Below are positions 1 through 64,000 of a stretch of 64,000 nucleotides of DNA, one piece after another. The notes beneath the pieces are model-generated. The model made no database searches. It worked only from the letters and a program-made list of their open reading frames with translations, and was not told the DNA's origin. This stretch comes from Burkholderiaceae bacterium. Lineage in GTDB: Bacteria; Pseudomonadota; Gammaproteobacteria; Burkholderiales; Burkholderiaceae_E. Numbering within the stretch: position 1 is the first letter of the stretch; each line of letters begins with the position of its first letter. Where the stretch lies: the NCBI GenBank assembly GCA_023954045.1, contig JAMLIR010000001.1, forward strand, positions 372,001-436,000, read 5' to 3'. The position numbers were made by a program, and so were the translations under genes.

Positions 1-314
1 GCCTCGGCCTGCGTTTCGAACCTGCCTATGAAGTCTCCTATCTGGCCACAGCGCTGTCGTTGACGCAGCACGGGCTCGGCGTTTCGGTGCTTCCATCCTA
101 TCTCACGCGGTACTTCCACAGCGGCCAGCTCTCGGCGATTCGCCTCGTCGACCCCGTGGTCACGCGCAATCTCTCGATCGTGACCCGAAAGGGTGCGTCG
201 CTGTCGCCCGCTGCGGAGGGCTTCGTCGAGATCCTGCGATCGCAGATCGGCACGGATGCACGCGCGGCGGCAGCGCCCCGAGCGCCCGCGCGCAGTCGCC
301 GCGCACGGGCCTGA
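1..314 (+). CDS. LysR-family regulator, C-terminal fragment
   Basis: The gene is cut by the left edge; the reading frame is open from base 3. The visible ~103 residues resemble the end of a LysR substrate-binding domain: a stretch reading LATALSLTQHGLGVSVLP, then a strand containing IRLVDP, then SPAAEGFVEILR, which corresponds to the last helix where LysR proteins usually read S.aa..F...l. The tail after residue ~80 is rich in Ala and Arg and looks unstructured. The DNA-binding domain is outside the window, so the regulated genes are unknown. It points towards, and ends 69 bases from, the convergent coxG-like gene, so it is not in an operon with it. Confidence 0.65.
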   Translation, partial: LGLRFEPAYEVSYLATALSLTQHGLGVSVLPSYLTRYFHSGQLSAIRLVDPVVTRNLSIVTRKGASLSPAAEGFVEILRSQIGTDARAAAAPRAPARSRRARA

Positions 315-383
315 GTTCGCCGCGCAGATCGCCGAGCTGTCAGCAGCGCTGCGCACCGGCGCACGCTGCAACTCGCTTCACGG

Positions 384-956
384 TCAGTGGCTGCCCGGCC
401 CCACGCGGCTGAAGAGTCGCCGCCATACTCCGCCTAGCCAGGCGCCCAATCGCGCCAGCCAATCCCGCCCCACGACCGGCGCCACCGCTCCCGGCGCCAC
501 ACCCTCGGGCGCAGCGGCCGCAGGCGCCACCGCCCCGAAGCGCTGCTCCAGATGCTCGGCGAACTGCGCGGTGCGCTCGTCCGCACGCCGCTCGAACAGG
601 CGATCGACGACCGGCTTGAGCGGCCCTTCGCCCTTCGCGCTGATCAGGCCGCGCATCTCGGTGCCCATGCCCCGTGCCTCGAGGGCGACGTCGATCTCCA
701 TGCTCAGGTGCTCGGCCGTCGCGATCGCGTGGAGCCTGTTCGGCGGTTCTTCCGAATCGATGTGCGCAGTGAGGTCGACGATCAGCGGCACCACGCCGAC
801 CTTCTCCTTCACCGTCAGTTGCGCGGTCCGGTCGTCCACCACCCTGACCTGCTCGACGCCGGGGATGCACGAGCACAGCGCGTGAACGTCGCGCACGAAG
901 CCCCACACCTCCATCGGCGGCGCATTGACGGTGAACTTCGTCTCGCGCGTCGGCAT
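384..956 (-). CDS. CoxG/SRPBCC-family protein
   Basis: A 190-residue protein of the CO-dehydrogenase subunit G (CoxG) family, START/SRPBCC fold. The first ~150 residues show the family pattern: F.V.AP...VW.F..D, CIPGV, a long strand with LTVKEKVGVVP, and the final helix KPVVDRLFERRADE. The tail is Ala/Pro/Gly-rich and ends in a Trp/Arg amphipathic segment that could bind membrane; CoxG is known to anchor the CO dehydrogenase to the membrane. The start overlaps the stop of the upstream oxidoreductase (ATG at 956-954, TGA at 958-956), so the two are translationally coupled. No coxMSL genes are visible, so a role other than CO oxidation is likely, for example binding a hydrophobic substrate or recruiting the partner enzyme to the membrane (inference). 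Confidence 0.8.
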   Translation of the reverse strand: MPTRETKFTVNAPPMEVWGFVRDVHALCSCIPGVEQVRVVDDRTAQLTVKEKVGVVPLIVDLTAHIDSEEPPNRLHAIATAEHLSMEIDVALEARGMGTEMRGLISAKGEGPLKPVVDRLFERRADERTAQFAEHLEQRFGAVAPAAAAPEGVAPGAVAPVVGRDWLARLGAWLGGVWRRLFSRVGPGSH

Positions 957-2524
957 CAGTCCCACCACTTGTTCAGCTTCAGGTCCTCCGCGATCACGCC
1001 GGCGGCGTTGTGTCCGGCCCCCGCGTGCACGCCGCCGCCGGGGTGGCAGTAGCCGCCGCACATGTAGAGCCCCTCGAGCGGCGTGCGATAGTCGGACCAC
1101 CCGGCGAACGGCCTGAAGTAGCCCATCTGGTCGGGCGTCATGTCGCCGACGACGTCGACGCCGTTGACGAGGTTGTCGTTGTGCCGCTCGGTGTCGGTCG
1201 GGTCCTGGATCGCCATCGCCAGGATCTTGTCGCGCGTCATGTTCGGCGCGTACGATTGCCAGAGATCGAGCACGTGCTCGGCGTACTCGGCGCGCACCCT
1301 GCTCCAGCCTGCGGGGCCGTCGGGCTCGACCCGGTACGGTGCGTATTGCCAGACCACCGCCGTGTGCCGGCCCGCGGGCGCCTGCGACGGATCGAACAGC
1401 GTGGGCAGCGTCACCTGCAGCATCTCCATGCGCGGCGGCGTGCCCATCGCGATCTCCTGGTAGGCGCGCACCTGGTCCTGGACGCTGCCGCCGAACATCT
1501 CCTGGCTGAACGCCGTGTTCACCGCTGCATTGCCCACGGCCGCGCGATAGTCCGGCGGCTCCGAGAGGGCAAGGTGCAGCACGAAGAGCGAGCGCCCGTT
1601 CGAGTGATAGCTCTTCACCCGCGTGACGAACGGGGCAGGCAGGTGCTCCTCGCCGACCATCTCGAGGAAGCTCTTCTTCGGCTCGACGTTGGTGACGACG
1701 GCGCGCGTTGCCTCGATCCGCGTGCCGTCGGCAAGCTCGACGCCGGTTGCACGGTTGCCGCGCACCAGGATGCGCTTCACCGGGGCGTCGGTGCGGACCA
1801 CGCCACCGTGCGCCTCCACCGCGCGCCTCAACCCCGTGGCCAGTTGCCCCGAGCCGCCCACGCAGATCGGCGCCTCGGCCTTCAGGATGCGGAACAGGCA
1901 GATCCACCCCTGCCCGAACTGGTCGGGCGCGAACCCGAGCACGGTCATCCGGGCAAGGAAGTGCACCTTGACAGCCTCGTTCTCGAACAACTCGTCGAGC
2001 AACTGCACCGGCGTGCTCGCCTGCCACTGCAGCAGCGTCCGCCCCTCCGGGGAGCGCTCGAGCTGGGCGCTCTGCACCGAAGGCGGCAGCGGCGGCGAAT
2101 ACATCAGCGGCAGGTACGTCGTCTCGATGAATTCGCCGTAGTCCTCGACCAGCTGCCGGAACGTCCGCGCATCGCGCGCGGAAAAGCGCGCGAGCTCGGC
2201 GGCCATCCGCTCGGCATCGCGATACATGACGATGCTCTCGTGCCCCGGAAAGATCGTTCCGCGCAGATGCTGCGGATAGACGTATTTGACGCCGTGCCGC
2301 TCGAGCTCCAGGTCGCGATAGACCGGGCTGGTGGGGATGTGCGTGTGCACCACCGAGCAGATGTTGTGCCCGAACCCCGGCAGCGTCGCTTCCGAGGTGC
2401 TGCACGAGCCACCCACGCGGGCACTGCGCTCGAGCACGAGCACGCTCGCGCCCGCCTTCGCAAGGTAGGCCGCGCAGGCCAGGCCGTTGTGGCCCGAGCC
2501 GACGACGATGAAGTCCCAGGACAC
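956..2524 (-). CDS. FAD-dependent oxidoreductase, phytoene dehydrogenase/PYROXD2-like
   Basis: A 522-residue flavoprotein. The N-terminus has the Rossmann dinucleotide motif VVGSGHNGLACAAYLAKAG (GxGxxG form with the GHNGL variant of PYROXD2-like proteins), followed by VLERSARVGGSC. A second FAD-contact motif lies at the C-terminus, around GLYMCGGYCHPGGGV and AGHNAAGVIAED. Length and motifs match the phytoene-desaturase-like amine-oxidase superfamily, but no carotenoid genes lie nearby, so carotenoid synthesis is unlikely. It sits between an IclR regulator 15 bases upstream and a CoxG-like gene that overlaps its stop. The substrate is unknown; an oxidation of a lipid or other hydrophobic molecule would suit the SRPBCC partner (inference). 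Confidence 0.82.
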   Translation of the reverse strand: MSWDFIVVGSGHNGLACAAYLAKAGASVLVLERSARVGGSCSTSEATLPGFGHNICSVVHTHIPTSPVYRDLELERHGVKYVYPQHLRGTIFPGHESIVMYRDAERMAAELARFSARDARTFRQLVEDYGEFIETTYLPLMYSPPLPPSVQSAQLERSPEGRTLLQWQASTPVQLLDELFENEAVKVHFLARMTVLGFAPDQFGQGWICLFRILKAEAPICVGGSGQLATGLRRAVEAHGGVVRTDAPVKRILVRGNRATGVELADGTRIEATRAVVTNVEPKKSFLEMVGEEHLPAPFVTRVKSYHSNGRSLFVLHLALSEPPDYRAAVGNAAVNTAFSQEMFGGSVQDQVRAYQEIAMGTPPRMEMLQVTLPTLFDPSQAPAGRHTAVVWQYAPYRVEPDGPAGWSRVRAEYAEHVLDLWQSYAPNMTRDKILAMAIQDPTDTERHNDNLVNGVDVVGDMTPDQMGYFRPFAGWSDYRTPLEGLYMCGGYCHPGGGVHAGAGHNAAGVIAEDLKLNKWWD

Positions 2525-2539
2525 GGCGAATTCCCCCGG

Positions 2540-3298
2540 TCAGTCGTGCAGTCGGGACGACAGTTCGTCGGCCGCCGCGCGGACGCGATGCGCCAGCGCG
2601 TCGAGGCCCCGCGCATCGGTCAGGTTGGTCGGGCAGGCGACGCCCAGCGCCGCCACCGTTCGGCCCGCGCGCCGCACCGGCGCGGCCAGCGCCAGCAGGC
2701 CGACGAAGGATTCCTCGCGGCCCCAGCCGATGCCGTCGCGACGGACGCACGCGAGCTCCCGCGCGAACGCTTGACGCGATCCGAGGCTCTTCGGCGTCAG
2801 CCGCTGCATCCCCTGTCGGCGCAGTACCGCGTCGGCCTGCACGGGCGGCAGGTCGGCGAGCAGTACCTTTCCGGCCGCGCTCGCGGAGACCGGAAGCCGG
2901 TCACCGGCCTTCATCGCCGCCGCCCGGACCGGCAGCGTCGCCTCCTCGACGAGCACGAACAGCGCCTGCTCGTCGTCGAGCACCGCGAGCGAGGCCATGT
3001 GCCCACAGGCGTCGCGCAGCGCTGCGACGACGCGGCGCCCCTCGCGCAGCAGCGGGTCCTGCTCGACGAAACCGGCGGCGACGCGATAGAGGCTCTCGCC
3101 GAGGCTGTAGCGCCCGGTGACCGGGTCCTGCCGGAGGAACCCCTCGCCGGCCAGTGTCGCGGCCAGGCGATAGGCGGTCGACTTGTGCAGGCCGACCCTC
3201 GCGGCGAGCTCGGTGATGCCCAACGGCGGCGTTGCGCGGTCGAACACCTTGAGCAGCGAGAGCGCGCGCTGCACCGATTGGGTATTGTTTTGCATCAT
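2540..3298 (-). CDS. IclR-family transcriptional regulator
   Basis: 252 residues, the usual IclR length. The N-terminal winged helix-turn-helix runs to about residue 70 (SVQRALSLLKVFD, then ITELAARVGLHKSTAYRLAATL). The effector-binding domain follows, with typical segments such as PVSASAAGKVLLADLP and GIGWGREESFVGLLALAAPV. The ATG at 3298-3296 is preceded by a 184-base gap shared with the divergent thioesterase gene. It is followed after 15 bases by the FAD oxidoreductase on the same strand, so it probably leads that unit and controls it. The ligand cannot be read from the sequence; IclR proteins near acyl-CoA genes commonly sense organic acids. Confidence 0.88.
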   Translation of the reverse strand: MMQNNTQSVQRALSLLKVFDRATPPLGITELAARVGLHKSTAYRLAATLAGEGFLRQDPVTGRYSLGESLYRVAAGFVEQDPLLREGRRVVAALRDACGHMASLAVLDDEQALFVLVEEATLPVRAAAMKAGDRLPVSASAAGKVLLADLPPVQADAVLRRQGMQRLTPKSLGSRQAFARELACVRRDGIGWGREESFVGLLALAAPVRRAGRTVAALGVACPTNLTDARGLDALAHRVRAAADELSSRLHD

Positions 3299-3482
3299 GA
3301 GACAACGGTCCGCGGATCGAACCCGACGGACCTTACCCTGCGCGACCGGATGGGGTCAACGACCTTGCGTCAGGCCAACGGAGAGCGGCCGGTGGTCACG
3401 CTCGGCGCGGGCGCGGCCGGCGCAAGGTGGGCGCCCGGTGCGTGTACGATGCACGGCGCCTCGCCTTCGGGTTCTGCGCCGA

Positions 3483-3902
3483 ATGTCATCGACCTACGAC
3501 CCCGCAGCACACGGATGGACCGCCTTCCCGGACGAAGGCTTCATCGACCACGTCGGCCCGATCTGGACGAAGCGTGACGACGGACGGTCGCGGTTCGGCT
3601 TCGTCGCCGACAGGCATCACGCGAACCTGATCGGCGTAGTCCAGGGCGGAATGCTGATGACCTTCGGCGACCGCGCGCTCGGGTTGCGGGCCTGGGAGGC
3701 AGCGGGTGGCGCGCCGTGCGTGACGGTGCAGTTCGACATGCAGTTTCTTTCGTCGGGGCGAATCGGCGAATTCATCGAGGTCGAGCCCGAGCTCGTCCGG
3801 CAGACATCCTCCCTGCTGTTCCTTCGCGGCGTGCTCACCGCCGGCGACCGACCCGTGGCCACCGCCAGCGGCGTCTGGAAGAGCCTGAAGCCAAGGCAAT
3901 AG
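3483..3902 (+). CDS. PaaI-type hotdog thioesterase
   Basis: A 139-residue hotdog-fold protein. The helix region reads HANLIGVVQGGMLMTFGDRALG, matching the HxNxxGxxHGG element of PaaI-like acyl-CoA thioesterases, with Gln in place of the second His. The strands TVQFDMQFLSSGRIGEFIEVEPELV and VATASGVWKSL follow. The ATG at 3483 was chosen because it gives the family length; in-frame upstream codons would add an unrelated Arg-rich extension. The enzyme would hydrolyse an acyl-CoA to the acid and CoA in the cytoplasm. It lies 84 bases before the second IclR gene and heads the plus-strand acyl-CoA run, so a housekeeping role in releasing trapped CoA in that pathway is plausible (inference). Confidence 0.82.
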   Translation: MSSTYDPAAHGWTAFPDEGFIDHVGPIWTKRDDGRSRFGFVADRHHANLIGVVQGGMLMTFGDRALGLRAWEAAGGAPCVTVQFDMQFLSSGRIGEFIEVEPELVRQTSSLLFLRGVLTAGDRPVATASGVWKSLKPRQ

Positions 3903-3942
3903 CCGACCCCCGGGGCCGATCGGCCCGCGCCTTGACGCGCCC

Positions 3943-3980
3943 GATTCAATATCTCAAAATCCATTTCAGCCTGTTGAATC
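3943..3980. promoter_or_regulatory. Candidate operator (dyad) in front of IclR gene
   Basis: A dyad centred at 3961.5: outer arms GATTCAA (3943-3949) and TTGAATC (3974-3980), and inner arms AAAT (3957-3960) and ATTT (3963-3966) with the same centre. It is AT-rich in an otherwise very GC-rich setting and ends six bases before the ATG at 3987. IclR-family proteins are known to bind palindromes of this kind and to autoregulate. Assignment to this IclR protein is inference. Confidence 0.5.
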
Positions 3981-3986
3981 CTAAAG

Positions 3987-4730
3987 ATGTCACGCGTCCG
4001 CACCGCCGACCGCACGCTCGCGATCTTCGAAGCCTTCGAAGCCGCCTGCCGGCCCATGCTGCTCAGCGAGCTGGCGCAGCGGGCGCGCGTGCCGGTCAGC
4101 AGCTGCCACGGACTCGTGCAGACCCTGCTCGAGCGCGGCTATCTCTATTCGCTCGGACGCCGCAAGGACATCTACCCGACGCGGCGCCTGCTCGACGCCG
4201 CGCAGAAAATCGTCCGCCACGACCCCCTGCTCGAGCGCATCGAGCCGGTGCTGCACGACCTGCGCGACAGCACGCGCGAGACGATCATCCTCGGCAAGCG
4301 CCAGGGCGATGCGGTGCTCTACCTCGAGGTCGTGCCGGGGCTGCACACGGTGCGCTATACGGCGAACCCCGGGGAGTTCAAGCCGCTGCACTCCAGCTCG
4401 ATCGGGAAGGCCTTGCTGGGAAGCCTTTCCGCAGACGCGCTCGCCGACTGGCTGCGTGCGAACCCGTTGCCCGCGGTCACCGGCCGGACGCTCGTCGACC
4501 CGGAGCGCTTGCGGGCCGACCTCGCGCGCGGCCATCGGCGCGGCTACCACATGACCGAAGGCGAGAACGTCTCCGACGTGACGGCGCTGGCGGTTTCGCT
4601 GTCGGTCCATGGCGAGACCCTCGGCCTTGCGATCGCAGGCCCCACCCACCGGATGGGCGAGCAGGTCGAGGAGCACGCCGCGCACCTGCTCGAAGCCCGG
4701 CGCACCATCGAGAAGATCTTCGAACGATGA
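3987..4730 (+). CDS. IclR-family transcriptional regulator of the mutase operon
   Basis: 247 residues. The N-terminal helix-turn-helix (TADRTLAIFEAFE, LLSELAQRARVPVSSCHGLVQTLLERGYL) is followed by an IclR effector domain from about residue 75, with DLRDSTRETIILGKRQGDAVLYLEV and HSSSIGKALLGSL. The stop TGA at 4728-4730 overlaps the ATG of the enoyl-CoA hydratase gene by 4 bp, so the regulator is the first cistron of the operon it presumably controls. A dyad ends just before the start codon. It shares little obvious sequence with the IclR protein at 2540-3298 beyond family motifs. The inducer is probably the imported acid or its CoA ester (inference). Confidence 0.88.
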   Translation: MSRVRTADRTLAIFEAFEAACRPMLLSELAQRARVPVSSCHGLVQTLLERGYLYSLGRRKDIYPTRRLLDAAQKIVRHDPLLERIEPVLHDLRDSTRETIILGKRQGDAVLYLEVVPGLHTVRYTANPGEFKPLHSSSIGKALLGSLSADALADWLRANPLPAVTGRTLVDPERLRADLARGHRRGYHMTEGENVSDVTALAVSLSVHGETLGLAIAGPTHRMGEQVEEHAAHLLEARRTIEKIFER

Positions 4731-5515
4731 CGCAACCCGAACACCTGCGGGTCGAGGTCGTGGACGCCGTCTTGCGCGTCCGCATCGATCGTCCCGAGAA
4801 GCGCAATCCGCTCAGCCGCGCGGTTCTCGGCGAACTCGGGCAGGTCTTCCGTGAATACGCGACCGACGCCTCGTTGCGCGCGGCCGTCGTCACCGGCGCA
4901 GGCGACAGGAGCTTCGCGGCCGGCGGCGACCTGAAGGAGTTTTCCGCGTTTCGCAGCGACGAGGACGCCGACGCGCTATTCGCGCACGCCAACGACGCGC
5001 TCGCCGCGATCCGGCGATTCCCGGTTCCGGTCGTCGCGGCGCTGAACGGCATGGCGATCGGCGGCGGCGCGGAACTCGCGATGGCCTGCGACTTCCGCGT
5101 GGCGGCGGCGCACGCAACGATCGGATTCGTGCAGGGGCGCCTGAACATCTCCACCGGCTTCGGCGGCGGAACCGACCTGGTCCAGCTGGTCGGCCCGCGC
5201 ATGGCGCTGTCTCTGCTGATCGGCGCGCAGGTGTTCGACGCGACCGACGCGAAACGGATCGGGCTCGTCGACGAGGTGTCGGGCGACTCGGAATCGCTCG
5301 ATGACTGCGTGGAGCGTTTCCTGGCGCCGATGCGCGCCCAGGCGCCCCAGGTGCTGCGCGCCTTCAAGGCGATCGCGTCGAGCGCACGCCAGGGCCTGCC
5401 GCGCGACGAGCGAGAGCGCGAGGAGCGCGCCGCCTTCGTCCGCACCTGGACGCACCCCGATCACTGGGCAGCCGCCGAGCGCGTACTGGCCCGCATGGCA
5501 CGAGGCACCGCATGA
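4727..5515 (+). CDS. Enoyl-CoA hydratase/isomerase family protein
   Basis: 262 residues of the crotonase superfamily. The two oxyanion-hole segments are visible: GAGDRSFAAGGDLKEF (residues ~63-78) and ALNGMAIGGGAELAMACDFRVA (~105-125), followed by GFVQGRLNISTGFGGGTDLVQLVG. At the position where hydratases carry their first catalytic Glu (GLxxxP), this protein reads GRLNISTG. The usual acid pair is therefore incomplete, and activity could be isomerase, decarboxylase, hydrolase or an atypical hydratase. The ATG at 4727 overlaps the IclR stop, and the TGA overlaps the mutase start at 5512. The gene order places the enzyme in the same pathway as the mutase and CoA-transferase. Family certain; exact reaction unknown. 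Confidence 0.85.
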   Translation: MTQPEHLRVEVVDAVLRVRIDRPEKRNPLSRAVLGELGQVFREYATDASLRAAVVTGAGDRSFAAGGDLKEFSAFRSDEDADALFAHANDALAAIRRFPVPVVAALNGMAIGGGAELAMACDFRVAAAHATIGFVQGRLNISTGFGGGTDLVQLVGPRMALSLLIGAQVFDATDAKRIGLVDEVSGDSESLDDCVERFLAPMRAQAPQVLRAFKAIASSARQGLPRDEREREERAAFVRTWTHPDHWAAAERVLARMARGTA

Positions 5516-7137
5516 ACGACACGAAGCGCACCGGCGCGCCCGGCGCCAATCCGCAGGCCCCCTCGCCGTTCATCCGTTCCGGCATCGAAGCGCCGGTCGT
5601 CGCGACCGCCGACACGCCACGGACGCGTGACCCGGGCCTTCCGGGGCAGTATCCGTTCACCCGCGGCATCTTCGCCGACGGCTTCCGGGGCCGGATGTGG
5701 ACGATGCGCCAGTACTCGGGCTTCGGCACGCCCGAGGAGTCGAACGAGCGCTACCGTTTCCTGCTCGATCGCGGCCAGACCGGGCTGTCGATCGCGCTGG
5801 ACCTGCCGACGCAGTGCGGCCTGGATCCGGCCGACCCGATGGCGCGCCCCGAGATCGGCAAGGTCGGTGTCTCGCTGTCGAACCTCTCGGAAATGGAGAT
5901 CCTGTTCAAGGGGATCGACCTGTCGAAGATCTCGACGTCGTTCACGATCAACGGTACCGCGGCGATCATCTATGCGATGTACATCGCCTGCGCCGACCGC
6001 AATGGCGTGCCGCGCGAGAAGCTCACCGGCACGATTCAGAACGACATCCTGAAGGAGTACGTCGCGCGCGGCACCTGGATTTTCCCGGTGCACCCCTCGA
6101 TGCGGCTGATCTCCGACACGATCCTGTTCGGCAACCGCGAGACGCCGCGCTTCAACACGATCTCGATCGCGGGCGCGCACATGCGCGACGCGGGCTGCAC
6201 GGCCGCCGAGGAGATGGCGTTCACGCTGTCCAATGGACTCGCATACGTCGACGAGCTGCTGCGCCGCGGAGGACGGGCGGACGACTTCGCCAAGCGACTG
6301 TCCTTCTTCTTCTACGTGCACATGGACCTGTTCGAGGAGGTCGCGAAGTTTCGGGCCGGCCGTCGCGTCTGGGCCCGCCTGCTGCGCGACCGCTATTCGG
6401 TCACCGACCCGAAGGCGCAGATGTTCCGCTTCGGCGTGGTCTGCGGCGGCTCGTCGCTCGTGGCGCCGCAGCCCCACAACAACGTGATCCGCGTGTCGAT
6501 CGAAGCGATGGCTGCGGTGCTCGGCGGCGCACAGTCGATCTTCACCTGCGCCTACGACGAGCCGTTCCAGATCCCCACCGAGTTCTCCGCCGAACTCGCA
6601 TTGCGCACCCAGCAGATCGTCGCGCACGAGAGCGGCATCGCGCGCACCGTCGATCCGCTCGGCGGCAGCTACTACACCGAGCACCTGACCGACGAGATGG
6701 AGCAGCGGATCGACACGCTGATGAAGGAAGTCGAGGACTACGGCGGGGCGATCAAGGCGATCGAGGACGGCTGGATGCAGCAGCGCATCGCCCATCGCGC
6801 GCACGAGAGGAAGCAGCAACTCGACAGCGGCGAGTTGCCGGTGGTCGGCCTGAACTGTTTCCGGCGCGACGACCAGCCGACCTCCCCCGGAGAGGTCTTT
6901 CACCTCGATCCGCAGGTCAGCCGTCGCGTGCTCGAGAAGTTCGAGGCCATCCGCGATCGCCGCGACGCGGGCGCTGTGGCGCGCTCGCTCGATCGCCTCG
7001 AACAGGCGGCGGAGCAGGACGGCGAGAACCTGATGCCCTACCTGATCGAATGCTGCCACGCCTACGCCACCGTGGGCGAAATGGTTTCCCGCCTGAAGGC
7101 CCGATGGGGCGAGTTCCAGGAGCCGGTGCGCCTATGA
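5512..7137 (+). CDS. B12-dependent acyl-CoA mutase, large (catalytic) subunit
   Basis: 541 residues, the TIM-barrel catalytic chain of the methylmalonyl-CoA mutase family without the B12 domain, which is encoded separately just downstream. Family motifs: YPFTRGIF (residue ~47), WTMRQYSGFGTPEESN (~63), GTIQNDILKEYVARGTWIFP (~173) and ISIAGAHMRDAG (~218). By alignment from memory with the Propionibacterium enzyme, Y68 and R186 match Tyr89 and Arg207, which bind the substrate carboxylate, with the same spacing of 118; H223 matches catalytic His244. Isobutyryl-CoA mutase has Phe/Gln at the pair. However, Thr77-Met78 of the reference are Asp56-Gly57 here, and the loop after DLPT reads QCGLDPADP instead of HRGYDSDNP. 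A carboxylated substrate is likely; methylmalonyl-CoA itself is not assured. Both ends overlap neighbours by 4 bp. Confidence 0.93.
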   Translation: MNDTKRTGAPGANPQAPSPFIRSGIEAPVVATADTPRTRDPGLPGQYPFTRGIFADGFRGRMWTMRQYSGFGTPEESNERYRFLLDRGQTGLSIALDLPTQCGLDPADPMARPEIGKVGVSLSNLSEMEILFKGIDLSKISTSFTINGTAAIIYAMYIACADRNGVPREKLTGTIQNDILKEYVARGTWIFPVHPSMRLISDTILFGNRETPRFNTISIAGAHMRDAGCTAAEEMAFTLSNGLAYVDELLRRGGRADDFAKRLSFFFYVHMDLFEEVAKFRAGRRVWARLLRDRYSVTDPKAQMFRFGVVCGGSSLVAPQPHNNVIRVSIEAMAAVLGGAQSIFTCAYDEPFQIPTEFSAELALRTQQIVAHESGIARTVDPLGGSYYTEHLTDEMEQRIDTLMKEVEDYGGAIKAIEDGWMQQRIAHRAHERKQQLDSGELPVVGLNCFRRDDQPTSPGEVFHLDPQVSRRVLEKFEAIRDRRDAGAVARSLDRLEQAAEQDGENLMPYLIECCHAYATVGEMVSRLKARWGEFQEPVRL

Positions 7138-7553
7138 CCACGACGTCCGCCAAGCCGCCATCGCTGCGCGGCAAGAGAATCCTGATCGCGAAGCCCGGGC
7201 TCGACGGCCACGACGTCGGGGCGAAGATCGTCGCGCTCGCGCTTCGCGATGCCGGCGCCGACGTGATCTACACGGGTCTGCGCAAGGCACCGGGCTTCAT
7301 CGCGCACGTCGCCGTCGACGAGGACGTCGACGCGGTGGGCCTGTCGATCCTCTCGGGCAGCCACAACGAGCTCGTCGCGCAGACCCTCGAGCAGTTGCGC
7401 GCGCTCGACGCCGGCGACATCCCGGTGTTCGTCGGCGGCACGATCCCCGAGAACGATCGCGAAGCCTTGCGCGCGCAGGGCGTCCGCGGCGTCTACACCA
7501 GCGACATCCCGCTCGACGAAGTCGTCGCCAGCGTCGCGCAGCTGCTGTCATGA
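7134..7553 (+). CDS. Acyl-CoA mutase small subunit, cobalamin-binding domain
   Basis: 139 residues forming only the B12-binding Rossmann domain. The signature DGHDVG (D24, H26, G29) supplies the histidine that replaces the lower base of adenosylcobalamin. GLSILSGSH and VFVGGTIP are the other two nucleotide-loop-binding motifs (SxL and GG). It pairs with the large subunit at 5512-7137, overlapping its stop by 4 bp (ATG 7134, TGA 7135-7137), in the same split arrangement as isobutyryl- and 2-hydroxyisobutyryl-CoA mutases. The stop overlaps the next start at 7550. In methylmalonyl-CoA mutases the domain is normally fused to the catalytic chain, so the split form is one reason for caution about the substrate. 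Confidence 0.93.
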   Translation: MTTTSAKPPSLRGKRILIAKPGLDGHDVGAKIVALALRDAGADVIYTGLRKAPGFIAHVAVDEDVDAVGLSILSGSHNELVAQTLEQLRALDAGDIPVFVGGTIPENDREALRAQGVRGVYTSDIPLDEVVASVAQLLS

Positions 7554-8674
7554 GCCTGCCGCTGGCCGGAAAACGGATCATCGAAGTCGGCCACATGCTG
7601 ATGGGGCCGTATTGCGGGATGCTGCTCGCGGACATGGGGGCCGAGGTCGTCAAGGTCGAGCCTCCCGGCGGAGACATCGCCCGCACGATCAGCCCGCACC
7701 GGATCGGGGGCCACAACGCGTACTTCGCGAGCCTGAATCGCAGCAAGAAGAGCGTCGTGCTCGACCTGGGCTCGGAGTCCGGACAGGCGGAGCTCGTCGC
7801 GCTCGCGCGCACTGCCGACGGACTCGTCACCAACCTGCGGCCCGGCGCGATCCGCAAGCTCGGTTTGACCTACGACCGGCTCAAGCACGCGAACCCGGCC
7901 ATCGTCTGCGTGGCACTCACCGGCTACGGGCTGCAGAGCCCGTTCGCCGAACGGCCGGCGTACGACTACGTGATCCAGGCGCTCACCGGCGTGATGGCGC
8001 TGACCGGCGACCCCGACGGCCCGCCGACCAAGACCGGCTATTCGGCAGTCGACAACTCGGCCGGAATCATGGGCGCGGTCGGCCTGCTCGCCAAGCTCGT
8101 CGAGGGCAAGGGCGGCCAGGTCGACATCGCGATGTACGACGTCATGCTCTCGCAACTGAACTACCTCGCCGGGGCCTGGCTGAACGCCGGCGAGCGAGCG
8201 GAGCGCTATCCGCATTCCGCGCACCCGTACATCGTGCCGGCACAGATCTTCCGGACCTCCGATGGCTGGCTGACGCTGTTCATCACGCACGACGACTTCT
8301 GGCGGCGCTTCTGCCAGGAAGTCGGGCACCCCGAGTGGACGACCGACCCGCGCCTGGCGACGATGTCGGCGCGGCGCGAGAATCGCACGGTTGCCCTGCA
8401 GTTCGTCGCCGACGTGGTGGCCTCGAACACCACCGAACACTGGGTGTCCCGGCTCGCACCGCTCGGCATCGTCGCTGCCGGCGTCGAGAGCCTGGAGCAG
8501 GCGCTCGCCAGCGAGCACACTCTCTCTCGCGCGATGGTCGCCGGTGTCCCGACCGACGAAGGGACGATCCGGGTCGTCGGCAATCCGATCAAGTTCTCCG
8601 GGGCGCGCGACGAGTACCGGGCACCACCGGCGCTGGGCGAGCACAACGACGTGCTGCTGGAGCATCCGAAGTGA
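7550..8674 (+). CDS. CaiB/BaiF class III CoA-transferase
   Basis: 374 residues, the normal family length. The start LAGKRIIEVGHMLMGPYCGMLLADMGAEVVKVEPPGGD is the classic N-terminal block. DLGSESGQAELVALARTADGLVTNLRPGA and GKGGQVDIAMYDVMLSQ are further family segments. D168 in YSAVDNSAG is at the position of the catalytic aspartate (Asp169 of formyl-CoA transferase), which forms the acyl-anhydride and CoA-thioester intermediates. The enzyme would move CoA from a donor acyl-CoA to a carboxylic acid in the cytoplasm. Its place between the mutase and the mutase chaperone suggests that it activates the imported acid to the mutase substrate, or recovers CoA from the product. Donor and acceptor cannot be read from sequence. 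Confidence 0.9.
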   Translation: MSLPLAGKRIIEVGHMLMGPYCGMLLADMGAEVVKVEPPGGDIARTISPHRIGGHNAYFASLNRSKKSVVLDLGSESGQAELVALARTADGLVTNLRPGAIRKLGLTYDRLKHANPAIVCVALTGYGLQSPFAERPAYDYVIQALTGVMALTGDPDGPPTKTGYSAVDNSAGIMGAVGLLAKLVEGKGGQVDIAMYDVMLSQLNYLAGAWLNAGERAERYPHSAHPYIVPAQIFRTSDGWLTLFITHDDFWRRFCQEVGHPEWTTDPRLATMSARRENRTVALQFVADVVASNTTEHWVSRLAPLGIVAAGVESLEQALASEHTLSRAMVAGVPTDEGTIRVVGNPIKFSGARDEYRAPPALGEHNDVLLEHPK

Positions 8675-9579
8675 CCGGAGCGCGCGCGCCCATGGCCGTC
8701 GATCGCCGCGCGCTCGCACGAGCGCTCACGCGCGCCGCGCGCGCGAGCGTCGACGACACGCTGCGCGACGCCGACGCACCCTCCGCAGCCGCACCCCGGA
8801 TCGGCGTGACCGGTGCCCCGGGAGTCGGCAAGAGTTCGCTCGTGGCGCGCCTCGCGCGGCACCGCGTCGAACGCGCGGCGCCGCTGGCGGTCATCGCCAT
8901 CGATCCCTCCAGCCCGCACACCAGCGGGTCGTTGCTCGGCGACCGCATCCGCATGGACTCGGTCGCCGACGACCCGCGCATCTACATCCGCTCGCTCTCC
9001 AGCGGCCGGACACAGGACGGGCTGAGCGACAACCTGCCCGAGGTCCTCGCAGCAGTCGACGCTTTCGGCTTCGCCGAGGTCATCCTCGAGACGGTGGGCG
9101 TCGGCCAGTCCGAGTACGGGGTTCGCGAACTGGTCGACGTCGAGTTGCTCGTGCTGACGCCGGGATCCGGCGACACGGTTCAGGCGATGAAGGCCGGCAT
9201 CCTCGAGACCGCCGACATCCTCGTCGTGAACAAGGCCGACCTTCCCGGTACGCAGCGCCTGGCGCTCGACCTGCGCTCGGTGTTCGGCAGTCGCAGGAAC
9301 GTCGCCCCCCCGCCGGTCGTCCTCGTCCGTCACGACGAAGAGGCCGGCCTGCGCGAACTGAGCAGCCTGGTCGACGACGCGCTCGCGCGGTGCATGCGGC
9401 CCGCCGCGGGCCTCGAGCGCCGGCGCCGCTTCAACCGGTACCGCGTCCAGCGGCTCGCGGCGCGCCGCCTGGACGAAGCCATTGCCCTGTTGCCGGCCTC
9501 CCGGTTCGACGAGAGGCCCGCCGACGTCTACCGCGACCTGCTGGCCCGGCTGGCCGAGCAGGCGGGGAGCCCCAGCTGA
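8671..9579 (+). CDS. meaB: MeaB/ArgK-type GTPase, acyl-CoA mutase chaperone
   Basis: About 302 residues of the G3E family. Motifs: Walker A GAPGVGKSS (residue ~48), switch region ending DPSSPHTSGSLLGDRIRM, ETVGVGQSE, and the NKAD base-specificity motif. MeaB proteins gate adenosylcobalamin loading and protect B12 mutases from inactivation, and their presence beside the mutase supports real B12-dependent activity. The GTG at 8671 overlaps the CoA-transferase stop in the same 4-bp way as the other genes of the run, so I prefer it; an in-frame ATG at 8692 would start at MAVDRRAL and is also reasonable. The protein is somewhat short at the N-terminus compared with typical MeaB. Confidence 0.9.
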   Translation: MTGARAPMAVDRRALARALTRAARASVDDTLRDADAPSAAAPRIGVTGAPGVGKSSLVARLARHRVERAAPLAVIAIDPSSPHTSGSLLGDRIRMDSVADDPRIYIRSLSSGRTQDGLSDNLPEVLAAVDAFGFAEVILETVGVGQSEYGVRELVDVELLVLTPGSGDTVQAMKAGILETADILVVNKADLPGTQRLALDLRSVFGSRRNVAPPPVVLVRHDEEAGLRELSSLVDDALARCMRPAAGLERRRRFNRYRVQRLAARRLDEAIALLPASRFDERPADVYRDLLARLAEQAGSPS

Positions 9580-9616
9580 CACTGGCAACCACACCAACGA
9601 CGAGAGGGAGATGCAG

Positions 9617-10630
9617 ATGAACAGGCTTTTGACGAAGACGTTCAAGACGGCCCTGGCCGCGGGAATCCTGGCGGTCTGCGGCACCAGCGCGGCCCAGGTC
9701 CTGAACCTGAAGATGGCGCACCAGTGGCCGCAGGACGAGTTCGACTACGTGATCGCGATCGCCAGCAAGTTCGTCCAGGAAGTCGAGAAGCGCTCGAACG
9801 GACAGATCAAGATCGCGGTGTTCCCCGCCGAGTCCCTCGTGAAGGCGGGTGCGACCCACACCGCGCTGAAGAACGGCACGGTCGATCTCGCGGTGTACCC
9901 GTACATCTACTCGGCGGGCGCCATCCCCGAGATGAACCTGGTCCTGCTGCCGGGCCTGTGGAAGACGCACGACGACGCGTTCGCGTTCCGCAAGTCGGAA
10001 GCCTGGAAGAAGCTCGAGCAGAAGGCCGAGGCATTCGGCTTCAAGACGCTGTCGTGGATCCAGATCTCCGGCGGCGTCGCGTCGACGAAGAAGGCGATCC
10101 ACAAGCCCGAAGACGTCTCGGGCATGAAGATGCGGGCGGCCGGCAAGTTCATGGAGTACGCGCTGCAGCAGGCGGGCGCAAGCACGGTCTCGATGCCCTC
10201 GTCCGAGAACTACAGTGCGATGCAGCTCGGGCTCCTCGACGGCATGTGGACCTCGTCGGGTTCGTTCGGCGCATATCGGATGTACGAAGTGGCGAAGTAC
10301 TACGTCTCGCCGGAGGACTTCAGCGTCTTCTTCACGATCGAGCCGATCGCGATCAGCATGAAGACCTGGAACAAGCTGAGCCCCGAGCAGCAGAAGATCA
10401 TGACCGAGGTGGGTGCCAGCCTCGAGCAGGCGGCGCTCGAGGGCGCCAAGAGGGAGGATTCGCGCGTGGCGAAGCTCTTCGCCGACAAGGGTGTCAAGGT
10501 CGAGAAGATGAGCGAGGCCGACTGGAAGACCTGGCAGGCCTGGTTCGCGCAGCACAGCTTCGCGAAGTTCAGGAAGGACATCCCCGGCGGTGAGGAACTG
10601 ATCGGGGACAGCGCCCGGTTCGGCAAGTGA
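9617..10630 (+). CDS. dctP: TRAP transporter solute-binding protein, DctP family
   Basis: 337 residues with a signal peptide (MNRLLTKTFKTALAAGILAVCGTSAAQ) and a mature periplasmic domain of DctP type. GMKMRAAGKFMEYALQQAGAS carries the Arg of the MKxR segment that usually salt-bridges the substrate carboxylate. I prefer the ATG at 9617 because GGGAG at 9606-9610 gives proper spacing; an ATG at 9611 is too close to it. It delivers its ligand to the DctQM permease encoded immediately downstream. The 37-base gap from meaB is the largest inside the run, so a secondary promoter is possible, but same-strand placement ties the imported organic acid to the mutase pathway (inference). Confidence 0.92.
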   Translation: MNRLLTKTFKTALAAGILAVCGTSAAQVLNLKMAHQWPQDEFDYVIAIASKFVQEVEKRSNGQIKIAVFPAESLVKAGATHTALKNGTVDLAVYPYIYSAGAIPEMNLVLLPGLWKTHDDAFAFRKSEAWKKLEQKAEAFGFKTLSWIQISGGVASTKKAIHKPEDVSGMKMRAAGKFMEYALQQAGASTVSMPSSENYSAMQLGLLDGMWTSSGSFGAYRMYEVAKYYVSPEDFSVFFTIEPIAISMKTWNKLSPEQQKIMTEVGASLEQAALEGAKREDSRVAKLFADKGVKVEKMSEADWKTWQAWFAQHSFAKFRKDIPGGEELIGDSARFGK

Positions 10631-11160
10631 CCGACTCGCTCGGCGACGATCGGTCGGTCCCCGCCCCCGGCGACTCCGGTCGCAGGGGGTGGCTGGGCCG
10701 AGCAACCCGGTTCTCCGGGATCGCGGTCGGGGTGGCGGCGTTCCTGATTGCCGTGCTGGTGACGGTCGAGGTCGTCGCCCGGACGCTGCTGGGCGCGACG
10801 ACCGCGTGGGTGAACGACGTCTCCGTCTACCTGATGGGCTTCATCACTTTCGTCGGGGCGGCCTACGCGCTCGCAGAGCGCGCCCACGTCAGCGTCGACG
10901 TCGTGCTGACACGGGTCGGGGCGCGCACGAGGCGCCTGCTGGTCCGCATCGCGGACCTGCTGGTGCTCGCGGTGGTCGCCACGCTCGCCTGGCTCGGCGC
11001 CGCATTCTGGTGGGACGCCTACACCAGCGGCGAGAAGTCGTGGGGACTGGTCGAGGTCGCACTCTGGATCCCCTACTCGTTCCTCGCCGTGGGCATGCTC
11101 TGGCTGCTCGTCATGCACCTCGCGATGATGGTCGGTCGCATGCGCGGCGAGACGTCCTGA
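10627..11160 (+). CDS. dctQ: TRAP transporter small permease, DctQ
   Basis: 177 residues with four hydrophobic segments, the usual DctQ topology: roughly residues 28-50 (ending VEVVARTLLG), 58-80 (VYLMGFITFVGAAYALAERAHVSVDV), 98-118, and 136-165. The motif ERAHVSVDVV is the typical first cytoplasmic loop of DctQ proteins. The GTG at 10627 overlaps the dctP stop by 4 bp. It forms the membrane complex with DctM and docks the binding protein. It follows its partner in the standard P-Q-M order. Confidence 0.9.
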   Translation: MTDSLGDDRSVPAPGDSGRRGWLGRATRFSGIAVGVAAFLIAVLVTVEVVARTLLGATTAWVNDVSVYLMGFITFVGAAYALAERAHVSVDVVLTRVGARTRRLLVRIADLLVLAVVATLAWLGAAFWWDAYTSGEKSWGLVEVALWIPYSFLAVGMLWLLVMHLAMMVGRMRGETS

Positions 11161-11197
11161 CCCGTCCGGCACTCGATCGACGCCTCCGGGAGACCCG

Positions 11198-12508
11198 ATG
11201 GAAATCTGGATCGGCCTGGCGATGTTCGCCGGCCTCATCGCGCTGCTGGCTGTCGGCGTCCCCGTCGCGTTCGGTCTGTTCGGCATCGGCATCGCCGCCC
11301 TGTTCATCGTCGGCGGCGGCGTCGACGCCCTGGGCCTCGTGGCCCCCACGCTCTGGGGCTCGGTGACGAGCTTCACACTGACCGCGGTGCCACTGTTCAT
11401 CCTGATGGGGGCGATCATCTCGGCATCGGGAATGGGCTCGCGGCTGTACACGTCGCTGGCGACCCTGATGCACGGCGTTCCGGGCGGCCTCATGGTCGCC
11501 ACGACGCTGGCCTGCACCGTCATGGCAGCCGTCTCCGGGTCGAGCGTCGCCACTGCGGGCGCCATCGGCCGATTCTCCGTGAGCGAAATGCGGCGGTTCG
11601 GCTACCGCGACAGCGCGTCGTGCGGCGCGGTCGCCGCCGGCGGCACGCTCGGCATCCTGATTCCGCCCAGCATCCCGATGATCGTCTACGGCATCGTTGC
11701 CGAGCAGTCGATCGGAAAGCTCTTCATTGCGGGCATCGTTCCCGGCCTGATGATGGCGGGTGCCTTCGTCGCGTACCAGGTCATCGGAGCCATGCGCGAA
11801 CAGTCGCTGCGCGCGCGCTCGCAGGCGCCCGACGAGGTCGGCTGGCGCGACCGGCTGCTCGCCTTGCGGCACGTCGGACCGATCGCCGTGCTGATCTGGA
11901 TCATCCTGGGTTCCATCTACCAGGGCATCGCGACGCCGACCGAAGCCGCGGCGCTCGGCGCGCTCGCGAGCCTGCTGCTGTCGGGCGTGATCTACCGGGA
12001 GCTCGACCTGGCCAGACTGCGGCTCATCCTGCAGGAAACAGCCCGTGGAAGCGTCATGGTGCTGATGATCATCGCCGGCGCGATGGTCTTCGGCTACGCG
12101 ATGACCGCGACGCAGGTCGCGCCGGTCCTCTCGCGCACGGTTGCGCAACTCGACGTGTCGCCGTGGGTCGTCTTCATAGCGATCAACCTGCTGCTGATCT
12201 TTCTCGGCTGCTTCATGGAGACGCTGTCGATCATCGTGATCACGACCCCGATCCTGATCCCGATCATCACGACGTTCGGCTGGGACCTGATCTGGTTCGG
12301 CATCATCCTGACGATCAATATGGAGATGGCCCTGATCACCCCGCCGGTGGGTCTGAACCTGTTCGTCGTCCAGGGCGTGGTGCGCGACGTCAGCCTCGAG
12401 CGGATCATCGTCGGAGCCCTTCCCTACGTGGCGATCATGCTGGCCGTGCTGGCGCTGGTCGCGATCTTTCCCGTACTCGCGACGGGCCTGATCGGCAGCG
12501 TCCGATAG
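11198..12508 (+). CDS. dctM: TRAP transporter large permease, DctM
   Basis: 436 residues, about twelve hydrophobic segments, the size of DctM. Family elements include AVPLFILMGAIISASG near residue 67 and the conserved GGTLGILIPPSIPMIVYGIV loop at ~148-167, which belongs to the sodium-coupled transport core. A ribosome site GGGAG (11188-11192) precedes the ATG at a good distance. It imports the DctP ligand using the sodium gradient. No gene for a separate regulator of the transporter is nearby, so it is probably under the IclR protein at 3987. Confidence 0.92.
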   Translation: MEIWIGLAMFAGLIALLAVGVPVAFGLFGIGIAALFIVGGGVDALGLVAPTLWGSVTSFTLTAVPLFILMGAIISASGMGSRLYTSLATLMHGVPGGLMVATTLACTVMAAVSGSSVATAGAIGRFSVSEMRRFGYRDSASCGAVAAGGTLGILIPPSIPMIVYGIVAEQSIGKLFIAGIVPGLMMAGAFVAYQVIGAMREQSLRARSQAPDEVGWRDRLLALRHVGPIAVLIWIILGSIYQGIATPTEAAALGALASLLLSGVIYRELDLARLRLILQETARGSVMVLMIIAGAMVFGYAMTATQVAPVLSRTVAQLDVSPWVVFIAINLLLIFLGCFMETLSIIVITTPILIPIITTFGWDLIWFGIILTINMEMALITPPVGLNLFVVQGVVRDVSLERIIVGALPYVAIMLAVLALVAIFPVLATGLIGSVR

Positions 12509-12519
12509 GCTGCAGGCCA

Positions 12520-13713
12520 GTGCCCCTCACCTCGGCATCGTTCGTCGTCGTCGCGATGCTCGTCGCACAGACGATCGTTTCGATGGGGACGCTGACGCTT
12601 CCGGCGATCGCGCCGGCGCTCGCCCGGGCACTCGAGGTCGATGCCTCCGCAATCGGCTACCAGATCAGCATCCTCTACGCGGGCGCAATGGCCAGCGCCG
12701 CCCTGGGCGGAAGCGTCGTGCAGCGGATCGGTGCCGGCCGAACGACGCAAACGGCGCTCGCGGCCATCGCGGCCGGCATGGCGCTGGGAACCTCGGGCAG
12801 TATCGCAGCGCTGATGATCGCATCGCTGCTGCTCGGCCTCGGCTACGGGTTGTCGAATCCGGCCGCGGCCGAGTTGCTCGTCCGATACACCCCGGCCAGC
12901 CGGAGGAACCTGATCTTCTCGCTGAAGCAGACCGGGGTTCCACTCGGCGGCATGGCCGCGGCCATGGTCGCTCCGGGGATCGCGTCGACCTTCGGTTGGC
13001 GTGCGGCGTTGCTGCTCGTCACGGCACTGGCCATCGCCATGGTCGTCCTGCTCCAGTTTCCCCGCAGCCGCTGGGACGAGCCCGGCGACAATCCGCTGCC
13101 CATCTCCTGGGCGCAGGTCTTCGGCGGCATCTCGCTGATCTGGCGCGAGCCGTCGCTTCGTTACCTGTCGCTGATGGCGCTGTGCTTCGCCGGTGTTCAA
13201 CTTTGTCTGATGACCTTCACCGTGACGCTGCTGGTCGCCGAGTCGGGGTACTCGCTCGTGCGCGCAGGCCTGGTCCTGTCGGTCGTCCAGTTCGCGGGCG
13301 CCATCGGCCGCATTGCCTGGGGATGGGCTGCCGATCGCACGCGATCGAGCACCGCGGTGCTGATCGCGCTCGGGACGATCATGCTGGCGGCGACTCTCGT
13401 GGTCACCCGGATCGACGCCGGGTGGAGCGCGGCATGGATTCTCTTCGTATTCGTGGCCATGGGCTCGACCGCAATCGGCTGGAACGGCGTATTCCTCGCG
13501 GAGGTCGCCCGACTGGCCCCCGCGAGCCGGGCGAGCACGGCGACCGGTGGGGCGCTGTTCTTCACGTTCGCAGGCGTCCTGCTTGGCCCCTCGGCCTTCG
13601 CGGCCGTGTACGGGCGCCTGCAGAGCTACACCGGGACGTTCGTCGTCGCCGCCATTCTCGCGGCCACAGGCATCGGACTCGCCGCGCTGTCGCGCGCATG
13701 CCGCACCCCCTAG
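12520..13713 (+). CDS. MFS transporter
   Basis: About 397 residues with twelve predicted membrane segments and major-facilitator character: a first half ending around residue 190, a central loop (RSRWDEPGDNPLPISW), and a second half. GRIAWGWAADRTRS near residue 265 is the repeated MFS motif A. GTG at 12520 is taken as the start because it leaves the first membrane segment intact; ATG at 12556 is an alternative. It follows dctM by 11 bases and is likely in the same transcript. Substrate unknown; it may export a by-product or import an alternative substrate of the mutase pathway. It ends 4 bases into the convergent lysE-like gene. Confidence 0.85.
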   Translation: MPLTSASFVVVAMLVAQTIVSMGTLTLPAIAPALARALEVDASAIGYQISILYAGAMASAALGGSVVQRIGAGRTTQTALAAIAAGMALGTSGSIAALMIASLLLGLGYGLSNPAAAELLVRYTPASRRNLIFSLKQTGVPLGGMAAAMVAPGIASTFGWRAALLLVTALAIAMVVLLQFPRSRWDEPGDNPLPISWAQVFGGISLIWREPSLRYLSLMALCFAGVQLCLMTFTVTLLVAESGYSLVRAGLVLSVVQFAGAIGRIAWGWAADRTRSSTAVLIALGTIMLAATLVVTRIDAGWSAAWILFVFVAMGSTAIGWNGVFLAEVARLAPASRASTATGGALFFTFAGVLLGPSAFAAVYGRLQSYTGTFVVAAILAATGIGLAALSRACRTP

Positions 13714-14312
13714 GCGATCATCGGCCACAAGGTCGCGGCCAGTAGCGCGGCCATCGCCAGGTTGAACCGCCTCGCTCGCACCGGATCCGCGAGGAATCCC
13801 CGCAGCCCGACGCCGAACGCGGCCCAGACGGAAACCGTCGGCAGGTTGACGAACGCGAAGACGACGCAGATCAGGACGATCGACATCAGCGGCGCGTCGG
13901 GGTTCGCATAGACGGCCATCGTCGCCAGCGCGACGACCCAGGCCTTCGGATTGATCCACTGGAACGCGGCCGATTCGCCGAAAGTCAGCGGTCGTCCCCC
14001 TATGTTCCCGTCGGCACCGGTCGCGCCAGAGCTCGCGATGCGCCACGCGAGATAGAGCAGGTAGGCGCCACCCGCGACCTTCAATCCGGAATGCATCGAG
14101 GGCAACGCCGACAACAGGGCCCCGAGTCCGAGTCCGACGCCGAGCAGCAGCGACGTGAAACCCAGCGTAATGCCGAGAACCTGCGGAAGCGTGGGCAGGA
14201 ACCCAAAGTTCGCGCCCGAGGCGAGCAACATCAGGTTGCTGGGTCCCGGCGTGATCGACGTGACCAGGGCGAAGACGGCGAGTGCAAGCAAGGCATCCCA
14301 GGACGCGATCAT
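13710..14312 (-). CDS. LysE/RhtB-family exporter
   Basis: 200 residues, six hydrophobic segments. The family signature is present at the N-terminus: FALVTSITPGPSNLMLLASGANFG, followed by GITLGF and YLLYLAWRI. The mid-protein AAFQWINPKAWVVAL is typical of RhtB-type amino-acid or metabolite exporters. Start at 14312 is supported by GAGGAG seven bases upstream (14320-14325 on the minus strand); an upstream in-frame ATG would add 13 unlikely residues. It is divergent from an AraC/GlxA-type regulator across a 110-base gap, a common pairing in which the regulator controls the exporter. The substrate is unknown. Confidence 0.88.
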   Translation of the reverse strand: MIASWDALLALAVFALVTSITPGPSNLMLLASGANFGFLPTLPQVLGITLGFTSLLLGVGLGLGALLSALPSMHSGLKVAGGAYLLYLAWRIASSGATGADGNIGGRPLTFGESAAFQWINPKAWVVALATMAVYANPDAPLMSIVLICVVFAFVNLPTVSVWAAFGVGLRGFLADPVRARRFNLAMAALLAATLWPMIA

Positions 14313-14422
14313 CGTCGTGCTCCTCGAGCGGCGTGGTGCGGGCATCCCCACGCGGCGAAGTCTGGTCCGGTCCGGGCCCTTCAGCCATTGGCCGGATTGT
14401 CATTTTTGATATCGTTCTTGCC

Positions 14423-15385
14423 ATGAAACTCCGCGTACTCGCCCTGGACGGCGTCTTCGATACCGGCTTGTCCGCGGTGCTCGACGTGTTCGCCACGGCC
14501 AACGAACTCGCGGCGAGTTTCGCGCGCGACGTGGCGCCGTTCGAGGTCAGGATCGTCGGCATGCGGCGCAGGGTGCGGACCGCGCACGGGTTCGCCGTGC
14601 CCCTGGGCGGCGCCATCGAGTCGAGTCCGGAAGACTGGATCGTGATCCCCGCGCTCGGCTACAAGATGCCGGACTCGCTGCTTCCGGCACTGGGCCGTCC
14701 GGACGTGCGCGACGCCGCCGAGGTGCTGCGCGCGCGCGCCGCCGCCGGCGCCCGGATCGCCGCCGCCTGCATCGGCACCTTCGTGCTCGCGGAGTCGGGC
14801 CTGCTCGACGGGCGGAAAGCCACCACCACCTGGTGGCTCGCGCCCCTCTTCCGCCAGCGCTATCCGTCGGTGCAACTCGAGGATGCGCGGATGCTGGTCA
14901 GGTCGGGATCGTTCGTGACCGCCGGGGCTGCGCTCGGCCACGTCGACATGGCGCTCTGGCTGGTGCGTCAGGCGAGCCCTCAACTGGCCAACCTGGTCGC
15001 GCACTACCTGATCGTCGACCGTCGTCCGGCGCAGTCCGCCTACGTCGTCGCCGACCACCTCGCGCACGCCGACCCGCTCGTCGAGCGCTTCGAGCACTGG
15101 GCGCGCGGCCGGCTCGACGAGGGCTTCTCGCTCGACGAAGCGGCGCGCGCCGCCGGCACGAGCAAGCGCACGCTGGCGCGCCGCATGAGACAGGTACTCG
15201 ACAAGAGCCCGCTCTCGTACTTCCAGGACCTGCGCGTCGAGCGTGCCGTGCACCTGCTCAGGACCACCCGTCGCAGCCTGGACCAGATCGCCGCCGCCGT
15301 CGGCTACGCGGACGGCGTCACGCTGCGCGCCCTGCTGCGACGACGGACCGGCCGAAGCGCGCGCGAGATCCGTACGAGCGGCTGA
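14423..15385 (+). CDS. AraC-family regulator with DJ-1/PfpI domain (GlxA type)
   Basis: 320 residues. Residues 1-190 form a class I glutamine-amidotransferase-like (DJ-1/PfpI) sensor domain: LRVLALDGVFDTGLSAVLDVFATANEL, then the nucleophile-elbow region IAAACIGTFVLAESGLLDGRKATTTWWLAPLF. The cysteine C117 is present in AAACIGTF. Residues ~220-320 carry the double AraC helix-turn-helix, with SLDEAARAAGTSKRTLARRMRQV and SLDQIAAAVGYADGVTLRALLRRRTG. The upstream segment is locally AT-rich (TGTCATTTTTGATATCG at 14399-14415). It is divergent from the LysE-type exporter and probably activates it in response to a small metabolite (inference). Confidence 0.88.
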   Translation: MKLRVLALDGVFDTGLSAVLDVFATANELAASFARDVAPFEVRIVGMRRRVRTAHGFAVPLGGAIESSPEDWIVIPALGYKMPDSLLPALGRPDVRDAAEVLRARAAAGARIAAACIGTFVLAESGLLDGRKATTTWWLAPLFRQRYPSVQLEDARMLVRSGSFVTAGAALGHVDMALWLVRQASPQLANLVAHYLIVDRRPAQSAYVVADHLAHADPLVERFEHWARGRLDEGFSLDEAARAAGTSKRTLARRMRQVLDKSPLSYFQDLRVERAVHLLRTTRRSLDQIAAAVGYADGVTLRALLRRRTGRSAREIRTSG

Positions 15386-15406
15386 TGCGCCGGACCGATC
15401 CGGCAC

Positions 15407-16024
15407 CTAGAAACCGAGCGACAGCCCGATCAGCGCTTCGCCCTGCGTGAACGAGTCCCCCCTGATCGAGACGATGCAGCCGCCCGAGCAGAACAGGCTG
15501 CCCTCGCTGTCGACGAGGGTGAGGTAGCCGCGCGCCTCGACGCGGACCGAGACGCGAGGAGCGATCGGCCACTGGTAGCCGATGCCGATGCCCAGCGACG
15601 GGCGCCACGCGCGCGAGTAGCCGCTGACGGTCGGGCTGAAGAGCGTCGCGCCGACACCGCCGACCACGTAGGGCCCCCTGCCGACGGGGCCGTCGAAGAA
15701 GTAGGTGCCGCCCAGGTGCACGTAGGTCACCGAAACCGACCGGCCATCGAGGCCCGACGCCGGCGTCGCCGGCAGCGCGCCGACCGCGAACTTCGATGCC
15801 TGGTGCCCGATGAAGAGCTGGAGTTGCCGGCTCGCGTCGAGCGGCAAGTCGAGGCTCACGGACGCCGCGCCGGAGTCCCCCACGTCGATCGACTGGCTGG
15901 TCGTCGAATCGGTGAAGCTGCCGCCGCTGCGATAGCCGCCGTACAAGGTCAGCGCCCCGCCCTCGGCGAAGGCCGAAGCCGGCAGCACCGACAGCACGGC
16001 GGCGAAGAGCGTCGAAGCGCGCAT
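15407..16024 (-). CDS. Outer-membrane beta-barrel protein
   Basis: 205 residues. A Sec signal peptide (MRASTLFAAVLSVLPASAFA) is followed by alternating polar/hydrophobic strands such as SVSVTYVHLGGTYFF, LGIGIGYQWPI and VSVRVEARGYLTLV, and the chain ends in Phe (GLSLGF), a hallmark of BAM-assembled barrels. Two cysteines in FCSGGC probably form a disulfide in a loop. The ATG at 16024 has AGGGGAGA upstream. It resembles small OmpW/outer-membrane-protein-like barrels, but I cannot name the family. It lies downstream of the UbiB-like kinase gene on the same strand with a 159-base gap, so it may have its own promoter. Confidence 0.78.
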   Translation of the reverse strand: MRASTLFAAVLSVLPASAFAEGGALTLYGGYRSGGSFTDSTTSQSIDVGDSGAASVSLDLPLDASRQLQLFIGHQASKFAVGALPATPASGLDGRSVSVTYVHLGGTYFFDGPVGRGPYVVGGVGATLFSPTVSGYSRAWRPSLGIGIGYQWPIAPRVSVRVEARGYLTLVDSEGSLFCSGGCIVSIRGDSFTQGEALIGLSLGF

Positions 16025-16183
16025 CGGTGAATCTCCCCTGGCGCACGCGGGACGAGCGCCGTCTCCGCGGACGATACCCACGACGAATTGCGCCGGCGCA
16101 CGACCCGGTCCCGGCGGCGCCCGCCGGCCGCGTACCGCCGCCAGCCGGCAGGCCACCCGACCCGATCGGCCGGACTGCGACCC

Positions 16184-17587
16184 TCAGCCGGACGGCCAGC
16201 GCTCCAGCAAGGGTAGCACCAGCGCGCGCGCGTCGACGCGCGCGCCGATGTGCGCGAGCGTGAGGAACGATCCGACGAGCTTGCGGTGCAGGAACATCGT
16301 CTGCGGCGGCGGCACGCGCAACAGGCCCTGCCGGAACCCGAGATCGAAGCCCACCGCGCGCGAGCGCAACGGCAGGTCGGAGGCTGCAAAGTCGTAGCGG
16401 CCGCGGTGCCGCAGCGGCTCGCAGACCAGCATGATCAGGTCGATGGTCGCCTCGATCAGCTCCGGCGGATCGGTGCGTGCCGCGTAGCCGATCTCGACCG
16501 CGTGGCGGGCGACGGACGCGCGGTCGCCGGCGATCACTGCCCGCGTGATCCGCGCGTAGGCCGCGACGAACGCCTCGTCGAAGCGCATCGTCGCGCCGAA
16601 GTCCAGCAGCACCACCTTGCCGCTTTCGGGCTGCCACAGATAGTTGGCGAAGTTCGGGTCGGTCTGCATCGTGCGGAACTCGAACAGCTCGCGGAACATC
16701 AGCCGCTCGAGCACCGTGCCGACCGCGTCGCGCCTCGCTTGCGCAACGCCCGGCGCGCCCAGCGTCTCCAGCGGCTCGCCCTCCATGAAATCCATCGCCA
16801 GGATGCGCGCGGTGGTCAGGTCGCTGTGCGTGCGCGGCACCAGCAGGCCGGGCTCGTCGGCGACCAGCCTCGCGTAGTGCGCGAGCGACTCGGCCTCGGC
16901 AAGGTAGTCGGCCTCCTGCACGAGCTGGCGCGTCGCCTCGGCGGCGATCGCGGGAATGTCCGCTTCGCCGGGGAACACCTTGAGCAGGCGCAGCACCGCG
17001 GCGACGTTGTCGACGTCGCCCTTTATCGAGCGCGCGACCCCCGGATACTGGATCTTCAGCGCCAACTCGCGGCCATCGACGGTGCGCGCGCGATGCACCT
17101 GGCCGATCGAGGCCGCGGCGATCGGCGTCTCGTCGAAGCGCTCGAAGCGCTGCTGCCAGCCCTTGCCGTACTCGCGGCCGAGCACGCCGCGCAGCTGGGC
17201 CAGCGGCATCGGCGCGGCCTGCGAGCGCAGGATCGCGAGCGCCTGCGTGAACTCCGGCGGCAGCAGGTCGGCGCCCTGCAGCGAGATCATCTGCCCGAGC
17301 TTCATCGCGCCGCCGCGCAGCCGCGCGAGCCGGGCCGCGAGGCGGCGCGCGTTGTCGGCGGAGAGAAACGCGCTCGCGGCGTCGCCGCCGCCGGCCCCGG
17401 TCCTGTCGGCGACGAGGCGGCGCACCCCTTCGGCCAGGCCGCCGAGCGCCAGCTCGCCTGCGGCCAGCGCGACGCTGGCGAGGCGTCCGATCCGCGTCTG
17501 CGGGACGCGCGCGGCCGCTTCGGTCGCGGGCGGCGCGGCGGCGCGCCTGCCGCGTGAATTGCCCGGTGGGTCGCGACGGCTGGCCAT
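16184..17587 (-). CDS. ABC1/AarF/UbiB-family atypical kinase
   Basis: 467 residues. Family motifs of the ADCK/COQ8/UbiB atypical kinases are in order: KLGQMISLQGADLLPPEF (KxGQ inhibitory motif, ~residue 105), the Ala-rich loop AAASIGQVHRA (~160), ALKIQYPGV (~177), QEADYLAEAES (~225), DPNFANYLW and LLDFGATM (metal-binding DFG, ~325). There is no obvious C-terminal transmembrane segment like that of UbiB proper, so it is more like the ADCK3-type soluble members. A role in ubiquinone biosynthesis or lipid homeostasis is the general expectation. It is 32 bases downstream of the Prim-Pol gene on the same strand. ATG at 17587 was chosen for family length. Confidence 0.87.
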   Translation of the reverse strand: MASRRDPPGNSRGRRAAAPPATEAAARVPQTRIGRLASVALAAGELALGGLAEGVRRLVADRTGAGGGDAASAFLSADNARRLAARLARLRGGAMKLGQMISLQGADLLPPEFTQALAILRSQAAPMPLAQLRGVLGREYGKGWQQRFERFDETPIAAASIGQVHRARTVDGRELALKIQYPGVARSIKGDVDNVAAVLRLLKVFPGEADIPAIAAEATRQLVQEADYLAEAESLAHYARLVADEPGLLVPRTHSDLTTARILAMDFMEGEPLETLGAPGVAQARRDAVGTVLERLMFRELFEFRTMQTDPNFANYLWQPESGKVVLLDFGATMRFDEAFVAAYARITRAVIAGDRASVARHAVEIGYAARTDPPELIEATIDLIMLVCEPLRHRGRYDFAASDLPLRSRAVGFDLGFRQGLLRVPPPQTMFLHRKLVGSFLTLAHIGARVDARALVLPLLERWPSG

Positions 17588-17619
17588 GAGATGGGGAGCG
17601 GACGCGCTGCGTGCCGGCG

Positions 17620-18408
17620 TCACGCGCCGCGCGCGTGGGTGCGCGCGATGCTGGCCACGGTGGCCGCGACCTCGTCGTCGGGCAGCGGCGGGCGGCAGCG
17701 CTGCCGGTTCCAGCTGAGCAGCAGCTCGAGCACGACCTGCGGGTCGACCTCGTGCCACAACAGGTGTCCGGCCAGCGATGCGATCGTCGCGTTGCGGGCG
17801 CCCTCGCCGACGCCTTCGGCGACCAGCCCGCGCCAGTGCGACAACGAATGCCCCGGTTGCACGGCGCTTCCGGACAAGACCTGCCGCAGCCACTGCGGCA
17901 TCGGCGCCGCGCCGATCGCTCCCGGGTCTCGTCCCTGGCGCCAGCGATACGGCCGGCCGCTCGGGTGGATCGACGGCGGGGCGACGACCACGCCGCCGTC
18001 GCCGCGCAGGTCGAGCCCCGCGCGAAAGCCCGCCTTGTTGGCGATCGGCTCGCCGAAGTGCCTGAAGTACAGGTGGCGCCCGCCTCCACCGGTCAGGCAT
18101 TCGAGCGTCGGCTCGAGCGGCGCGAACTCGCGCTCGAGCGCGGCCAGGCTCCCGTCGCCGCCGTGCCCGGCGTCGACGTCGAGCACCAGCAGGCCCGATA
18201 TCGCGCCGGTAACGATGCCGACGTTGGCGTCCGGCCAGCGCCGGAACCAATCCCCGATCTCGTCGGCCGTCGCGCGCCGGCTCTGGTAAGGCATCCAGCG
18301 GATCAGCGGCCGCTTGCCTCGCGGCTGCATCGGCACCACCGACCAGCCGAGCGACAGGTAACGCAGCGCCGCCGCCCTCGCGTCCGCATCGTTCACGCCG
18401 TCCGACAT
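17620..18408 (-). CDS. Stand-alone Prim-Pol (AEP) domain protein
   Basis: 262 residues of the bifunctional primase/polymerase N-terminal domain family (archaeo-eukaryotic primase superfamily). The fold entry A..YLSLGWSVVPMQPRGKRPLI and the three active-site elements are intact: LVLDVDAG (D77, D79), GGGGRHLYFRH (H112), and GLDLRGDGGVVVAPPSIHPSG (~131-151). There is no helicase domain, and the C-terminal ~60 residues look like the short helical tail of this family. Such proteins usually belong to plasmids, phages or integrated elements, but no integrase, phage or plasmid gene is nearby and base composition matches the neighbours. ATG at 18408 preferred over a TTG 36 bases upstream. Its cellular role is unknown. 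Confidence 0.85.
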   Translation of the reverse strand: MSDGVNDADARAAALRYLSLGWSVVPMQPRGKRPLIRWMPYQSRRATADEIGDWFRRWPDANVGIVTGAISGLLVLDVDAGHGGDGSLAALEREFAPLEPTLECLTGGGGRHLYFRHFGEPIANKAGFRAGLDLRGDGGVVVAPPSIHPSGRPYRWRQGRDPGAIGAAPMPQWLRQVLSGSAVQPGHSLSHWRGLVAEGVGEGARNATIASLAGHLLWHEVDPQVVLELLLSWNRQRCRPPLPDDEVAATVASIARTHARGA

Positions 18409-18460
18409 GGGCGGATCGTAGTCGAGCCGGCCGGGCGGGGCCAATGCGACCGCCAGGCGA

Positions 18461-21142
18461 CTAGCGCAGCGCCAGCCGCGCGACCACGGTGTCGGCGTCC
18501 GGGCCGCGCTCGATGCGGAATCCCAGCTGCCGCGCGAGCCCGATCATCGACTCGTTCGACGCGAGCACCAGGCCCTTGATCTCGGCGGTGCCGCGGCTGC
18601 GGCAGTAGTCGACGATCCGGTTCATCAGCAGCCGGCCGAGCCCCTGCCCCTTGAGGTCGGAGCGCACCAGCACCGCGAACTCGGCCGACTGGTTGTCGGG
18701 ATCGGTGACGGTGCGCACGACGCCGAGCGTCTCGGGCTCGCCGCGCTCGTCGGGCGCGGTCGCGATGAACGCCATTTCCCGGTCGTAGTCGACCTGCGTC
18801 AGGCGCGCCATCTGCGCATGGCGCAGCTCCCGCACGTAGCTGAAGAAGCGCAGCCTGAGGTCCTCGGGGGACATCCGCGCGATCAGCGCGTGATGCGCCG
18901 GCTCGTCCTCGGGGCGGATCGGCCTGACCAGGATGTCGCGGCCGTCGCGCAGCCGCTCCCGCTGCTCGAGCCCCTTCGGGTACGGGCGGATCGCGAGCCG
19001 GCTCTCGCGGCCCGCGAGCGCCTGCACCCGCATGTGCGCGTCGATGCAGACGACGCCGCGCTCGTCGGCGAACAGCGGGTTGATGTCGAGCTCGACGATC
19101 TCGGGCATGTCGACGAGCATCTGCGACACCTTGACCAGCGCGAGGCACAGCGCGTCGACGTCGGCGGCCGGGCGGTCGCGGTGCGACTGCAGCAGCCGGT
19201 CGATGCGGGTGCGCGAGATCAATTCGCGCGCCAGAGGAAGGTTCAGCGGCGGAAAGCCCACCGCGTGGTCGCCGAGCAATTCGACCGCGCGCCCGCCCTC
19301 GCCGAAAACGATGACCGGGCCGAACAGCGGATCGCTGGCGACCGCGATGAACAGCTGCCGCGCGTTGGTGCGCGGCACCATCCTCTGCAACGTGAATCCG
19401 GCGATGCGGGCCGCGGGCATCAGTTCGCCGATCCGCTTGACCATTCCGGCCGCAGCGGCGCGCACTTCGTCGGCGCTCTCGAGGTGCAGCGCCACGCCGC
19501 CGACGTCCCAGCGATGCGCGATGTCCGGCGAGAGCACCGCCAGCGCCAGCGGGAACCCGATCTCGCCGGCCGCCGCGACCGCCTGCTCGACCGAGTCGGC
19601 GATGCGGCTCTCGACCACCGGGATCCCGTAGGCCGCGAGCACCGCCTTCGCGTCCGGCTCGGTCATCAGCCCGTCGCCACTGCCCAGCGCGCGCTCGACG
19701 ATCGCCCGCGCGGTGGCGACGTCGGGCTGGAACTCGCTGGGCAGCGACGGCGGCGTCTGCATCAGCATTTCCTGGTTGCGATGGAAGTTCATCACGTGCA
19801 GGAACGCCTTGACCGCGCTCGACGGCGTGTCGTAGGTGGGCAGTCCCGCCCCGGCGAACATCCGGCGCGCCTTCTCCATCGCGCCGGCGCCGACCCAGCT
19901 GGCGAGGATGCGGGCGCTGCTCATTTCACGCGCGACGCCAATCACGGCCTCGGCGATCTCCTCGCTCGGCGTGGTCGCGGTCGGCGCATGCACGACCAGT
20001 ACCGCATTGACGCCCGGGTCGGCGAGCACGGTCTTCAGGCACTGAGCGTAGCGCTGCGCCGACGCGTTGACGCCGAGATCCAGCGGATTGCAGGTTGCCG
20101 CCCCCTCGGGCAGCGCAGCAGCGAGCTTCGCGCAGGTGTCCGGCGCGAGTTGCGCGCAGCGGCCGCCGCCCAGCCGCAGCTCGTCGACCGCCATCACGCC
20201 GGTGCCGCCGCCGTTGTGCAGGATGGCCAGGTGCTCGCCGCGAAACGTCCGCGCGCGCCCCAGCGTCTCGACCGCGGCGAACAGCTCGTCGATGTCGTAG
20301 ACGCGCAGGATGCCGGCTCGCCGCAGGGCGGCGTCGAACACTTCGTCGGCGCGCACCAGCGCGCCGCGCTGCCCCGGCGCGGCCTCGTCGCACAGCCCGG
20401 GAGCGCGCCCCGACTTGACCGCCAGCACCGGCTTGTTGCGCGCGGCGGCGCGCGCGGCCGCCATGAAGTTGCGCCGCTCGCGGATCTCGTCGATGTAGAG
20501 CAGGATCGCGCCGGTGTCGGGATCGGTGGCGAGGTAGTCGAGCACGTCGCCGAAGTCGACGTCGACGCAGTCGCCCAGCGCGACGAAGTGCGAGAAGCCG
20601 ATCCCCTTCGCGCGCGCCCAGTCGAGCACCGCAGTGCAGATCGCGCCGGACTGCGAGACGAACGCGAGCCGGCCCGGCAGCGCGCCGACGTGGCTCAGGC
20701 TGGCGTTCAGCCCGGTGTGCGGCACCAGAACCCCGAGGCTGCCCGGACCGAGCAGGCGCATGCCGTGACGCCTTCCCGCTTCGACCGCCGCGTCGCGCAG
20801 GCTGCGTCCGTCGGCGTCGCACCGCCGCGCCAGGCCGTCGTTGACGATCACCGCCACGGCGGTGCCGCGCTCGCCGAGCGCGTCGATCACCGTCGGCACC
20901 GTCGCGTCGGGACTGCAGACCACCGCCAGTTCGGGCGTTTCGGGCAGGCTGGCGACGTCGGGATACGCGAGCACGCCGGCCACCGCGTGGTATTTCGGGT
21001 TCACCGGCATGATCGGTCCGGCGATGCCCCCATCGAGCAGGTTTCGCATCAGCACGTTGCCCACGTGGCGCGGCGTATTGGACGCGCCGATCACCGCGAC
21101 CGATCGCGGCTCGAATAGCTGGACGAGGTTGCGCACGCTCAT
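18461..21142 (-). CDS. PatZ-type protein acetyltransferase (acyl-CoA ligase-like + GNAT)
   Basis: 893 residues. Order of parts: CoA-binding Rossmann domain (SVAVIGASNTPRHVGNVLMRNL, residues ~14-130), succinyl-CoA-synthetase-like domain (FVSQSGAICTAVLDWA, ~161), ATP-grasp domain (~490-710), and a C-terminal GNAT domain (~735-893, with LVRSDLKGQGLGRLLMNRIV as the acetyl-CoA loop). In active NDP-forming ligases the catalytic His lies in SHTGAL; here the aligned segment reads GQRGAL with Q258 at the His position. The ligase is therefore probably inactive and senses acetyl-CoA, as in Pat/PatZ enzymes that acetylate and silence acetyl-CoA synthetase. It starts a minus-strand run with the Prim-Pol and UbiB-like genes. 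Confidence 0.9.
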   Translation of the reverse strand: MSVRNLVQLFEPRSVAVIGASNTPRHVGNVLMRNLLDGGIAGPIMPVNPKYHAVAGVLAYPDVASLPETPELAVVCSPDATVPTVIDALGERGTAVAVIVNDGLARRCDADGRSLRDAAVEAGRRHGMRLLGPGSLGVLVPHTGLNASLSHVGALPGRLAFVSQSGAICTAVLDWARAKGIGFSHFVALGDCVDVDFGDVLDYLATDPDTGAILLYIDEIRERRNFMAAARAAARNKPVLAVKSGRAPGLCDEAAPGQRGALVRADEVFDAALRRAGILRVYDIDELFAAVETLGRARTFRGEHLAILHNGGGTGVMAVDELRLGGGRCAQLAPDTCAKLAAALPEGAATCNPLDLGVNASAQRYAQCLKTVLADPGVNAVLVVHAPTATTPSEEIAEAVIGVAREMSSARILASWVGAGAMEKARRMFAGAGLPTYDTPSSAVKAFLHVMNFHRNQEMLMQTPPSLPSEFQPDVATARAIVERALGSGDGLMTEPDAKAVLAAYGIPVVESRIADSVEQAVAAAGEIGFPLALAVLSPDIAHRWDVGGVALHLESADEVRAAAAGMVKRIGELMPAARIAGFTLQRMVPRTNARQLFIAVASDPLFGPVIVFGEGGRAVELLGDHAVGFPPLNLPLARELISRTRIDRLLQSHRDRPAADVDALCLALVKVSQMLVDMPEIVELDINPLFADERGVVCIDAHMRVQALAGRESRLAIRPYPKGLEQRERLRDGRDILVRPIRPEDEPAHHALIARMSPEDLRLRFFSYVRELRHAQMARLTQVDYDREMAFIATAPDERGEPETLGVVRTVTDPDNQSAEFAVLVRSDLKGQGLGRLLMNRIVDYCRSRGTAEIKGLVLASNESMIGLARQLGFRIERGPDADTVVARLALR

Positions 21143-21176
21143 GCGGCCAATGATACGGGGCGGCGCCGCGCGGACC

Positions 21177-21182
21177 TATACT
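21177..21182 (+). promoter_or_regulatory. -10 element TATACT, probable leaderless start
   Basis: TATACT lies only seven bases before the ATG at 21190, within a 47-base divergent gap. Initiation at the usual distance would begin the transcript at or next to the start codon, and no Shine-Dalgarno sequence is present. No clear -35 box is seen. Confidence 0.45.
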
Positions 21183-21189
21183 TGCGCCC

Positions 21190-21795
21190 ATGAAATTCGG
21201 GATGGCCCCCAATTCGCTGTTCGCGATCCTGCTGCGCTCGCCCTGGTGGATCAGCTTCGCCGTCGCCGCCGCGTTCGTCGCCGTCGCCCGTGCGCTGCTG
21301 CCGCCCGACTACTTCGTCGTGGGCGCGATCGGAGCGCTTCCGTTCCTGGCGATCGGCTGCGTCGCCGCCTGGCGCCAGTGGCGGGCGCCCGCTCCGCGCC
21401 GCGTCGCCCGGTCATTGGACGCGATCAGGGCGATGCCCTGGAGCGCGTTCTCGAAGGCGATCGAGGAAGGGTTCCGCCGCGACGGCTACTCGGTCGCAGC
21501 GCACCCGGGCGACGCCGCCGACTACGAGTTGAGCCGCAACGGGCGCGTGTCGCTGGTCGCCTGCAAGCGCTGGAAGGCCGCGCGAACCGGGATCGAGCCG
21601 CTGCGCGAGCTGCGCGCCGCGAAGGACCGGTGCAAGGCCGACGAGTGCATCTACGTCACCGCCGGCGAGCTGACCGATACCGCGCAGGCTTTCGCGGCGG
21701 GCAGCGGCGTGCGGCTGATGCAGGGCGCCGAGCTCGCGGCGTTGATGCCGCTCAGCCCGGATTCGCCGCGCGCCTCGCGCGCTGCACGAGGCTGA
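21190..21795 (+). CDS. Membrane-anchored Mrr-like restriction-endonuclease-fold protein
   Basis: 201 residues. Two hydrophobic segments (about residues 18-38 and 42-62) anchor a cytoplasmic domain. The domain (75-190) has the Mrr/endonuclease pattern FSKAIEEGFRRDGYSVAAHPGDAADYELSRNGRVSLVACKRWKA: D111 matches the catalytic acid and K126 the catalytic lysine, but the usual Q/ExK is ACK (A124-C125-K126), so cleavage activity is doubtful. Similar membrane-tethered Mrr-like proteins are scattered through Betaproteobacteria without adjoining methylase genes, as here. Its function is unknown; DNA or nucleoid association at the membrane is possible. The 3' end overlaps the convergent DUF808 gene by 44 bases. 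Confidence 0.72.
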   Translation: MKFGMAPNSLFAILLRSPWWISFAVAAAFVAVARALLPPDYFVVGAIGALPFLAIGCVAAWRQWRAPAPRRVARSLDAIRAMPWSAFSKAIEEGFRRDGYSVAAHPGDAADYELSRNGRVSLVACKRWKAARTGIEPLRELRAAKDRCKADECIYVTAGELTDTAQAFAAGSGVRLMQGAELAALMPLSPDSPRASRAARG

Positions 21796-22702
21796 CGAAG
21801 AGCGTCGCGATCGCACCGGCCGCGATTCCGACCACCGCATCGATCGCCAGCGGCATCAAGGCCGCGCCGACGCCGCCCAGGCTCAGCGGCGACTGCGCCC
21901 CGTGCGTGACCGCGTCGATCCACTCGTGCAGCCCGGGGATGCCGTGCGCCAGGATTCCCCCGCCGACGAGGAACATCGCAGCGGTGCCGGCCACGGACAG
22001 CCCCTTCATCATCCAGGGCGCCGTGCGGACGATCGCGTCGCCGGCGGCGCGCTTCAGTCGCGCCCAGGCGCCTGCACCCGGCTGGCGCACGAGATAGAAG
22101 CCGGCGTCGTCGAGCTTGACGATGCCCGCCACGAGGCCATAGACACCGGCGGTCATGATCAGCGCGATGCCGGCGAGCACCGCCACGCGCGTCCCGAGAT
22201 CGGCCGAAGCCACCGCGCCCAGCGTGATCACGATGATCTCGGCCGACAGGATGAAGTCGGTGCGCACCGCGCCCTTGATTCGTTCCTTCTCGAGCGCGAG
22301 CAGGTCGACGGCGGGATCCGACAGTGCCCGCACCACTTCTGCGCGGTGCGCATTGTCGCCGGCCTTGCCGTGCAGCAGCCTGTGCGCCAGCTTCTCGAAC
22401 CCTTCGTAGCACAGGAACAGGCCGCCGGCCATCAGCAGCGGCGTCACGCCCCACGGCGCGAACGCGCTGATCGCCAGCGCCGCGGGCACGAGAATCGCCT
22501 TGTTGCGCAGCGAACCCTTCGCGACCGCCCAGACCACCGGCAGTTCGCGGTCCGCGTTGATGCCGGAGACCTGCTGCGCGTTCAACGCGAGGTCGTCGCC
22601 GAGAACGCCCGCCGTCTTCTTCGTGGCGACCTTGGTCAGCGTCGCGACGTCGTCGAGGACGCTCGCGATGTCGTCGATCAGGACGAGCAGGCTCGTCGCC
22701 AC
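21752..22702 (-). CDS. DUF808 (YedI-like) integral membrane protein
   Basis: 316 residues of the DUF808 family. The N-terminal signature is clear: LLVLIDDIASVLDDVATLTKVATKKTAGVLGDDLALNAQQVSGI, followed by RELPVVWAVAKGSLRNK. Several hydrophobic segments follow (around 73-95, 150-190, 225-250 and 265-300), including GAVASADLGTRVAVLAGIALIMTAGVYGLVAGIVKLDD. The likely start is GTG at 22702, one base after the cytochrome gene ends at 22704, so the two may be co-transcribed. Function has not been established for the family; E. coli YedI is an inner-membrane protein. It ends inside the convergent Mrr-like gene. Confidence 0.88.
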   Translation of the reverse strand: MATSLLVLIDDIASVLDDVATLTKVATKKTAGVLGDDLALNAQQVSGINADRELPVVWAVAKGSLRNKAILVPAALAISAFAPWGVTPLLMAGGLFLCYEGFEKLAHRLLHGKAGDNAHRAEVVRALSDPAVDLLALEKERIKGAVRTDFILSAEIIVITLGAVASADLGTRVAVLAGIALIMTAGVYGLVAGIVKLDDAGFYLVRQPGAGAWARLKRAAGDAIVRTAPWMMKGLSVAGTAAMFLVGGGILAHGIPGLHEWIDAVTHGAQSPLSLGGVGAALMPLAIDAVVGIAAGAIATLFVSLVQRARRAANPG

Positions 22703-22703
22703 G

Positions 22704-23030
22704 TCAGCCGCGGTCGGTGCCGCAGACCTCCGGCGGGCACGGGAACCGGTAGTAGCGCTCGTTCAGGTACCGGGTGACCGCGTCGATCTCGTCGTCGCGC
22801 CACAGCGCGCCGGTCTGGCGGTCCCAGTTCGCGACTGCGGCGCGCACCTGCTCGAACGAATTCGCCGAGCGCGCCGCGCGCGAGTGCACGCTGCGGTCGT
22901 GGCAGCCGCCGCAACGCGTCTCGTAGAGCGCGCGACCTTGCGCGGCATCGGCCGCCCCGGCCGCCACGGGCGCACTGCATGCCAGCGCGGCGAGCCATGC
23001 CGCCAACAGGTACCACTGCCTGCGAACCAT
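22704..23030 (-). CDS. Small mono-haem cytochrome c
   Basis: 108 residues. A Sec signal peptide (MVRRQWYLLAAWLAALACSAPVAAGA) precedes a class I cytochrome c domain with one haem motif CGGCH in LYETRCGGCHDRSVHS. No clear C-terminal methionine ligand of the usual M-P type is visible; the tail ends YRFPCPPEVCG, so the distal ligand is uncertain and the two late cysteines may form a disulfide. Start at 23030 chosen from the GGAGAGACGG ribosome site next to it. It would carry electrons in the periplasm. Partner unknown; it lies upstream of the DUF808 gene. Confidence 0.8.
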   Translation of the reverse strand: MVRRQWYLLAAWLAALACSAPVAAGAADAAQGRALYETRCGGCHDRSVHSRAARSANSFEQVRAAVANWDRQTGALWRDDEIDAVTRYLNERYYRFPCPPEVCGTDRG

Positions 23031-23175
23031 CCGTCTCTCCCCTCGGCCACCTCCGGGCCCCAGCCGGATCGGTCGGGGCTGCTCAAGGCGCATTATCGCG
23101 TCCCGGCGCAGTCCTCGCCGGCGATGGTACCGCCCCGGGGCGGCGACGGTGCAGCGGCCCGGGGCGCCGGGGACT

Positions 23176-23478
23176 TCAGGCGGCCTGGCGGAACTGTGAC
23201 TGGGCGCGGCGGCGCGCACGCTCGGCGGCATAGAGGCCGGCCGCCGCAGCACGCACCTCGGAGCGATGCAGGCCGATGTCCTTCAGCGTGCGCTCGTCCA
23301 GCGCGTCGAGCGCGACGCGCGTGGCCACCATCCGGCGGCGGCGCGCGATCACCTTCAATTGCCAGCGCACCAGCGCGCGGGCACGGCCCAGCAGGCTGTC
23401 GGGGTCGTTGTGCGCGCCCGCGCGGAACAGGACGGCTGCGAGATGCGCGGCGACTGCGGAAAACCGGTTCGCTTCCAT
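23176..23478 (-). CDS. DUF1127 (YjiS-like) small protein
   Basis: 100 residues. The C-terminal ~45 residues match DUF1127: VALDALDERTLKDIGLHRSEV, with the Arg-rich helix ARRRRMVATR before it. DUF1127 proteins are short and basic; members in alphaproteobacteria bind RNA and influence phosphate and carbon metabolism and small-RNA turnover. The ATG at 23478 has AGAGGAAG at a good distance. The N-terminal half is not recognisable. It is divergent from the secreted methyltransferase-like gene across a 161-base gap. Confidence 0.8.
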   Translation of the reverse strand: MEANRFSAVAAHLAAVLFRAGAHNDPDSLLGRARALVRWQLKVIARRRRMVATRVALDALDERTLKDIGLHRSEVRAAAAGLYAAERARRRAQSQFRQAA

Positions 23479-23639
23479 GGTGACTTCCTCTGCGTCGGGA
23501 TGGGTTGCGGAGTGCCCAGTGTCCCGGGCGCCGGTATCGCGCCGATGTCCCCGCCGCATCGCCTTGTTGCCGGAATGTTTCGGTGAGACGATCGACCCGG
23601 TACGCCGAGGCCGCCTTCGCGGCCCCCGGGGAGCCGAAC

Positions 23640-24494
23640 ATGCCGATCCGAATTCCCGATTCCCCGCCGACGGCGCGGCTCGCCCGAGCGCTGGCGCTCG
23701 CCGCACTCGTCGCGGCGGCCTGCGCGCTCGCGCCGGCCGCGCACGCGCAGGCTGCAGCGCCCGCGAGCCTTGCCGCGCTGGCCGCGGCGCCGCACCGCAG
23801 CCCCGGCAACGTCGCGCGCGACCGCTACCGCCACCCGGTCGAGGTGCTCGAGTTCTTCGGCATCCGTCCCGACAGCACGGTGGTCGAGATCCTGCCCGGC
23901 AGCGCGGGCTATTTCATGGAGATCCTCGCGCCTTACCTGCGCGAACGCGGGCTCTACGTCGCGGCGAGCCGCGACGCGAGCGCGCCCGAGCGCTATCTCG
24001 CCGACCATCGCCGGCTGCTCGCGCGCCTGGCGGCCGAGCCGGCGCTCTACGGCAAGGTCCGGGTGACGCAGTTCGCAGCCGATCGCCACGAGATCGCGCC
24101 GGCCGGAGGCGCCGATTTCGTCCTCACCTTCCGCAACCTGCACAACTGGATCGATCGGGGCGAGGTCGAGGGCGCGCTGCGCGCGTTCCACCGCGCGCTC
24201 AAGCCGGGCGGCGTGCTCGGCGTGGTCGATCACCGGGGGCGCGACGACCTCCCGCAGGCGGCGCAGGCGAAGACCGGCTACGTCCGGCAGGACTACGCGA
24301 TCGCGCTGATCGAGCGGGCCGGCTTCAGGCTCGTCGCCGCGTCGGAAGTCAACGCCAACCCGAAGGACACGAAGGACCATCCCGAGGGCGTCTGGACGCT
24401 GCCGCCGTCGTACCGGCTGGGAGAACGCGAGCGCGCGCGTTACGATGCGATCGGCGAGAGCGATCGCTTCACGCTGAAGTTCGTCAAGCGCTGA
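23640..24494 (+). CDS. Secreted class I SAM methyltransferase-like protein (COG4798 type)
   Basis: 284 residues. An N-terminal signal peptide (about residues 1-38, ending PAAHAQAAA) precedes a Rossmann methyltransferase-like domain: the motif I region reads VVEILPGSAGYFMEIL (the GxG loop is P-G-S-A-G), followed by ADFVLTFRNLHNWID and a motif-IV-like GGVLGVVDHRGRDD. It matches the predicted exported methyltransferases of COG4798. Export is odd, as S-adenosylmethionine is not expected in the periplasm, so the activity or the substrate is not understood. ATG at 23640 follows a GGGGAG ribosome site. The gene ends 26 bases before the LEA-type lipoprotein gene on the same strand. Confidence 0.8.
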   Translation: MPIRIPDSPPTARLARALALAALVAAACALAPAAHAQAAAPASLAALAAAPHRSPGNVARDRYRHPVEVLEFFGIRPDSTVVEILPGSAGYFMEILAPYLRERGLYVAASRDASAPERYLADHRRLLARLAAEPALYGKVRVTQFAADRHEIAPAGGADFVLTFRNLHNWIDRGEVEGALRAFHRALKPGGVLGVVDHRGRDDLPQAAQAKTGYVRQDYAIALIERAGFRLVAASEVNANPKDTKDHPEGVWTLPPSYRLGERERARYDAIGESDRFTLKFVKR

Positions 24495-24520
24495 GACTGC
24501 GCGCAACTGCGGAGCACCCC

Positions 24521-25015
24521 ATGCCCATTCGTTTCGGCACCCGTGGCGCCGCCCGCCTGGCGGCGATTGCCGCCCTGCTGCTGGCGCTCTCAGGCTGCGC
24601 CGGCTTTGGCCTGCCCGACCCGGTCAGCGTCAACGTCGTCGGCCTCGAGCCGATGCAGGGCGAAGGCATGGAAACGCGCTTCGCGCTGAAGCTTCGGGTG
24701 CAGAACCCCAACGACACCCCGATCGAATACGACGGCGTGTTCGTCGAGCTCGACGTGCGTGGCTCGAAGCTGGCCAGCGGCGTGAGCGACCAGAGGGGCG
24801 TCGTGCCGCGCTACGGCGAGGCGGTGATCACGCTGCCGATGAGCGTATCGGTCGGCGCGATGATCCGGCAGGTGATCGGCATCGCAACCAGCGAGCGGGT
24901 TCGCACCGACTACCAGATGCGCGGCAAGCTGGCCGGCCCCGCATTCGGCGGCTACCGCTTCGAGTCGAAGGGCGAACTGCAACTGCCGGCCGGGCTGCTC
25001 GGGCCCGAGCGCTGA
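24521..25015 (+). CDS. LEA type 2 / WHy-domain lipoprotein
   Basis: 164 residues. The lipoprotein signal ends in LALSGC with the lipidated Cys at ~26. The mature domain is a water-stress/hypersensitive-response (WHy, LEA14-like) beta sandwich: SVNVVGLEPMQGEGMETRFALKLRVQNPNDTPIEYDGV, the QNPN being the characteristic NPN motif. It should be anchored to the inner leaflet of the outer membrane or the inner membrane. Bacterial WHy proteins are linked to desiccation and freezing tolerance. GGAG precedes the ATG at proper distance. It shares a strand with the methyltransferase-like gene upstream. Confidence 0.85.
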   Translation: MPIRFGTRGAARLAAIAALLLALSGCAGFGLPDPVSVNVVGLEPMQGEGMETRFALKLRVQNPNDTPIEYDGVFVELDVRGSKLASGVSDQRGVVPRYGEAVITLPMSVSVGAMIRQVIGIATSERVRTDYQMRGKLAGPAFGGYRFESKGELQLPAGLLGPER

Positions 25016-25213
25016 CCGGCGGCGGCCGGGCTCGCCGGCCGGCGAATCGCGCGAAATTCGACCGGAGTCAAACTCCGCTCATCGCATCGTGCGAGACTCG
25101 GTCCTGCTCACGTCCGCATCGAGCGCGCCGACATCCGTGAGCGGGCCTCGCAATACCGGCCGAACACCTCCTGCGGTGGCGCTCGCGGCCGACCCTTCAG
25201 CGGGAGACGACCG

Positions 25214-25495
25214 ATGGCAAGCAGTAACCGAACCTCGCGCACCGGCGCCACGGCTGCGCGCCCGCGCCGCAAGGCGCACGCGGCGCCGACCGGGCAGCCC
25301 ACGCCGATGACCGGTGTCGAGCCCGAGAGCGCAGCCCCGGAATCGGACGTGCCCGACGATCAGCGTCACACCTGGATCGCCGAGGCCGCCTACTACATCG
25401 CCGAGCGGCGCGGCTTCAGCGGCGGCTCGCCCGAAGAGGACTGGCACCAGGCCGAGACCGAGATCGAGCAATTGCTCGCCGGCACGCGCCACTGA
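25214..25495 (+). CDS. DUF2934 small protein
   Basis: 93 residues. The C-terminal half is DUF2934: [24 protein letters not shown] followed by [10 protein letters not shown]. The N-terminal ~45 residues are basic, then Pro/Glu-rich and probably disordered. GGGAG precedes the ATG. Such proteins often sit beside glycogen genes in Proteobacteria, as here, with glgC starting 14 bases downstream, so it may act in glycogen or stress metabolism; no biochemical function is known. Confidence 0.82.
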
Positions 25496-25509
25496 CCGCC
25501 GCGCCCCCG

Positions 25510-26829
25510 ATGGACGAGCGCGGCGACGAAGCCCCCGACGCCGAGCGCGGCGACGACCCGACACCCCGGTTCGTCAGCGCGCTCACCCGCGCCACGTTCG
25601 CGGTGCTGCTGGCGGGCGGACGCGGCAGCCGCCTGCACCAGCTCACCGACTGGCGCGCCAAGCCGGCGGTGCCGTTCGGCGGAAAGTTCCGGATCATCGA
25701 CTTCACGCTGTCGAACTGCGTGAACTCGGGCGTCAGGCGCGTGGCGGTCGCGACGCAGTACAAGGCACACAGCCTGATCCGGCACCTGCAGCGTGGCTGG
25801 AGCTTCCTCGAGGGTCGCTTCGACGAGTTCATCGACATCGTGCCCGCCGCGCAACAGGTCAGCGAGAACGCGTGGTACCAGGGCACCGCCGACGCGGTCT
25901 ACCAGAACCTGAACGTCATCCGCCGCAGCCAGCCCGAGTTCGTGCTGGTGGTCTCGGGCGACCACATCTACAAGATGGACTATGGGCGGATGCTGGCCGA
26001 GCACGTCAGCCGCAAGGCCGACCTGAGCGTGGCCTGCGTCGATGTGCCCCTGGCCGACGCCAGCCAGTTCGGGGTGATGGGCACCGACGCCGACGGGCGG
26101 GTGCATCGCTTCGCCGAGAAGCCCGCCTCGCCCGACCCGATGCCCGACGAGCCCGGCACTGCGCTCGCCAGCATGGGCGTCTACGTCTTCAACACCGGGT
26201 TCCTGTTCGAGCAACTGCTGCGCGACGCGCAGGAGTCGCGCTCCAGCCACGACTTCGGCAAGGACGTCATTCCGCACTGCGTGCCGCGCTACCGCGTCTT
26301 CGCGCATCGCTTCTCCGACAGCTGCGTCGGCACGCGCCCCGGAGGCAAGCCCTACTGGCGCGACGTCGGCACCGTCGACGCGTACTGGGAAGCGAACATG
26401 GAGCTGACCAAGGTCACGCCGGAGCTCAACCTCTACGATCGGGAGTGGCCGATCTGGACCTGGCAGGAGCAGCTGCCGCCGGCCAAGTTCGTGTTCGACG
26501 ACGACGACCGGCGCGGGATGGCGGTCGACTCGCTGGTCTCGGGCGGCGACGTGATCAGTGGCTCGACGGTACGCCGCTCGCTGCTGTTCTCCAACGTTCG
26601 CGTCAACAGCTACTCGACGATCGAGGACTCGGTGATCCTGCCGGACGTCCACATCGGCCGCCACGTCCTGCTGCGGCGTTGCGTGATCGACAAGGGCGTG
26701 GTGATCCCGGAAGGCACGCAGATCGGCGTCGACGCGACTGCCGACCGGCGGCGCTTCCACGTGACCGAGCGCGGCGTCACGCTGGTCACTCCGGACATGC
26801 TGGGGCAGTCCCTGCACCGGATCGCCTGA
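25510..26829 (+). CDS. glgC: Glucose-1-phosphate adenylyltransferase (ADP-glucose pyrophosphorylase)
   Basis: 439 residues. It makes ADP-glucose from ATP and glucose-1-phosphate, the committed step of glycogen synthesis. The nucleotide-binding motif [33 protein letters not shown], the effector-site region around [35 protein letters not shown] and the [17 protein letters not shown] block are all present. The C-terminal left-handed helix domain follows from about residue 320. The first ~30 residues are an acidic extension. It opens the glgC-glgP-glgA series and follows the DUF2934 gene by 14 bases. Confidence 0.96.
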
Positions 26830-26887
26830 GCGACTGCACGATCGCGCCGGCGGGTGCTAGCATCCGGGTCACCGTCGCGACACTGTC

Positions 26888-29437
26888 ATGCCCGGCACAC
26901 CCTTTTCGCTCGAAGTCACGCCGCAGGTCCCGCAGCGTCTGGAACGGCTGCACGAACTGGCCAACAACCTCTGGTACAGCTGGGACCGCCCGACGCGCAC
27001 GCTGTTCGCGCGGTTGCACCCGACGCTGTGGCGTCACGCCGGGCATCGCCCCAAGGCGTTCCTGAAGCGCGTCGCGCAGTCGAAGCTCGAGGCGGCCGCC
27101 GAGGACCATGTCTACCTGAACGCCTACCACAGGGTGCTGTCGGCCTACGACACCTACCATGCGCAAGGCTCGCGCGTACGCCTCTCCGGGCAGTTCGGCG
27201 AGGACGACCTGGTTGCCTACTTCTGCGCCGAGTTCGGCTTCCACGAGAGCCTGCCGATCTATTCGGGAGGCCTGGGGATCCTCGCCGGCGACCACTGCAA
27301 GGCGGCCAGCGACCTCGGCCTGCCCTTCGTCGGCGTGGGACTGCTGTACCGGCAGGGCTATTTCTTCCAGACCATCGACGGCGACGGCCGGCAGCACGCG
27401 CAGTACGTCGATTCCGACTTCGACGACCTGCCGATCTCGCCGGTTCGCGGCGCCGACGGCGGCGAGCTGCACCTCACGGTCGCGCTGCCCGGGCGCGAGC
27501 TCCAGGTGAAGGTCTGGGAGGTGCGCGTCGGCCGAGTGCGGCTGTACCTGCTCGACACCGACCTGGCCGGGAATTCGCCCACCGACCGCGACATCGGGCA
27601 CCGCCTGTACGGCGGCGATCGCCAGACGCGCATCGAGCAGGAGATCGTCCTCGGCGTCGGCGGCGTGCGCGCGCTGTCCGCGCTGGGCCTTAATCCGACG
27701 GTGTGGCACATCAACGAAGGGCACGCCGCGTTCCTCGTGCTCGAGCGCACGCGAATGCTCGTCGCCGGCGGCCTGGACTTCGCCAGTGCGCTCGAGGCCG
27801 CGGCGGTCAACACCGTGTTCACGACGCACACCGCGGTGCCGGCGGGCCACGACCACTTCGCCGAGGAGATGTTCCGACGCTATTTCGACGACTGGGCCTC
27901 GCAGCTCGGCGTCTCGCCCGACCAGCTCATGGATCTCGGGCGCATCTCGGGCAGCCCGGACTTCAACATGACCGCGCTGGCGATCCGCGGCTCGCGTTTC
28001 CAGAACGGGGTGTCGGCAATCCACGGCGGCGTGTCCTCGCGAATCTGCGCGAACCTGTGGCCGCAGATCGATCCGCAGGACAATCCGGTCGGCCACGTGA
28101 CCAACGGCGTGCACGTCCCGACCTTCCTCGCGCCCGACTGGTACGACCTGTTCGACCACCACCTGGGCTACGGCTGGGAGCAGCGGCTCACCGAGCCCGG
28201 ATGCTGGGACGGCATCTACGCGATCCCCGACCAGCAGTTCTGGGCGGTGCGGCAGGCGCTGAAGTCGCAGCTGTTCCACCTGTTGCGAGACCGCCTCGCC
28301 GAGCAGCACGCGCGCAACCACGGCTCGTCCGCGCACCTCGATCGCGTGCTGCGGCTGGCCGACCCCGCCAACCCGCGCGCGCTGACGATCGGCTTCGCGC
28401 GTCGTTTCGCGACCTACAAGCGCGCGACGCTGCTGTTCGACAACCTTCAGTGGCTGCGCGACATCGTCTGCAACGCCGAGCGCCCGGTGATCTTCGTGTT
28501 CGCCGGCAAGGCGCATCCTGCCGACCAGCCGGGACAGGATCTGATCCGGCGCATCGCCGAGGTCGCGAAGATGCCCGAATTCGAGAGCCGCATCCTGCTC
28601 GTCGAGGGCTACGACCTCAGATTGGCGCGGCGCATGGTCTCGGGCGTCGACGTCTGGCTGAACAACCCGATCTATCCGCTGGAGGCCTCGGGTACCTCGG
28701 GCATCAAGGCCGCGATGAACGGGGTGATCAACCTGTCGATCCTCGACGGCTGGTGGAGCGAGGGCTACGACGGGCACAACGGCTGGGCGATCAAGCCGGT
28801 GGCCGATCCCGACCCGGCGCGGCGCGACCGCGAGGAAGCGCGGACGCTCTACGAGATCCTGCAGGATTCGGTGGTGCCGCTGTTCTACGACGTCGGTCCG
28901 CACGGGCTGTCGCCGGGCTGGGTGGCGGTGGCCAAGCGCTCGATGGTGTCGCTGTTGCCGCGCTTCAATACCGAGCGGATGCTGGGCGAGTACATCGAGC
29001 GGTACTACCGCCCCGCCGCCGGGCAGTGGCACCGCCACGCGCGCGACGCGTTCGCGGCGACGCGCGACCTGACCCATTGGAAGAGGCGCCTGCGCGAGCA
29101 CTGGGGCGGCGTGCGCGCGCGCCGACTCGACCAATCGCCCGAGCGCATCCGGTTCGGCGAGTCGCTGCGTTTCGAGCTCGCCGTCGGGATCGACGGGCTC
29201 GACCCGGGCGACCTGCGCGTCGAGCTGCTGTTCGGGCGACCGAGCGAGACCGGCGCGACGCACAAGCACAGGCGCTACGAGATGCGCTGCGAGCGCCGCC
29301 TGGAAGGCGACGAGCAGCTGTACTCGATCGAGGTCCAGCCCGACATGTGCGGCAAGATCGACTATCGCTTCCGCGTCTACCCGCATCATCCGCTGCTCGC
29401 GCATCCGTACGAGATGGGCATGATGCTGTGGCTCTGA
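26888..29437 (+). CDS. glgP: Alpha-glucan phosphorylase (GT35, DUF3417 form)
   Basis: 849 residues. This is the phosphorylase form with an N-terminal DUF3417 region (LERLHELANNLWYSWDRPTRTLFARLHP), not the E. coli MalP/GlgP form. NEGHAAFLVLERTR and the pyridoxal-phosphate lysine region EASGTSGIKAAMNGVINLS are intact. It releases glucose-1-phosphate from glycogen. The last ~120 residues form an extra beta domain (ELLFGRPSETGATHKHRRYEM). The gap from glgC is 58 bases. Its stop lies inside the glgA start region, so degradation and synthesis genes are co-expressed. Confidence 0.95.
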   Translation: MPGTPFSLEVTPQVPQRLERLHELANNLWYSWDRPTRTLFARLHPTLWRHAGHRPKAFLKRVAQSKLEAAAEDHVYLNAYHRVLSAYDTYHAQGSRVRLSGQFGEDDLVAYFCAEFGFHESLPIYSGGLGILAGDHCKAASDLGLPFVGVGLLYRQGYFFQTIDGDGRQHAQYVDSDFDDLPISPVRGADGGELHLTVALPGRELQVKVWEVRVGRVRLYLLDTDLAGNSPTDRDIGHRLYGGDRQTRIEQEIVLGVGGVRALSALGLNPTVWHINEGHAAFLVLERTRMLVAGGLDFASALEAAAVNTVFTTHTAVPAGHDHFAEEMFRRYFDDWASQLGVSPDQLMDLGRISGSPDFNMTALAIRGSRFQNGVSAIHGGVSSRICANLWPQIDPQDNPVGHVTNGVHVPTFLAPDWYDLFDHHLGYGWEQRLTEPGCWDGIYAIPDQQFWAVRQALKSQLFHLLRDRLAEQHARNHGSSAHLDRVLRLADPANPRALTIGFARRFATYKRATLLFDNLQWLRDIVCNAERPVIFVFAGKAHPADQPGQDLIRRIAEVAKMPEFESRILLVEGYDLRLARRMVSGVDVWLNNPIYPLEASGTSGIKAAMNGVINLSILDGWWSEGYDGHNGWAIKPVADPDPARRDREEARTLYEILQDSVVPLFYDVGPHGLSPGWVAVAKRSMVSLLPRFNTERMLGEYIERYYRPAAGQWHRHARDAFAATRDLTHWKRRLREHWGGVRARRLDQSPERIRFGESLRFELAVGIDGLDPGDLRVELLFGRPSETGATHKHRRYEMRCERRLEGDEQLYSIEVQPDMCGKIDYRFRVYPHHPLLAHPYEMGMMLWL

Positions 29438-30921
29438 GCGACGCGACCCCGCTGCGCATCCTGTTCGCAACGCCGGAGATCGCGCCCTGGGTCAAGACCG
29501 GCGGGCTGGGCGACGTCAGCGCAGCACTGCCGGCGGCGCTCGCCGAAGCGGGGCTCGAAGTCCGCGTGCTGGTGCCCGCTTATCCGGCGCTGCTGGCAGC
29601 GTTCCCGCAGCGCAGCCTCGTCGCCCGGCTCGATCAGCCCGGGGGACAGTTGCTGCCGGCCGCGATTTCGCACGTCGAGCTCCGGCCCCGTCTCGGGCTG
29701 CTGCTGCTCGAATGCCCGGCCTGCTACGAGCGGCACGGCGGCCCCTACCAGGATCGCACCGGCCTCGACTGGGCCGACAACGCAATGCGCTTCGGCCTGC
29801 TGTCGAAGGCGGCCGCGCTGCTGGCCAGCCGCGAGACGCCGCTCGACTGGCGTCCCGACGTCCTTCACTGCAACGACTGGCAGACCGCGCTCGCTCCGGC
29901 CTACCTTCGCTACCGGCACGCACCCGGTGCGGCGACCGTGACGACGATCCACAACCTCGCGTTCCAGGGCCTGTTCCCGGCGGCGAGCCGCGAGGCGCTC
30001 GACCTGCCGCCAGCCGCGATGGCGCTCGACGGCGTCGAGTTCTACGGCCGCATCTCGTTCCTGAAGGCGGGGCTGCAGCACAGCGACCGGCTGACCACGG
30101 TGAGCCCGACCTATGCCCGCGAGATCTGCGAGCCCGAGCACGGCTTCGGGCTCGACGGGCTGCTGAGCTACCGCCGCGACCGGCGCGGCGGCGACCTGGT
30201 CGGCATCCTGAACGGCATCGACACCGCCGAGTGGAGCCCGGCCACCGACCGCTCGATCGCCGCGCCGTACAGCGCGCGCTCGCTGGCGCTCAAGCAGCTC
30301 AGCCGCGCCGCTCTCGGCGAAAGGCTCGGCCTCGATCTCGACGCGGACGCGCCGGTGCTCGGGATCATCAGCCGCATCACGCTGCAAAAGGGAGTCGACC
30401 TGTTGATCGAGGCCGCGCCGACGCTCGTCGCGCGCGGCGCGCGCCTGGCGGTGCTCGGCTCGGGCGATGCCGGGATGGAGGCCGCCTGGCGCGATCTCGC
30501 GGCCGCCCATCGCGGGCGCATCGCCGTGCGAATCGGCTTCGACGAATCGCTCGCGCACCTGATCGAGGCCGGCGCCGACATGTTCCTGATGCCCTCCCGC
30601 TTCGAGCCCTGCGGACTGAACCAGATGTACAGCCTGGCCTACGGCACGCCCCCGGTCGTGCGCGCCACCGGCGGGCTCGCCGACACCGTCGTCGACTGCA
30701 CGCCCGCGACGCTGGCCAACGGCACGGCCAACGGCTTCAGCTTCGTCCCTGCCACGACGCACGCGCTGCTCGCGACGGTCGAGCGCGCGATCGAGGCATG
30801 GCGCGCCCCCGAGGCCTGGCGCAGCCTGCAGCGCAACGGCATGGCGCGCGACTGGGGCTGGGACGCGCCGGCGCGGCAGTACGCCGATCTGTACCGATCG
30901 TGCCTGCCGGCCGCGCGATGA
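29428..30921 (+). CDS. glgA: Glycogen synthase (ADP-glucose, GT5)
   Basis: 497 residues. It transfers glucose from ADP-glucose to glycogen. The N-terminal KTGGLGDVSAALP is the ADP-glucose motif; HCNDWQTALAPAYL, ILNGIDTAEWSP, GIISRITLQKGVDLL and SRFEPCGLNQMYSLAYGTPPVVRATGGLADTV are GT5 hallmarks, with the catalytic Glu in FEPCGL. The GTG at 29428 is the best start: it overlaps the glgP stop by 10 bases and gives the standard ALSDATPLRILFATPE opening. The stop overlaps the next start by 4 bp. No branching enzyme gene is in the window. Confidence 0.94.
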   Translation: MALSDATPLRILFATPEIAPWVKTGGLGDVSAALPAALAEAGLEVRVLVPAYPALLAAFPQRSLVARLDQPGGQLLPAAISHVELRPRLGLLLLECPACYERHGGPYQDRTGLDWADNAMRFGLLSKAAALLASRETPLDWRPDVLHCNDWQTALAPAYLRYRHAPGAATVTTIHNLAFQGLFPAASREALDLPPAAMALDGVEFYGRISFLKAGLQHSDRLTTVSPTYAREICEPEHGFGLDGLLSYRRDRRGGDLVGILNGIDTAEWSPATDRSIAAPYSARSLALKQLSRAALGERLGLDLDADAPVLGIISRITLQKGVDLLIEAAPTLVARGARLAVLGSGDAGMEAAWRDLAAAHRGRIAVRIGFDESLAHLIEAGADMFLMPSRFEPCGLNQMYSLAYGTPPVVRATGGLADTVVDCTPATLANGTANGFSFVPATTHALLATVERAIEAWRAPEAWRSLQRNGMARDWGWDAPARQYADLYRSCLPAAR

Positions 30922-31661
30922 CCGGTGCGGAACTGGCGATCTCGTCCGTCGCGGCCCTGCTGATCGGGCTGCTGATCGGCAGCGTGGGCATCGGCGGCGT
31001 GCTGCTGGTGCCGTGGCTCACGCAGGCGATCGGGCTGCCGGTGCGCGACGCGATCGCGATCGCGATGCTCAGCTTCGTCGCGACCGGCGTCGCCGCGATA
31101 TGGGTCTCGGCGCGCGCGCCGCGGCAGCCCGCGAGGACCCGCTGGCCGCTGGTGCTGGCGACCGCGCCGGGCGCACTGCTGGGGGCCGCCGTGATCGCGA
31201 TGGTGCCCGAACGCGCGGCGCTCGCGGTCCTCGCGCTAGCCGTGTCGTTCGCAGGCGCGCGACTGCTTTCCCGACCGGCCGCTGCGGCCGCGGCGAAGTC
31301 CCCGGCGGCGGCGCAGCCCGGCTGGGGAATCGGTGCCGTATCGGGATTTGCGTCCTCGCTCACCGGCACCGGCGGCGCGATGGTGCTCACGCCGCTGCTG
31401 CTGTGGCGCGGCGTGCCGGTGCTCGACGCGATCCTGCTCGGCCAGATCGTGCAGTTGCCGATCGCGGCGACCGCGACGCTCGGCCACGCGCTCGGCCACG
31501 GCGTCGACTGGATCGCCGGCGCGGCGCTCGGGGCGATGCAGGTTCCGGGCGTGCTGGCCGGCCGGCGCCTCGCCGAGGCGCTGCCGGTGGCGACGATCAC
31601 GCGCCTGCTCGGGCTGGTGCTGCTCGCGGCCGGCGCAGGGCTGGCTGCGAAGGCGCTCTAG
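30918..31661 (+). CDS. TSUP (TauE/SafE) family permease
   Basis: 247 residues with about eight hydrophobic segments. Both family repeats are recognisable: AALLIGLLIGSVGIGGVLLVPWL (residue ~9) and GAVSGFASSLTGTGGAMVLTPLL (~138), each with the Gly-rich G.G...L.P core. TSUP proteins export sulfite, sulfoacetate or similar anions. The ATG at 30918 overlaps the glgA stop by 4 bp, so it is translated with the glycogen genes, which is an unexpected pairing. A link to the sox cluster 25 kb away is possible but unproven. Confidence 0.85.
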   Translation: MTGAELAISSVAALLIGLLIGSVGIGGVLLVPWLTQAIGLPVRDAIAIAMLSFVATGVAAIWVSARAPRQPARTRWPLVLATAPGALLGAAVIAMVPERAALAVLALAVSFAGARLLSRPAAAAAAKSPAAAQPGWGIGAVSGFASSLTGTGGAMVLTPLLLWRGVPVLDAILLGQIVQLPIAATATLGHALGHGVDWIAGAALGAMQVPGVLAGRRLAEALPVATITRLLGLVLLAAGAGLAAKAL

Positions 31662-31700
31662 CCTGCGCGTCGCCAGGGGGCGGACCAGGGCGTGTTCACA

Positions 31701-32399
31701 CTAAACGCCCAGGTAACGCTGAAGCAGGTCCGGCTGGGCCTTGAGCTCGGCGGCCGGCCCTTCGTGCACGATGTGGCCGTTGTTGATGATGTAGACGCGG
31801 GTGGCCAGCGCCAGCGTCGCGGCCAGATTCTGCTCGACCAGCACGATGGTCTGGCCGGACTGCGCCAGGTCGCGGCAGGCGCGCACGAGATCCTGCACGA
31901 TGACCGGGGCGAGTCCCTCGAACGGCTCGTCGAGCAGGACGATCTTCGGGTCGCGCACCAGCGCGCGCGCGATCGCCAGCATCTGCTGCTCGCCGCCGGA
32001 GAGGTCGGTGCCGCGGCTGGCGCGCCGCCGCTTCAGGCGCGGAAACATCGCGTAGATGCGCTCGAGCGGCCACCTGTTCTCGGCGGTCAGCCCGGCGAGG
32101 ACGATGTTCTCCTCCACGTTCAGGCTGCCGAAGATGCGACGGTCCTCGTGCACGAGCTGGACCCCGGCCCGCGCGATGTCGTGCGCCTTCCTGCCGGCGA
32201 GTTCGACGCCATCGAGCTTGACGCTTCCGGCCCTGGGCTTCACCACGCCCATGAGGCTCTTCAGCGTCGTCGACTTGCCTGCGCCGTTGCGGCCGAGAAG
32301 CGCCACCACCTCGTTCTTGTCCACGCGCAGCGACACGTCGAACAGGATGTGGCTGTCACCGTAGTAGCTGTGCAGGCCGCTGACTTCGAGCAGGCTCAT
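31701..32399 (-). CDS. livF: HAAT-family ABC transporter ATPase, LivF type (system 1)
   Basis: 232 residues. Walker A GRNGAGKST, Q-loop region VQLVHEDRRIFGSLNVEEN, signature LSGGEQQ and Walker B IVLLDEPFEGLAP are intact. RRIFGSLNVEENI is typical of LivF. The ATG overlaps the stop of the fused permease-ATPase gene by 4 bp (32396-32399). It ends the minus-strand operon that begins with the binding-protein gene at 36685 and converges on the TSUP gene. The substrate class (amide, urea, branched amino acid or aromatic acid) cannot be decided from the ATPase. Confidence 0.92.
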   Translation of the reverse strand: MSLLEVSGLHSYYGDSHILFDVSLRVDKNEVVALLGRNGAGKSTTLKSLMGVVKPRAGSVKLDGVELAGRKAHDIARAGVQLVHEDRRIFGSLNVEENIVLAGLTAENRWPLERIYAMFPRLKRRRASRGTDLSGGEQQMLAIARALVRDPKIVLLDEPFEGLAPVIVQDLVRACRDLAQSGQTIVLVEQNLAATLALATRVYIINNGHIVHEGPAAELKAQPDLLQRYLGV

Positions 32400-34267
32400 G
32401 CCGTCTCTCCATGGAATGCCAACTCTCCGTTGACACCGCCGAGATAGGCTTCCTGGACCTTGGCGTCGTTCTTGATCTCCTCGGGGGTCCCCTCGACGAG
32501 TACACGACCTTCCTGCAGCACGGTGATTCTCTCGACCAGTTCGAACAGCGAATCCATGTCGTGGTCGATGACGATCATCGTTCGACCCACGGCGATCGAC
32601 TTCAGCAGCGCCACCGTGTCGACCCGCTCCTGCGGGCTCATGCCGGCCAGCGGCTCGTCGAGCAGCAGCAGGCTCGGCGAGGTCGCGAGCGCCAGTCCGA
32701 TCTCCAGGCGCCGCTTCTCGCCGTAGGCGAGTTCGGACACCGGCGTGTCGAGCCGCGCGGTGAGGTTGACCAGGGCAGCGGTGCTCTGGACCTGCGCATC
32801 GAGGCCCTCCACCTTCGGAAGGCTCCTGAACATGTCGAGCTTGAACTTGCCGCGCAGTTCGCCGAGCGCGGCGATCCTCAGGTTCTGCCCGACGGTCAGC
32901 CGCTCGAACAGCTGGTTGATCTGGTAGCTCTTGGTGAGGCCGAGCTGGCAGGCATCGGCGACGCCCAGGCCGGTGATGTCGCGGCCGTCGAACACGATCC
33001 TGCCCGAGGTCGACGGCACTTCGCAGGTCAGCATCTTGAAGAAAGTGCTCTTGCCCGCGCCGTTCGGCCCGATGATGCCCCGGATCTCGCCGTGGTGGAC
33101 GGTGAAGTCGATGTCGCTGTTGGCGACCAGGCCGCCGTAGCGCTTGGTCAGGCCGATGGCCTGCAGGATGGGCCCGGTCTTGCTGCCGGTCGGCTTGTGC
33201 CGGGCAGGCATGGCCACGACCGTGGCGGCTGCCGGCGCGTGGGGCGCGGTGGCCGCGGGCGCCGCGTCGGACGGCTGCTCCGCCGCCTTCCTGTCACGCG
33301 TTGCGAGGTTCCAGAGATCGACGATGGCGCCGGCCAGCCCGCGGCGCAGGAACACCACCAGCAGCACGAACACGATGCCGAGGACGAGCTTCCAGGTGGC
33401 GCCGAGGTGCAGCGTCGTCTGGAACAGGTCGCTCAGGTAGAGCCAGGTCGCCGCCCCGAGCAACGGCCCGAACAGCGTGCCTGCGCCGCCGATCGCGGTC
33501 TGCATGACGATCTCGCCCGAGGTCCCGAACATGAAGGCGTCGGGGGGCATGAAGCCCTGCATGAGCCCGAGCAACCCGCCTGCGAAACCCGCGTACATGG
33601 CCGCGACCACGAAGACGGCGAGCTTGTAGCCGTGAATGTCGTGACCGAGCGCCTGCGCGCGCAGCGGATTGTCGCGAATGGCGCGCAGCAGCAATCCGAC
33701 CGGCGAGCGCACGAAGCGCAGCGCGATCACCAGCCCGACGAAATACCAGAACGCGAAGAACGCGTACATCGACAGGTTGCCGTCGAACTCGATGGTCGTG
33801 AAACCGAGGTTCAGGTTCGGCGTCGGCACGCCGGGCAGCCCGTTCTCGCCGCCGGTGAAGGCCGACAGCGGATTGAACTCGACGAAGAAGAAGACTTCGG
33901 CGATCGCCACCGTGATCATGGCGAAGTAGATGCCGGTGCGCCTGAGCGCGATCAGGCCGACCAGGTAGCCGATCACGCCCGCCGCGATCGTGCCGAGGAT
34001 GACGGCCGCGATGGTGTTGGTGAACGACGTCTGCGTCAGCAGGTAGGCCGCGAACATGCCGCCGGTGCCGAAGAACGCGGACTGGCCGAACGAGAGCAGG
34101 CCGGTGTAGCCGAACAGCAGGTCGAAGCCGATCCCGACCAGGCCCCATATCAGGATGCGGTTGATCGTGGTCGGCGAAAAGCCCAGGTAGGGCAACACGA
34201 AGGGCGCCGCGATCAGGGCGAGCGCCGTGACGATCTCGACGACGAAGGGGCGTTTTCTGGTCAGCAT
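32396..34267 (-). CDS. HAAT permease-ATPase fusion (LivM-LivG)
   Basis: 623 residues joining two normally separate components. Residues ~1-325 are a LivM permease (about ten hydrophobic segments; GFDLLFGYTGLLSFGQSAFFGTGG and the RAIRDNPLRAQALGHD loop are typical). A 45-residue Ala/Pro linker follows. Residues ~370-620 are a LivG ATPase (Walker A GPNGAGKST, ELAYGEKRRLEI as signature, LLLLDEPLAGMSPQE as Walker B). Such fusions are known in Burkholderiales. The fusion fixes one permease to one ATPase in the heteromeric complex formed with LivH and LivF. It lies 13 bases after livH. Confidence 0.92.
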   Translation of the reverse strand: MLTRKRPFVVEIVTALALIAAPFVLPYLGFSPTTINRILIWGLVGIGFDLLFGYTGLLSFGQSAFFGTGGMFAAYLLTQTSFTNTIAAVILGTIAAGVIGYLVGLIALRRTGIYFAMITVAIAEVFFFVEFNPLSAFTGGENGLPGVPTPNLNLGFTTIEFDGNLSMYAFFAFWYFVGLVIALRFVRSPVGLLLRAIRDNPLRAQALGHDIHGYKLAVFVVAAMYAGFAGGLLGLMQGFMPPDAFMFGTSGEIVMQTAIGGAGTLFGPLLGAATWLYLSDLFQTTLHLGATWKLVLGIVFVLLVVFLRRGLAGAIVDLWNLATRDRKAAEQPSDAAPAATAPHAPAAATVVAMPARHKPTGSKTGPILQAIGLTKRYGGLVANSDIDFTVHHGEIRGIIGPNGAGKSTFFKMLTCEVPSTSGRIVFDGRDITGLGVADACQLGLTKSYQINQLFERLTVGQNLRIAALGELRGKFKLDMFRSLPKVEGLDAQVQSTAALVNLTARLDTPVSELAYGEKRRLEIGLALATSPSLLLLDEPLAGMSPQERVDTVALLKSIAVGRTMIVIDHDMDSLFELVERITVLQEGRVLVEGTPEEIKNDAKVQEAYLGGVNGELAFHGETA

Positions 34268-34280
34268 CGCAGGGCCACGT

Positions 34281-35156
34281 TCACTCGCGGCCCGCCGTGC
34301 CGAGCAGTCCGTGAGGACGAAGCACGAGCACGAGCGTCATCGCGACGAACAGCATGACGTAGGAATAGGCAGGGTCGAACATCGAGGTGATGCTGATGAT
34401 CTCGCCGGCGATGAGGCCGCCGAGCACCGCGCCCGTGAAGGAGCCGACGCCTCCGATGACGACGACCACGAAGGTCTGCACCAGGATGGCCTCGCCGACA
34501 TCGGGCGCGATCGAGACGACCGGCGCGTTGACGATGCCGGCGAAGCCGGCCGCCATGGCACCGATGCCGAACACCAGCATGAAGACCCGGTAGACGTTGA
34601 TGCCGAGCGAATCGACCATCACCGAGTCCTCGATGCCGGCGCGCACGATCATCCCGATGCGCGTGCGGTAGAGCACGAAATACAGCAGCAGCAGCGCCAC
34701 CGTGACGATGCCGAGCAGGCCCAGCCGATAGGTCGGGTAGACCATGAAGCCGAGCTGCGTGATGCCGACGAGCGGCGCCGGCGGCGGCACCGTCTGCGAC
34801 AGGCTGCCGAAGAAGAAGCGCACGGCCTCGACGAAGACGATGCCCAGGCCGAAGGTGACCAGGAGCTGGTCCTCGTGCGGCCGCGAATAGAAGTGGCGGA
34901 TGATCAGCCGCTCCATCGCCACGCCCACCAGCATGACGAACAGCGAGCCGGCAATGACCGCGACGATGAACGACTCGGTGTAGGTGTAGGCCACCCATCC
35001 GGCATAGCCACCCAGCATGAACATGGCGCCGTGCGCCAGGTTGAGCACGCCCAGCGTGCCGTAGATGATCGTCAGTCCCGAGGAGATGAGCGCCAGCAGC
35101 GCGCCCAGCACCAACCCGTTGAAGCACTGCGATATGAAATTGGCCCAGTTGATCAC
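34281..35156 (-). CDS. livH: HAAT-family ABC permease, LivH type (system 1)
   Basis: 291 residues, about eight hydrophobic segments. The N-terminal FISQCFNGLVLGALLALISSGLTIIYGTLGVLNLAHGAMFMLGGY is the standard LivH opening. RAGIEDSVMVDSLGINVYRVF is the EAA-like coupling loop, and VVVIGGVGSFTGAVLGGLIAGE the conserved last helices. It lies 98 bases downstream of the binding-protein gene, a gap that holds a strong hairpin, and directly before the fused permease-ATPase. Confidence 0.92.
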   Translation of the reverse strand: MINWANFISQCFNGLVLGALLALISSGLTIIYGTLGVLNLAHGAMFMLGGYAGWVAYTYTESFIVAVIAGSLFVMLVGVAMERLIIRHFYSRPHEDQLLVTFGLGIVFVEAVRFFFGSLSQTVPPPAPLVGITQLGFMVYPTYRLGLLGIVTVALLLLYFVLYRTRIGMIVRAGIEDSVMVDSLGINVYRVFMLVFGIGAMAAGFAGIVNAPVVSIAPDVGEAILVQTFVVVVIGGVGSFTGAVLGGLIAGEIISITSMFDPAYSYVMLFVAMTLVLVLRPHGLLGTAGRE

Positions 35157-35213
35157 GCTGTCCCGCCCGGAGCATCGATCACGCCGTCAGGTGCGACGGC
35201 AAGCGTGCGGCAG

Positions 35214-35245
35214 GCGCCCTCCGGCCCGCATCGGCCGGAGGGCGC
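35214..35245 (-). repeat. 13-bp intercistronic hairpin, binding protein to livH
   Basis: A perfect inverted repeat: arms GCGCCCTCCGGCC (35214-35226) and GGCCGGAGGGCGC (35233-35245) around a six-base loop. It begins 10 bases after the binding-protein stop on the minus strand. No T-run follows, so it is not a classical terminator; it could protect the upstream mRNA from 3' decay or give partial termination, raising binding protein over permease. Confidence 0.6.
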
Positions 35246-35254
35246 GCTGGCCTG

Positions 35255-36685
35255 TCAGGTGTAGTCGCCGAGCTTGCAGCCGAACGCGTCGGGCGCCTGC
35301 ATCACCGTCTCGCCTGGCACGATCTCGACCACCTCCCAGAAGTCCTCGTCGTTCTTCATGTCCTTCTTGGCCTTGCCTCGAACGATGACGACCGGGCGCA
35401 CGCACTGGTGATCCTGCGGCCGATAGTGGACGTCGCCGACGAGCGACGGGATCGTCTCGCCCTTCTCGTACTGCTTGATCACGTCGGGCGGATAGAAGCT
35501 GCCCGCCTCGGAGACCATCCGCGCCCAGTGGGCGAAGCTGACATAGGCGTTCTCGGCGCCCCACTCCGGCCGGTAGCCGTACTTCTTGTGGAACGCTTCG
35601 ACGAACATCTTCGCGAGCGGATACTTGTCCTCGAGCGTCCACCAGAAGTCGGTCGCGGCGAAGACGCCCGCCGTGAGGTCCGGCCCCACTTCCTTGGCGA
35701 GGAAGGGGATCTGGTACGGGACGATCAGCGTCATCTTGGGGATCAGGCCGAACTGCTTGGCCTGCTGGGTCGAGAGCACCGCATCGCGGCCCCAGTTGAC
35801 GTTGATCAGGAACTCGGCGCCGGAGTTCGCGATGTTGGTCAGGTACTGGCTGAAGTCCTGCGTGCCGAGCGGCGACACCTGGTTGGTCACCATCGTCCAG
35901 CCGGCCTTCTCGGTCAGGTAGTCGTTGACCGACTTCGTCGTCGTGTGGCCGTAGGTGTAGTCCGGCGTCATGAACGCCGCCTTGCGGTTCTTCCCGAATT
36001 TCTTCACCAGGATCGGGCCGATCGCGTTGGCGGCGGTCTCGCCGTAGAAGCCCTGGCGGAAGCCGTAGCGCACGCAGTCCTTGCCGGTGGTGTCGTTCGA
36101 TCCCGAGATGCCCGGCACGTAGAGGATCTTCTCGCGCTGCGCGAACTTGTTGAGCGCGACCGCCACGGCCGACGAGGTCGAGCCGGTCATCAGGACGATC
36201 TTGTTCTGGTTGATGAAGGTCTGTTCCGCCTGCACCGCCTGGTTCGGCTTCGCAGCCGAATCGGCCGAGACCAGTTGCACCTTCTTGCCGAGCAGGCCCT
36301 TGTCGACCTTCGGCGCGATCTTCTTCATCAACTCGTGGCCGGTGTTGATGTGCTCGACGGCGAGTTCCCAGCCCTTGAGCTCGTCCGCACCCTGGACTGC
36401 ATAGGTGCCGGTGAGCGGCACGGCGGCGCCGATGTAGACCGTGCCGCCCTGCGAGCCGGCCGGCCAGGTGCCGATCGGCGGCTTGTCCGCGGCAACGGCC
36501 CAGCCGATGTTGCCGAGACCGGGAATCAGCGTCGCGCCGGCGACGCCCGCCCCGACGCGCAGCAGGCCGCGGCGCGACAGGGCCGGGCCCGCCGCGCTGG
36601 CGACCCCGGACTCCGACATCTCTTTCCTCGCTGCCGCGACCGCTTCGAGCAACCTGCGGCGGCCGTTGCCGTCGAATCCGCTCAT
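35255..36685 (-). CDS. HAAT-family substrate-binding protein (system 1)
   Basis: 476 residues, longer than the usual ~390. An N-terminal stretch of ~40 residues precedes a Tat-like signal (LSRRGLLRVGAGVAGATLIPGLG). The mature part is a type I periplasmic binding fold: GTVYIGAAVPLTGTYAVQGADELKGWELAVEHINTG, then VLMTGSTSSAVAVALNKFA. Long-bodied members with GEIV-like C-termini are often urea, amide or short-chain amide binders (FmdD/UrtA group), which is a possible ligand class. The start at 36685 has a perfect AGGAGG five bases upstream. It is the first gene of the minus-strand ABC operon, divergent from the ScfR-like regulator. Confidence 0.85.
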   Translation of the reverse strand: MSGFDGNGRRRLLEAVAAARKEMSESGVASAAGPALSRRGLLRVGAGVAGATLIPGLGNIGWAVAADKPPIGTWPAGSQGGTVYIGAAVPLTGTYAVQGADELKGWELAVEHINTGHELMKKIAPKVDKGLLGKKVQLVSADSAAKPNQAVQAEQTFINQNKIVLMTGSTSSAVAVALNKFAQREKILYVPGISGSNDTTGKDCVRYGFRQGFYGETAANAIGPILVKKFGKNRKAAFMTPDYTYGHTTTKSVNDYLTEKAGWTMVTNQVSPLGTQDFSQYLTNIANSGAEFLINVNWGRDAVLSTQQAKQFGLIPKMTLIVPYQIPFLAKEVGPDLTAGVFAATDFWWTLEDKYPLAKMFVEAFHKKYGYRPEWGAENAYVSFAHWARMVSEAGSFYPPDVIKQYEKGETIPSLVGDVHYRPQDHQCVRPVVIVRGKAKKDMKNDEDFWEVVEIVPGETVMQAPDAFGCKLGDYT

Positions 36686-36785
36686 TTCGCCTCCTTCGTG
36701 TAGGTGTCGATCGTTTACCCGGCGCCCGGATGGACCCTGGTCGCCCCGTGGCGGCGCCGGACCTGGCGGCAAGAATGGGCTGGGG

Positions 36786-36883
36786 TAGTCAATGGAGCAA
36801 TATCTGATTGACTTGATTGGATAATCTTGTCAACAATGAATCGTGGGAAATGGAAATCTGTCGATAATTGACCTTGCGGCGCA
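36786..36883. promoter_or_regulatory. AT-rich divergent regulatory region
   Basis: The 222-base gap between the ABC operon and the ScfR-like regulator contains an island much richer in A and T than its surroundings. It holds TTGAC (36808-36812) and GTCAA (36829-36833) as an inverted repeat, with TTGTCAACAA at 36828-36837 partly overlapping. On the minus strand TTGACA (36833-36828) could be a -35 box for the ABC operon, but I see no good -10 at the right distance. Exact promoters are not resolved. Confidence 0.35.
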
Positions 36884-36907
36884 GCATCGGACGCCGCCGC
36901 CACGGAT

Positions 36908-38482
36908 ATGCCGCGCTCGCTGATCGGCGCGCACATCCGCGAGCGGCGCCGCTCGCTGGGCATGACGCAGGCGGGCCTGGCGGCGACGATCGGCATCTCG
37001 GCCTCGTACCTGAACCTGATCGAGCGCAACAAGCGCAACATCGGCGGCGCCCTGCTCAAGCGCATCGCCGGCGCGCTCGGCCTGGCGCTCGACGAACTCG
37101 ACGGCGCCGCCGGGCGGCGCCTGCTCGACGACCTGGGCGAGCTCGCCGGCGATTCGCGACTGGCGGCGCTGCGACTCGATCCGTCGGGGATCGACGACCT
37201 CGCGGGTCGCCATCCCGGCTGGGCGCGCGCGCTCGTCGTGCTGCAGCGCGCGCTGCTCGATCGCGACCGGGCCGTCGCCGCGCTGTCGGACCGGCTCAGC
37301 CACGATCCGTTCCTGGGCGACGCGGTGCACAACGTGCTGAGCCGCGTCTCCGCGATCCGCTCGTCGTCGGAAATCCTGGAGACCGTCGAGGACCTCGAGC
37401 CTGCGCAGCGCCAGCGCTTCGTGTCGATCATCGGCGCCGAGAGCGCGCGCCTGTCCGACCTCGCTCAGGCGCTCGCCGCGTTCTTCGACCAGGCGCACAC
37501 CGCGACGCGCTCGATCACCCCGGCCGACGAGGTCGACGACTTCCTGTTCGACCACGACAACCACTTCGCCGCGCTCGAGCAGGCCGCGACCGACTTCCGC
37601 GCGGCCGCGGCAATCGAGGGCGACTGTCGCGAGAGCGCGCTGGCCGACTACCTGCTGCGGACCCACTCGGTGCGCGCCGAGGTTCGACCCGCGGTCGAGG
37701 TCGAGGCGATCGCGCCGGGGCGCGCGGCCGCCTTCGCCGCCGACGGCCGCACGCTGCTCCTCGCCGACACCGCGCCGCACCCGACGCGGCGCTTCTGGCT
37801 CGCGCGCGCCGCCGTCGAGCGGTTCCGCCAGGGGCGGCCGGTGGCGGCCGAGGTCGACGCGGCCACGCGTCTGACCAGCGAGGCCGCGCGCCGGCGCGCG
37901 CAGCGCGCGCTCTCGTCGTACCTGGCCGCGGCGGTGCTGATGCCCTACGACGCGTTCCTCGACACGGCCGAGCGCTCGCGCTACGACCTGGACAACCTCG
38001 GTCGGCGCTTCGGCGCGAGCTACGAGCAGGTCTGCCATCGCCTCGTGACGCTGCGCCGGCCCGGCGCCGGGGGCATCCCGTTCGGATTGATGCGCGCCGA
38101 TCCGGCCGGCTTCGTGACCAAGCGCTTCCCGCTGCCGCACCTGCTGCTGCCGCGCCACGGCAACGCCTGCCCGATGTGGGCGGTCTACGAGGCGTTCCAG
38201 AACCCCGGCGCGATCGTTCGCCAGCTCGCGGCCTTCCCCACCGGCGATCGCTACCTGTTCCTCGCCCGGGCGATCGAAAAGCCGCGTCCGGCGTTCACGA
38301 TGCCGCGCCGGCTGGTGTCGGTGATGCTCGCGTGCCACGCGCTGCACGCCGACCGCACCGTGTACGGCGACGGGCTCGACCTGTCGTCGTCGGCCCCGGC
38401 GGTGCCGGTCGGACCGAACTGCCGGCTGTGCGCGCGCCGCGAATGCGTCTATCGCGAGGAAGACCCGATCATCGATGCGTGA
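36908..38482 (+). CDS. XRE-family regulator of short-chain fatty acid type (ScfR/RamB-like)
   Basis: 524 residues. The N-terminal XRE helix-turn-helix occupies residues ~8-62 (IRERRRSLGMTQAGLAATIGISASYLNLIERNKRNIG). The middle has a degenerate IrrE-like region (RFWLARAAVERFRQGRP, without an HExxH zinc site). The C-terminal ~150 residues are the ScfR (DUF2083) domain, ending with the cysteine cluster GPNCRLCARRECVYRE. Relatives such as RamB sense acetate/propionate status and control glyoxylate and methylcitrate genes. Here it is followed by a two-component, symporter-kinase set linked in other bacteria to acetate metabolism, which fits. ATG at 36908 gives the standard start. Confidence 0.88.
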   Translation: MPRSLIGAHIRERRRSLGMTQAGLAATIGISASYLNLIERNKRNIGGALLKRIAGALGLALDELDGAAGRRLLDDLGELAGDSRLAALRLDPSGIDDLAGRHPGWARALVVLQRALLDRDRAVAALSDRLSHDPFLGDAVHNVLSRVSAIRSSSEILETVEDLEPAQRQRFVSIIGAESARLSDLAQALAAFFDQAHTATRSITPADEVDDFLFDHDNHFAALEQAATDFRAAAAIEGDCRESALADYLLRTHSVRAEVRPAVEVEAIAPGRAAAFAADGRTLLLADTAPHPTRRFWLARAAVERFRQGRPVAAEVDAATRLTSEAARRRAQRALSSYLAAAVLMPYDAFLDTAERSRYDLDNLGRRFGASYEQVCHRLVTLRRPGAGGIPFGLMRADPAGFVTKRFPLPHLLLPRHGNACPMWAVYEAFQNPGAIVRQLAAFPTGDRYLFLARAIEKPRPAFTMPRRLVSVMLACHALHADRTVYGDGLDLSSSAPAVPVGPNCRLCARRECVYREEDPIIDA

Positions 38483-38590
38483 GCCGGCAAGACGACGGCT
38501 GCGCGCCCGGGGCCTGCTCGCGTGCGTGCCCTGCCAGGCGCTACACTCGCCCCGGGGCAAGGAGCCGGCAACGCACAGGAGAGGCAAGGC

Positions 38591-38959
38591 ATGGCGACGC
38601 GGGTACTGATCGCCGAGGACGAGCCGAACATCGTCGAGTCGCTGAGCTTCGTGCTCGGCCGCGAGGGCTTCGAGGTGACGGCGGTGCTCGACGGCCAAGC
38701 GGCGCTCGAGCGGCTGCGCGCCGACCCGCCCGACATGATGATCCTCGACGTGATGCTGCCGCGGGTAAACGGCTTCGAGGTGCTCAAGCAGGTGAAGTCC
38801 GACCCGTCGCTCAGGTCGATCCCGGTCATCGTCCTCACCGCGAAGGGACAGGCGCACGATCGCCGCATGGCCGAGGAACTCGGGGTCGACGGCTTCATGA
38901 CCAAGCCGTTCTCCAACCGCGAGATCGTCGAGCAGGTGCGGCGGCTGGCGGGCGGCTGA
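38591..38959 (+). CDS. Receiver-only response regulator
   Basis: 122 residues, a single CheY-like receiver with no output domain. Acid pocket E9/D10, phosphoacceptor D53 in MMILDVMLP, the Thr of VIVLTAKG and Lys of FMTKPF are all present. The ATG at 38591 follows GAGAGG; an upstream in-frame ATG would add an unrelated leader. It lies just before the SLC5-histidine kinase gene and is its likely partner, but lacks the LuxR-type DNA-binding domain of CrbR, so it must act by protein contact or as a phosphate sink or relay. Confidence 0.9.
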   Translation: MATRVLIAEDEPNIVESLSFVLGREGFEVTAVLDGQAALERLRADPPDMMILDVMLPRVNGFEVLKQVKSDPSLRSIPVIVLTAKGQAHDRRMAEELGVDGFMTKPFSNREIVEQVRRLAGG

Positions 38960-38987
38960 GGCGCGCGCCGTCCGGTCTGCCCAAGCC

Positions 38988-39296
38988 GTGAACACGCCGC
39001 CCTCCTCGCCCCGGCTGCGCGACGCGGCAGTGGTGCTGCCGCTGGTCGGCCTGTTCCTGCTGATGCCGCCGGTGATCACGCTGTTCGTCAGGCCCGCCGA
39101 CGTCGTCGGCGTGCCGCTGATCGTCGCGTACCTGTTCGGCGTCTGGCTCGCGCTGATCGTCTGCGCCGCGGTGCTGGGGCGCCGCATCGCGCCCGACGCC
39201 GCGCCCGATTCGGGGCGCAGCGCCGCGTCCGACCCCGGGCCCGAGAGCGCCGGGCAGCCCCGCGACCCTGACCGCGACCGCGGCCCGACCGCATGA
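38988..39296 (+). CDS. Small two-helix membrane protein upstream of symporter-kinase
   Basis: 102 residues. Two hydrophobic segments (about 13-33 and 42-65) are followed by a Pro/Asp/Arg-rich, probably disordered cytoplasmic tail. Topology resembles small accessory subunits (DUF3311/DUF4212-like) that accompany solute:sodium symporters. GTG at 38988; the stop overlaps the ATG of the next gene by 4 bp, so it is coupled to the symporter-kinase. I do not recognise a named family; an accessory role for the symporter domain is inferred from position and topology. Confidence 0.7.
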   Translation: MNTPPSSPRLRDAAVVLPLVGLFLLMPPVITLFVRPADVVGVPLIVAYLFGVWLALIVCAAVLGRRIAPDAAPDSGRSAASDPGPESAGQPRDPDRDRGPTA

Positions 39297-42019
39297 TGCT
39301 GTCGGCCAACCTGGTCCTGGCGATCGCGCTGCTCTACGTGGCGCTGCTGTTCGCGGTCGCCTTCGCCGGCGACCGGCGCGCCCGCATGGGCCGGCTCGGC
39401 TGGCTGCAGTCCCCGCTCGTCTACACGCTGTCGATCTCGGTCTACTGCACCTCGTGGACCTTCTACGGCGCGGTGGGCTCGGCCGCGCGCAACGGGCTGG
39501 AGTTCGCGACGATCTACCTCGGTCCGACGCTGGTCTTCGTCGGCTGGTGGGTATTCCTGCGCAAGATCGTGCGCATCGGCCACGTCCACGGCATCACGTC
39601 GATCGCCGACATGATCTCGTCGCGCTACGGCAAGAGCCCCGGCCTCGCGGCGCTGGTCACGCTGATCGCGGTCGTCGGCACGACGCCGTACATCGCGCTG
39701 CAGCTGCGCGCGGTGACCGTCAGTTTCCAGGTGATCGGGAACGCCGGGCCCGATCCCCTGTCGGGGCATCCGGCCGCGACGCCCGACTTCCGGCTCGGGT
39801 TCTGGATCGCGGTCGGCATGGCGGTGTTCACGATCCTGTTCGGCACGCGAAACATCGATGCGAAGGAGCGCCACCACGGGGTCGTCGCCGCGATCGCGCT
39901 CGAGGCGGTCGTCAAGCTGGTGGCGCTGATCGCCGTCGGGCTGATGGTCGTCTACGGCATCTCGGAGGGCCCGGCCGAGATCTTCGCCCGCGCCTCGCCG
40001 GAGATCCTCCATTCTCACGACGTGTTCGGCCCGCGCTGGGTCGCGGTGACGCTGCTCTCGGCCGCGGCGATCGTCTGCCTGCCGCGCGAGTTCCAGGTCG
40101 CGGTGGTCGAGAACACCGACGAGCGCCACCTGCGCACCGCGTCGTGGCTGTTCCCGCTGTACCTGTTCCTGATCTCGCTGTTCGTGCTTCCGATCGCGAT
40201 CGCCGGGCTGAACTTCCTCCCCGAGGGGTCCAACCCCGACATGTTCGTGCTGACGCTGCCGATGTGGGCGCGGCAGGAGGAGATCGCGCTGCTCGCGTTC
40301 CTCGGCGGTTTCTCGTCGGCGACCTCGATGGTGATCGTCGCGTGCATCGCGTTGTCGACGATGGTCTCGAATCACCTGATCATGCCGGTGGCGCTGCGCT
40401 TCGGCTGGGTGTCGCTGAACGCCAGCGGCGAAATCCGGCGCTTCCTGCTTTCCAGCCGGCGCGCCAGCATCTGCCTGATGCTGCTGCTCGGGTACCTGTA
40501 CTTCCGCGTCAAGGGCAATTCCGACGCACTGGCGTCGATCGGCCTGATCTCGTTCGCCGGCGTCGCACAGGTGATGCCGAGCCTGGTCGGCGGCCTGTTC
40601 TGGCGGCGCGCGAACGCCGACGGCGCGCTCGCCGGGCTGGCCGCCGGCGCACTGCTCTGGGCCTACACGCTGTTCCTGCCCAGCTTCGGCGGCGACTTCA
40701 TCGTCTCGTCGCGGGTGATCGCCGACGGCCTGTTCGGACTGCCGCTGCTGCGGCCACACGCGCTGTTCGGGCTCGACAGGCTCGATCCGCTGATGCACTC
40801 GCTGTTCTGGAGCCTGTCGCTGAACACGCTGCTGTTCGTGCTGCTGTCGCTGTGGCGCGAGCCCCAGCCGCTCGAGCGGCTGCAGAGCACGCTGTTCGTC
40901 GACGTTTTCCGTACGCCGGCCGAGGCGGCGAGCGGGCTGGTCCGGCGCTCGGCGACGACCGACGACCTCAGCCTCCTCGCGCAGCGCATCCTCGGCTCCG
41001 AGGAGGCCACACGGCTGTTCCGCGCGGCCAGCCGCGCGCAGGGACGGGGCAACGAGGCGCCGGTCGCCAACGACGCCTTCATCACGCAACTCGAGCGAAA
41101 GCTCGCGGGCAGCATCGGCGCCGCGTCGGCGCACGCGATGATTTCGCAGGTGGTCACCGGCGAGACGATCAGCCTGGACGCGCTGATGAAGATCGCCGAC
41201 GAGACCCAGCGCGTGCGGGAATACAGCCGGCAGCTCGAGGAGAAGTCGCGCCAGCTCGAGGCCACCGCCCGCCAGCTGAGCGACGCCAACGAGCGCCTGA
41301 CGCGCCTGGACGCGGAGAAGGACGACTTCCTCAGCCAGGTGAGCCACGAGGTGCGCACGCCGATGACCTCGATCCGCTCGTTCTCGGAGATCCTGCTCGA
41401 TTCGAAGGATCTCGACCCGGCGCAGGCCGATCGCTTCGTCCGGATCATCCACGAGGAGAGCATCCGGCTGACGCGTCTGCTCGACAGCATCCTCGACCTG
41501 AGCCTGCTCGAGCGCGGCGAGGCGCCCTGGCAGCTCTCGCGCGTCGACCCCGAGCTCGCGCTCGAGAACTCGATCCGGACCTGCCAGGGCCTGGCCGCGA
41601 AGGCGGGGGTGCGGCTGCTCAGCGAGGCTCGCGCGCGCGACGCCGTCGTCGAAGCCGACGGCGACCGCCTGAGCCAGGTGTTCATCAACCTGCTGTCGAA
41701 CGCGATCAAGTACAACACCAGCTCCGACCCGTGGGTGCGCGTGCGCAGCCGGATCGCCGGCCAGTCCTACGAGGTGCTCGTCGAGGACAACGGGCCGGGG
41801 ATCCGCCCCGAGGAACGCGAACTGATCTTCTCGAAGTTCCTGCGCGGCTGGGCCCACACGCAGACCTCCGTCTCCGGCGCCGGCCTGGGTCTGGCGATCA
41901 GCTGGCAGATCATGCGCCGGCTGGGCGGTTCGTTGACGCTGGTACCGGGCACCGGGACCGGCGCCTGCTTCCGGGTGGCACTGCCGCTGGCCACGGCCAC
42001 GGCGGACACTTCGACCTGA
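39293..42019 (+). CDS. Sodium:solute symporter (SLC5)-histidine kinase fusion, CrbS-like
   Basis: 908 residues. Residues ~1-520 are a 13-helix solute:sodium symporter core (YTLSISVYCTSWTFYGAVGSAARNG, GIHGITSIADMISSRYGKS region, IVCLPREFQVAVVENTDERHL). A linker and coiled coil follow (~620-675, EYSRQLEEKSRQLEATARQL). The kinase part has H-box SHEVRTP (~682), N-box FINLLSNAIKYN, G1 VEDNGPGI and G2 GAGLGLAI. The organisation is that of CrbS, which with CrbR controls acetyl-CoA synthetase. The symporter domain probably senses or transports acetate or a related acid. The cognate receiver is at 38591. Confidence 0.93.
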   Translation: MMLSANLVLAIALLYVALLFAVAFAGDRRARMGRLGWLQSPLVYTLSISVYCTSWTFYGAVGSAARNGLEFATIYLGPTLVFVGWWVFLRKIVRIGHVHGITSIADMISSRYGKSPGLAALVTLIAVVGTTPYIALQLRAVTVSFQVIGNAGPDPLSGHPAATPDFRLGFWIAVGMAVFTILFGTRNIDAKERHHGVVAAIALEAVVKLVALIAVGLMVVYGISEGPAEIFARASPEILHSHDVFGPRWVAVTLLSAAAIVCLPREFQVAVVENTDERHLRTASWLFPLYLFLISLFVLPIAIAGLNFLPEGSNPDMFVLTLPMWARQEEIALLAFLGGFSSATSMVIVACIALSTMVSNHLIMPVALRFGWVSLNASGEIRRFLLSSRRASICLMLLLGYLYFRVKGNSDALASIGLISFAGVAQVMPSLVGGLFWRRANADGALAGLAAGALLWAYTLFLPSFGGDFIVSSRVIADGLFGLPLLRPHALFGLDRLDPLMHSLFWSLSLNTLLFVLLSLWREPQPLERLQSTLFVDVFRTPAEAASGLVRRSATTDDLSLLAQRILGSEEATRLFRAASRAQGRGNEAPVANDAFITQLERKLAGSIGAASAHAMISQVVTGETISLDALMKIADETQRVREYSRQLEEKSRQLEATARQLSDANERLTRLDAEKDDFLSQVSHEVRTPMTSIRSFSEILLDSKDLDPAQADRFVRIIHEESIRLTRLLDSILDLSLLERGEAPWQLSRVDPELALENSIRTCQGLAAKAGVRLLSEARARDAVVEADGDRLSQVFINLLSNAIKYNTSSDPWVRVRSRIAGQSYEVLVEDNGPGIRPEERELIFSKFLRGWAHTQTSVSGAGLGLAISWQIMRRLGGSLTLVPGTGTGACFRVALPLATATADTST

Positions 42020-42027
42020 GGGACGCG

Positions 42028-42999
42028 ATGGGGCAGACGGAACGGATCTACCGGATCGACCACCTGATCCACGAGCGCAAGGTCGTTCCCTTCGACGATC
42101 TGCTGCGCGAGCTCGAGGTGTCCCGCGCCACGCTCAAGCGCGACATCATGTACATGCGCGATCGGCTCAACGCGCCGATCGTCCACGACCGGGAGCGCGG
42201 CGGCTACTGCTTCGCCGCCGCCGGAGTCGGCCGGCAGTACGAGTTGCCCGGACTGTGGTTCAACGACCGCGAGGTGCTCGCGCTGCTCACGATGCACCGC
42301 ATGCTCGAAGACCTCGACACCGGCGGCCTGCTCGGCCCCCACATCCAGCCCCTGATGGCGCGCCTGAAGGCACTGATGGGCACGGCCAACAACCCGGCCG
42401 ACGAGATCATGAAGCGCGTTCGCGTGATCGCCGCTCAGAACCGACCGGTCGCGCCGAACTGCTTCGAGGTCGTCGGCAGCGCGCTGGTCTCGCGCCGGCG
42501 CATCGAGATCGGCTATTTCACCCGCTCGCGCAACGCGCGTGGCGTGCGCGAGCTGTCGCCCCAGCGTCTCGTCTACTATCGGAACGCCTGGTATCTGGAC
42601 GCCTGGTGCCACGCCTCGAACGCGCTCAAGGTGTTCGCGCTCGACGCGATCGAGCGCGCGCAACTGATCGACCGGCGCGCACACGACGTCTCGCTCGCCG
42701 AGGTCGACCGGCAGCTCGGCTCGGGCTACGGCATCTACCGCGGGCGCCGGCTCACCTGGGCCACGCTGCGCTTCTCGGCCGACGCGGCACGCTGGGTGCG
42801 CGCCGAGGTCTGGCACCCGAAGCAGCAGTCGCACGAGCTCGACGACGGCCGCTACGAGTTGCGCGTCCCGTACGGTGCCACGCCCGAGCTCGAGATGGAT
42901 ATCCTGCGCCACGGCGAGCACGTCGAAGTGGTCGGACCCGAGTCGCTGCGTCGAACCGTCGCCGAGCGGCTCGCACGGGCCCAGGCCGCCTACCGCTGA
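42028..42999 (+). CDS. WYL-domain transcriptional regulator (DeoR-like HTH)
   Basis: 323 residues. N-terminal HTH (~5-60: RIYRIDHLIHERKVVPFDDLLRELEVSRATLKRDIMYMRD). The WYL domain (~145-220) contains RRRIEIGYFTRSRNARGVRELSPQRLVYYRNAWYLDAWCH, with the namesake WYL, and a C-terminal WCX region (PELEMDILRHGEHVEVVGPESLRR). WYL regulators bind nucleic acids or nucleotides and often respond to DNA damage or phage defence, but no defence genes surround it; most non-defence members are general regulators. It starts nine bases after the kinase gene. The next gene starts 15 bases on. Confidence 0.9.
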   Translation: MGQTERIYRIDHLIHERKVVPFDDLLRELEVSRATLKRDIMYMRDRLNAPIVHDRERGGYCFAAAGVGRQYELPGLWFNDREVLALLTMHRMLEDLDTGGLLGPHIQPLMARLKALMGTANNPADEIMKRVRVIAAQNRPVAPNCFEVVGSALVSRRRIEIGYFTRSRNARGVRELSPQRLVYYRNAWYLDAWCHASNALKVFALDAIERAQLIDRRAHDVSLAEVDRQLGSGYGIYRGRRLTWATLRFSADAARWVRAEVWHPKQQSHELDDGRYELRVPYGATPELEMDILRHGEHVEVVGPESLRRTVAERLARAQAAYR

Positions 43000-43014
43000 G
43001 TGCCACGCCCCGTC

Positions 43015-44514
43015 ATGACCGAGGACGACGCCCGCAACGCGCTGCTGGTCCGCGCCTTCGAGACCGCCGCACCCCCGCCGGCGACCTGGAGCGACGCAGA
43101 CCGCGAGTGGGCCAGCCGCGCGGCGGCCGAGGTCGAGGGCGAGCGGGCGAGCGCCGACGCGTTCATCGCCCGGCGCGCGCGACTGGCGGCCGAACGGCTC
43201 GCGGCAACGGATGCCCGCGTGCGCCGCGCGCTGCGGGCGCTCGCCTGGCGACCCTGGGTCGCGTGGGCGCTGGTGCTGGTCGCACTCGCGCTCGGTGCGG
43301 CGAGCGACGCGATCGGTGCGCGCCACCGGATCAACGTGCTGGCGCCGCCGTTGCTGGCGTTGATCGCCTGGAATCTCGCGGTCTACGTGGCGATCACGCT
43401 GCGCAGCCTGGCCTCGCTCGCGCGACGCGCGCCGCGGCAACCGGGCGCGATCGCCGCGCTGATCGCACGCGCCGCACACGCGGCGCCGCTGCAGCCCGAG
43501 GCAGGCCGCGACGCCTCGCCGCTGTCCCGCTTCGCCGCGGACTGGGCGCGCGCCAGCGCGAAGCTCAATGCGGCGCGCGTCGCGCGGGTGCTGCACACCG
43601 GCGCGATCGCGTTCGCCGCGGGCGCGCTCGCCGGCATGTACGTGCGCGGCCTGGGCCTGGAGTTCCGGGCCGGCTGGGAGAGCACGTTCCTGGGCGCCCC
43701 CGCGGTGCAGGGGCTCCTCGAACTGGCGCTGGGCCCCGCGTCCTGGTTGACCGGCATCGCGCTGCCCGACGCGGCCCGGCTCGAGGCAATGCGCTTTCCC
43801 GAATCGGCGGGCGAACCCGCCGCGCAGTGGATCCACCTGTACGCGGTCACGGTGGGGCTTGCGGTCGCGCTGCCGCGGCTGCTGCTCGCCACGATCGACC
43901 GCCTGCGCGAGCATCGGCTCGCGACGCGCTTTCCGCTGCCGCTGGACGACGCGTATTTCGCCGCGCTGGCGCGCTCGCATCGCGGCGAGGCGGCCTGCGT
44001 CGTCGCGATCGCGCATGTGCAGGCGCCGTCGCCGCAGGCGGTGCTCGGCCTGCGCGCGATGCTCGCCGCGGTGATGGGCCCGAAGACGCGGCTCGAGGTG
44101 CGCCCGCCGGTCGCCTACGGGGACGAGGAAACGGCGGCGAACTCGCTTGCCCGGGCGGCGCCGGCCTCCCCGGCGGCGACGCTGGTGATCGCGCTGCTGG
44201 CCTCGACTGCCACGCCGGAACCGCAGGCGCAGGGCACGTTCGTCGACGCACTGGCCGCGGCGCTGCCGGCCGGCGCCTCGCTGCTGGTGCTCGTCGACGA
44301 GTCCGCGTTCGTCGCGCGCTTCGGCGCTGCCGAGCCGGCCGCCGCGCGGCGCCGCGAGGAGCGGCGCGCCGCCTGGACCCGATTCATGGCCGCTCGCGGG
44401 CAGCGGCCGCTGCTCGTCGACCTCGAGCGCGCGGACCCGGGCCTCGCGGCGCGCGCGCTGCGCGAGGCGCTCGACCGTCTCGCAGGCAATGCCATGACGG
44501 AGGCGGCGCACTGA
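43015..44514 (+). CDS. DUF2868 membrane protein
   Basis: About 499 residues. The N-terminus MTEDDARNALLVRAFE is the family opening, followed by a soluble Ala-rich region, a pair of membrane segments (~77-100 and 105-125), a second pair (~190-215 and 275-300), and a C-terminal domain with a P-loop-free alternating pattern (LLVLVDESAFVARFG). ATG at 43015 is chosen; a GTG at 43000 is possible. The stop overlaps the start of the DUF3482 GTPase gene by one base (TGATG). DUF2868 and DUF3482 are commonly adjacent in Proteobacteria and likely form a membrane complex in which the GTPase acts on the membrane protein; process unknown. Confidence 0.87.
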   Translation: MTEDDARNALLVRAFETAAPPPATWSDADREWASRAAAEVEGERASADAFIARRARLAAERLAATDARVRRALRALAWRPWVAWALVLVALALGAASDAIGARHRINVLAPPLLALIAWNLAVYVAITLRSLASLARRAPRQPGAIAALIARAAHAAPLQPEAGRDASPLSRFAADWARASAKLNAARVARVLHTGAIAFAAGALAGMYVRGLGLEFRAGWESTFLGAPAVQGLLELALGPASWLTGIALPDAARLEAMRFPESAGEPAAQWIHLYAVTVGLAVALPRLLLATIDRLREHRLATRFPLPLDDAYFAALARSHRGEAACVVAIAHVQAPSPQAVLGLRAMLAAVMGPKTRLEVRPPVAYGDEETAANSLARAAPASPAATLVIALLASTATPEPQAQGTFVDALAAALPAGASLLVLVDESAFVARFGAAEPAAARRREERRAAWTRFMAARGQRPLLVDLERADPGLAARALREALDRLAGNAMTEAAH

Positions 44515-46001
44515 TGCCCCGCACCATCGCACTGAGCCTCGTCTCGCACACCAACGTCGGCAAGACGACGCTGGCGCGCACGCTGCTGGGCCGCGACGTG
44601 GGCGTGGTGCGCGACGAGGCGCACGTCACCGAGGTGGCCGAGGCGTATCCGATGATCGAGACTGCGGACGGCGACCGCATGGTGCTCTGGGACACGCCCG
44701 GCTTCGGCGACAGCGCGCGGCTCGCGCGGCGGCTCGCCGCGTCCGGCGAGCCGATCGGCTGGTTCCTCGGCCAGGTCTGGGACCGTTTTCGCGACCGCGC
44801 GCTCTGGTCGAGCCAGCAGGCGGTGCGCAACGTGCGCGACAGCGCCGACGTCGTGCTCTACCTCGTCAACGCGTCGGAGCTGCCCGACGGGGCAGGTTAC
44901 GTCGCGAGCGAAATGCAGGTGCTCGACTGGATCGGCAAGCCGGTGGTCGTGCTGCTCAACCAGCTCGGGCCGCCGCGCGCGAGCGCGGACGAGGCCGCCG
45001 AAGTCCGGGCGTGGCGCGAGCGGCTCGCCGGCTCGCCGCTGGTGCGCGCCGTGCTGCCGCTGGACGCCTTCGCGCGCTGCTGGGTCCAGGAGGCCACGTT
45101 GCTGCGCACGATCGAACGCGTGATGCCGGAATCCGCGCGCGCGACCTGCGCGCGGCTCGTCGACCAGTGGCTCGAGCGCAGCCGGGCCGTGTTCGACGCG
45201 TCGATCGCGGTGCTCGCCGAGCGGCTCGCGCGCGCGGCCGTCGACCGCGAGCCGCTGTCCGACGCCGGGGTGCTCGGCCGGCTGCGCGAGGCCGGCGCCG
45301 CGCTGGGCGCGCTTCGCCCTGCCGAGGAGCCGGACGCCGCCCCGACCCCGGGCCGCCGGCAGGCGATGCGGCGGCTCGCGGAGCGGCTCGACGCCGACAT
45401 CCGCGCCGGAACCGCGCGACTGATCGCGCTGCACGGGCTGGAGGGTCACGCGTCGGGCGAGGTGCTCGCGCGGCTCGCCGAGCACTACTCGGTCAGCGAA
45501 CGGCTCGACGAAGGCAAGGCCGCGATGCTCGGCGGGGTCGTGACCGGCGCGCTCGCCGGCCTGAAGGCCGACCTCGCTGCCGGGGGGCTGACCTTCGGCG
45601 CCGGCATGCTCACCGGCGGGATCGTCGGGGCGCTGGGTGCCTTCGGGCTCGCCCGCGGCTACAACGTCGTGCGCGGCACGCAGTCCTCGTTCGTCGCCTG
45701 GACCGACGCGGCGCTGGACGAGCTGGCCGCGACCGCCCTGCTCGGCTACCTCGCGGTGGCGCACTACGGGCGGGGACGCGGCGACTGGGCCGCCTCGGAA
45801 TACCCTGCGCACTGGCGCGGCGTCGTCAACGAGGCGCTCGGCGCGCGGCGGCGCGAATTCGAGCAGGCCTGGGCCCTGCGCGCGCAACCCGAGGCCGAGG
45901 CGGCGCTGAAGGCGGCGCTGCGCCCGGCGCTCTCGCAGTCGGCGCTGGACGTCCTGGAGCGCCTCTACCCCGGTTCCAGCGGCTCCATGTCGTCGAAGTA
46001 G
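44514..46001 (+). CDS. DUF3482 Era-like GTPase
   Basis: 495 residues. The N-terminal G domain has P-loop SHTNVGKTTLARTLLG (residue ~10), switch region ~40 (AHVTEVAEAYPMIE), DTPGFGD as G3 and NQLG as the G4-like base motif. The rest (DUF3482) is helical with an Ala/Gly-rich hydrophobic segment (GGVVTGALAGLKADLAAGGLTFGAGMLTGGIVGALGAFGLA, ~340-380) that could insert into membrane. It forms a pair with the DUF2868 protein upstream. The last 37 bases overlap the 3' end of the convergent chorismate mutase gene. Family certain, process unknown. Confidence 0.88.
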   Translation: MPRTIALSLVSHTNVGKTTLARTLLGRDVGVVRDEAHVTEVAEAYPMIETADGDRMVLWDTPGFGDSARLARRLAASGEPIGWFLGQVWDRFRDRALWSSQQAVRNVRDSADVVLYLVNASELPDGAGYVASEMQVLDWIGKPVVVLLNQLGPPRASADEAAEVRAWRERLAGSPLVRAVLPLDAFARCWVQEATLLRTIERVMPESARATCARLVDQWLERSRAVFDASIAVLAERLARAAVDREPLSDAGVLGRLREAGAALGALRPAEEPDAAPTPGRRQAMRRLAERLDADIRAGTARLIALHGLEGHASGEVLARLAEHYSVSERLDEGKAAMLGGVVTGALAGLKADLAAGGLTFGAGMLTGGIVGALGAFGLARGYNVVRGTQSSFVAWTDAALDELAATALLGYLAVAHYGRGRGDWAASEYPAHWRGVVNEALGARRREFEQAWALRAQPEAEAALKAALRPALSQSALDVLERLYPGSSGSMSSK

Positions 46002-46333
46002 CGTCCCTCCTGCGCGACGAACGCCGCCACCATCGCGCGCCAGGTCGCCTCGACGACGTCCTCGAGCCCGTCGAAGCCGCGATCGTGCCGCGCCGCGAGC
46101 GCCCGGACGTTCGCGAACACCTGCGCCTGGCGCGCAGGCGCGCTGACCTGGAACGCGTCGGCCTTGAAGCGCGCCGCGTCCTTGACGTACATCGCGCGCC
46201 GCGCGATCAGCTCGACGATCTGCTCGTCGAGCCGGTCGATCGCCTCGCGAACCTCGGCGAGGCTTCGCGCCAGCGGGCGGTAGGAGGGATCGCGGAAGCG
46301 GCGCCGCGGTTCGCCGTGGGGATCGGGTTCCAT
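45965..46333 (-). CDS. Chorismate mutase, AroQ type (or isochorismate-pyruvate lyase like)
   Basis: 122 residues, all-helical AroQ fold. The pattern LAEVREAIDRLDEQIVELIARRAMYVKDAARFK places R29, R46 and K57 at the positions of Arg11, Arg28 and Lys39 of the E. coli enzyme, with identical spacings. It converts chorismate to prephenate for Phe/Tyr synthesis; PchB-type isochorismate-pyruvate lyases have the same helix pattern, but no salicylate genes are nearby. Free-standing monofunctional enzyme, with no prephenate dehydratase fused. ATG at 46333. It converges on and overlaps the DUF3482 gene by 37 bases. Confidence 0.85.
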   Translation of the reverse strand: MEPDPHGEPRRRFRDPSYRPLARSLAEVREAIDRLDEQIVELIARRAMYVKDAARFKADAFQVSAPARQAQVFANVRALAARHDRGFDGLEDVVEATWRAMVAAFVAQEGRYFDDMEPLEPG

Positions 46334-46527
46334 GGCGCGATTCTGGCACGACCGTCCGGCGGTCTTTCCGCCGCCACCGCCCGTCGCCGGCCCCGCCCCA
46401 GCCCGCTTGCGGGAACGCGTCGCCACGCGCAACATCCATTCCCGATGCCGGAGCGGCGACGTATACTCCGGCCCAATAACAGGGATCCCCACCGGGGTTG
46501 GCCAGCCAGGTCACCGTGGAGTTCGAC

Positions 46528-46896
46528 ATGCGCTCGATCGTTCAGTCTCTCGGCCTCGTCCCGATCATGCTCGGCGCGGCCCTGGCCAGTGCCCCGCTGT
46601 CCGCCTCGTCGGCGGACACGTCCAGCATCAACCCGCACGGCTTCAAGCTGCCCACCGGTGTCTACCGCTGCGACCTGAACCGCAGCGTGAACGTCCGCGA
46701 GGTGTCGGCCGACATGTCGTCGGCGGTCGTGCAGTTCGACAAGAAGGAATACCGGATGCACGCGGTCGGCGCGCGCAGCGGCGCGCTGCGCTACGAGGAT
46801 CCGCAATCGGGCCTCGTCTGGCTGGTGATCGCCACCAAGTCGATGCTGCTCGACACCAAGCACGGCCGCCAACTCGCCAACGAGTGCAAGACCTGA
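46528..46896 (+). CDS. MliC-like periplasmic protein (lysozyme inhibitor fold)
   Basis: 122 residues. A Sec signal peptide (about MRSIVQSLGLVPIMLGAALASAPLSASSA) precedes a domain like MliC/PliC: GVYRCDLNRSVNVREVS, VVQFDKKEYRMHAVGARSGALRYEDPQSGLVWLV, ending ANECKT, with the C-C pair (in YRCD and NECK) forming the expected disulfide. No lipobox, so it is periplasmic. It would protect peptidoglycan from host c-type lysozyme if the family function holds. ATG at 46528 has GGAG at proper distance. A strong terminator follows. Confidence 0.7.
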   Translation: MRSIVQSLGLVPIMLGAALASAPLSASSADTSSINPHGFKLPTGVYRCDLNRSVNVREVSADMSSAVVQFDKKEYRMHAVGARSGALRYEDPQSGLVWLVIATKSMLLDTKHGRQLANECKT

Positions 46897-46920
46897 TCCT
46901 GCACTGACTGCCTGCCGGCG

Positions 46921-46958
46921 CCGGGGCCGACGCGATGCGTCCGCCCCGGTTTGTTTTT
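46921..46958 (+). terminator. Rho-independent terminator after the MliC-like gene
   Basis: CCGGGGC (46921-46927) pairs with GCCCCGG (46943-46949), a C-C mismatch, then GACGC/GCGTC around the loop GAT. A tail TTTGTTTTT follows at 46950-46958. It lies 24 bases after the MliC-like stop, on the plus strand. The remaining bases up to the tetR start at 47073 show no gene. Confidence 0.85.
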
Positions 46959-47072
46959 CCGCACCGCGGCACCGGGGAAACCCCGACCGCGCGCGGCTTG
47001 CGCGCCTGCGCCGCTTCCGACAGACTCTCCGGAAACCCGTCTACTACCCAGTAACGCCCGAGCCACGAGCGC

Positions 47073-47786
47073 ATGCCGCACGCCGACACGCCAGGCCACG
47101 CGGAAGACGGCTCGCCATGGGCGCCGCTGCGCGACCGGCAGCGTGAACGCGCGCTGAAACGCGAAGCCGTCCTGCGCACGGCGGCGCGGATGTTCAACGA
47201 GAAGGGCTTCCACGCGACCTCGCTGGACGAAGTCGCCGAGCGCCTGAACGTCACCAAGCCGACGCTGTACTACTACGTCTCGAGCAAGGACGAGATCCTC
47301 TTCGAGTGCGTGCGAACCGGCCTGGAGATGGTGCGCGCGGGCATCGACGAGGTGGCGCGCTCCGGCGGCACGGCCGCCGACCGGCTGCTCGCCTGCATGC
47401 GCGCCTACGGGCGGGTGGTCACGATGGACTTCGGCGCCTGCGTGATCCGCGTGGGCGAGGATCCGCTGCCGCCGCACAGCCGCCGCGAGTTGCGCCGGCT
47501 CAAGGCCGAGATCGACCACGAGTTCCGCAACCTGATCGCGAGCGGCGTCGAGGACGGCTCGCTCGCGCCATGCGACCCCAAGGTCGCCGCGTTCGCGATC
47601 GCGGGCGCGCTCAGCTGGATCGGACGCTGGTACCGTCCCGACGGCCCGCTCGACGCCGACGAGGCGATCGAGCGCTGTATCGCGGTGCTCGCCCGCGGCA
47701 TCGTCGCCGCACCGTCGCGTCGCCCGCGCGCGCGCCGGGCCCCGGCCGCAACGCCGGCGCGCGCGACTCGCAGGAACGACCGATGA
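47073..47786 (+). CDS. TetR-family regulator of HAAT/ligase operon (system 2)
   Basis: 237 residues. The N-terminal HTH (~28-75) reads REAVLRTAARMFNEKGFHATSLDEVAERLNVTKPTLYYYVSSKDEIL. The ligand domain is C-terminal, with a 30-residue Arg/Ala/Pro tail. The tail carries the stop, which overlaps the ATG of livG by 4 bp, so the regulator is co-transcribed with the operon and probably controls its own promoter. TetR proteins in front of fatty-acid CoA-ligase and transporter sets usually respond to acyl-CoA or free acid (family knowledge; effector here not known). Confidence 0.88.
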   Translation: MPHADTPGHAEDGSPWAPLRDRQRERALKREAVLRTAARMFNEKGFHATSLDEVAERLNVTKPTLYYYVSSKDEILFECVRTGLEMVRAGIDEVARSGGTAADRLLACMRAYGRVVTMDFGACVIRVGEDPLPPHSRRELRRLKAEIDHEFRNLIASGVEDGSLAPCDPKVAAFAIAGALSWIGRWYRPDGPLDADEAIERCIAVLARGIVAAPSRRPRARRAPAATPARATRRNDR

Positions 47787-48637
47787 GCGACGTCGCGGCT
47801 CGCACGAACGCCAATGCGAACGCCCTGCTCGAGCTCGATGCGATCACGCTCGCGTTCGGCGGCGTCAGGGCGCTCAGCGGCGTCGGCTTCGCCGTCGCTC
47901 CCGGCTCGATCACTTCGGTCATCGGCCCGAACGGCGCCGGGAAGACCTCGCTGTTCAACACCGTCTCGGGCTTCTACCGGCCCGCCTCGGGGTCGATCCG
48001 GTTCGGGGGGCGCGACATCACGCGGATGCCCGCGCCGAAGCGCGCGGCGCTCGGCCTGGCGCGCAGCTTCCAGAACATCGCCCTGTTCCGCGGAATGACC
48101 GTGCTCGACAACATCAAGCTCGGGCGCCACTGTCACCTGCGCACCAACGTGCTCGATGCGCTCGTCTACTTCGGCCGCGCGCGCCGCGAGGAAGTCGCGC
48201 TGCGCGCCGAGGTCGAGGAGCGCATCATCGACTTCCTCGAGATCGACCACATCCGCCACGCCCCGGTCGCAGCGCTTCCATACGGCCTGCAAAAGCGCGT
48301 CGAGATGGCACGCGCGCTCGCGATGCGACCCAGGATCCTGATGCTCGACGAACCGGTCGCCGGGATGAACCGCGAGGAAACCGAGGACATGGCGCGCTTC
48401 ATCCTCGACCTGCGCGCCGAGTGGGGCATCACCGTGCTGATGGTCGAGCACGACATGGGGATGGTGATGGACATCTCCGACCACGTCGTGGTGCTCAATT
48501 TCGGCCAGGTGATCGCCGAAGGCTCGCCGGCCGCGGTCCAGAACGACCCGGAGGTGATCCGCGCGTACCTGGGATCGGGCGACGTCGCAGCGCTGCGCCG
48601 CAAGCTGCGCGCCGCGGCAGCGGGGAGCCCGGCGTGA
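47783..48637 (+). CDS. livG: HAAT-family ABC ATPase, LivG type (system 2)
   Basis: 284 residues. Walker A GPNGAGKTS, Q-loop LARSFQNIALFRGMTVLDNI, signature region PVAALPYGLQKRVEMARAL (LPYGLQKR form typical of LivG) and Walker B ILMLDEPVAGMN are present. VEHDMGMVMDISDHV is the H-loop. It starts within the tetR stop and ends within the GTG start of livH. It powers uptake with the LivF protein at 51819. Confidence 0.93.
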   Translation: MSDVAARTNANANALLELDAITLAFGGVRALSGVGFAVAPGSITSVIGPNGAGKTSLFNTVSGFYRPASGSIRFGGRDITRMPAPKRAALGLARSFQNIALFRGMTVLDNIKLGRHCHLRTNVLDALVYFGRARREEVALRAEVEERIIDFLEIDHIRHAPVAALPYGLQKRVEMARALAMRPRILMLDEPVAGMNREETEDMARFILDLRAEWGITVLMVEHDMGMVMDISDHVVVLNFGQVIAEGSPAAVQNDPEVIRAYLGSGDVAALRRKLRAAAAGSPA

Positions 48638-49518
48638 ACTTCGACTGGCTGTTCCTGTTCGAGATCTCGCTCGCGGGCCTCGGCACCGGCGGCCTCTACG
48701 CGCTGACCGGCCTCGCGTTCGTGATGATCTACAAGGCCACGCGCGTCGTGAACCTGGCGATCGGCGAGATGCTGATGTTCGGCGCGTACGTGTTCTTCGC
48801 GTTCGCCGCCGGCATGGCGCTGCCGGTCTGGATCGCGATCGCCGGCGCCGTCGCGGCCGGCGGCCTGCTCGGTGCCGCGGTCGAGCGGACGATGATCCGG
48901 CCGATGCTCGGCGAGTCGCCGATCGCGGTGTTCATGGTCACGGTCGGGCTGGCCTCGATCCTCGTCGGCACGGTGGAGCTGATCTGGACCGCCGATCCCA
49001 GACTGCTGCCGGGCTTCATGCCATCCGACCCGGTGATGATCGGCGAGGCGTTCGTCTCCCCGAAGGTGTTCTACGGGTTCCTGGTCGCGTCCGGGCTGAT
49101 CGCAGCCGTGCTCGCAGTGTTCCGTTTCTGGCGCGGCGGCGTCGCGCTGCGCGCGACCGCGTCGGATCAGGCCGCTGCCTACTCGATGGGAATCAACGTG
49201 CCGCGCGTGTTCTCGCTGTCGTGGACCGTCGCCGGCATGATCGCCGCCGTCGCCGGCATCGTCGTCGGCGCGATCGGCGGGATCTCTTCGACGATGGGCA
49301 TCTTCGGGCTGTCGGTGCTGGTGGTCGTGATCTTCGGCGGCCTCGACAGCATTGCCGGCGCGCTGGTCGGCGGCCTGTTCATCGGCCTGGTCGAGGCCCT
49401 CGCCGGCGCCTACCTCGGAGGCGAGTTCAAGGTGCTCTCCACCTTCCTGCTGCTGGTGCTGATCCTGATGGTGCGGCCGTACGGGCTTTTCGGCACCCAC
49501 GAGATCGAGCGACTGTGA
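48634..49518 (+). CDS. livH: HAAT-family ABC permease, LivH type (system 2)
   Basis: 294 residues. The opening FEISLAGLGTGGLYALTGLAFVMIYKATRVVNLAIGEMLMFGAY is LivH-like. RATASDQAAAYSMGINVPRVF is the coupling loop, and VVVIFGGLDSIAGALVGGLFIGLVEALAGAYLG the conserved end. GTG at 48634 overlaps the livG stop. About eight hydrophobic segments. It lies ten bases before livM. Confidence 0.93.
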   Translation: MNFDWLFLFEISLAGLGTGGLYALTGLAFVMIYKATRVVNLAIGEMLMFGAYVFFAFAAGMALPVWIAIAGAVAAGGLLGAAVERTMIRPMLGESPIAVFMVTVGLASILVGTVELIWTADPRLLPGFMPSDPVMIGEAFVSPKVFYGFLVASGLIAAVLAVFRFWRGGVALRATASDQAAAYSMGINVPRVFSLSWTVAGMIAAVAGIVVGAIGGISSTMGIFGLSVLVVVIFGGLDSIAGALVGGLFIGLVEALAGAYLGGEFKVLSTFLLLVLILMVRPYGLFGTHEIERL

Positions 49519-49528
49519 CGGACGCGAG

Positions 49529-50569
49529 ATGAGGATCGGCACCGCCCGCCAGAGCTACGCAACCGACGAGGCGCTGCTCGACACGCGTACGCAGTGGGCG
49601 TGGATGGCGGCGCTCGGCGTCGCGCTGGTCGCGTACCCGTTCGTCGCGAGCCCCTACTGGCTCTACCTCGCCTGCCTCGTTGCGATCCACGTCGCGAGCG
49701 CCACGGGCCTGAACCTCCTGACCGGCTACACCGGGCTGGTGAGCCTCGGCCAGGCGGCGTTCATGGGCCTTGGCGCCTACACGGTGGCGGTGCTCGAACT
49801 GCGCGCGGGAACGCCGGCGCTGCTGAACCTCGCGACCGCCGGCTTCGTCGCGATGGCCGGCGGCGTCGTCGTGGGGATCCCGTCGCTGCGGGTCAAGGGA
49901 CTTTACCTGGCGATCGCGACGATCGCGGCGTCGTTCATCGCGCACTTCCTGTTCGCCAACTGGACCTCGGTGACGGGCGGCACGGCCGGGCTGTCGGTGC
50001 CTCCCGCACGGGTGTTCGGCGTGACGCTGGAGACTTCGTTCCGCATCTACTGGCTGGTCGTGCCGATCACCGTGCTGATGGTGGCCGGCGCAGCCAACCT
50101 GTTCCGCACGCGGATCGGCCGCGCGTTCATCGCGATCCGGGACCGCGACATCTCGGCGGAAGTGCTCGGCATCCCGCTGCTGCGCTACAAGCTGCTTTCG
50201 TTCGCGCTGTCGTCGTTCTACGCCGGCGTCGCGGGCGGAATGTGGGCCTACTTCTTTCGCGTCGTGACGCCCGAGAGCTTCCCGCTGATCATGTCGATCT
50301 TCTTCCTCGCGGCGATCATCGTCGGCGGGATGGGAACGATCCTTGGCGGGATCCTCGGCGCAGCGTTCATGACGATGGTGCCCGAACTGCTCAAGCTGCT
50401 CGTCGGCTGGCTGCCGCTGGGCGGCAACGCTGCCGTGATCCTGTCGCCGGTGCGCACGATCGTCTTCGGCGCGCTGATCGTCGGATTCCTGGTTTTCGAG
50501 CCCCATGGGCTGGCGGAGATCTGGCGGCGCGTGCGCCGGTTCTTCCACCTCTACCCGTTTCGCACCTGA
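49529..50569 (+). CDS. livM: HAAT-family ABC permease, LivM type (system 2)
   Basis: 346 residues, about ten hydrophobic segments. ATGLNLLTGYTGLVSLGQAAFMGLGAYTVAVL is the LivM signature; FIAIRDRDISAEVLGIPLLRYKLLSFALSSFYAGVAGGMWAYFFRVVTPESFPL is the coupling loop and following helices. It forms the channel with LivH. It is separate from its ATPase here, unlike the fused version at 32396-34267. Confidence 0.93.
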   Translation: MRIGTARQSYATDEALLDTRTQWAWMAALGVALVAYPFVASPYWLYLACLVAIHVASATGLNLLTGYTGLVSLGQAAFMGLGAYTVAVLELRAGTPALLNLATAGFVAMAGGVVVGIPSLRVKGLYLAIATIAASFIAHFLFANWTSVTGGTAGLSVPPARVFGVTLETSFRIYWLVVPITVLMVAGAANLFRTRIGRAFIAIRDRDISAEVLGIPLLRYKLLSFALSSFYAGVAGGMWAYFFRVVTPESFPLIMSIFFLAAIIVGGMGTILGGILGAAFMTMVPELLKLLVGWLPLGGNAAVILSPVRTIVFGALIVGFLVFEPHGLAEIWRRVRRFFHLYPFRT

Positions 50570-50623
50570 GCGCACCCGCGCCCGTATGCCTGTTGACTGA
50601 CCATTCTTGACAAGGAGGAGCAG

Positions 50624-51811
50624 ATGAAACACCCGAAACGCCCGGAACAGACCCGGCGCCAGATGATGGCGGCAATGGCGGCCGCCGCCGGCCTCGCACT
50701 CGCGCCCGCGGCGCAAGCGCAGGCCGAGGACATCGTCATCGGCGGCTCGATCCCGATGACCGGCGTGTTCGCGTTCGCCGGCATCGGCATCCACGCCGGC
50801 ATCCAGGACTACGTGAAGATCGTCAACGACGCCGGCGGCATCAAGGGCCGCAAGCTGCGCTACGTCCCGGAGGACACCGGCTACAAGGTCGATGCCTCGG
50901 TCGCCGCGTTCAAGAAGATCACCAGCCAGAACAAGGTCCACCTGTACTACGGCGACTCGACGGCGTTCGCGAAGACGATCAACCCCGAGCTCGACCGGAT
51001 GGGATCGATCCTGATGGCCGGCGCGTCCTTCGCGACCGAGATCAACAATCCGCAGAAGTATCCGTACCAGTTCCTGGTCGGGCCCGACTATACCGAGATG
51101 TTCGGCATCCTGCTGCGCTACATCGCGAAGGCCAGGCCCGGCGCCAAGGTCGCGTTCGTCTACTCCGACTCCGAGTTCGGCCGCGATCCGGTCGAGCCGA
51201 GCCGCGAACTCGCGAAGAAGCTGGGGCTGAACGTCGCGGCCGAGATCATGACTGCGCCCGGCAGCGTCGACGTCTCCGCAGAGGTGATCAAGCTGCGCCG
51301 CGCCGCGCCCGACTACACGATCTTCCACGGCTACGTGCTGGCGCCGATTCCCGAGTTCGTCACGCAGGCGAAGAAGATGGGCATGACCAGCCAGTTCATG
51401 GGTACCTTCTGGACCATGGACCACTCGATGGTCATGAAGATGGGCGAGGCCGCCGAGGGCTTCATGGGGGTGATGCCGTTCCGCTACTACTACGAGACCG
51501 ATCCGAAGGCACCGATGCTCGAGAAGATCCGCCAGATGCGGCCCGAGTACCAGAGCAACGCCTACATGCAGGGCTTCCTGACGACGATGCTGTTCGCCGA
51601 GGCGGCCAAACGCACGCTCGACGCCGGCAAGGAGCTGAACGGCAAGAACCTGAAGGCCGCGCTCAACTCGATCCGCAACTTCGACACCGGCGGCATCATC
51701 GGCGTGCCGATCTCGATCAAGGGCAACTCGATCCCGGTCGGCCGGATCGTGCGCGCCGACATGAGGCAGCAGAAGATGGTGCCGGTGTCGGACTGGATCG
51801 CGCTGGAGTGA
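50624..51811 (+). CDS. HAAT-family substrate-binding protein (system 2)
   Basis: 395 residues. A signal peptide of Tat-like make-up (RRQMMAAMAAAAGLALAPAAQAQ) is followed by a type I periplasmic binding fold: IVIGGSIPMTGVFAFAGIGIHAGIQDYVKIVNDAGGIKGRKL and VHLYYGDSTAFAKTINPELDR. A strong AAGGAGGAG stands right before the ATG. Its ligand is unknown; with a CoA-ligase in the operon, an aromatic or fatty carboxylate is likelier than an amino acid (inference). Confidence 0.9.
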   Translation: MKHPKRPEQTRRQMMAAMAAAAGLALAPAAQAQAEDIVIGGSIPMTGVFAFAGIGIHAGIQDYVKIVNDAGGIKGRKLRYVPEDTGYKVDASVAAFKKITSQNKVHLYYGDSTAFAKTINPELDRMGSILMAGASFATEINNPQKYPYQFLVGPDYTEMFGILLRYIAKARPGAKVAFVYSDSEFGRDPVEPSRELAKKLGLNVAAEIMTAPGSVDVSAEVIKLRRAAPDYTIFHGYVLAPIPEFVTQAKKMGMTSQFMGTFWTMDHSMVMKMGEAAEGFMGVMPFRYYYETDPKAPMLEKIRQMRPEYQSNAYMQGFLTTMLFAEAAKRTLDAGKELNGKNLKAALNSIRNFDTGGIIGVPISIKGNSIPVGRIVRADMRQQKMVPVSDWIALE

Positions 51812-51818
51812 TCCTGCA

Positions 51819-52640
51819 GTGAGCGACGACGCCGTCCTCGAGATCAACAACATCGAGGTCATCTACAACCGGGCCGTGCAGGTGCTGCGCGGCCTGTCGC
51901 TGTCCGTGCCGCGCGGGCGCATCGTCGCGCTGCTCGGCTCGAACGGCGCGGGCAAGTCGACGACCCTCAAGGCGGTGTCGAACCTGCTCGCGCTCGAGGA
52001 CGGCGAGATGACCGGGGGCGGCGTCCGCTTCGACGGCCGCGACACGGCGCGCCTTGCGCCGCACGAGCTCGTGCGTGCGGGGCTGTTCCACGTCATGGAG
52101 GGGCGGCACGTCTTCGAGGACCTGACCGTCGAGGAGAACCTGCTGTCGGCCACCTACGCGCTGGCCGGGCGGCGCGAAACCCCGGGCGCCGACCGCTCGC
52201 GCTTCGAGCTGGTCTACGAGTACTTTCCGCGCCTGTTCGAGCGCAGGCGCGGACTGGCCGGCTACCTCTCCGGCGGCGAGCAGCAAATGCTGGCGATCGG
52301 GCGGGCGCTGATCGCGGCCCCGAAGCTGATGCTGCTCGACGAGCCGTCGCTCGGGCTGTCGCCGCTGCTGGTCGAGAACATCTTCACGATCATCGCGCGG
52401 ATCAACGCCGAGCAGCGCGTGTCGATGCTGCTGGTCGAGCAGAACGCATCGGTCGCCCTCGCGGTCGCGCACTACGGCTACATCATGGAGATGGGCAAGG
52501 TCGTGATCGACGGCAGCGCCGAGCGCCTCGCCGCGGACCAGGACGTGCGCGAGTTCTACCTGGGAATGGGCGGTGCCGGCGAGGCGCGCAGCTTTCGCGA
52601 CGTCAAGCACTACAAGCGCCGCAAGCGCTGGCTGTCATGA
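51819..52640 (+). CDS. livF: HAAT-family ABC ATPase, LivF type (system 2)
   Basis: 273 residues. Walker A GSNGAGKST, LFHVMEGRHVFEDLTVEENLL (LivF-type Q-loop), signature LSGGEQQMLAIGRAL and Walker B LMLLDEPSLGLSP are intact. A C-terminal extension (SFRDVKHYKRRKRWLS) is basic and unlike the shorter LivF of system 1. GTG at 51819, eight bases after the binding-protein gene. The ligase gene follows 22 bases on. Confidence 0.92.
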   Translation: MSDDAVLEINNIEVIYNRAVQVLRGLSLSVPRGRIVALLGSNGAGKSTTLKAVSNLLALEDGEMTGGGVRFDGRDTARLAPHELVRAGLFHVMEGRHVFEDLTVEENLLSATYALAGRRETPGADRSRFELVYEYFPRLFERRRGLAGYLSGGEQQMLAIGRALIAAPKLMLLDEPSLGLSPLLVENIFTIIARINAEQRVSMLLVEQNASVALAVAHYGYIMEMGKVVIDGSAERLAADQDVREFYLGMGGAGEARSFRDVKHYKRRKRWLS

Positions 52641-52662
52641 AGCCGAAAGGCCCGGTCCCGCG

Positions 52663-54510
52663 ATGAGCGACGCCGCCACGACCCCGAGCGGCGTGCCACC
52701 GGCGCCCGCGCTGCCCGCGCTCACGCTCGCGCAGATGCTGCGCGAACAGGCGCGCCTGCGGCCCGCCTCGACCGCCATCCGCCAGAAGGAGTTCGGCATC
52801 TGGAACCCGGTCGACTGGCAGACCTGGTGGCGACGCGCGCGCCACGTCGGCCACGGGCTGCGCGCGCTCGGGCTGCCGCCCGGCGGGCACGTCGGCGTCA
52901 TCTCCGAGAACAGGGTCGAGTGGGTGCTCGCGCAACTCGGCACGAGCCTGGTCGGCGCGGTCACCGTCGGCGTCTACCCCACCAGCCCGACCCCCGAAGT
53001 CGCCTACGTGCTCGCGCACGCCGACGTCGACGTCGTGGTTTGCGAGGACCAGGAGCAGACCGACAAGGTGATCGCCGCGCGCGCCCGGCTGCCGCGGCTC
53101 CGTGCGATCGTCGTGATCGAAAAGAAGGGGCTGCGCAGCACGCCGCCGGAGCACCGCGACCTGGTGAAACCGTTCGACGAGGTCGAGCGGCTGGGCGCGC
53201 AGCACGAGGCCGCGCATCCGGCGCTCGTCGACGACGTGCTCGCCGGGCAGACGCTCGACGACATCGCGCTGATGATCTACACGTCCGGCTCGACCGGCAA
53301 GCCCAAGGGCGCGATGATCAGCTACGGCAACATCCGTGCGGTCGTTCCCGGCATCGTCGACCGGCTGCGGCTCGGCCGCGACACGACCCACCTGTCGTAC
53401 CTCCCGCTGTGCCACGTCGCCGAGCAGATGCTGACCACCTTCGTACCGATCTACCTCGGCTCGCAGGTGAACTTCGGCGAGTCGATCCGCACGGTCCAGG
53501 AGGACCTGCGCGAGGTCGCCCCGACGATGTTCCTCGGCGTGCCCCGGATCTGGGAGAAGCTGCACGCGTCGATCCACATCAAGATGCAGGAGACCGGCCG
53601 GCTGCGTCGCGCGCTGTTCGGGCGGGCGATGGCCGCCTGCGAGCCCTTCGCCGAGAAGGCGCCCCGGCAACGCACGCTGGCAGAGAAGCTGCGCTTCGCG
53701 ATCGCCTGGGTCGCGGTCTTCCGCGCGCTGCAGAACTTCATCGGCCTGCGGCGCGCGCGCGTCGCGCTGACCGGCGCGGCGCCGATCCCGCCAGCGGTGG
53801 TGCGATTCTTCCGGACGATCGGCGTTCCACTGGTCGAGGTCTACGGGCTGACCGAGTCGACCGGCATGATCACGGGCCAGCGGCTCGAGCGCGTGCGGAT
53901 CGGCACGGTCGGCGAGCCCACGCTCGGCGTCGAGCATCGCATCGGCGCCGACGGCGAGCTGATGGTGCGCGGCGGCATGGTGTTCGCGGGCTACTACAAG
54001 AGCCCGGAAGCGACTGCCGCGACGGTCCGCGACGGCTGGCTGCACACCGGCGACGTCGTGCGCGAGGAAGACGGCCAGCTGCGCATCGTCGACCGGCTGA
54101 AGGACATCATGATCACCGCCGGCGGGAAGAACCTGACGCCGTCCGAGATCGAGAACACGATGAAGGCGAGCCCGTTCATCCGCGAGTGCATCGTGATCGC
54201 CGACGGGCGGCGCTTCGTCTCGGCGCTGGTGCAGATCGACTTCGAGACGGTCGGCAAGTGGGCCGAGTCGCAGCGCATCGCGTTCACCCACTTCCGCTCG
54301 CTCGCCGAGCACCCGAGGGTGCGCGAGCTGATCGAATCGGAGATCGCGCGCGGCAACGCGCAGCTGGCCCAGGTCGCGCAGATCCGGCGCTTCCACCTGC
54401 TCACGAAGGAGCTGGACCACGACGAGGGCGAGGTGACGGCGACGATGAAGGTGCGCCGCGCCAGCATCGCCGAGGCCTACGCCCCGGAGATCGAGGCGCT
54501 CTATCGCTGA
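52663..54510 (+). CDS. AMP-dependent acyl-CoA ligase (long-chain FadD15-like)
   Basis: 615 residues of the ANL superfamily. P-loop YTSGSTGKPKGAM, VEVYGLTESTGMITG (A5), GWLHTGDVV and RLKDIMITAGGKNLTPSEIEN (A8 hinge) are intact, and the catalytic Lys region near KVRRASI at the C-terminus is present. The internal insertion with LYLPLCHVAEQ-like and MFLGVPRIWEKLHASI segments is typical of long-chain acyl-CoA synthetases that resemble FadD15. It activates a carboxylic acid with ATP and CoA. As last gene of the TetR-HAAT operon it probably traps the imported acid as a thioester. Confidence 0.92.
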   Translation: MSDAATTPSGVPPAPALPALTLAQMLREQARLRPASTAIRQKEFGIWNPVDWQTWWRRARHVGHGLRALGLPPGGHVGVISENRVEWVLAQLGTSLVGAVTVGVYPTSPTPEVAYVLAHADVDVVVCEDQEQTDKVIAARARLPRLRAIVVIEKKGLRSTPPEHRDLVKPFDEVERLGAQHEAAHPALVDDVLAGQTLDDIALMIYTSGSTGKPKGAMISYGNIRAVVPGIVDRLRLGRDTTHLSYLPLCHVAEQMLTTFVPIYLGSQVNFGESIRTVQEDLREVAPTMFLGVPRIWEKLHASIHIKMQETGRLRRALFGRAMAACEPFAEKAPRQRTLAEKLRFAIAWVAVFRALQNFIGLRRARVALTGAAPIPPAVVRFFRTIGVPLVEVYGLTESTGMITGQRLERVRIGTVGEPTLGVEHRIGADGELMVRGGMVFAGYYKSPEATAATVRDGWLHTGDVVREEDGQLRIVDRLKDIMITAGGKNLTPSEIENTMKASPFIRECIVIADGRRFVSALVQIDFETVGKWAESQRIAFTHFRSLAEHPRVRELIESEIARGNAQLAQVAQIRRFHLLTKELDHDEGEVTATMKVRRASIAEAYAPEIEALYR

Positions 54511-54548
54511 GCGCGCCGCCGGCCCGGCGTGCCGCCGGCGAAGGCGCT

Positions 54549-55694
54549 CTAGAACCAGTCGTTCAGCATCACGCCGACGCCGACGCGCCGGATCCGCGTC
54601 TGGTAGTCGATCAGGCTTTCGCCGTAGCCGTCGAAGTACTGGACGTACCAGCGCAGGTTCGGGCTGAAGCCGGTGGGACGGCTGTAGTCGAGCTGCATCG
54701 CGCCCTTGCCGTCCCGCGCGAAGCTGCGGCGCAACGTCATCGTCCAGTTGTTCAGGCCGCCGGCGTAGCCGATCCGCATCTCGCCCTGCCCGGCGTAGCG
54801 CGTGATCTGCGGGTTGTCGTCGCCCTCGGGCGAGTCCGGGGCCGGCTTGCGGCTCTCGGGTATGCGCCACCACGGACGGATACCGACCCACCAGGGACCG
54901 GGGCGATCGAGCAGCATCTCGGCGAACAGCCGATTCCAGCTGCGCGAGAACTCGCCGGTCCGGCCGTTCGACTGGTGCACGAAACCCGCCGACGCGACCC
55001 GCCAGTCCCAGCCGAGCAGGCGCATCCCCGGCGCCCAGGACACGAAGAGCTCGGGCTCGTGGCTGTACTCGCGAAACGGACTCGAGCGCTCGCCGTTGTA
55101 GGCCTGCCACCAGGACTGCCCCGTGTAGGCGAAGAACACCGCCAGGCGCCCGTCGTAGAGCGGCGGCGTCAGCGGGAACTTGAAGCTGATCTGGAACTTG
55201 ACCTCGTTGCGCTGCACCGGGCCGGCGGCCGATCCCGGCTGCACGAACGCGTGCGAAACCGGCAGCAGGTAGTTCGGCCGATGCGGCAGCAACGCGAAGC
55301 GCTCGCCCCAGAGCACGCCCTCTTCGTCGACGCGCCGGCGCACCGGCGAGTCGCCGACCGGTGCCGACCGCGCGACCGGCGCGACCGAAACGCCTTGCGG
55401 CGTATCACGGACGATCCCCACCGTCGGCTCGGCGGCCGGCTGCGCCGCGTCGGCGGGCGCGGGCAGCGACTCGGGCAGCGGCGCGACGCGCGCGGGCGTG
55501 GCCCGGCCCGCATCGGCGCACCCGGCCCGGAGGGCCTCGACGGTGGTCTGGGGCGATGCGTCGCGCAGCGCGTCGAGCAGGCAGCGCTCCCCGGCGGTCT
55601 GCGCGAGGGCGCTGGCGGACAGCGCGAGACCCGTGGCGAAGGCGAAGGCGCATCCCGCGCGCGACGGCGCGGGGCGACCATGACTTGTCGGCAT
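54549..55694 (-). CDS. pldA: Outer-membrane phospholipase A (OMPLA)
   Basis: About 381 residues. Signal peptide ending SASALAQ, a ~75-residue Ala/Pro-rich periplasmic stretch, then the barrel. The catalytic set is intact: H240 and S242 in HQSNGR and N254 in SRSWNR, matching His142, Ser144 and Asn156 of the E. coli enzyme with the same spacing, and the chain ends in Phe (LNDWF). It hydrolyses phospholipids in the outer leaflet, dependent on calcium and dimerisation. ATG at 55694; another in-frame ATG lies nine bases upstream. It is 66 bases from the MBL gene on the same strand. Confidence 0.9.
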   Translation of the reverse strand: MPTSHGRPAPSRAGCAFAFATGLALSASALAQTAGERCLLDALRDASPQTTVEALRAGCADAGRATPARVAPLPESLPAPADAAQPAAEPTVGIVRDTPQGVSVAPVARSAPVGDSPVRRRVDEEGVLWGERFALLPHRPNYLLPVSHAFVQPGSAAGPVQRNEVKFQISFKFPLTPPLYDGRLAVFFAYTGQSWWQAYNGERSSPFREYSHEPELFVSWAPGMRLLGWDWRVASAGFVHQSNGRTGEFSRSWNRLFAEMLLDRPGPWWVGIRPWWRIPESRKPAPDSPEGDDNPQITRYAGQGEMRIGYAGGLNNWTMTLRRSFARDGKGAMQLDYSRPTGFSPNLRWYVQYFDGYGESLIDYQTRIRRVGVGVMLNDWF

Positions 55695-55760
55695 GGCCGA
55701 CATTCTGAACCAGGCGGCCCGCGGACCCCGGCCGGCGCCGGTCCGCAGCGTGAACAATCC

Positions 55761-56831
55761 CTAGCGGGTCGCCTTGTCCTCGTCTCTGGCGCCGCCCAGC
55801 GCCTCGCGCTGCATCGACAGGTACACGTTGTAGGCGTTGCGCCGGTTGGCCGCGTCGAACGCGGGCAGCGACGAGAAGCGCGACCAGTCGGTCCGCGCAT
55901 GGGCCTCGTCGAAATCGAGCAGTTCGTCGACCGCGCGGCCCATCTCGCGGCGCAGGAACCGCAGGTAGTCGCGGGTCAGCGCGAGGTCGCGCCGGGCGTC
56001 GGTGGAAGCCGGGCCGTGGCCGGCGACCACGATGCCCGGCCCGCGGGCGGCGAGCTGGTCGAGCGCCGCGAGCCAGGCGCGCGTGTCGGCGTCGCCGACG
56101 AAGGGGATGCGCCCGGCGAAGACCAGGTCGCCGGCGAACAGCACGCCCTCCTGCTCGACGAGCATCATCAGGTCCTCGGGCGTATGCGCCGGGCCGGCCG
56201 AATACAGGCGAAAGTCGATTCCGCCGAGCCGGAAGCTCGCGTCGCCGTCCACGTAGCGGTCCGGCGGGACGATCCGCATCGAGTCGGTGACCCAGGGCGC
56301 GAGCGACTGCCGGCGTTCGGCCAGGCGCGATGCCGGCGCGTCGGTGGCCAGGTAATCGCGCACCGCGCGGTGCGCGACGATCTCGGCGCCGGCGTCCTTG
56401 AACGCCTGCAGCCCGTAGAAGTGGTCGGCGTGGTAGTGGCTTACGACGACCCGGCGAACCGGCTTGTCGGTGACGCGCCGGATCTGCGCGAGCAGCGCCG
56501 CCCCGAGCGCCGGCGTGCCGAGCGCGTCGAACACGACCACGCCCTCGTCGGTGACGACGAACCCGGCGTTCGACATGAAGCCCTGGTTGCGCAACGACAC
56601 CGTGCCCGTGTCGCCCTCGACGTACCAGACGCGCGGCGTGAGCCGCTTCGGCGTGAGGTCGACCGTGACCGGCGCCGGCGGCTGCCCGAGCCCGTGCCCG
56701 GCGAACAGCGCCAGCCCGAGCGCCACCGCCAGCCACAGCAGCCACAATACGACGCGCAGCCGCGGGTGCCGGTCGCAGCCGCAGGGCTCGCCCGCCTCGC
56801 CGCGCCGCTCGGGAGGTCGGGCGAGCATCAT
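55761..56831 (-). CDS. MBL-fold metallo-hydrolase, SoxH-like
   Basis: 356 residues. An N-terminal cytoplasmic stretch, then one membrane segment (~28-50), then a metallo-beta-lactamase domain with SHYHADHFYG (H132, H134, D136, H137), AGPAHTPEDLMML and LFAGDLVFAGRIPF, and VVAGHGPAS. All metal ligands are seen. Such secreted MBL proteins accompany sox clusters (SoxH) or quinoprotein systems. It is the last gene of the soxB-tlpA-hbpS unit, 43 bases after the preceding stop. Substrate unknown; hydrolysis of a sulfur ester or thiol adduct would fit the context (inference). Confidence 0.82.
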   Translation of the reverse strand: MMLARPPERRGEAGEPCGCDRHPRLRVVLWLLWLAVALGLALFAGHGLGQPPAPVTVDLTPKRLTPRVWYVEGDTGTVSLRNQGFMSNAGFVVTDEGVVVFDALGTPALGAALLAQIRRVTDKPVRRVVVSHYHADHFYGLQAFKDAGAEIVAHRAVRDYLATDAPASRLAERRQSLAPWVTDSMRIVPPDRYVDGDASFRLGGIDFRLYSAGPAHTPEDLMMLVEQEGVLFAGDLVFAGRIPFVGDADTRAWLAALDQLAARGPGIVVAGHGPASTDARRDLALTRDYLRFLRREMGRAVDELLDFDEAHARTDWSRFSSLPAFDAANRRNAYNVYLSMQREALGGARDEDKATR

Positions 56832-56874
56832 GGCCAGCGCGCTCCCGTCATCGAACCGGGCCGGCCGCGCAGCC

Positions 56875-57378
56875 CTAGAACTCGATGTCGGCGCGGATCG
56901 CGTCGATGCCCGCGCGCGCGCAGGCTTCGTCGGCCGCCCCGCCCGGCGCGCCCGAGACGCCGATGCCGGCCAGCGTCGTGCCGGCCGCCTCGATCGGAAG
57001 GCCGCCGCCGATCGCAGCGACGCGCGGGATCTGCCGGATCCCGCTCATCGGCTTGCCGGCCTGGGTCTCGGCCGCGAGGTCGGTGGTGGAGATCCGGAAC
57101 GACGCCGCGGTCCACGCCTTGTTGGCTGCCGTCTCGACGGTATGCGGGCCCGCGAAGCGATCGCGCAGGTAGACCTGCAGCACGCCGCTGCGATCGCTGA
57201 CCGCGACGCCGACCTGGTAGCCGGCCTTGCGGCACGCTTCGAGCGCTGCCTGCGCGGCCTTCAGCGCGGTCTCGACGGTGAGTCCCTTCGTCGTGAACGT
57301 CGCGTCGGCCATCGCGGCCGGCGCGCCCAATGCGAGCAGTGCGGCCAGCGCGGTGTTTCGGAATCTCGCGAGCTTCAT
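56875..57378 (-). CDS. GlcG/HbpS-family haem-binding-like periplasmic protein
   Basis: 167 residues. A signal peptide (MKLARFRNTALAALLALGAPAAMA) precedes a GlcG/HbpS domain: LKAAQAALEACRKAGYQVGVAVSDRSGVLQVYLR and IAAIGGGLPIEAAGTTLAGIGVSGAPGGAADEACA-like end. This family binds haem or small ligands (HbpS is a redox-stress haem sensor). The ATG overlaps the stop of the thioredoxin gene (57378-57375). In the sox setting it may bind a haem or a c-type cytochrome cofactor. Confidence 0.85.
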   Translation of the reverse strand: MKLARFRNTALAALLALGAPAAMADATFTTKGLTVETALKAAQAALEACRKAGYQVGVAVSDRSGVLQVYLRDRFAGPHTVETAANKAWTAASFRISTTDLAAETQAGKPMSGIRQIPRVAAIGGGLPIEAAGTTLAGIGVSGAPGGAADEACARAGIDAIRADIEF

Positions 57379-57962
57379 GCTGTCCTCCAGCGTGCCAGTT
57401 CTTCGACGTCTTCGGGAAACATCTCGCCGATCTCGACCTGCTTCAGCGCGCCGTCGCGGCCGATCACCCAGACGATCGGCAGCCCCTTCGGCCGCCCGAT
57501 CGCCGCGTGCCAGCGCTCGTCGAACATCGCCGCGTGGAACGCGTACCCATGCTCGCGCATGTAGCGTCGAGCGTCCTCGGGATTGCGGTCGATCGACAGC
57601 GCGAGCACCTCGAGGCCTGCTCCCGCGTGCGCGCGGTGCAGCCGATCGAGATGGGGGTTCTGCCGCTTGCAGAACGGGCACCAGCTCGCCCAGAGCTCGA
57701 CGACGACGACCTTGTCGCGCCAGTAGGCGGGCGCGATCTCGCGGCCGTCGAGCAGCCGGGTCGACGGCAGGTCGATCTTCGCGCCGATCGGGGGCGTCGC
57801 GTTGCGCGCGGCGCCGGCGGCCCTGGCCGATGCCTGCCCCGCCGGCGCTGCTGCGGCCTGCGCCAGCACCGGGCCTGCCAGGCCCGTCAGCGCGAGGCCC
57901 GTCACCCGCCGCAGCAGGCGGCGGCGCTCGGGATTGCGGCCCGGGGCGGGCAATGGCGGCAT
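57375..57962 (-). CDS. TlpA-like periplasmic thioredoxin (SoxW-like)
   Basis: 195 residues. Tat-like signal (ERRRLLRRVTGLALTGLAGPVLAQ), an Ala-rich spacer, and a thioredoxin fold with the redox motif WCPFC (C95, C98) in VVVVELWASWCPFCKRQNPHL and the cis-Pro region GLPIVWVI. It reduces disulfides in the periplasm. Between soxB and the GlcG/HbpS gene, it may keep SoxY or its thiol carrier reduced. It starts 42 bases after soxB. Confidence 0.87.
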   Translation of the reverse strand: MPPLPAPGRNPERRRLLRRVTGLALTGLAGPVLAQAAAAPAGQASARAAGAARNATPPIGAKIDLPSTRLLDGREIAPAYWRDKVVVVELWASWCPFCKRQNPHLDRLHRAHAGAGLEVLALSIDRNPEDARRYMREHGYAFHAAMFDERWHAAIGRPKGLPIVWVIGRDGALKQVEIGEMFPEDVEELARWRTA

Positions 57963-58004
57963 GTCGGTCGAAATCCCTGCGGTCGATCGGTGCCCGGCAT
58001 TGTG

Positions 58005-59729
58005 TCAGGCGATGCCCGGGTTGTCCTTCATTCCGATCAAACGGGGCAGGTTCAGGCTGCGCGCAGTGACGGTCCGCCTGGTCTTCAGCCAGCGCTCGAC
58101 GACCTCCCAGACCGGCTCGCCGCTGGCGCCCTCGGCGACCGGCGCCCAGCCGGCGACGCGGTAGGTGCGCTTCGCGTCGATCGGCGCGCCGTTCAGCCGC
58201 ATGTCGGAAATGCGGCTGCCCATCCGCGCGTTCGGGTCGCAGGCGTAGGTGATGCCCCCCACCCGCACCATGTCCCCGCCCTGCTGGAAGTACGGATCGG
58301 GATTGAACAGGTTGTCGGCGACGTCCTCGAGGATGGTCTTGATCATCTCGCCGGAAATGTCGTTCACCGTCGTGTACGGATAGGTGATCGCGGTCTGGTC
58401 CATCAGGTGCTCGCGGGTGATCGCCTGCCCCGGCAAAAGGCTGGTCCCCCAGCGGAAGCCCGGCGAGAACGCGACCTGCGCGCCCTTGACTTCCATCAGC
58501 GCGTCGAGGATCAGCTGGTCGAAGGTGCCGTTGAAATTGCCGCGGCGGTACAGCAGGCCTTCGGTGACCGCCAGCGGTTCCTCGAGCCGCGCCCGATGCG
58601 GCCCGCGCACGCGATCGATCAGCGCCTGCATCGCCGGGTCGGCCGGCAGCAGGTTCGAGAACACCGGCAGCAGCCGATAGCGGAAATCCGCGACCCTGCC
58701 GCCGCGCACGTCGAAGTCCATCACGCCGAGGAACTTGCCGTTCGAGCCGGCGTTGGTGACCAGCGTGACGCCCCTCGCATTGCGGACCGGCACCGGCTGC
58801 GGCACGCCATCGTGCGTGTGCCCGCCGAGGATCGCGTCGATGCCCGTGACCCGGGTAGCCAGCTTCAGGTCGGTGTCCATGCCGTTGTGCGACAGCAGCA
58901 CCACCACCTGCGCGCCCTTGCCGCGCACTTCGTCGACGATCTTCTGCAGCCGCTCGTCCTGGATCCCGAAGCTCCAGTCCGGAGTCAGGTGGCGCGGGTG
59001 CGCGATCGGGGTATAGGGGAAGGCCTGTCCGACGATCGCCACCGCAACGCCGTTGATGCTGCGCATCGTGTGCGACGGAAACACCGGGTCTTCGAAGTCG
59101 GTCGTCCTGACGTTCTGCGCGACGAAATCGATGCGGCCCTTGAAGTCATTCGCGATGACCTCCTCGACGCGCTTCGCGCCCAGCGTGAACTCCCAGTGCC
59201 CGGTCATCACGTCGACGCCCAGCAGCTTGCAGGCGTCGACCATGTCCTGGCCCCTCGACCAGAGCGCGGTCGCCGAGCCCTGCCAGGTGTCGCCGCCGTC
59301 GAGCAGCAGCGCGCCGGGGCGCGACGCCTTCATCCGCCTGACGAGCGTCGCCAGGTGCGCGAACCCGCCGACCTTGCCGTAGGTGCGCGACGCGTCCTCG
59401 AAGTCGAGGAAGGTGAACGCGTGCGCTTCCGGCGTGCCGGGACGGATCCCGAAGGCCTTCAGCAGGTGCTCGCCGACCAGGTGCGGCGGGCGTCCGCGCG
59501 CCCCGGCGACGCCGATGTTCACGCTCGGCTCGCGGAAGTAGATCGGCAGCAGCTGCGCGTGGCAGTCGGTGAAGTGCAGCAGGCTGACGTTGCCGAACCG
59601 CGGAATGTCGTACATCGCGTCGGCGCCGCTGCCCGCGGCCGCGCCGCCGGCGGACGCGCACCCCTGCAGCGACAGCCCGGCCGCCGAGGCAGTCGCGAGA
59701 ACCTGGAGGAACTCCCTTCGATCCATCAT
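58005..59729 (-). CDS. soxB: SoxB thiosulfohydrolase
   Basis: About 574 residues of the 5'-nucleotidase/UshA-like superfamily. Metal-site motifs: LLHFTDCHAQLLP, LLDGGDTWQGS, LLSHNGMD and GGHTHDG. The N-terminus MDRREFLQVLATASAAGLSLQGC is a Tat-type signal with a possible lipobox. SoxB cleaves sulfate from the thiosulfate-derived sulfur adduct on SoxY-Cys. It lies downstream of a terminator that separates it from soxX. The first of two adjacent ATG codons (59729, 59726) is given. It is followed by the thioredoxin gene. Confidence 0.95.
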   Translation of the reverse strand: MMDRREFLQVLATASAAGLSLQGCASAGGAAAGSGADAMYDIPRFGNVSLLHFTDCHAQLLPIYFREPSVNIGVAGARGRPPHLVGEHLLKAFGIRPGTPEAHAFTFLDFEDASRTYGKVGGFAHLATLVRRMKASRPGALLLDGGDTWQGSATALWSRGQDMVDACKLLGVDVMTGHWEFTLGAKRVEEVIANDFKGRIDFVAQNVRTTDFEDPVFPSHTMRSINGVAVAIVGQAFPYTPIAHPRHLTPDWSFGIQDERLQKIVDEVRGKGAQVVVLLSHNGMDTDLKLATRVTGIDAILGGHTHDGVPQPVPVRNARGVTLVTNAGSNGKFLGVMDFDVRGGRVADFRYRLLPVFSNLLPADPAMQALIDRVRGPHRARLEEPLAVTEGLLYRRGNFNGTFDQLILDALMEVKGAQVAFSPGFRWGTSLLPGQAITREHLMDQTAITYPYTTVNDISGEMIKTILEDVADNLFNPDPYFQQGGDMVRVGGITYACDPNARMGSRISDMRLNGAPIDAKRTYRVAGWAPVAEGASGEPVWEVVERWLKTRRTVTARSLNLPRLIGMKDNPGIA

Positions 59730-59769
59730 GGCCTGGCCCGGGTGAAGCGCTCGTCCGGAGCGTGGACGC

Positions 59770-59794
59770 AAAAAGGGCCGCCCGCGGGCGGCCC
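59770..59794 (-). terminator. Rho-independent terminator between soxX and soxB
   Basis: On the minus strand, GGGCCGCCC pairs with GGGCGGCCC (59775-59783 and 59786-59794) around a two-base loop, followed by a run of five T (59774-59770). It lies 14 bases after the soxX stop and ~40 bases before the soxB start, so it would reduce read-through into soxB and downstream genes. Confidence 0.8.
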
Positions 59795-59808
59795 GACCGA
59801 CGCACCGA

Positions 59809-60426
59809 TCACTTGTTGACCGGCGACTCGGGATCCATCAGGTAGGCGACCAGGTCCTTGATCTGCGACTCGGTCAGCGTTCCGGAAGGCCCGAAGCGCG
59901 GCATCGTCGAGCACGCGGCAAAGGCCTTCGAGTTGTAGATCCGCTGGTACGCGTACTTCTGCATCTCCGCCGTGTAGCCCCGCTGCTTGCCGAACTGCCG
60001 CAGGCTCGGGCCGACCGAGCCGAACGACGTCTGCTGCGGCGCGAGCTGGTGGCAGTTGTAGCAGCTGCCGCCGCTCGGCGCGCCCGGCTTGTCGTTCCAG
60101 GTCATCCCGCGGCCGCTCTCGGCGATCTTCTGGCCGTTCTTCCAGTCGCCCATCAGCTTGCCGTCCGCCGGCAGCCTGATCGTGGCCATCTGCTGCGCCT
60201 CGAGGCGCCGCAGCACGTCCGCCGGCGGGTGGTCGCGATACTTGGTGCAGGCGAGTTGCAGCTCGTCCTGCTTGAGCCGGTCCATCGTCGCGATGCCGCG
60301 CGCGTGGAAGTCCCGCTGGATCGTGGCAGTCGCCCTGGCGTCGTAGGCCTCACGGTCCGCCATCGTCGCGCAGCCGCCGGCAACGGCCGCGGCAAGGACG
60401 CCCGACCAGATGATTGCTCGTTTCAT
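59809..60426 (-). CDS. soxX: SoxX cytochrome c subunit
   Basis: 205 residues, the longer SoxX type. Signal with a lipobox-like AVAGGC (Cys ~19), so possibly lipidated. One haem motif CYNCH at 122-126 and a probable Met ligand M175 in STMPRFG. The first ~110 residues form an additional N-terminal region. With SoxA it makes the SoxAX complex that oxidatively joins thiosulfate to SoxY. The ATG is 25 bases after the soxA stop. Confidence 0.93.
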   Translation of the reverse strand: MKRAIIWSGVLAAAVAGGCATMADREAYDARATATIQRDFHARGIATMDRLKQDELQLACTKYRDHPPADVLRRLEAQQMATIRLPADGKLMGDWKNGQKIAESGRGMTWNDKPGAPSGGSCYNCHQLAPQQTSFGSVGPSLRQFGKQRGYTAEMQKYAYQRIYNSKAFAACSTMPRFGPSGTLTESQIKDLVAYLMDPESPVNK

Positions 60427-60451
60427 CGTCAGTCTCCCCTTCGCACCGTGC

Positions 60452-61294
60452 TCAGCGCTTGATCCCCGGTCCCTTGTACGTCGACCCGTTCGCGTTCACC
60501 CCCATGTAGGTGAGCAACGCGGTCACGGTGTCGGACAGGTATCCGGGCTCGGGGAATCGCTGTTGCCGGAAGCAGTCGTTCATCCGCCATTGCAGCGTGT
60601 GCATCAGGCCCCCGGTCATCCGGTAGCCCGGCCAGCCGATGAAGCCCCTGTCCGCGGTCCCGGGCTTCGAGAAGTTGGGCAGGTTCTGGGTGCGGATGCG
60701 CTTTCCGTCCTCGCCGTGGCAGCTTGCGCAGGAGAAGTCCCAGGGCCCGGCGCGATGGTAGAAGATCGCCTCGCCGAGCTTGTACGTCTCGCGCTCCTGC
60801 GGGCTGGCCTGCGGCACCGCGATCTTCATCCCGCGCGACTGCCCGGCGACGTAGGTGACCAGCGACACCACGTCGGGCGTCTGCTTCGCGTTGCTGAACG
60901 GCTGCTTCGTCAGGTCCTCGAGCCTGAAGCCCTGCAGCGTGACCATGCAGTGCACGATGCGCCGCTCGATGTCCATCACCTGGCCGACGTCGGCGTAGTA
61001 GCGCGGCGCCTGCACGTAGGCGCCTTTGAGAACGCCCGGGCCGAGCCCGAGGTCGCACTGCTCGAGCGAGGCGTTCTTCGGCCCGCGCTTCGCCTTCCAC
61101 AGCGCCTCGCCCTTGGCCTCGAACAGCTCGGCGGTGTTGGCCTCCTCCATCATCGCGCGGAACTTGTCGAACTGTTCCGCGGTGATGTCGCGCTCCTCCT
61201 GGGCGAGCGCGGTCGCGCCGGTCAGCGCCAGCGCGCCCGCGAGCACGGCGCCGGCGATGCCCCTGCGCGGCTTCGACATCGGGTATGTCTTCAT
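60452..61294 (-). CDS. soxA: SoxA cytochrome c subunit (mono-haem form)
   Basis: 280 residues. Signal peptide ending TGATALAQ. One haem motif CASCH (189-193) and the active-site cysteine ligand C241 in MNDCFRQQRFP, which carries the persulfide. The first haem motif of diheme SoxA is absent; C80 and C116 remain at those regions and probably form a disulfide as in other mono-haem SoxA. It catalyses the first step of thiosulfate oxidation with SoxX. It lies 60 bases after the DsrE-like gene. Confidence 0.94.
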   Translation of the reverse strand: MKTYPMSKPRRGIAGAVLAGALALTGATALAQEERDITAEQFDKFRAMMEEANTAELFEAKGEALWKAKRGPKNASLEQCDLGLGPGVLKGAYVQAPRYYADVGQVMDIERRIVHCMVTLQGFRLEDLTKQPFSNAKQTPDVVSLVTYVAGQSRGMKIAVPQASPQERETYKLGEAIFYHRAGPWDFSCASCHGEDGKRIRTQNLPNFSKPGTADRGFIGWPGYRMTGGLMHTLQWRMNDCFRQQRFPEPGYLSDTVTALLTYMGVNANGSTYKGPGIKR

Positions 61295-61354
61295 CGCTGC
61301 CTGTCTCCTTCGTTGTCGTTGGTTCGTTCGGGGGCACCCGTGCGCGCCGGGGAC

Positions 61355-61801
61355 TCAGGGGCGCAGGTAGACGTAGTGCTCCTGCGCCTGCAGCCTCGCC
61401 ACCTCGGCGACGCCGGAAGGCACGATCTTCGCCTCCATGATGACCTTCTCTTTCGGGATGTCCCGGCCCACCAGCGTGTTGTTGCAGACGCGGAACTGCA
61501 CGCCCTTGCCCACCAGGTCCGCGACGGCCGACTCGAACTCCTGGCCCTTGTCGTTCTTCGCGCCTTCGAGCAGGAAGTCGATCCCCTTGCCGTGCGTGAC
61601 GACGACGATCTTCGTCGAGGGTTCGGCCCTCAGGTGGTTGCGGATGTTGCCGATCGCGCGCTGCGCCTGCGCCAGGCCCTCGTTCAGGTGATAGACGACC
61701 GAGATCGGCTCGGCGGCCGACGCGACGGCGGCACACCCCGCCAGCGCCGCAGCCGCGACGAGATTGCGAACGCGGGACCATGTGCGAACGATATCGAACA
61801 T
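61355..61801 (-). CDS. Periplasmic DsrE-family protein
   Basis: 148 residues. A signal peptide (~1-30, MFDIVRTWSRVRNLVAAAALAGCAAVASAA) and a DsrE/TusD fold: ISVVYHLNEGLAQAQRAIGNIRNHL, IVVVTHGKGIDFLL and VQFRVCNNTLVGR with the conserved C106, which carries persulfide sulfur in relatives. GAGGAGG precedes the ATG. It sits between soxZ and soxA. A role in carrying the sulfane sulfur that SoxCD would otherwise oxidise is a reasonable inference, as soxCD is absent here. Confidence 0.88.
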   Translation of the reverse strand: MFDIVRTWSRVRNLVAAAALAGCAAVASAAEPISVVYHLNEGLAQAQRAIGNIRNHLRAEPSTKIVVVTHGKGIDFLLEGAKNDKGQEFESAVADLVGKGVQFRVCNNTLVGRDIPKEKVIMEAKIVPSGVAEVARLQAQEHYVYLRP

Positions 61802-61822
61802 CGTTTCCTCCTCGTCGTGGTG

Positions 61823-61879
61823 GCGGGCGGGATGCCCGCGAGTGCCATTGCTCGGGCGGGCGCGGCCCGCGGCCGCGCC
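61823..61879 (-). repeat. Tandem hairpins between soxZ and dsrE-like gene
   Basis: GGCGCGGCC (61859-61867) and GGCCGCGCC (61871-61879) form a 9-bp stem with a 3-base loop. GCGGGC (61823-61828) and GCCCGC (61834-61839) form a second stem. They fill the 89-base gap after the soxZ stop. No T-run follows either, so a stabilising or attenuating role is more likely than full termination. Confidence 0.45.
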
Positions 61880-61890
61880 GGCGCGAGCGC

Positions 61891-62202
61891 TCAGCCTACG
61901 GTCGCCTCGTCGGTGCGCTTGTCGCCCTTGTTGTCGACCCAGGTCACGCCGATCTTGTCGCCGGCTTTCGCGCCCTTGACGCGAAACTGAAGGTAGGGGT
62001 TCTTCGAGATCGCCGGGCCCCAGTGGGCCTTGAGCACCGGCTTGCCGTTCAGCGTCGCGGTCACCTCGGTGATGTGCCAGGCGGGAATCACCTTGCCGGA
62101 GGCGTCCTTGCGCTGTCCGGTCTCCATCTCGTGCGCCATCAGCACGCGCACGTCGGCGCCGCCCTCCTTGGCGGTCGCTCGGATCTTCATCGGGTCTGCC
62201 AT
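61891..62202 (-). CDS. soxZ: SoxZ sulfur-carrier partner
   Basis: 103 residues, the usual length. Family sequence includes MKIRATAKEGGADVRVLMAHEMETG, IPAWHITEVTATLNGKPVL and GDKIGVTWVDNKGD. It is a small immunoglobulin-like protein without a signal of its own; it is exported bound to SoxY. It lies 45 bases after soxY. Confidence 0.95.
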   Translation of the reverse strand: MADPMKIRATAKEGGADVRVLMAHEMETGQRKDASGKVIPAWHITEVTATLNGKPVLKAHWGPAISKNPYLQFRVKGAKAGDKIGVTWVDNKGDKRTDEATVG

Positions 62203-62247
62203 GTCTCGTCTCCGGGTACGTGTCGTTGCCTGACGGGGGTTCGGGTC

Positions 62248-62718
62248 TCAGCCGCCGCAGCCGCCAAGCGTGACCTTCACTTCCTTCCTGGCCATGTAGA
62301 ACTTGCCGTCCGCCTTCACCAGCGCGACGACGTCGGAAGTCTGGCCCATCTTGATGCGCATGCTGACCTCGGGGTCGGCGCCCTCGAGGAGTTCGTAGGC
62401 ACCGGCGAGCGCGTTCGGGTTCTTCTCGACCAGCAGTGCCATCATCTGCGTCTTCGGCAGGCCGCTCTTGATGGAGACCGGCACCACCGCGCCGTTCTCG
62501 GCGATGTCGGGCGCGACGATCACCACGTCCTTCGAGTCGGCGGCGCCCTCGGCGCCGAGCGCCTTGAGCGTCGCGGCGACGCCGGCCGTCTTGAAGGCGC
62601 CCTGGTCGAACGCCTGCGCGGCGGCCGTGCCGGGCCGCAGCAGGCCGATCGAAACCAGCGCGCCGTACAGGCCTGCGCTGCCTGCGACCTGCAGCGTGGT
62701 GCGTCGTGAGCGGTCCAT
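62248..62718 (-). CDS. soxY: SoxY sulfur-carrier protein
   Basis: 156 residues. Tat-type signal (MDRSRRTTLQVAGSAGLYGALVSIGLL) and a mature domain ending in the swinging arm GGCGG with C154, to which thiosulfate is attached. ATG at 62718 has AAGGAGA upstream; an upstream in-frame ATG-like codon would place a large non-signal leader. It opens the sox cluster, with a large intergenic operator region above it. Confidence 0.95.
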   Translation of the reverse strand: MDRSRRTTLQVAGSAGLYGALVSIGLLRPGTAAAQAFDQGAFKTAGVAATLKALGAEGAADSKDVVIVAPDIAENGAVVPVSIKSGLPKTQMMALLVEKNPNALAGAYELLEGADPEVSMRIKMGQTSDVVALVKADGKFYMARKEVKVTLGGCGG

Positions 62719-63027
62719 ACTCGTGTCTCCTTCCTTTGCGGTGTTTCGTTCGCCTGGGCGAATCGCGGTCAGGCCAAAGATAACAAAATGATCCGGGCGC
62801 GCCATCCGGGTCCCCGTTAACGAAAACCCGGATACGGGCCATGAGCCATGAAGGCCCGAGGGACCTTCGCGCGGGTCTTCCCGCGGCCCTCCCCGGCACT
62901 TCTCGCCCCGCGCACCCCGGTGTGACGGTCGGCCGCCGCGATTTATTCCAGCGGCACGGGGTGCATCGAGCGCGGAACGCTGCTACCGTTCGTCCCACTG
63001 CCCACGCGCCGGCCCCCTGGGGCGCCG
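62719..63027. other. Gene-free divergent region upstream of soxY
   Basis: 309 bases between soxY and the divergent thioredoxin. It contains a 30-bp dyad (62804-62833), an additional ATCCGGG at 62791-62797, and an AT-rich run (AAAGATAACAAAATGATC, 62776-62793) that could hold the soxY -10 region. Nothing coding is convincing. Confidence 0.6.
62804..62833. promoter_or_regulatory. 30-bp dyad, candidate sox operator
   Basis: Arms ATCCGGGT (62804-62811) and ACCCGGAT (62826-62833) are exact reverse complements with a common centre at 62818.5 and a core palindrome CGTTAACG (62815-62822). A third half-site ATCCGGG is 13 bases away at 62791. It is 86 bases from the soxY start. A regulator such as an ArsR-type SoxR is the obvious candidate, but no regulator gene is in the window. 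Confidence 0.6.
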
Positions 63028-63567
63028 ATGAAGACCGCACGATCCATCGCCGCGACGCTTTCGAAGCGGATCCCGATCCGCGCTGCGCTGCTGTCGCTGT
63101 CGCTGCTCGCGCTGCTGTCCGCCGCCCCGATCGCCGTCGACGCCGCCGGGCGCGACGGGCTCGAGCACCCCGCCTCGCACGAGGCGCTGCTGCGCGAGAC
63201 CGCGCGCGACGGCACGGTGGTCGTCGCGCTGTTCTCGCTGCCTGGGTGCCCGTTCTGCGAGGCGATCCGCCGCGACCAGCTGCGCCACCTCGCCCGCGAG
63301 CAGTCGGCGCAGCGCGTGCGTGTCGTCGAATACGAGATCACCGATCGCAGGCCGTTCGCCGGGCCCGCCTCGGGCGCGCCGGCGCCGGCCTCGCCCGCCG
63401 CGCTCGCCGCTTCGCTCGACGTGCGCCTCGCACCGACCGTCGCGTTCATCGGCCCGGACGGCAAGGAGATCGCCGAGCGCCTGGTCGGCTATTCCTCGCC
63501 CGACTTCTACGGTGCCTACCTGGAGCAACGCATCGCGCAGGCGCGCGAGCGCCTCGGCGCGCGCTGA
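63028..63567 (+). CDS. Periplasmic thioredoxin-fold protein, CPFC type
   Basis: 179 residues. Signal or anchor segment (~18-40) followed by a thioredoxin-like domain with GCPFCEAIRRDQLRHL (C74, C77) and LAPTVAFIGPDGKEI (cis-Pro region). It resembles SoxW-type/DsbG-like thioredoxins associated with sulfur oxidation. It is divergent from soxY, so it may share the dyad region as a regulated promoter. ATG at 63028. Confidence 0.83.
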   Translation: MKTARSIAATLSKRIPIRAALLSLSLLALLSAAPIAVDAAGRDGLEHPASHEALLRETARDGTVVVALFSLPGCPFCEAIRRDQLRHLAREQSAQRVRVVEYEITDRRPFAGPASGAPAPASPAALAASLDVRLAPTVAFIGPDGKEIAERLVGYSSPDFYGAYLEQRIAQARERLGAR

Positions 63568-63629
63568 GCGCCTGCGCCGCCACGGTTGCCGGGGGGACGC
63601 GCGGCGGCACGGCGGCCGGCGCCGCGCGC

Positions 63630-64000
63630 TCAGTGGAAGTGGGTCGATTCGGGCTCGACGTCGCCCGGCATCTCGGCGTGGACGATCTCGCCCTTGCCGT
63701 TCGGATACAGCGGCACCCCGCAGTCCTCGCAGAACTCGGGCTCGTTCAGCTCGGGCCAGACGCGAACCTCGCCGACGCCGACCTCGCGCAGCACGTCGCG
63801 GATCTGCTCGACGGGCGATGGATCGTCCTCGTCGCCCTCGGCCCCGAGCAGCGGCCAGACGATCCCGTGCGCGACCTCGTCGCTGTCGCGGATGCTCATC
63901 CCGATCCGGTACTCGTCGGGCCGCTCGTGGCCGAACGCGGCGATCGTCGCCTTGATCTCTTCCGGCTCGATGTCCAGCGCGTGCGTCAGGAAGTGCACCG
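63630..64000 (-). CDS. Acidic protein, C-terminal part (possibly DUF2863)
   Basis: The frame is open to the right edge; the first visible possible start (GTG at 63998) could be internal, so I treat this as partial. About 122 residues are visible, very acidic, with WPLLGAEGDEDDPSPVEQI, FCEDCGVPLYPNGKGEIVHAEMP and the ending HFH. The CxxC pair could bind metal. The ending is similar to what I remember of DUF2863 proteins of Burkholderiales, but I cannot confirm this. It converges with the thioredoxin gene, 62 bases away. Confidence 0.6.
   Translation of the reverse strand, partial: VHFLTHALDIEPEEIKATIAAFGHERPDEYRIGMSIRDSDEVAHGIVWPLLGAEGDEDDPSPVEQIRDVLREVGVGEVRVWPELNEPEFCEDCGVPLYPNGKGEIVHAEMPGDVEPESTHFH

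Follow-up and report, generated by a model that had tools for sequence, protein, structure and literature searches.

The E. coli sbm genes (scpA-argK-scpB-scpC) set a mutase, a MeaB-type GTPase, a methylmalonyl-CoA decarboxylase and a CoA-transferase side by side, as does the cassette described here; they differ in a fused mutase with Phe117 and Tyr243, in a CoA-transferase presumably of another class, and in that the stretch shown carries no transporter. As described, the sbm reactions follow the same order as proposed below and require an epimerase (PMC5512728). The indoleacetate (iaa) cluster likewise joins a CoA-transferase (IaaL), a B12 mutase acting on a substituted succinyl-CoA (IaaGH), subsequent decarboxylation (IaaF) and uptake by IaaM (PMC8360864), but its mutase is 45% identical to that of the cassette, belongs to another clade and keeps Phe117 and Tyr243, and decarboxylation is carried out by an acyl-CoA dehydrogenase, not by a crotonase. 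An iaa-like cluster is present on contig C6 of the genome studied here. The 2-hydroxyisobutyryl-CoA mutase (HCM) HcmAB with MeaH and HCL shares split subunits, a dedicated GTPase and a catabolic setting with the cassette, but has an Ile/Asp/Gln active site, an acyl-CoA ligase and a GntR regulator and, in the two stretches seen, no TRAP transporter; a ligand-binding receptor lies near the Xanthobacter HCM. Ethylmalonyl-CoA mutase (ECM) and the ActD/MatB alkylmalonyl-CoA mutases act on the same type of substrate, alkylmalonyl-/alkylsuccinyl-CoA, and conversion of hexylmalonyl-CoA to 2-pentylsuccinyl-CoA has been proposed for a mutase of the split subclass (PMC5719088). Two ECM rows are 36–37% identical to the cassette mutase and keep Phe117 and Tyr243, and ActD/MatB are set apart by description, not sequence; unlike the cassette, these enzymes work alongside Ccr, either in assimilating acetate or in making natural products. 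Finally, mammalian ECHDC1, an ethyl-/methylmalonyl-CoA decarboxylase, shares with the cassette crotonase the fold and, in an approximate sequence, the WGG and PQV(I/L)R stretches and the lack of Glu164, but is described as an enzyme that cleans up during fatty acid synthesis (PMC6717113).

The window, a stretch of 64,000 nucleotides from a Burkholderiaceae bacterium, contains at positions 3987–13713 the IclR-led run that the earlier note had reported, with all named genes on the + strand. The gene for the IclR-family regulator (3987–4730; PF09339, PF01614) begins upstream of the start given previously (4727) and overlaps that of a crotonase-fold protein, a proposed substituted-malonyl-CoA decarboxylase (4727–5515; PF00378). 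The large subunit of an adenosylcobalamin-dependent acyl-CoA mutase (5512–7137; PF01642, 637.1 bits) and its B12-binding small subunit (7134–7553; PF02310, TIGR00640 above cut-off), in which DGHDVG matches DxHxxG, together have the features of a split AdoCbl enzyme. They are followed by a class III (CaiB/BaiF) CoA-transferase (7550–8674; PF02515, 377.7 bits) and a MeaB-type GTPase chaperone of the mutase (8671–9579; PF03308, 206 bits; 216.1 bits against TIGR00750, below its cut-off of 240.75). The three TRAP families then occur together, as the substrate-binding protein DctP (9611–10630; PF03480), whose best solved relative is 4mco_A, the small permease DctQ (10627–11160; PF04290) and the large permease DctM (11198–12508; PF06808, TIGR00786 above cut-off), and the run closes with an MFS transporter (12520–13713; PF07690; GTG start at 12520 assumed). 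Besides DGHDVG, we found a Walker A motif in MeaB, the Asp in GYSAVDNSAG of the CoA-transferase and GMKMR in DctP, and we take the individual residues of these four motifs to have their usual roles. Six of the nine junctions are 4-bp overlaps (five from IclR through MeaB, plus DctP/DctQ) and the remaining ones leave 31, 37 and 11 bases between the genes, which makes the earlier wording of nearly all genes being joined by such overlaps slightly generous. The Pfam matches of the ten proteins scanned include no epimerase family, and an Rfam search of positions 1–24000 of the window returned nothing at gathering scores. Upstream lies a PaaI-like hotdog thioesterase (3483–3902, + strand, ATG at 3483; named by inspection), which is possibly associated; L014 and L017 carry a homologue at the corresponding flank, making three of 25 loci with the window included.

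Between the thioesterase and IclR genes, at 3965–3978 and without strand, is the palindrome TTCAGnnnnnTGAA, a putative IclR site. It is the sole exact match in the 64-kb window, where 0.08 are expected and at least one occurs in seven of 100 shuffles. The pattern precedes the cassette IclR gene in nine of 30 loci and also occurs elsewhere in L020, L024, L078 and L124. The IclR protein may control the unit through this site upstream of its own gene.

The cassette is conserved but patchy. Its gene set recurs in 30 loci from two surveys (25 + 5), including named Alpha-, Beta- and Gammaproteobacteria, with several loci being close kin (L075/L079; L110 and L122–L125) and with part of the genome searches scoring the best three candidates per genome. 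Import, CoA transfer and mutase persist as one unit far beyond this strain, as does the gene order, which the earlier note had proposed to check in other genomes. Over the 30 loci, the B12 subunit was matched in 30, the crotonase in 29, and the CoA-transferase, MeaB and IclR in 27 each, with some contigs (L018, L023) stopping inside the cassette. Near the mutase, L025 has no match for CoA-transferase or MeaB, L109 none for CoA-transferase or IclR, L108 none for MeaB, L076 none for IclR and L019 none for crotonase, while in L023, a 7.9-kb contig, CoA-transferase, MeaB and IclR are all unmatched. The hosts are scattered soil and marine bacteria, and in some the cassette is plasmid-borne; in the four annotated plasmid records inspected, its mutase bears no more specific name than methylmalonyl-CoA mutase family protein. 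The adjacent transporter varies, with different families beside the same enzymes, and the MFS gene was matched next to nine of the 30 loci, window included. In L076, an annotated TRAP binding protein lies 5–6 kb away and was missed by the transporter queries.

In 27 control loci of other split mutases, each of at least 15 kb and drawn from the 48 loci L027–L074, queries for the crotonase, the CoA-transferase and DctPQM gave no match, although the transporter queries were drawn from cassette loci and unrelated transporters in the controls could escape them. The cassette is in this respect unlike the control loci. The earlier note had held that a housekeeping methylmalonyl-CoA mutase is normally not joined to a TRAP transporter; for linkage of a mutase to uptake, IaaM and the receptor near the Xanthobacter HCM are precedents.

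In a tree (without L114, L115 and L121–L125), the cassette mutases form their own clade, separate from the IaaG-like clade with support of 100 each, and we found no assayed member of the cassette clade. The carboxylate-binding pair of methylmalonyl-CoA mutase (MCM), Tyr89 and Arg207 (the R of YVARGTW, by alignment to 1req), is kept in 30 of 30 cassette rows, whereas position 117, Phe in MCM, is Leu in 29 and Met in one, and position 243, Tyr in MCM, is Ala in all 30. Phe117 and Tyr243 are present in the compared rows of MCM (E. coli ScpA, L090 and L127–L129, the last three labelled by residues plus an adjacent second-subunit match), ECM (labelled by adjacency to Ccr), IcmF (by open-frame length), HCM (L100 by its name in PMC7176365, the others by clade) and IaaG-like enzymes (by neighbourhood, with a GGG motif in L002, L010 and L087 and hydantoinase-like, dehydrogenase and CoA-transferase neighbours in L084; remaining rows by clade). 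Of 48 split relatives, all but one have them as well, and that one is gapped at this point; six of eight other uncharacterised mutases shown are altered at 117 or 243, none to the Leu/Ala pair. The active site appears, on these residues, to differ from the known mutase kinds compared. Tyr89 and Arg207 point to a dicarboxylic acid and not to a hydroxy-monocarboxylate, which narrows the external branched carboxylate suggested in the earlier note. On residues and clade together, HCM/ICM and ECM identities were rejected, and IaaG was rejected as the same enzyme on account of its separate clade, despite the iaa-like cluster in the same genome. By inspection of positions 1–24000 of the window, no ORF for a GGG-type acyl-CoA dehydrogenase was seen.

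Other mutases coexist with the cassette enzyme in several hosts. G695, G610 and G793 carry a further mutase with MCM-like residues adjoining a second subunit, so the cassette enzyme is additional there. G777, by contrast, gave no mutase match besides that of the cassette, and the window's genome has two others that resemble IaaG and IcmF, so a role on methylmalonyl-CoA is possible in these two genomes. G610 and G793 also contain a mutase adjoining crotonyl-CoA carboxylase/reductase (Ccr), and this is not the cassette mutase; in G000, G695 and G777, no Ccr scored above the TIGR01751 cut-off.

The crotonase had been introduced as an enoyl-CoA hydratase homologue, and while its family membership (PF00378) stands, hydratase function is doubtful. 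Glu116, equivalent to Glu144 of rat enoyl-CoA hydratase, is kept in 29 of 29 loci, as are the glycines at 67 and 113, but residue 136, equivalent to the second catalytic glutamate, Glu164, is Gln in 26 and His in three, and the pair is therefore complete in none. The column of His66 of E. coli ScpB, a decarboxylase 22% identical to the window protein, is Gly in all 29. A model of the window crotonase (mean pLDDT 89.8) was not discriminating, with the best 50 of 1759 Foldseek matches being crotonase-fold proteins mostly named enoyl-CoA hydratase. With an approximate mouse ECHDC1 sequence as query against a set excluding the window crotonase, cassette crotonases filled the first 25 rows, from 20 distinct genes, at 84–111 bits, followed by the best non-cassette crotonase at 81 bits and five further cassette rows (three distinct genes) at 75–78. 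Because of this likeness and the lost glutamate, the protein may be a malonyl-CoA-type decarboxylase. For the CoA-transferase, class III membership follows from PF02515 and from the Asp of GYSAVDNSAG, which aligns with an Asp of the formyl-CoA transferase rows; the best NCBIfam models, those of mesaconate, oxalate and glutarate CoA-transferases, all score far below their cut-offs, and the best structure matches are of the formyl-CoA/oxalate type.

We put at about even the chance that these genes form a catabolic cassette, complete in itself, that acts on a substituted succinate taken up from outside. The TRAP transporter, or another transporter elsewhere, would import the diacid, and the CaiB-type transferase would load CoA onto it, probably from succinyl-CoA. 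The split mutase, served by MeaB, would then shift the thioester group to the adjacent carbon, so that a C2-substituted succinyl-CoA becomes a substituted malonyl-CoA. The free carboxylate would be bound by Arg207 and Tyr89, and the replacement of Phe and Tyr by Leu117 and Ala243 might admit a bulkier substituent than MCM or ECM can take, a larger pocket that we infer from the residues. The crotonase-fold protein would convert the malonyl-CoA product into a plain or branched acyl-CoA for β-oxidation, the decarboxylation pulling the reversible mutase forward. Such a pathway would bypass a block to β-oxidation, for example a quaternary or aryl-bearing C2 as in 2,2-dialkyl- or 2-arylsuccinate.

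A somewhat unlikely variant retains the cassette as described but makes the crotonase a hydratase, hydrolase or isomerase at a step that precedes or follows the mutase, whose product would be handled otherwise; it overlaps the other readings. The closest solved sequences and folds to the crotonase, which are enoyl-CoA hydratases, and the invariant Glu144 equivalent and glycines are consistent with this, but the replacement of Glu164 in 29 of 29 loci is not, and a decarboxylase step completes the described parallels. Ordinary C4 chemistry, in which a split MCM beside a C4-dicarboxylate transporter would convert succinate to propionyl-CoA in the manner of sbm, or the reverse, is unlikely. The changes at 117 and 243 set the clade against MCM, ECM, IaaG-like rows and nearly all split relatives, other MCM-like genes coexist in three hosts, and crotonase, CoA-transferase and DctPQM were unmatched in the 27 control loci. 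In favour of this reading are the conserved Tyr89 and Arg207, a window mutase score above the TIGR00641 cut-off, the same four activities in sbm and the situation in G777; a plain housekeeping MCM was rejected as the best reading but retained as a rival.

Methylsuccinate, or another C5 diacid (itaconate or mesaconate, for example), is an improbable substrate, although running the ECM reaction backwards (methylsuccinyl-CoA to ethylmalonyl-CoA, then butyryl-CoA) would suit a CoA-transferase scoring best with the mesaconate model (244.2 bits against a cut-off of 700) and a crotonase resembling the approximate ethylmalonyl-CoA decarboxylase sequence. In Bradyrhizobium L021, moreover, MaoC- and CitE-like ORFs lie 4–6 kb upstream of the cassette, from which a transposase-like ORF separates them, all such neighbour names being, like that of the thioesterase, readings of translated ORFs and not database matches. 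Against this, the two mutases beside Ccr, taken as ECM and both from cassette hosts, keep Phe117 and Tyr243, so a methyl substituent needs no changed pocket; and methylsuccinyl-CoA is open to direct oxidation, as in the ethylmalonyl-CoA pathway. A monocarboxylate pathway of the HCM/ICM kind (2-hydroxyisobutyrate, isobutyrate or pivalate) is highly improbable: it would share the split subunits, and the best PDB match of the mutase is the 2-hydroxyisobutyryl-CoA mutase 4r3u, but positions 89/116/207 are Tyr/Ala/Arg in 30 of 30 cassette rows, against Ile/Asp/Gln in four of four HCM rows and Phe89 and Gln207 in the single IcmF row, the comparison covering HCM and IcmF. HCM clusters also employ an acyl-CoA ligase (PMC7176365).

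Taken as a whole, the earlier interpretation is partly supported, and the substituted-succinate cassette may degrade a compound whose breakdown is so far undescribed; no description of its gene set was found in the open-access literature searched. We hold it plausible, if short of an even chance, that the mutase represents a new substrate class with a bulky C2 (2,2-dialkyl- or 2-arylsuccinyl-CoA), in a mobile pathway that ends in a crotonase-fold decarboxylase and serves a natural or man-made succinate without a known pathway. The established substrate classes of B12 acyl-CoA mutases are few. A conserved cassette for import, activation and mutation of the carbon skeleton, with an unusual pocket that does not vary, suggests a concrete set of substrates and would correct an annotation made by routine. 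Should a quaternary or aryl diacid prove to be the substrate, the cassette would provide a route to degrade branched compounds and to make substituted malonyl-CoA building blocks.

The genes named in the earlier note are indeed present as a single run on the + strand (3987–13713), comprising IclR, a crotonase (4727–5515), a split B12 mutase with its large (5512–7137) and small subunits, a class III CoA-transferase, MeaB, DctP, DctQ, DctM and an MFS carrier. Six of the nine junctions are 4-bp overlaps, and the remaining three are gaps of 31, 37 and 11 bases. A PaaI-like thioesterase gene (3483–3902) lies ahead of this cassette, as does a palindrome, TTCAGCCTGTTGAA (3965–3978), with the IclR start 8 bases beyond its end. 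Within the window, this palindrome is the sole exact hit for TTCAGnnnnnTGAA (expected number 0.08; at least one hit in 7 of 100 shuffles). Among the 30 homologous loci compared, the pattern precedes the cassette IclR gene in nine (the window, L014–L017, L020, L024, L077 and L108), while no exact copy was detected ahead of that gene in the other 21; L020, L024, L078 and L124 also contain it at other positions. Upstream of the cassette, divergent FAD-type oxidoreductase-like and second IclR-like ORFs, named by inspection, occupy 956–3298 on the - strand.

Across the 30 loci, a first set of 25 and a further five, the B12 subunit was matched in all, the crotonase in 29, and the CoA-transferase, MeaB and IclR in 27 each. 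At 27 control loci of other split mutases, no crotonase, CoA-transferase or DctPQM was matched; MeaB and the B12 subunit were found in two each, and LivF and P450 matches in one each. A mutase homologue search returned 61 loci, 13 at 69–89% identity (Burkholderiales, Hyphomicrobiales, Bradyrhizobium, Xanthobacter, Ramlibacter, Vannielia, a SAR324 bin and others) and 48 at 44–59%, where values above 53% are partial matches. In a genome survey at E 1e-200, the mutase was detected in 2 of 399 genomes of the window's order and 4 of 398 of its phylum (window's genome counted in both), in 3 of 397 and 5 of 201 genomes in samples centred on known hosts, and in one of four in a third sample; at this threshold, the cassette is rare and patchy. 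Four of 61 near relatives, counting the window's genome, carry a mutase at least 74% identical. Matches were present in 428 plasmid records, eight at 60–80% identity, of which the seven among those listed belong to Paraburkholderia, Marinobacter, Diaphorobacter and Sulfitobacter. In L076 and L078, the cassette is plasmid-borne with transposase genes close by, suggesting horizontal movement.

In a tree of 93 rows, built by a quick method with several long branches flagged and an unsure deeper order, the cassette mutases form a single clade (23 rows, SH-aLRT 100), apart from the separate clades of four 2-hydroxyisobutyryl-CoA mutase (HCM), five IaaG-like and two methylmalonyl-CoA mutase (MCM) rows. 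Residue positions were carried over from MCM 1req via alignment, and the numbered residues are taken to have their presumed active-site roles. Tyr89, Gln197, Arg207 and His244 are kept in 30/30 cassette mutases, residues 123, 243 and 289 are Cys, Ala and Tyr throughout (30/30 each), and residue 117 is Leu in 29 and Met in one. The alignment detects known specificity differences, since HCM rows (Ile89/Asp116/Gln207, 4/4) and the one IcmF row (Phe89/Gln207) differ at 89/207. Phe117 and Tyr243 are kept in the MCM rows, the IaaG-like rows and two mutases presumed to act on ethylmalonyl-CoA from their adjacency to crotonyl-CoA carboxylase/reductase, as well as in 47 of 48 split relatives, the remaining one having a gap. 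Another eight uncharacterised mutases vary, six of them at 117 or 243, and none has the Leu/Ala pair. From these residues, the cassette enzyme most likely acts on a dicarboxylyl-CoA, in a pocket predicted to leave extra space around it. Leu117 recurs, paired with Ser or Asn at 243, in two orphan split mutases near thiolase-like genes, in L089 (7391–9088) and L097 (8700–10403); these are 43% and 38% identical to the window's large subunit and may represent further substrate classes. L088 (5173–11827) holds a second, different mutase/CoA-transferase/TRAP combination, in which a mutase with Asn89, Val117 and Cys243 accompanies MeaB-like, CaiB-like and TRAP-binding-protein-like genes.

The crotonase retains the first of the two catalytic Glu residues of enoyl-CoA hydratase, but the second is replaced in 29/29 (Gln in 26, His in 3), evidence against a plain hydratase. 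Searches by sequence and fold nevertheless rank enoyl-CoA hydratases first (model pLDDT 89.8). Identity between the window crotonase and E. coli ScpB is only 22%, and all 29 carry Gly at the position of ScpB His66. A presumed mouse ECHDC1 sequence used as query scored 84–111 bits against 25 cassette rows (20 distinct genes), 81 against the best other crotonase and 75–78 against five more cassette rows (3 distinct genes), a possible likeness that serves as a lead, not proof.

The reaction order of the cassette matches that of the E. coli sbm operon, and also the IaaL-IaaGH-IaaF part of indoleacetate breakdown described in PMC8360864. According to PMC5512728, sbm requires an added epimerase for propionate from glucose; no epimerase family was found among the ten cassette proteins scanned. 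A split-subclass mutase has been proposed to form 2-pentylsuccinyl-CoA (PMC5719088). Judged from its genes, the cassette would act like these systems, yet when tested against their defining features it fits none of them. The window's genome also encodes an IcmF-like mutase and, on contig C6 (L002/L112), an iaa-like cluster with a split mutase 45% identical to the cassette's, hydantoinase-like and CaiB-like genes, and an acyl-CoA dehydrogenase with a GGG motif. Three other hosts (G695, G610 and G793) have additional MCM-like genes, and G610 and G793 a presumed ethylmalonyl-CoA mutase too, so that the cassette enzyme is extra in those hosts; in G777, it is the sole mutase matched.

Transporters near the cassette vary by host: DctP and DctQ in 9/30 loci, TAXI-TRAP in 7/30, an MFS gene in 9/30 and LIV-type ABC permeases in 4/30, with Bug-type binding proteins in six and TctA in one of the first 25 loci. 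No queried transporter was matched within 9.5 kb in L019, L023, L025 and L076, two of which are contigs under 13 kb; in L076, a TRAP binding protein is annotated but escaped the queries. Constant enzymes, with one carboxylate transporter swapped for another, are what an imported substrate would predict. In two variants, L025 and L109, the CoA-transferase was not found near the mutase, and P450- and thiolase-like genes occur instead, with a CoA-ligase-like gene also in L109 (names partly by inspection). This hints that in these two the diacid may be an intermediate formed inside the cell and activated by another route. In the related loci L021 (17049–19056) and L111 (2588–4389), a second CaiB-type and a second crotonase-like gene follow a divergent DctPQM. 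Next to the cassette, the Marinobacter plasmid carries a gene for a cobalamin adenosyltransferase, as do five loci that all belong to a single family of the window's class (the L124 match being partial), which is consistent with AdoCbl use. The earlier note's reading, catabolism of an external branched carboxylate, is partly supported and is refined in its substrate class, which we predict to be a substituted dicarboxylate.
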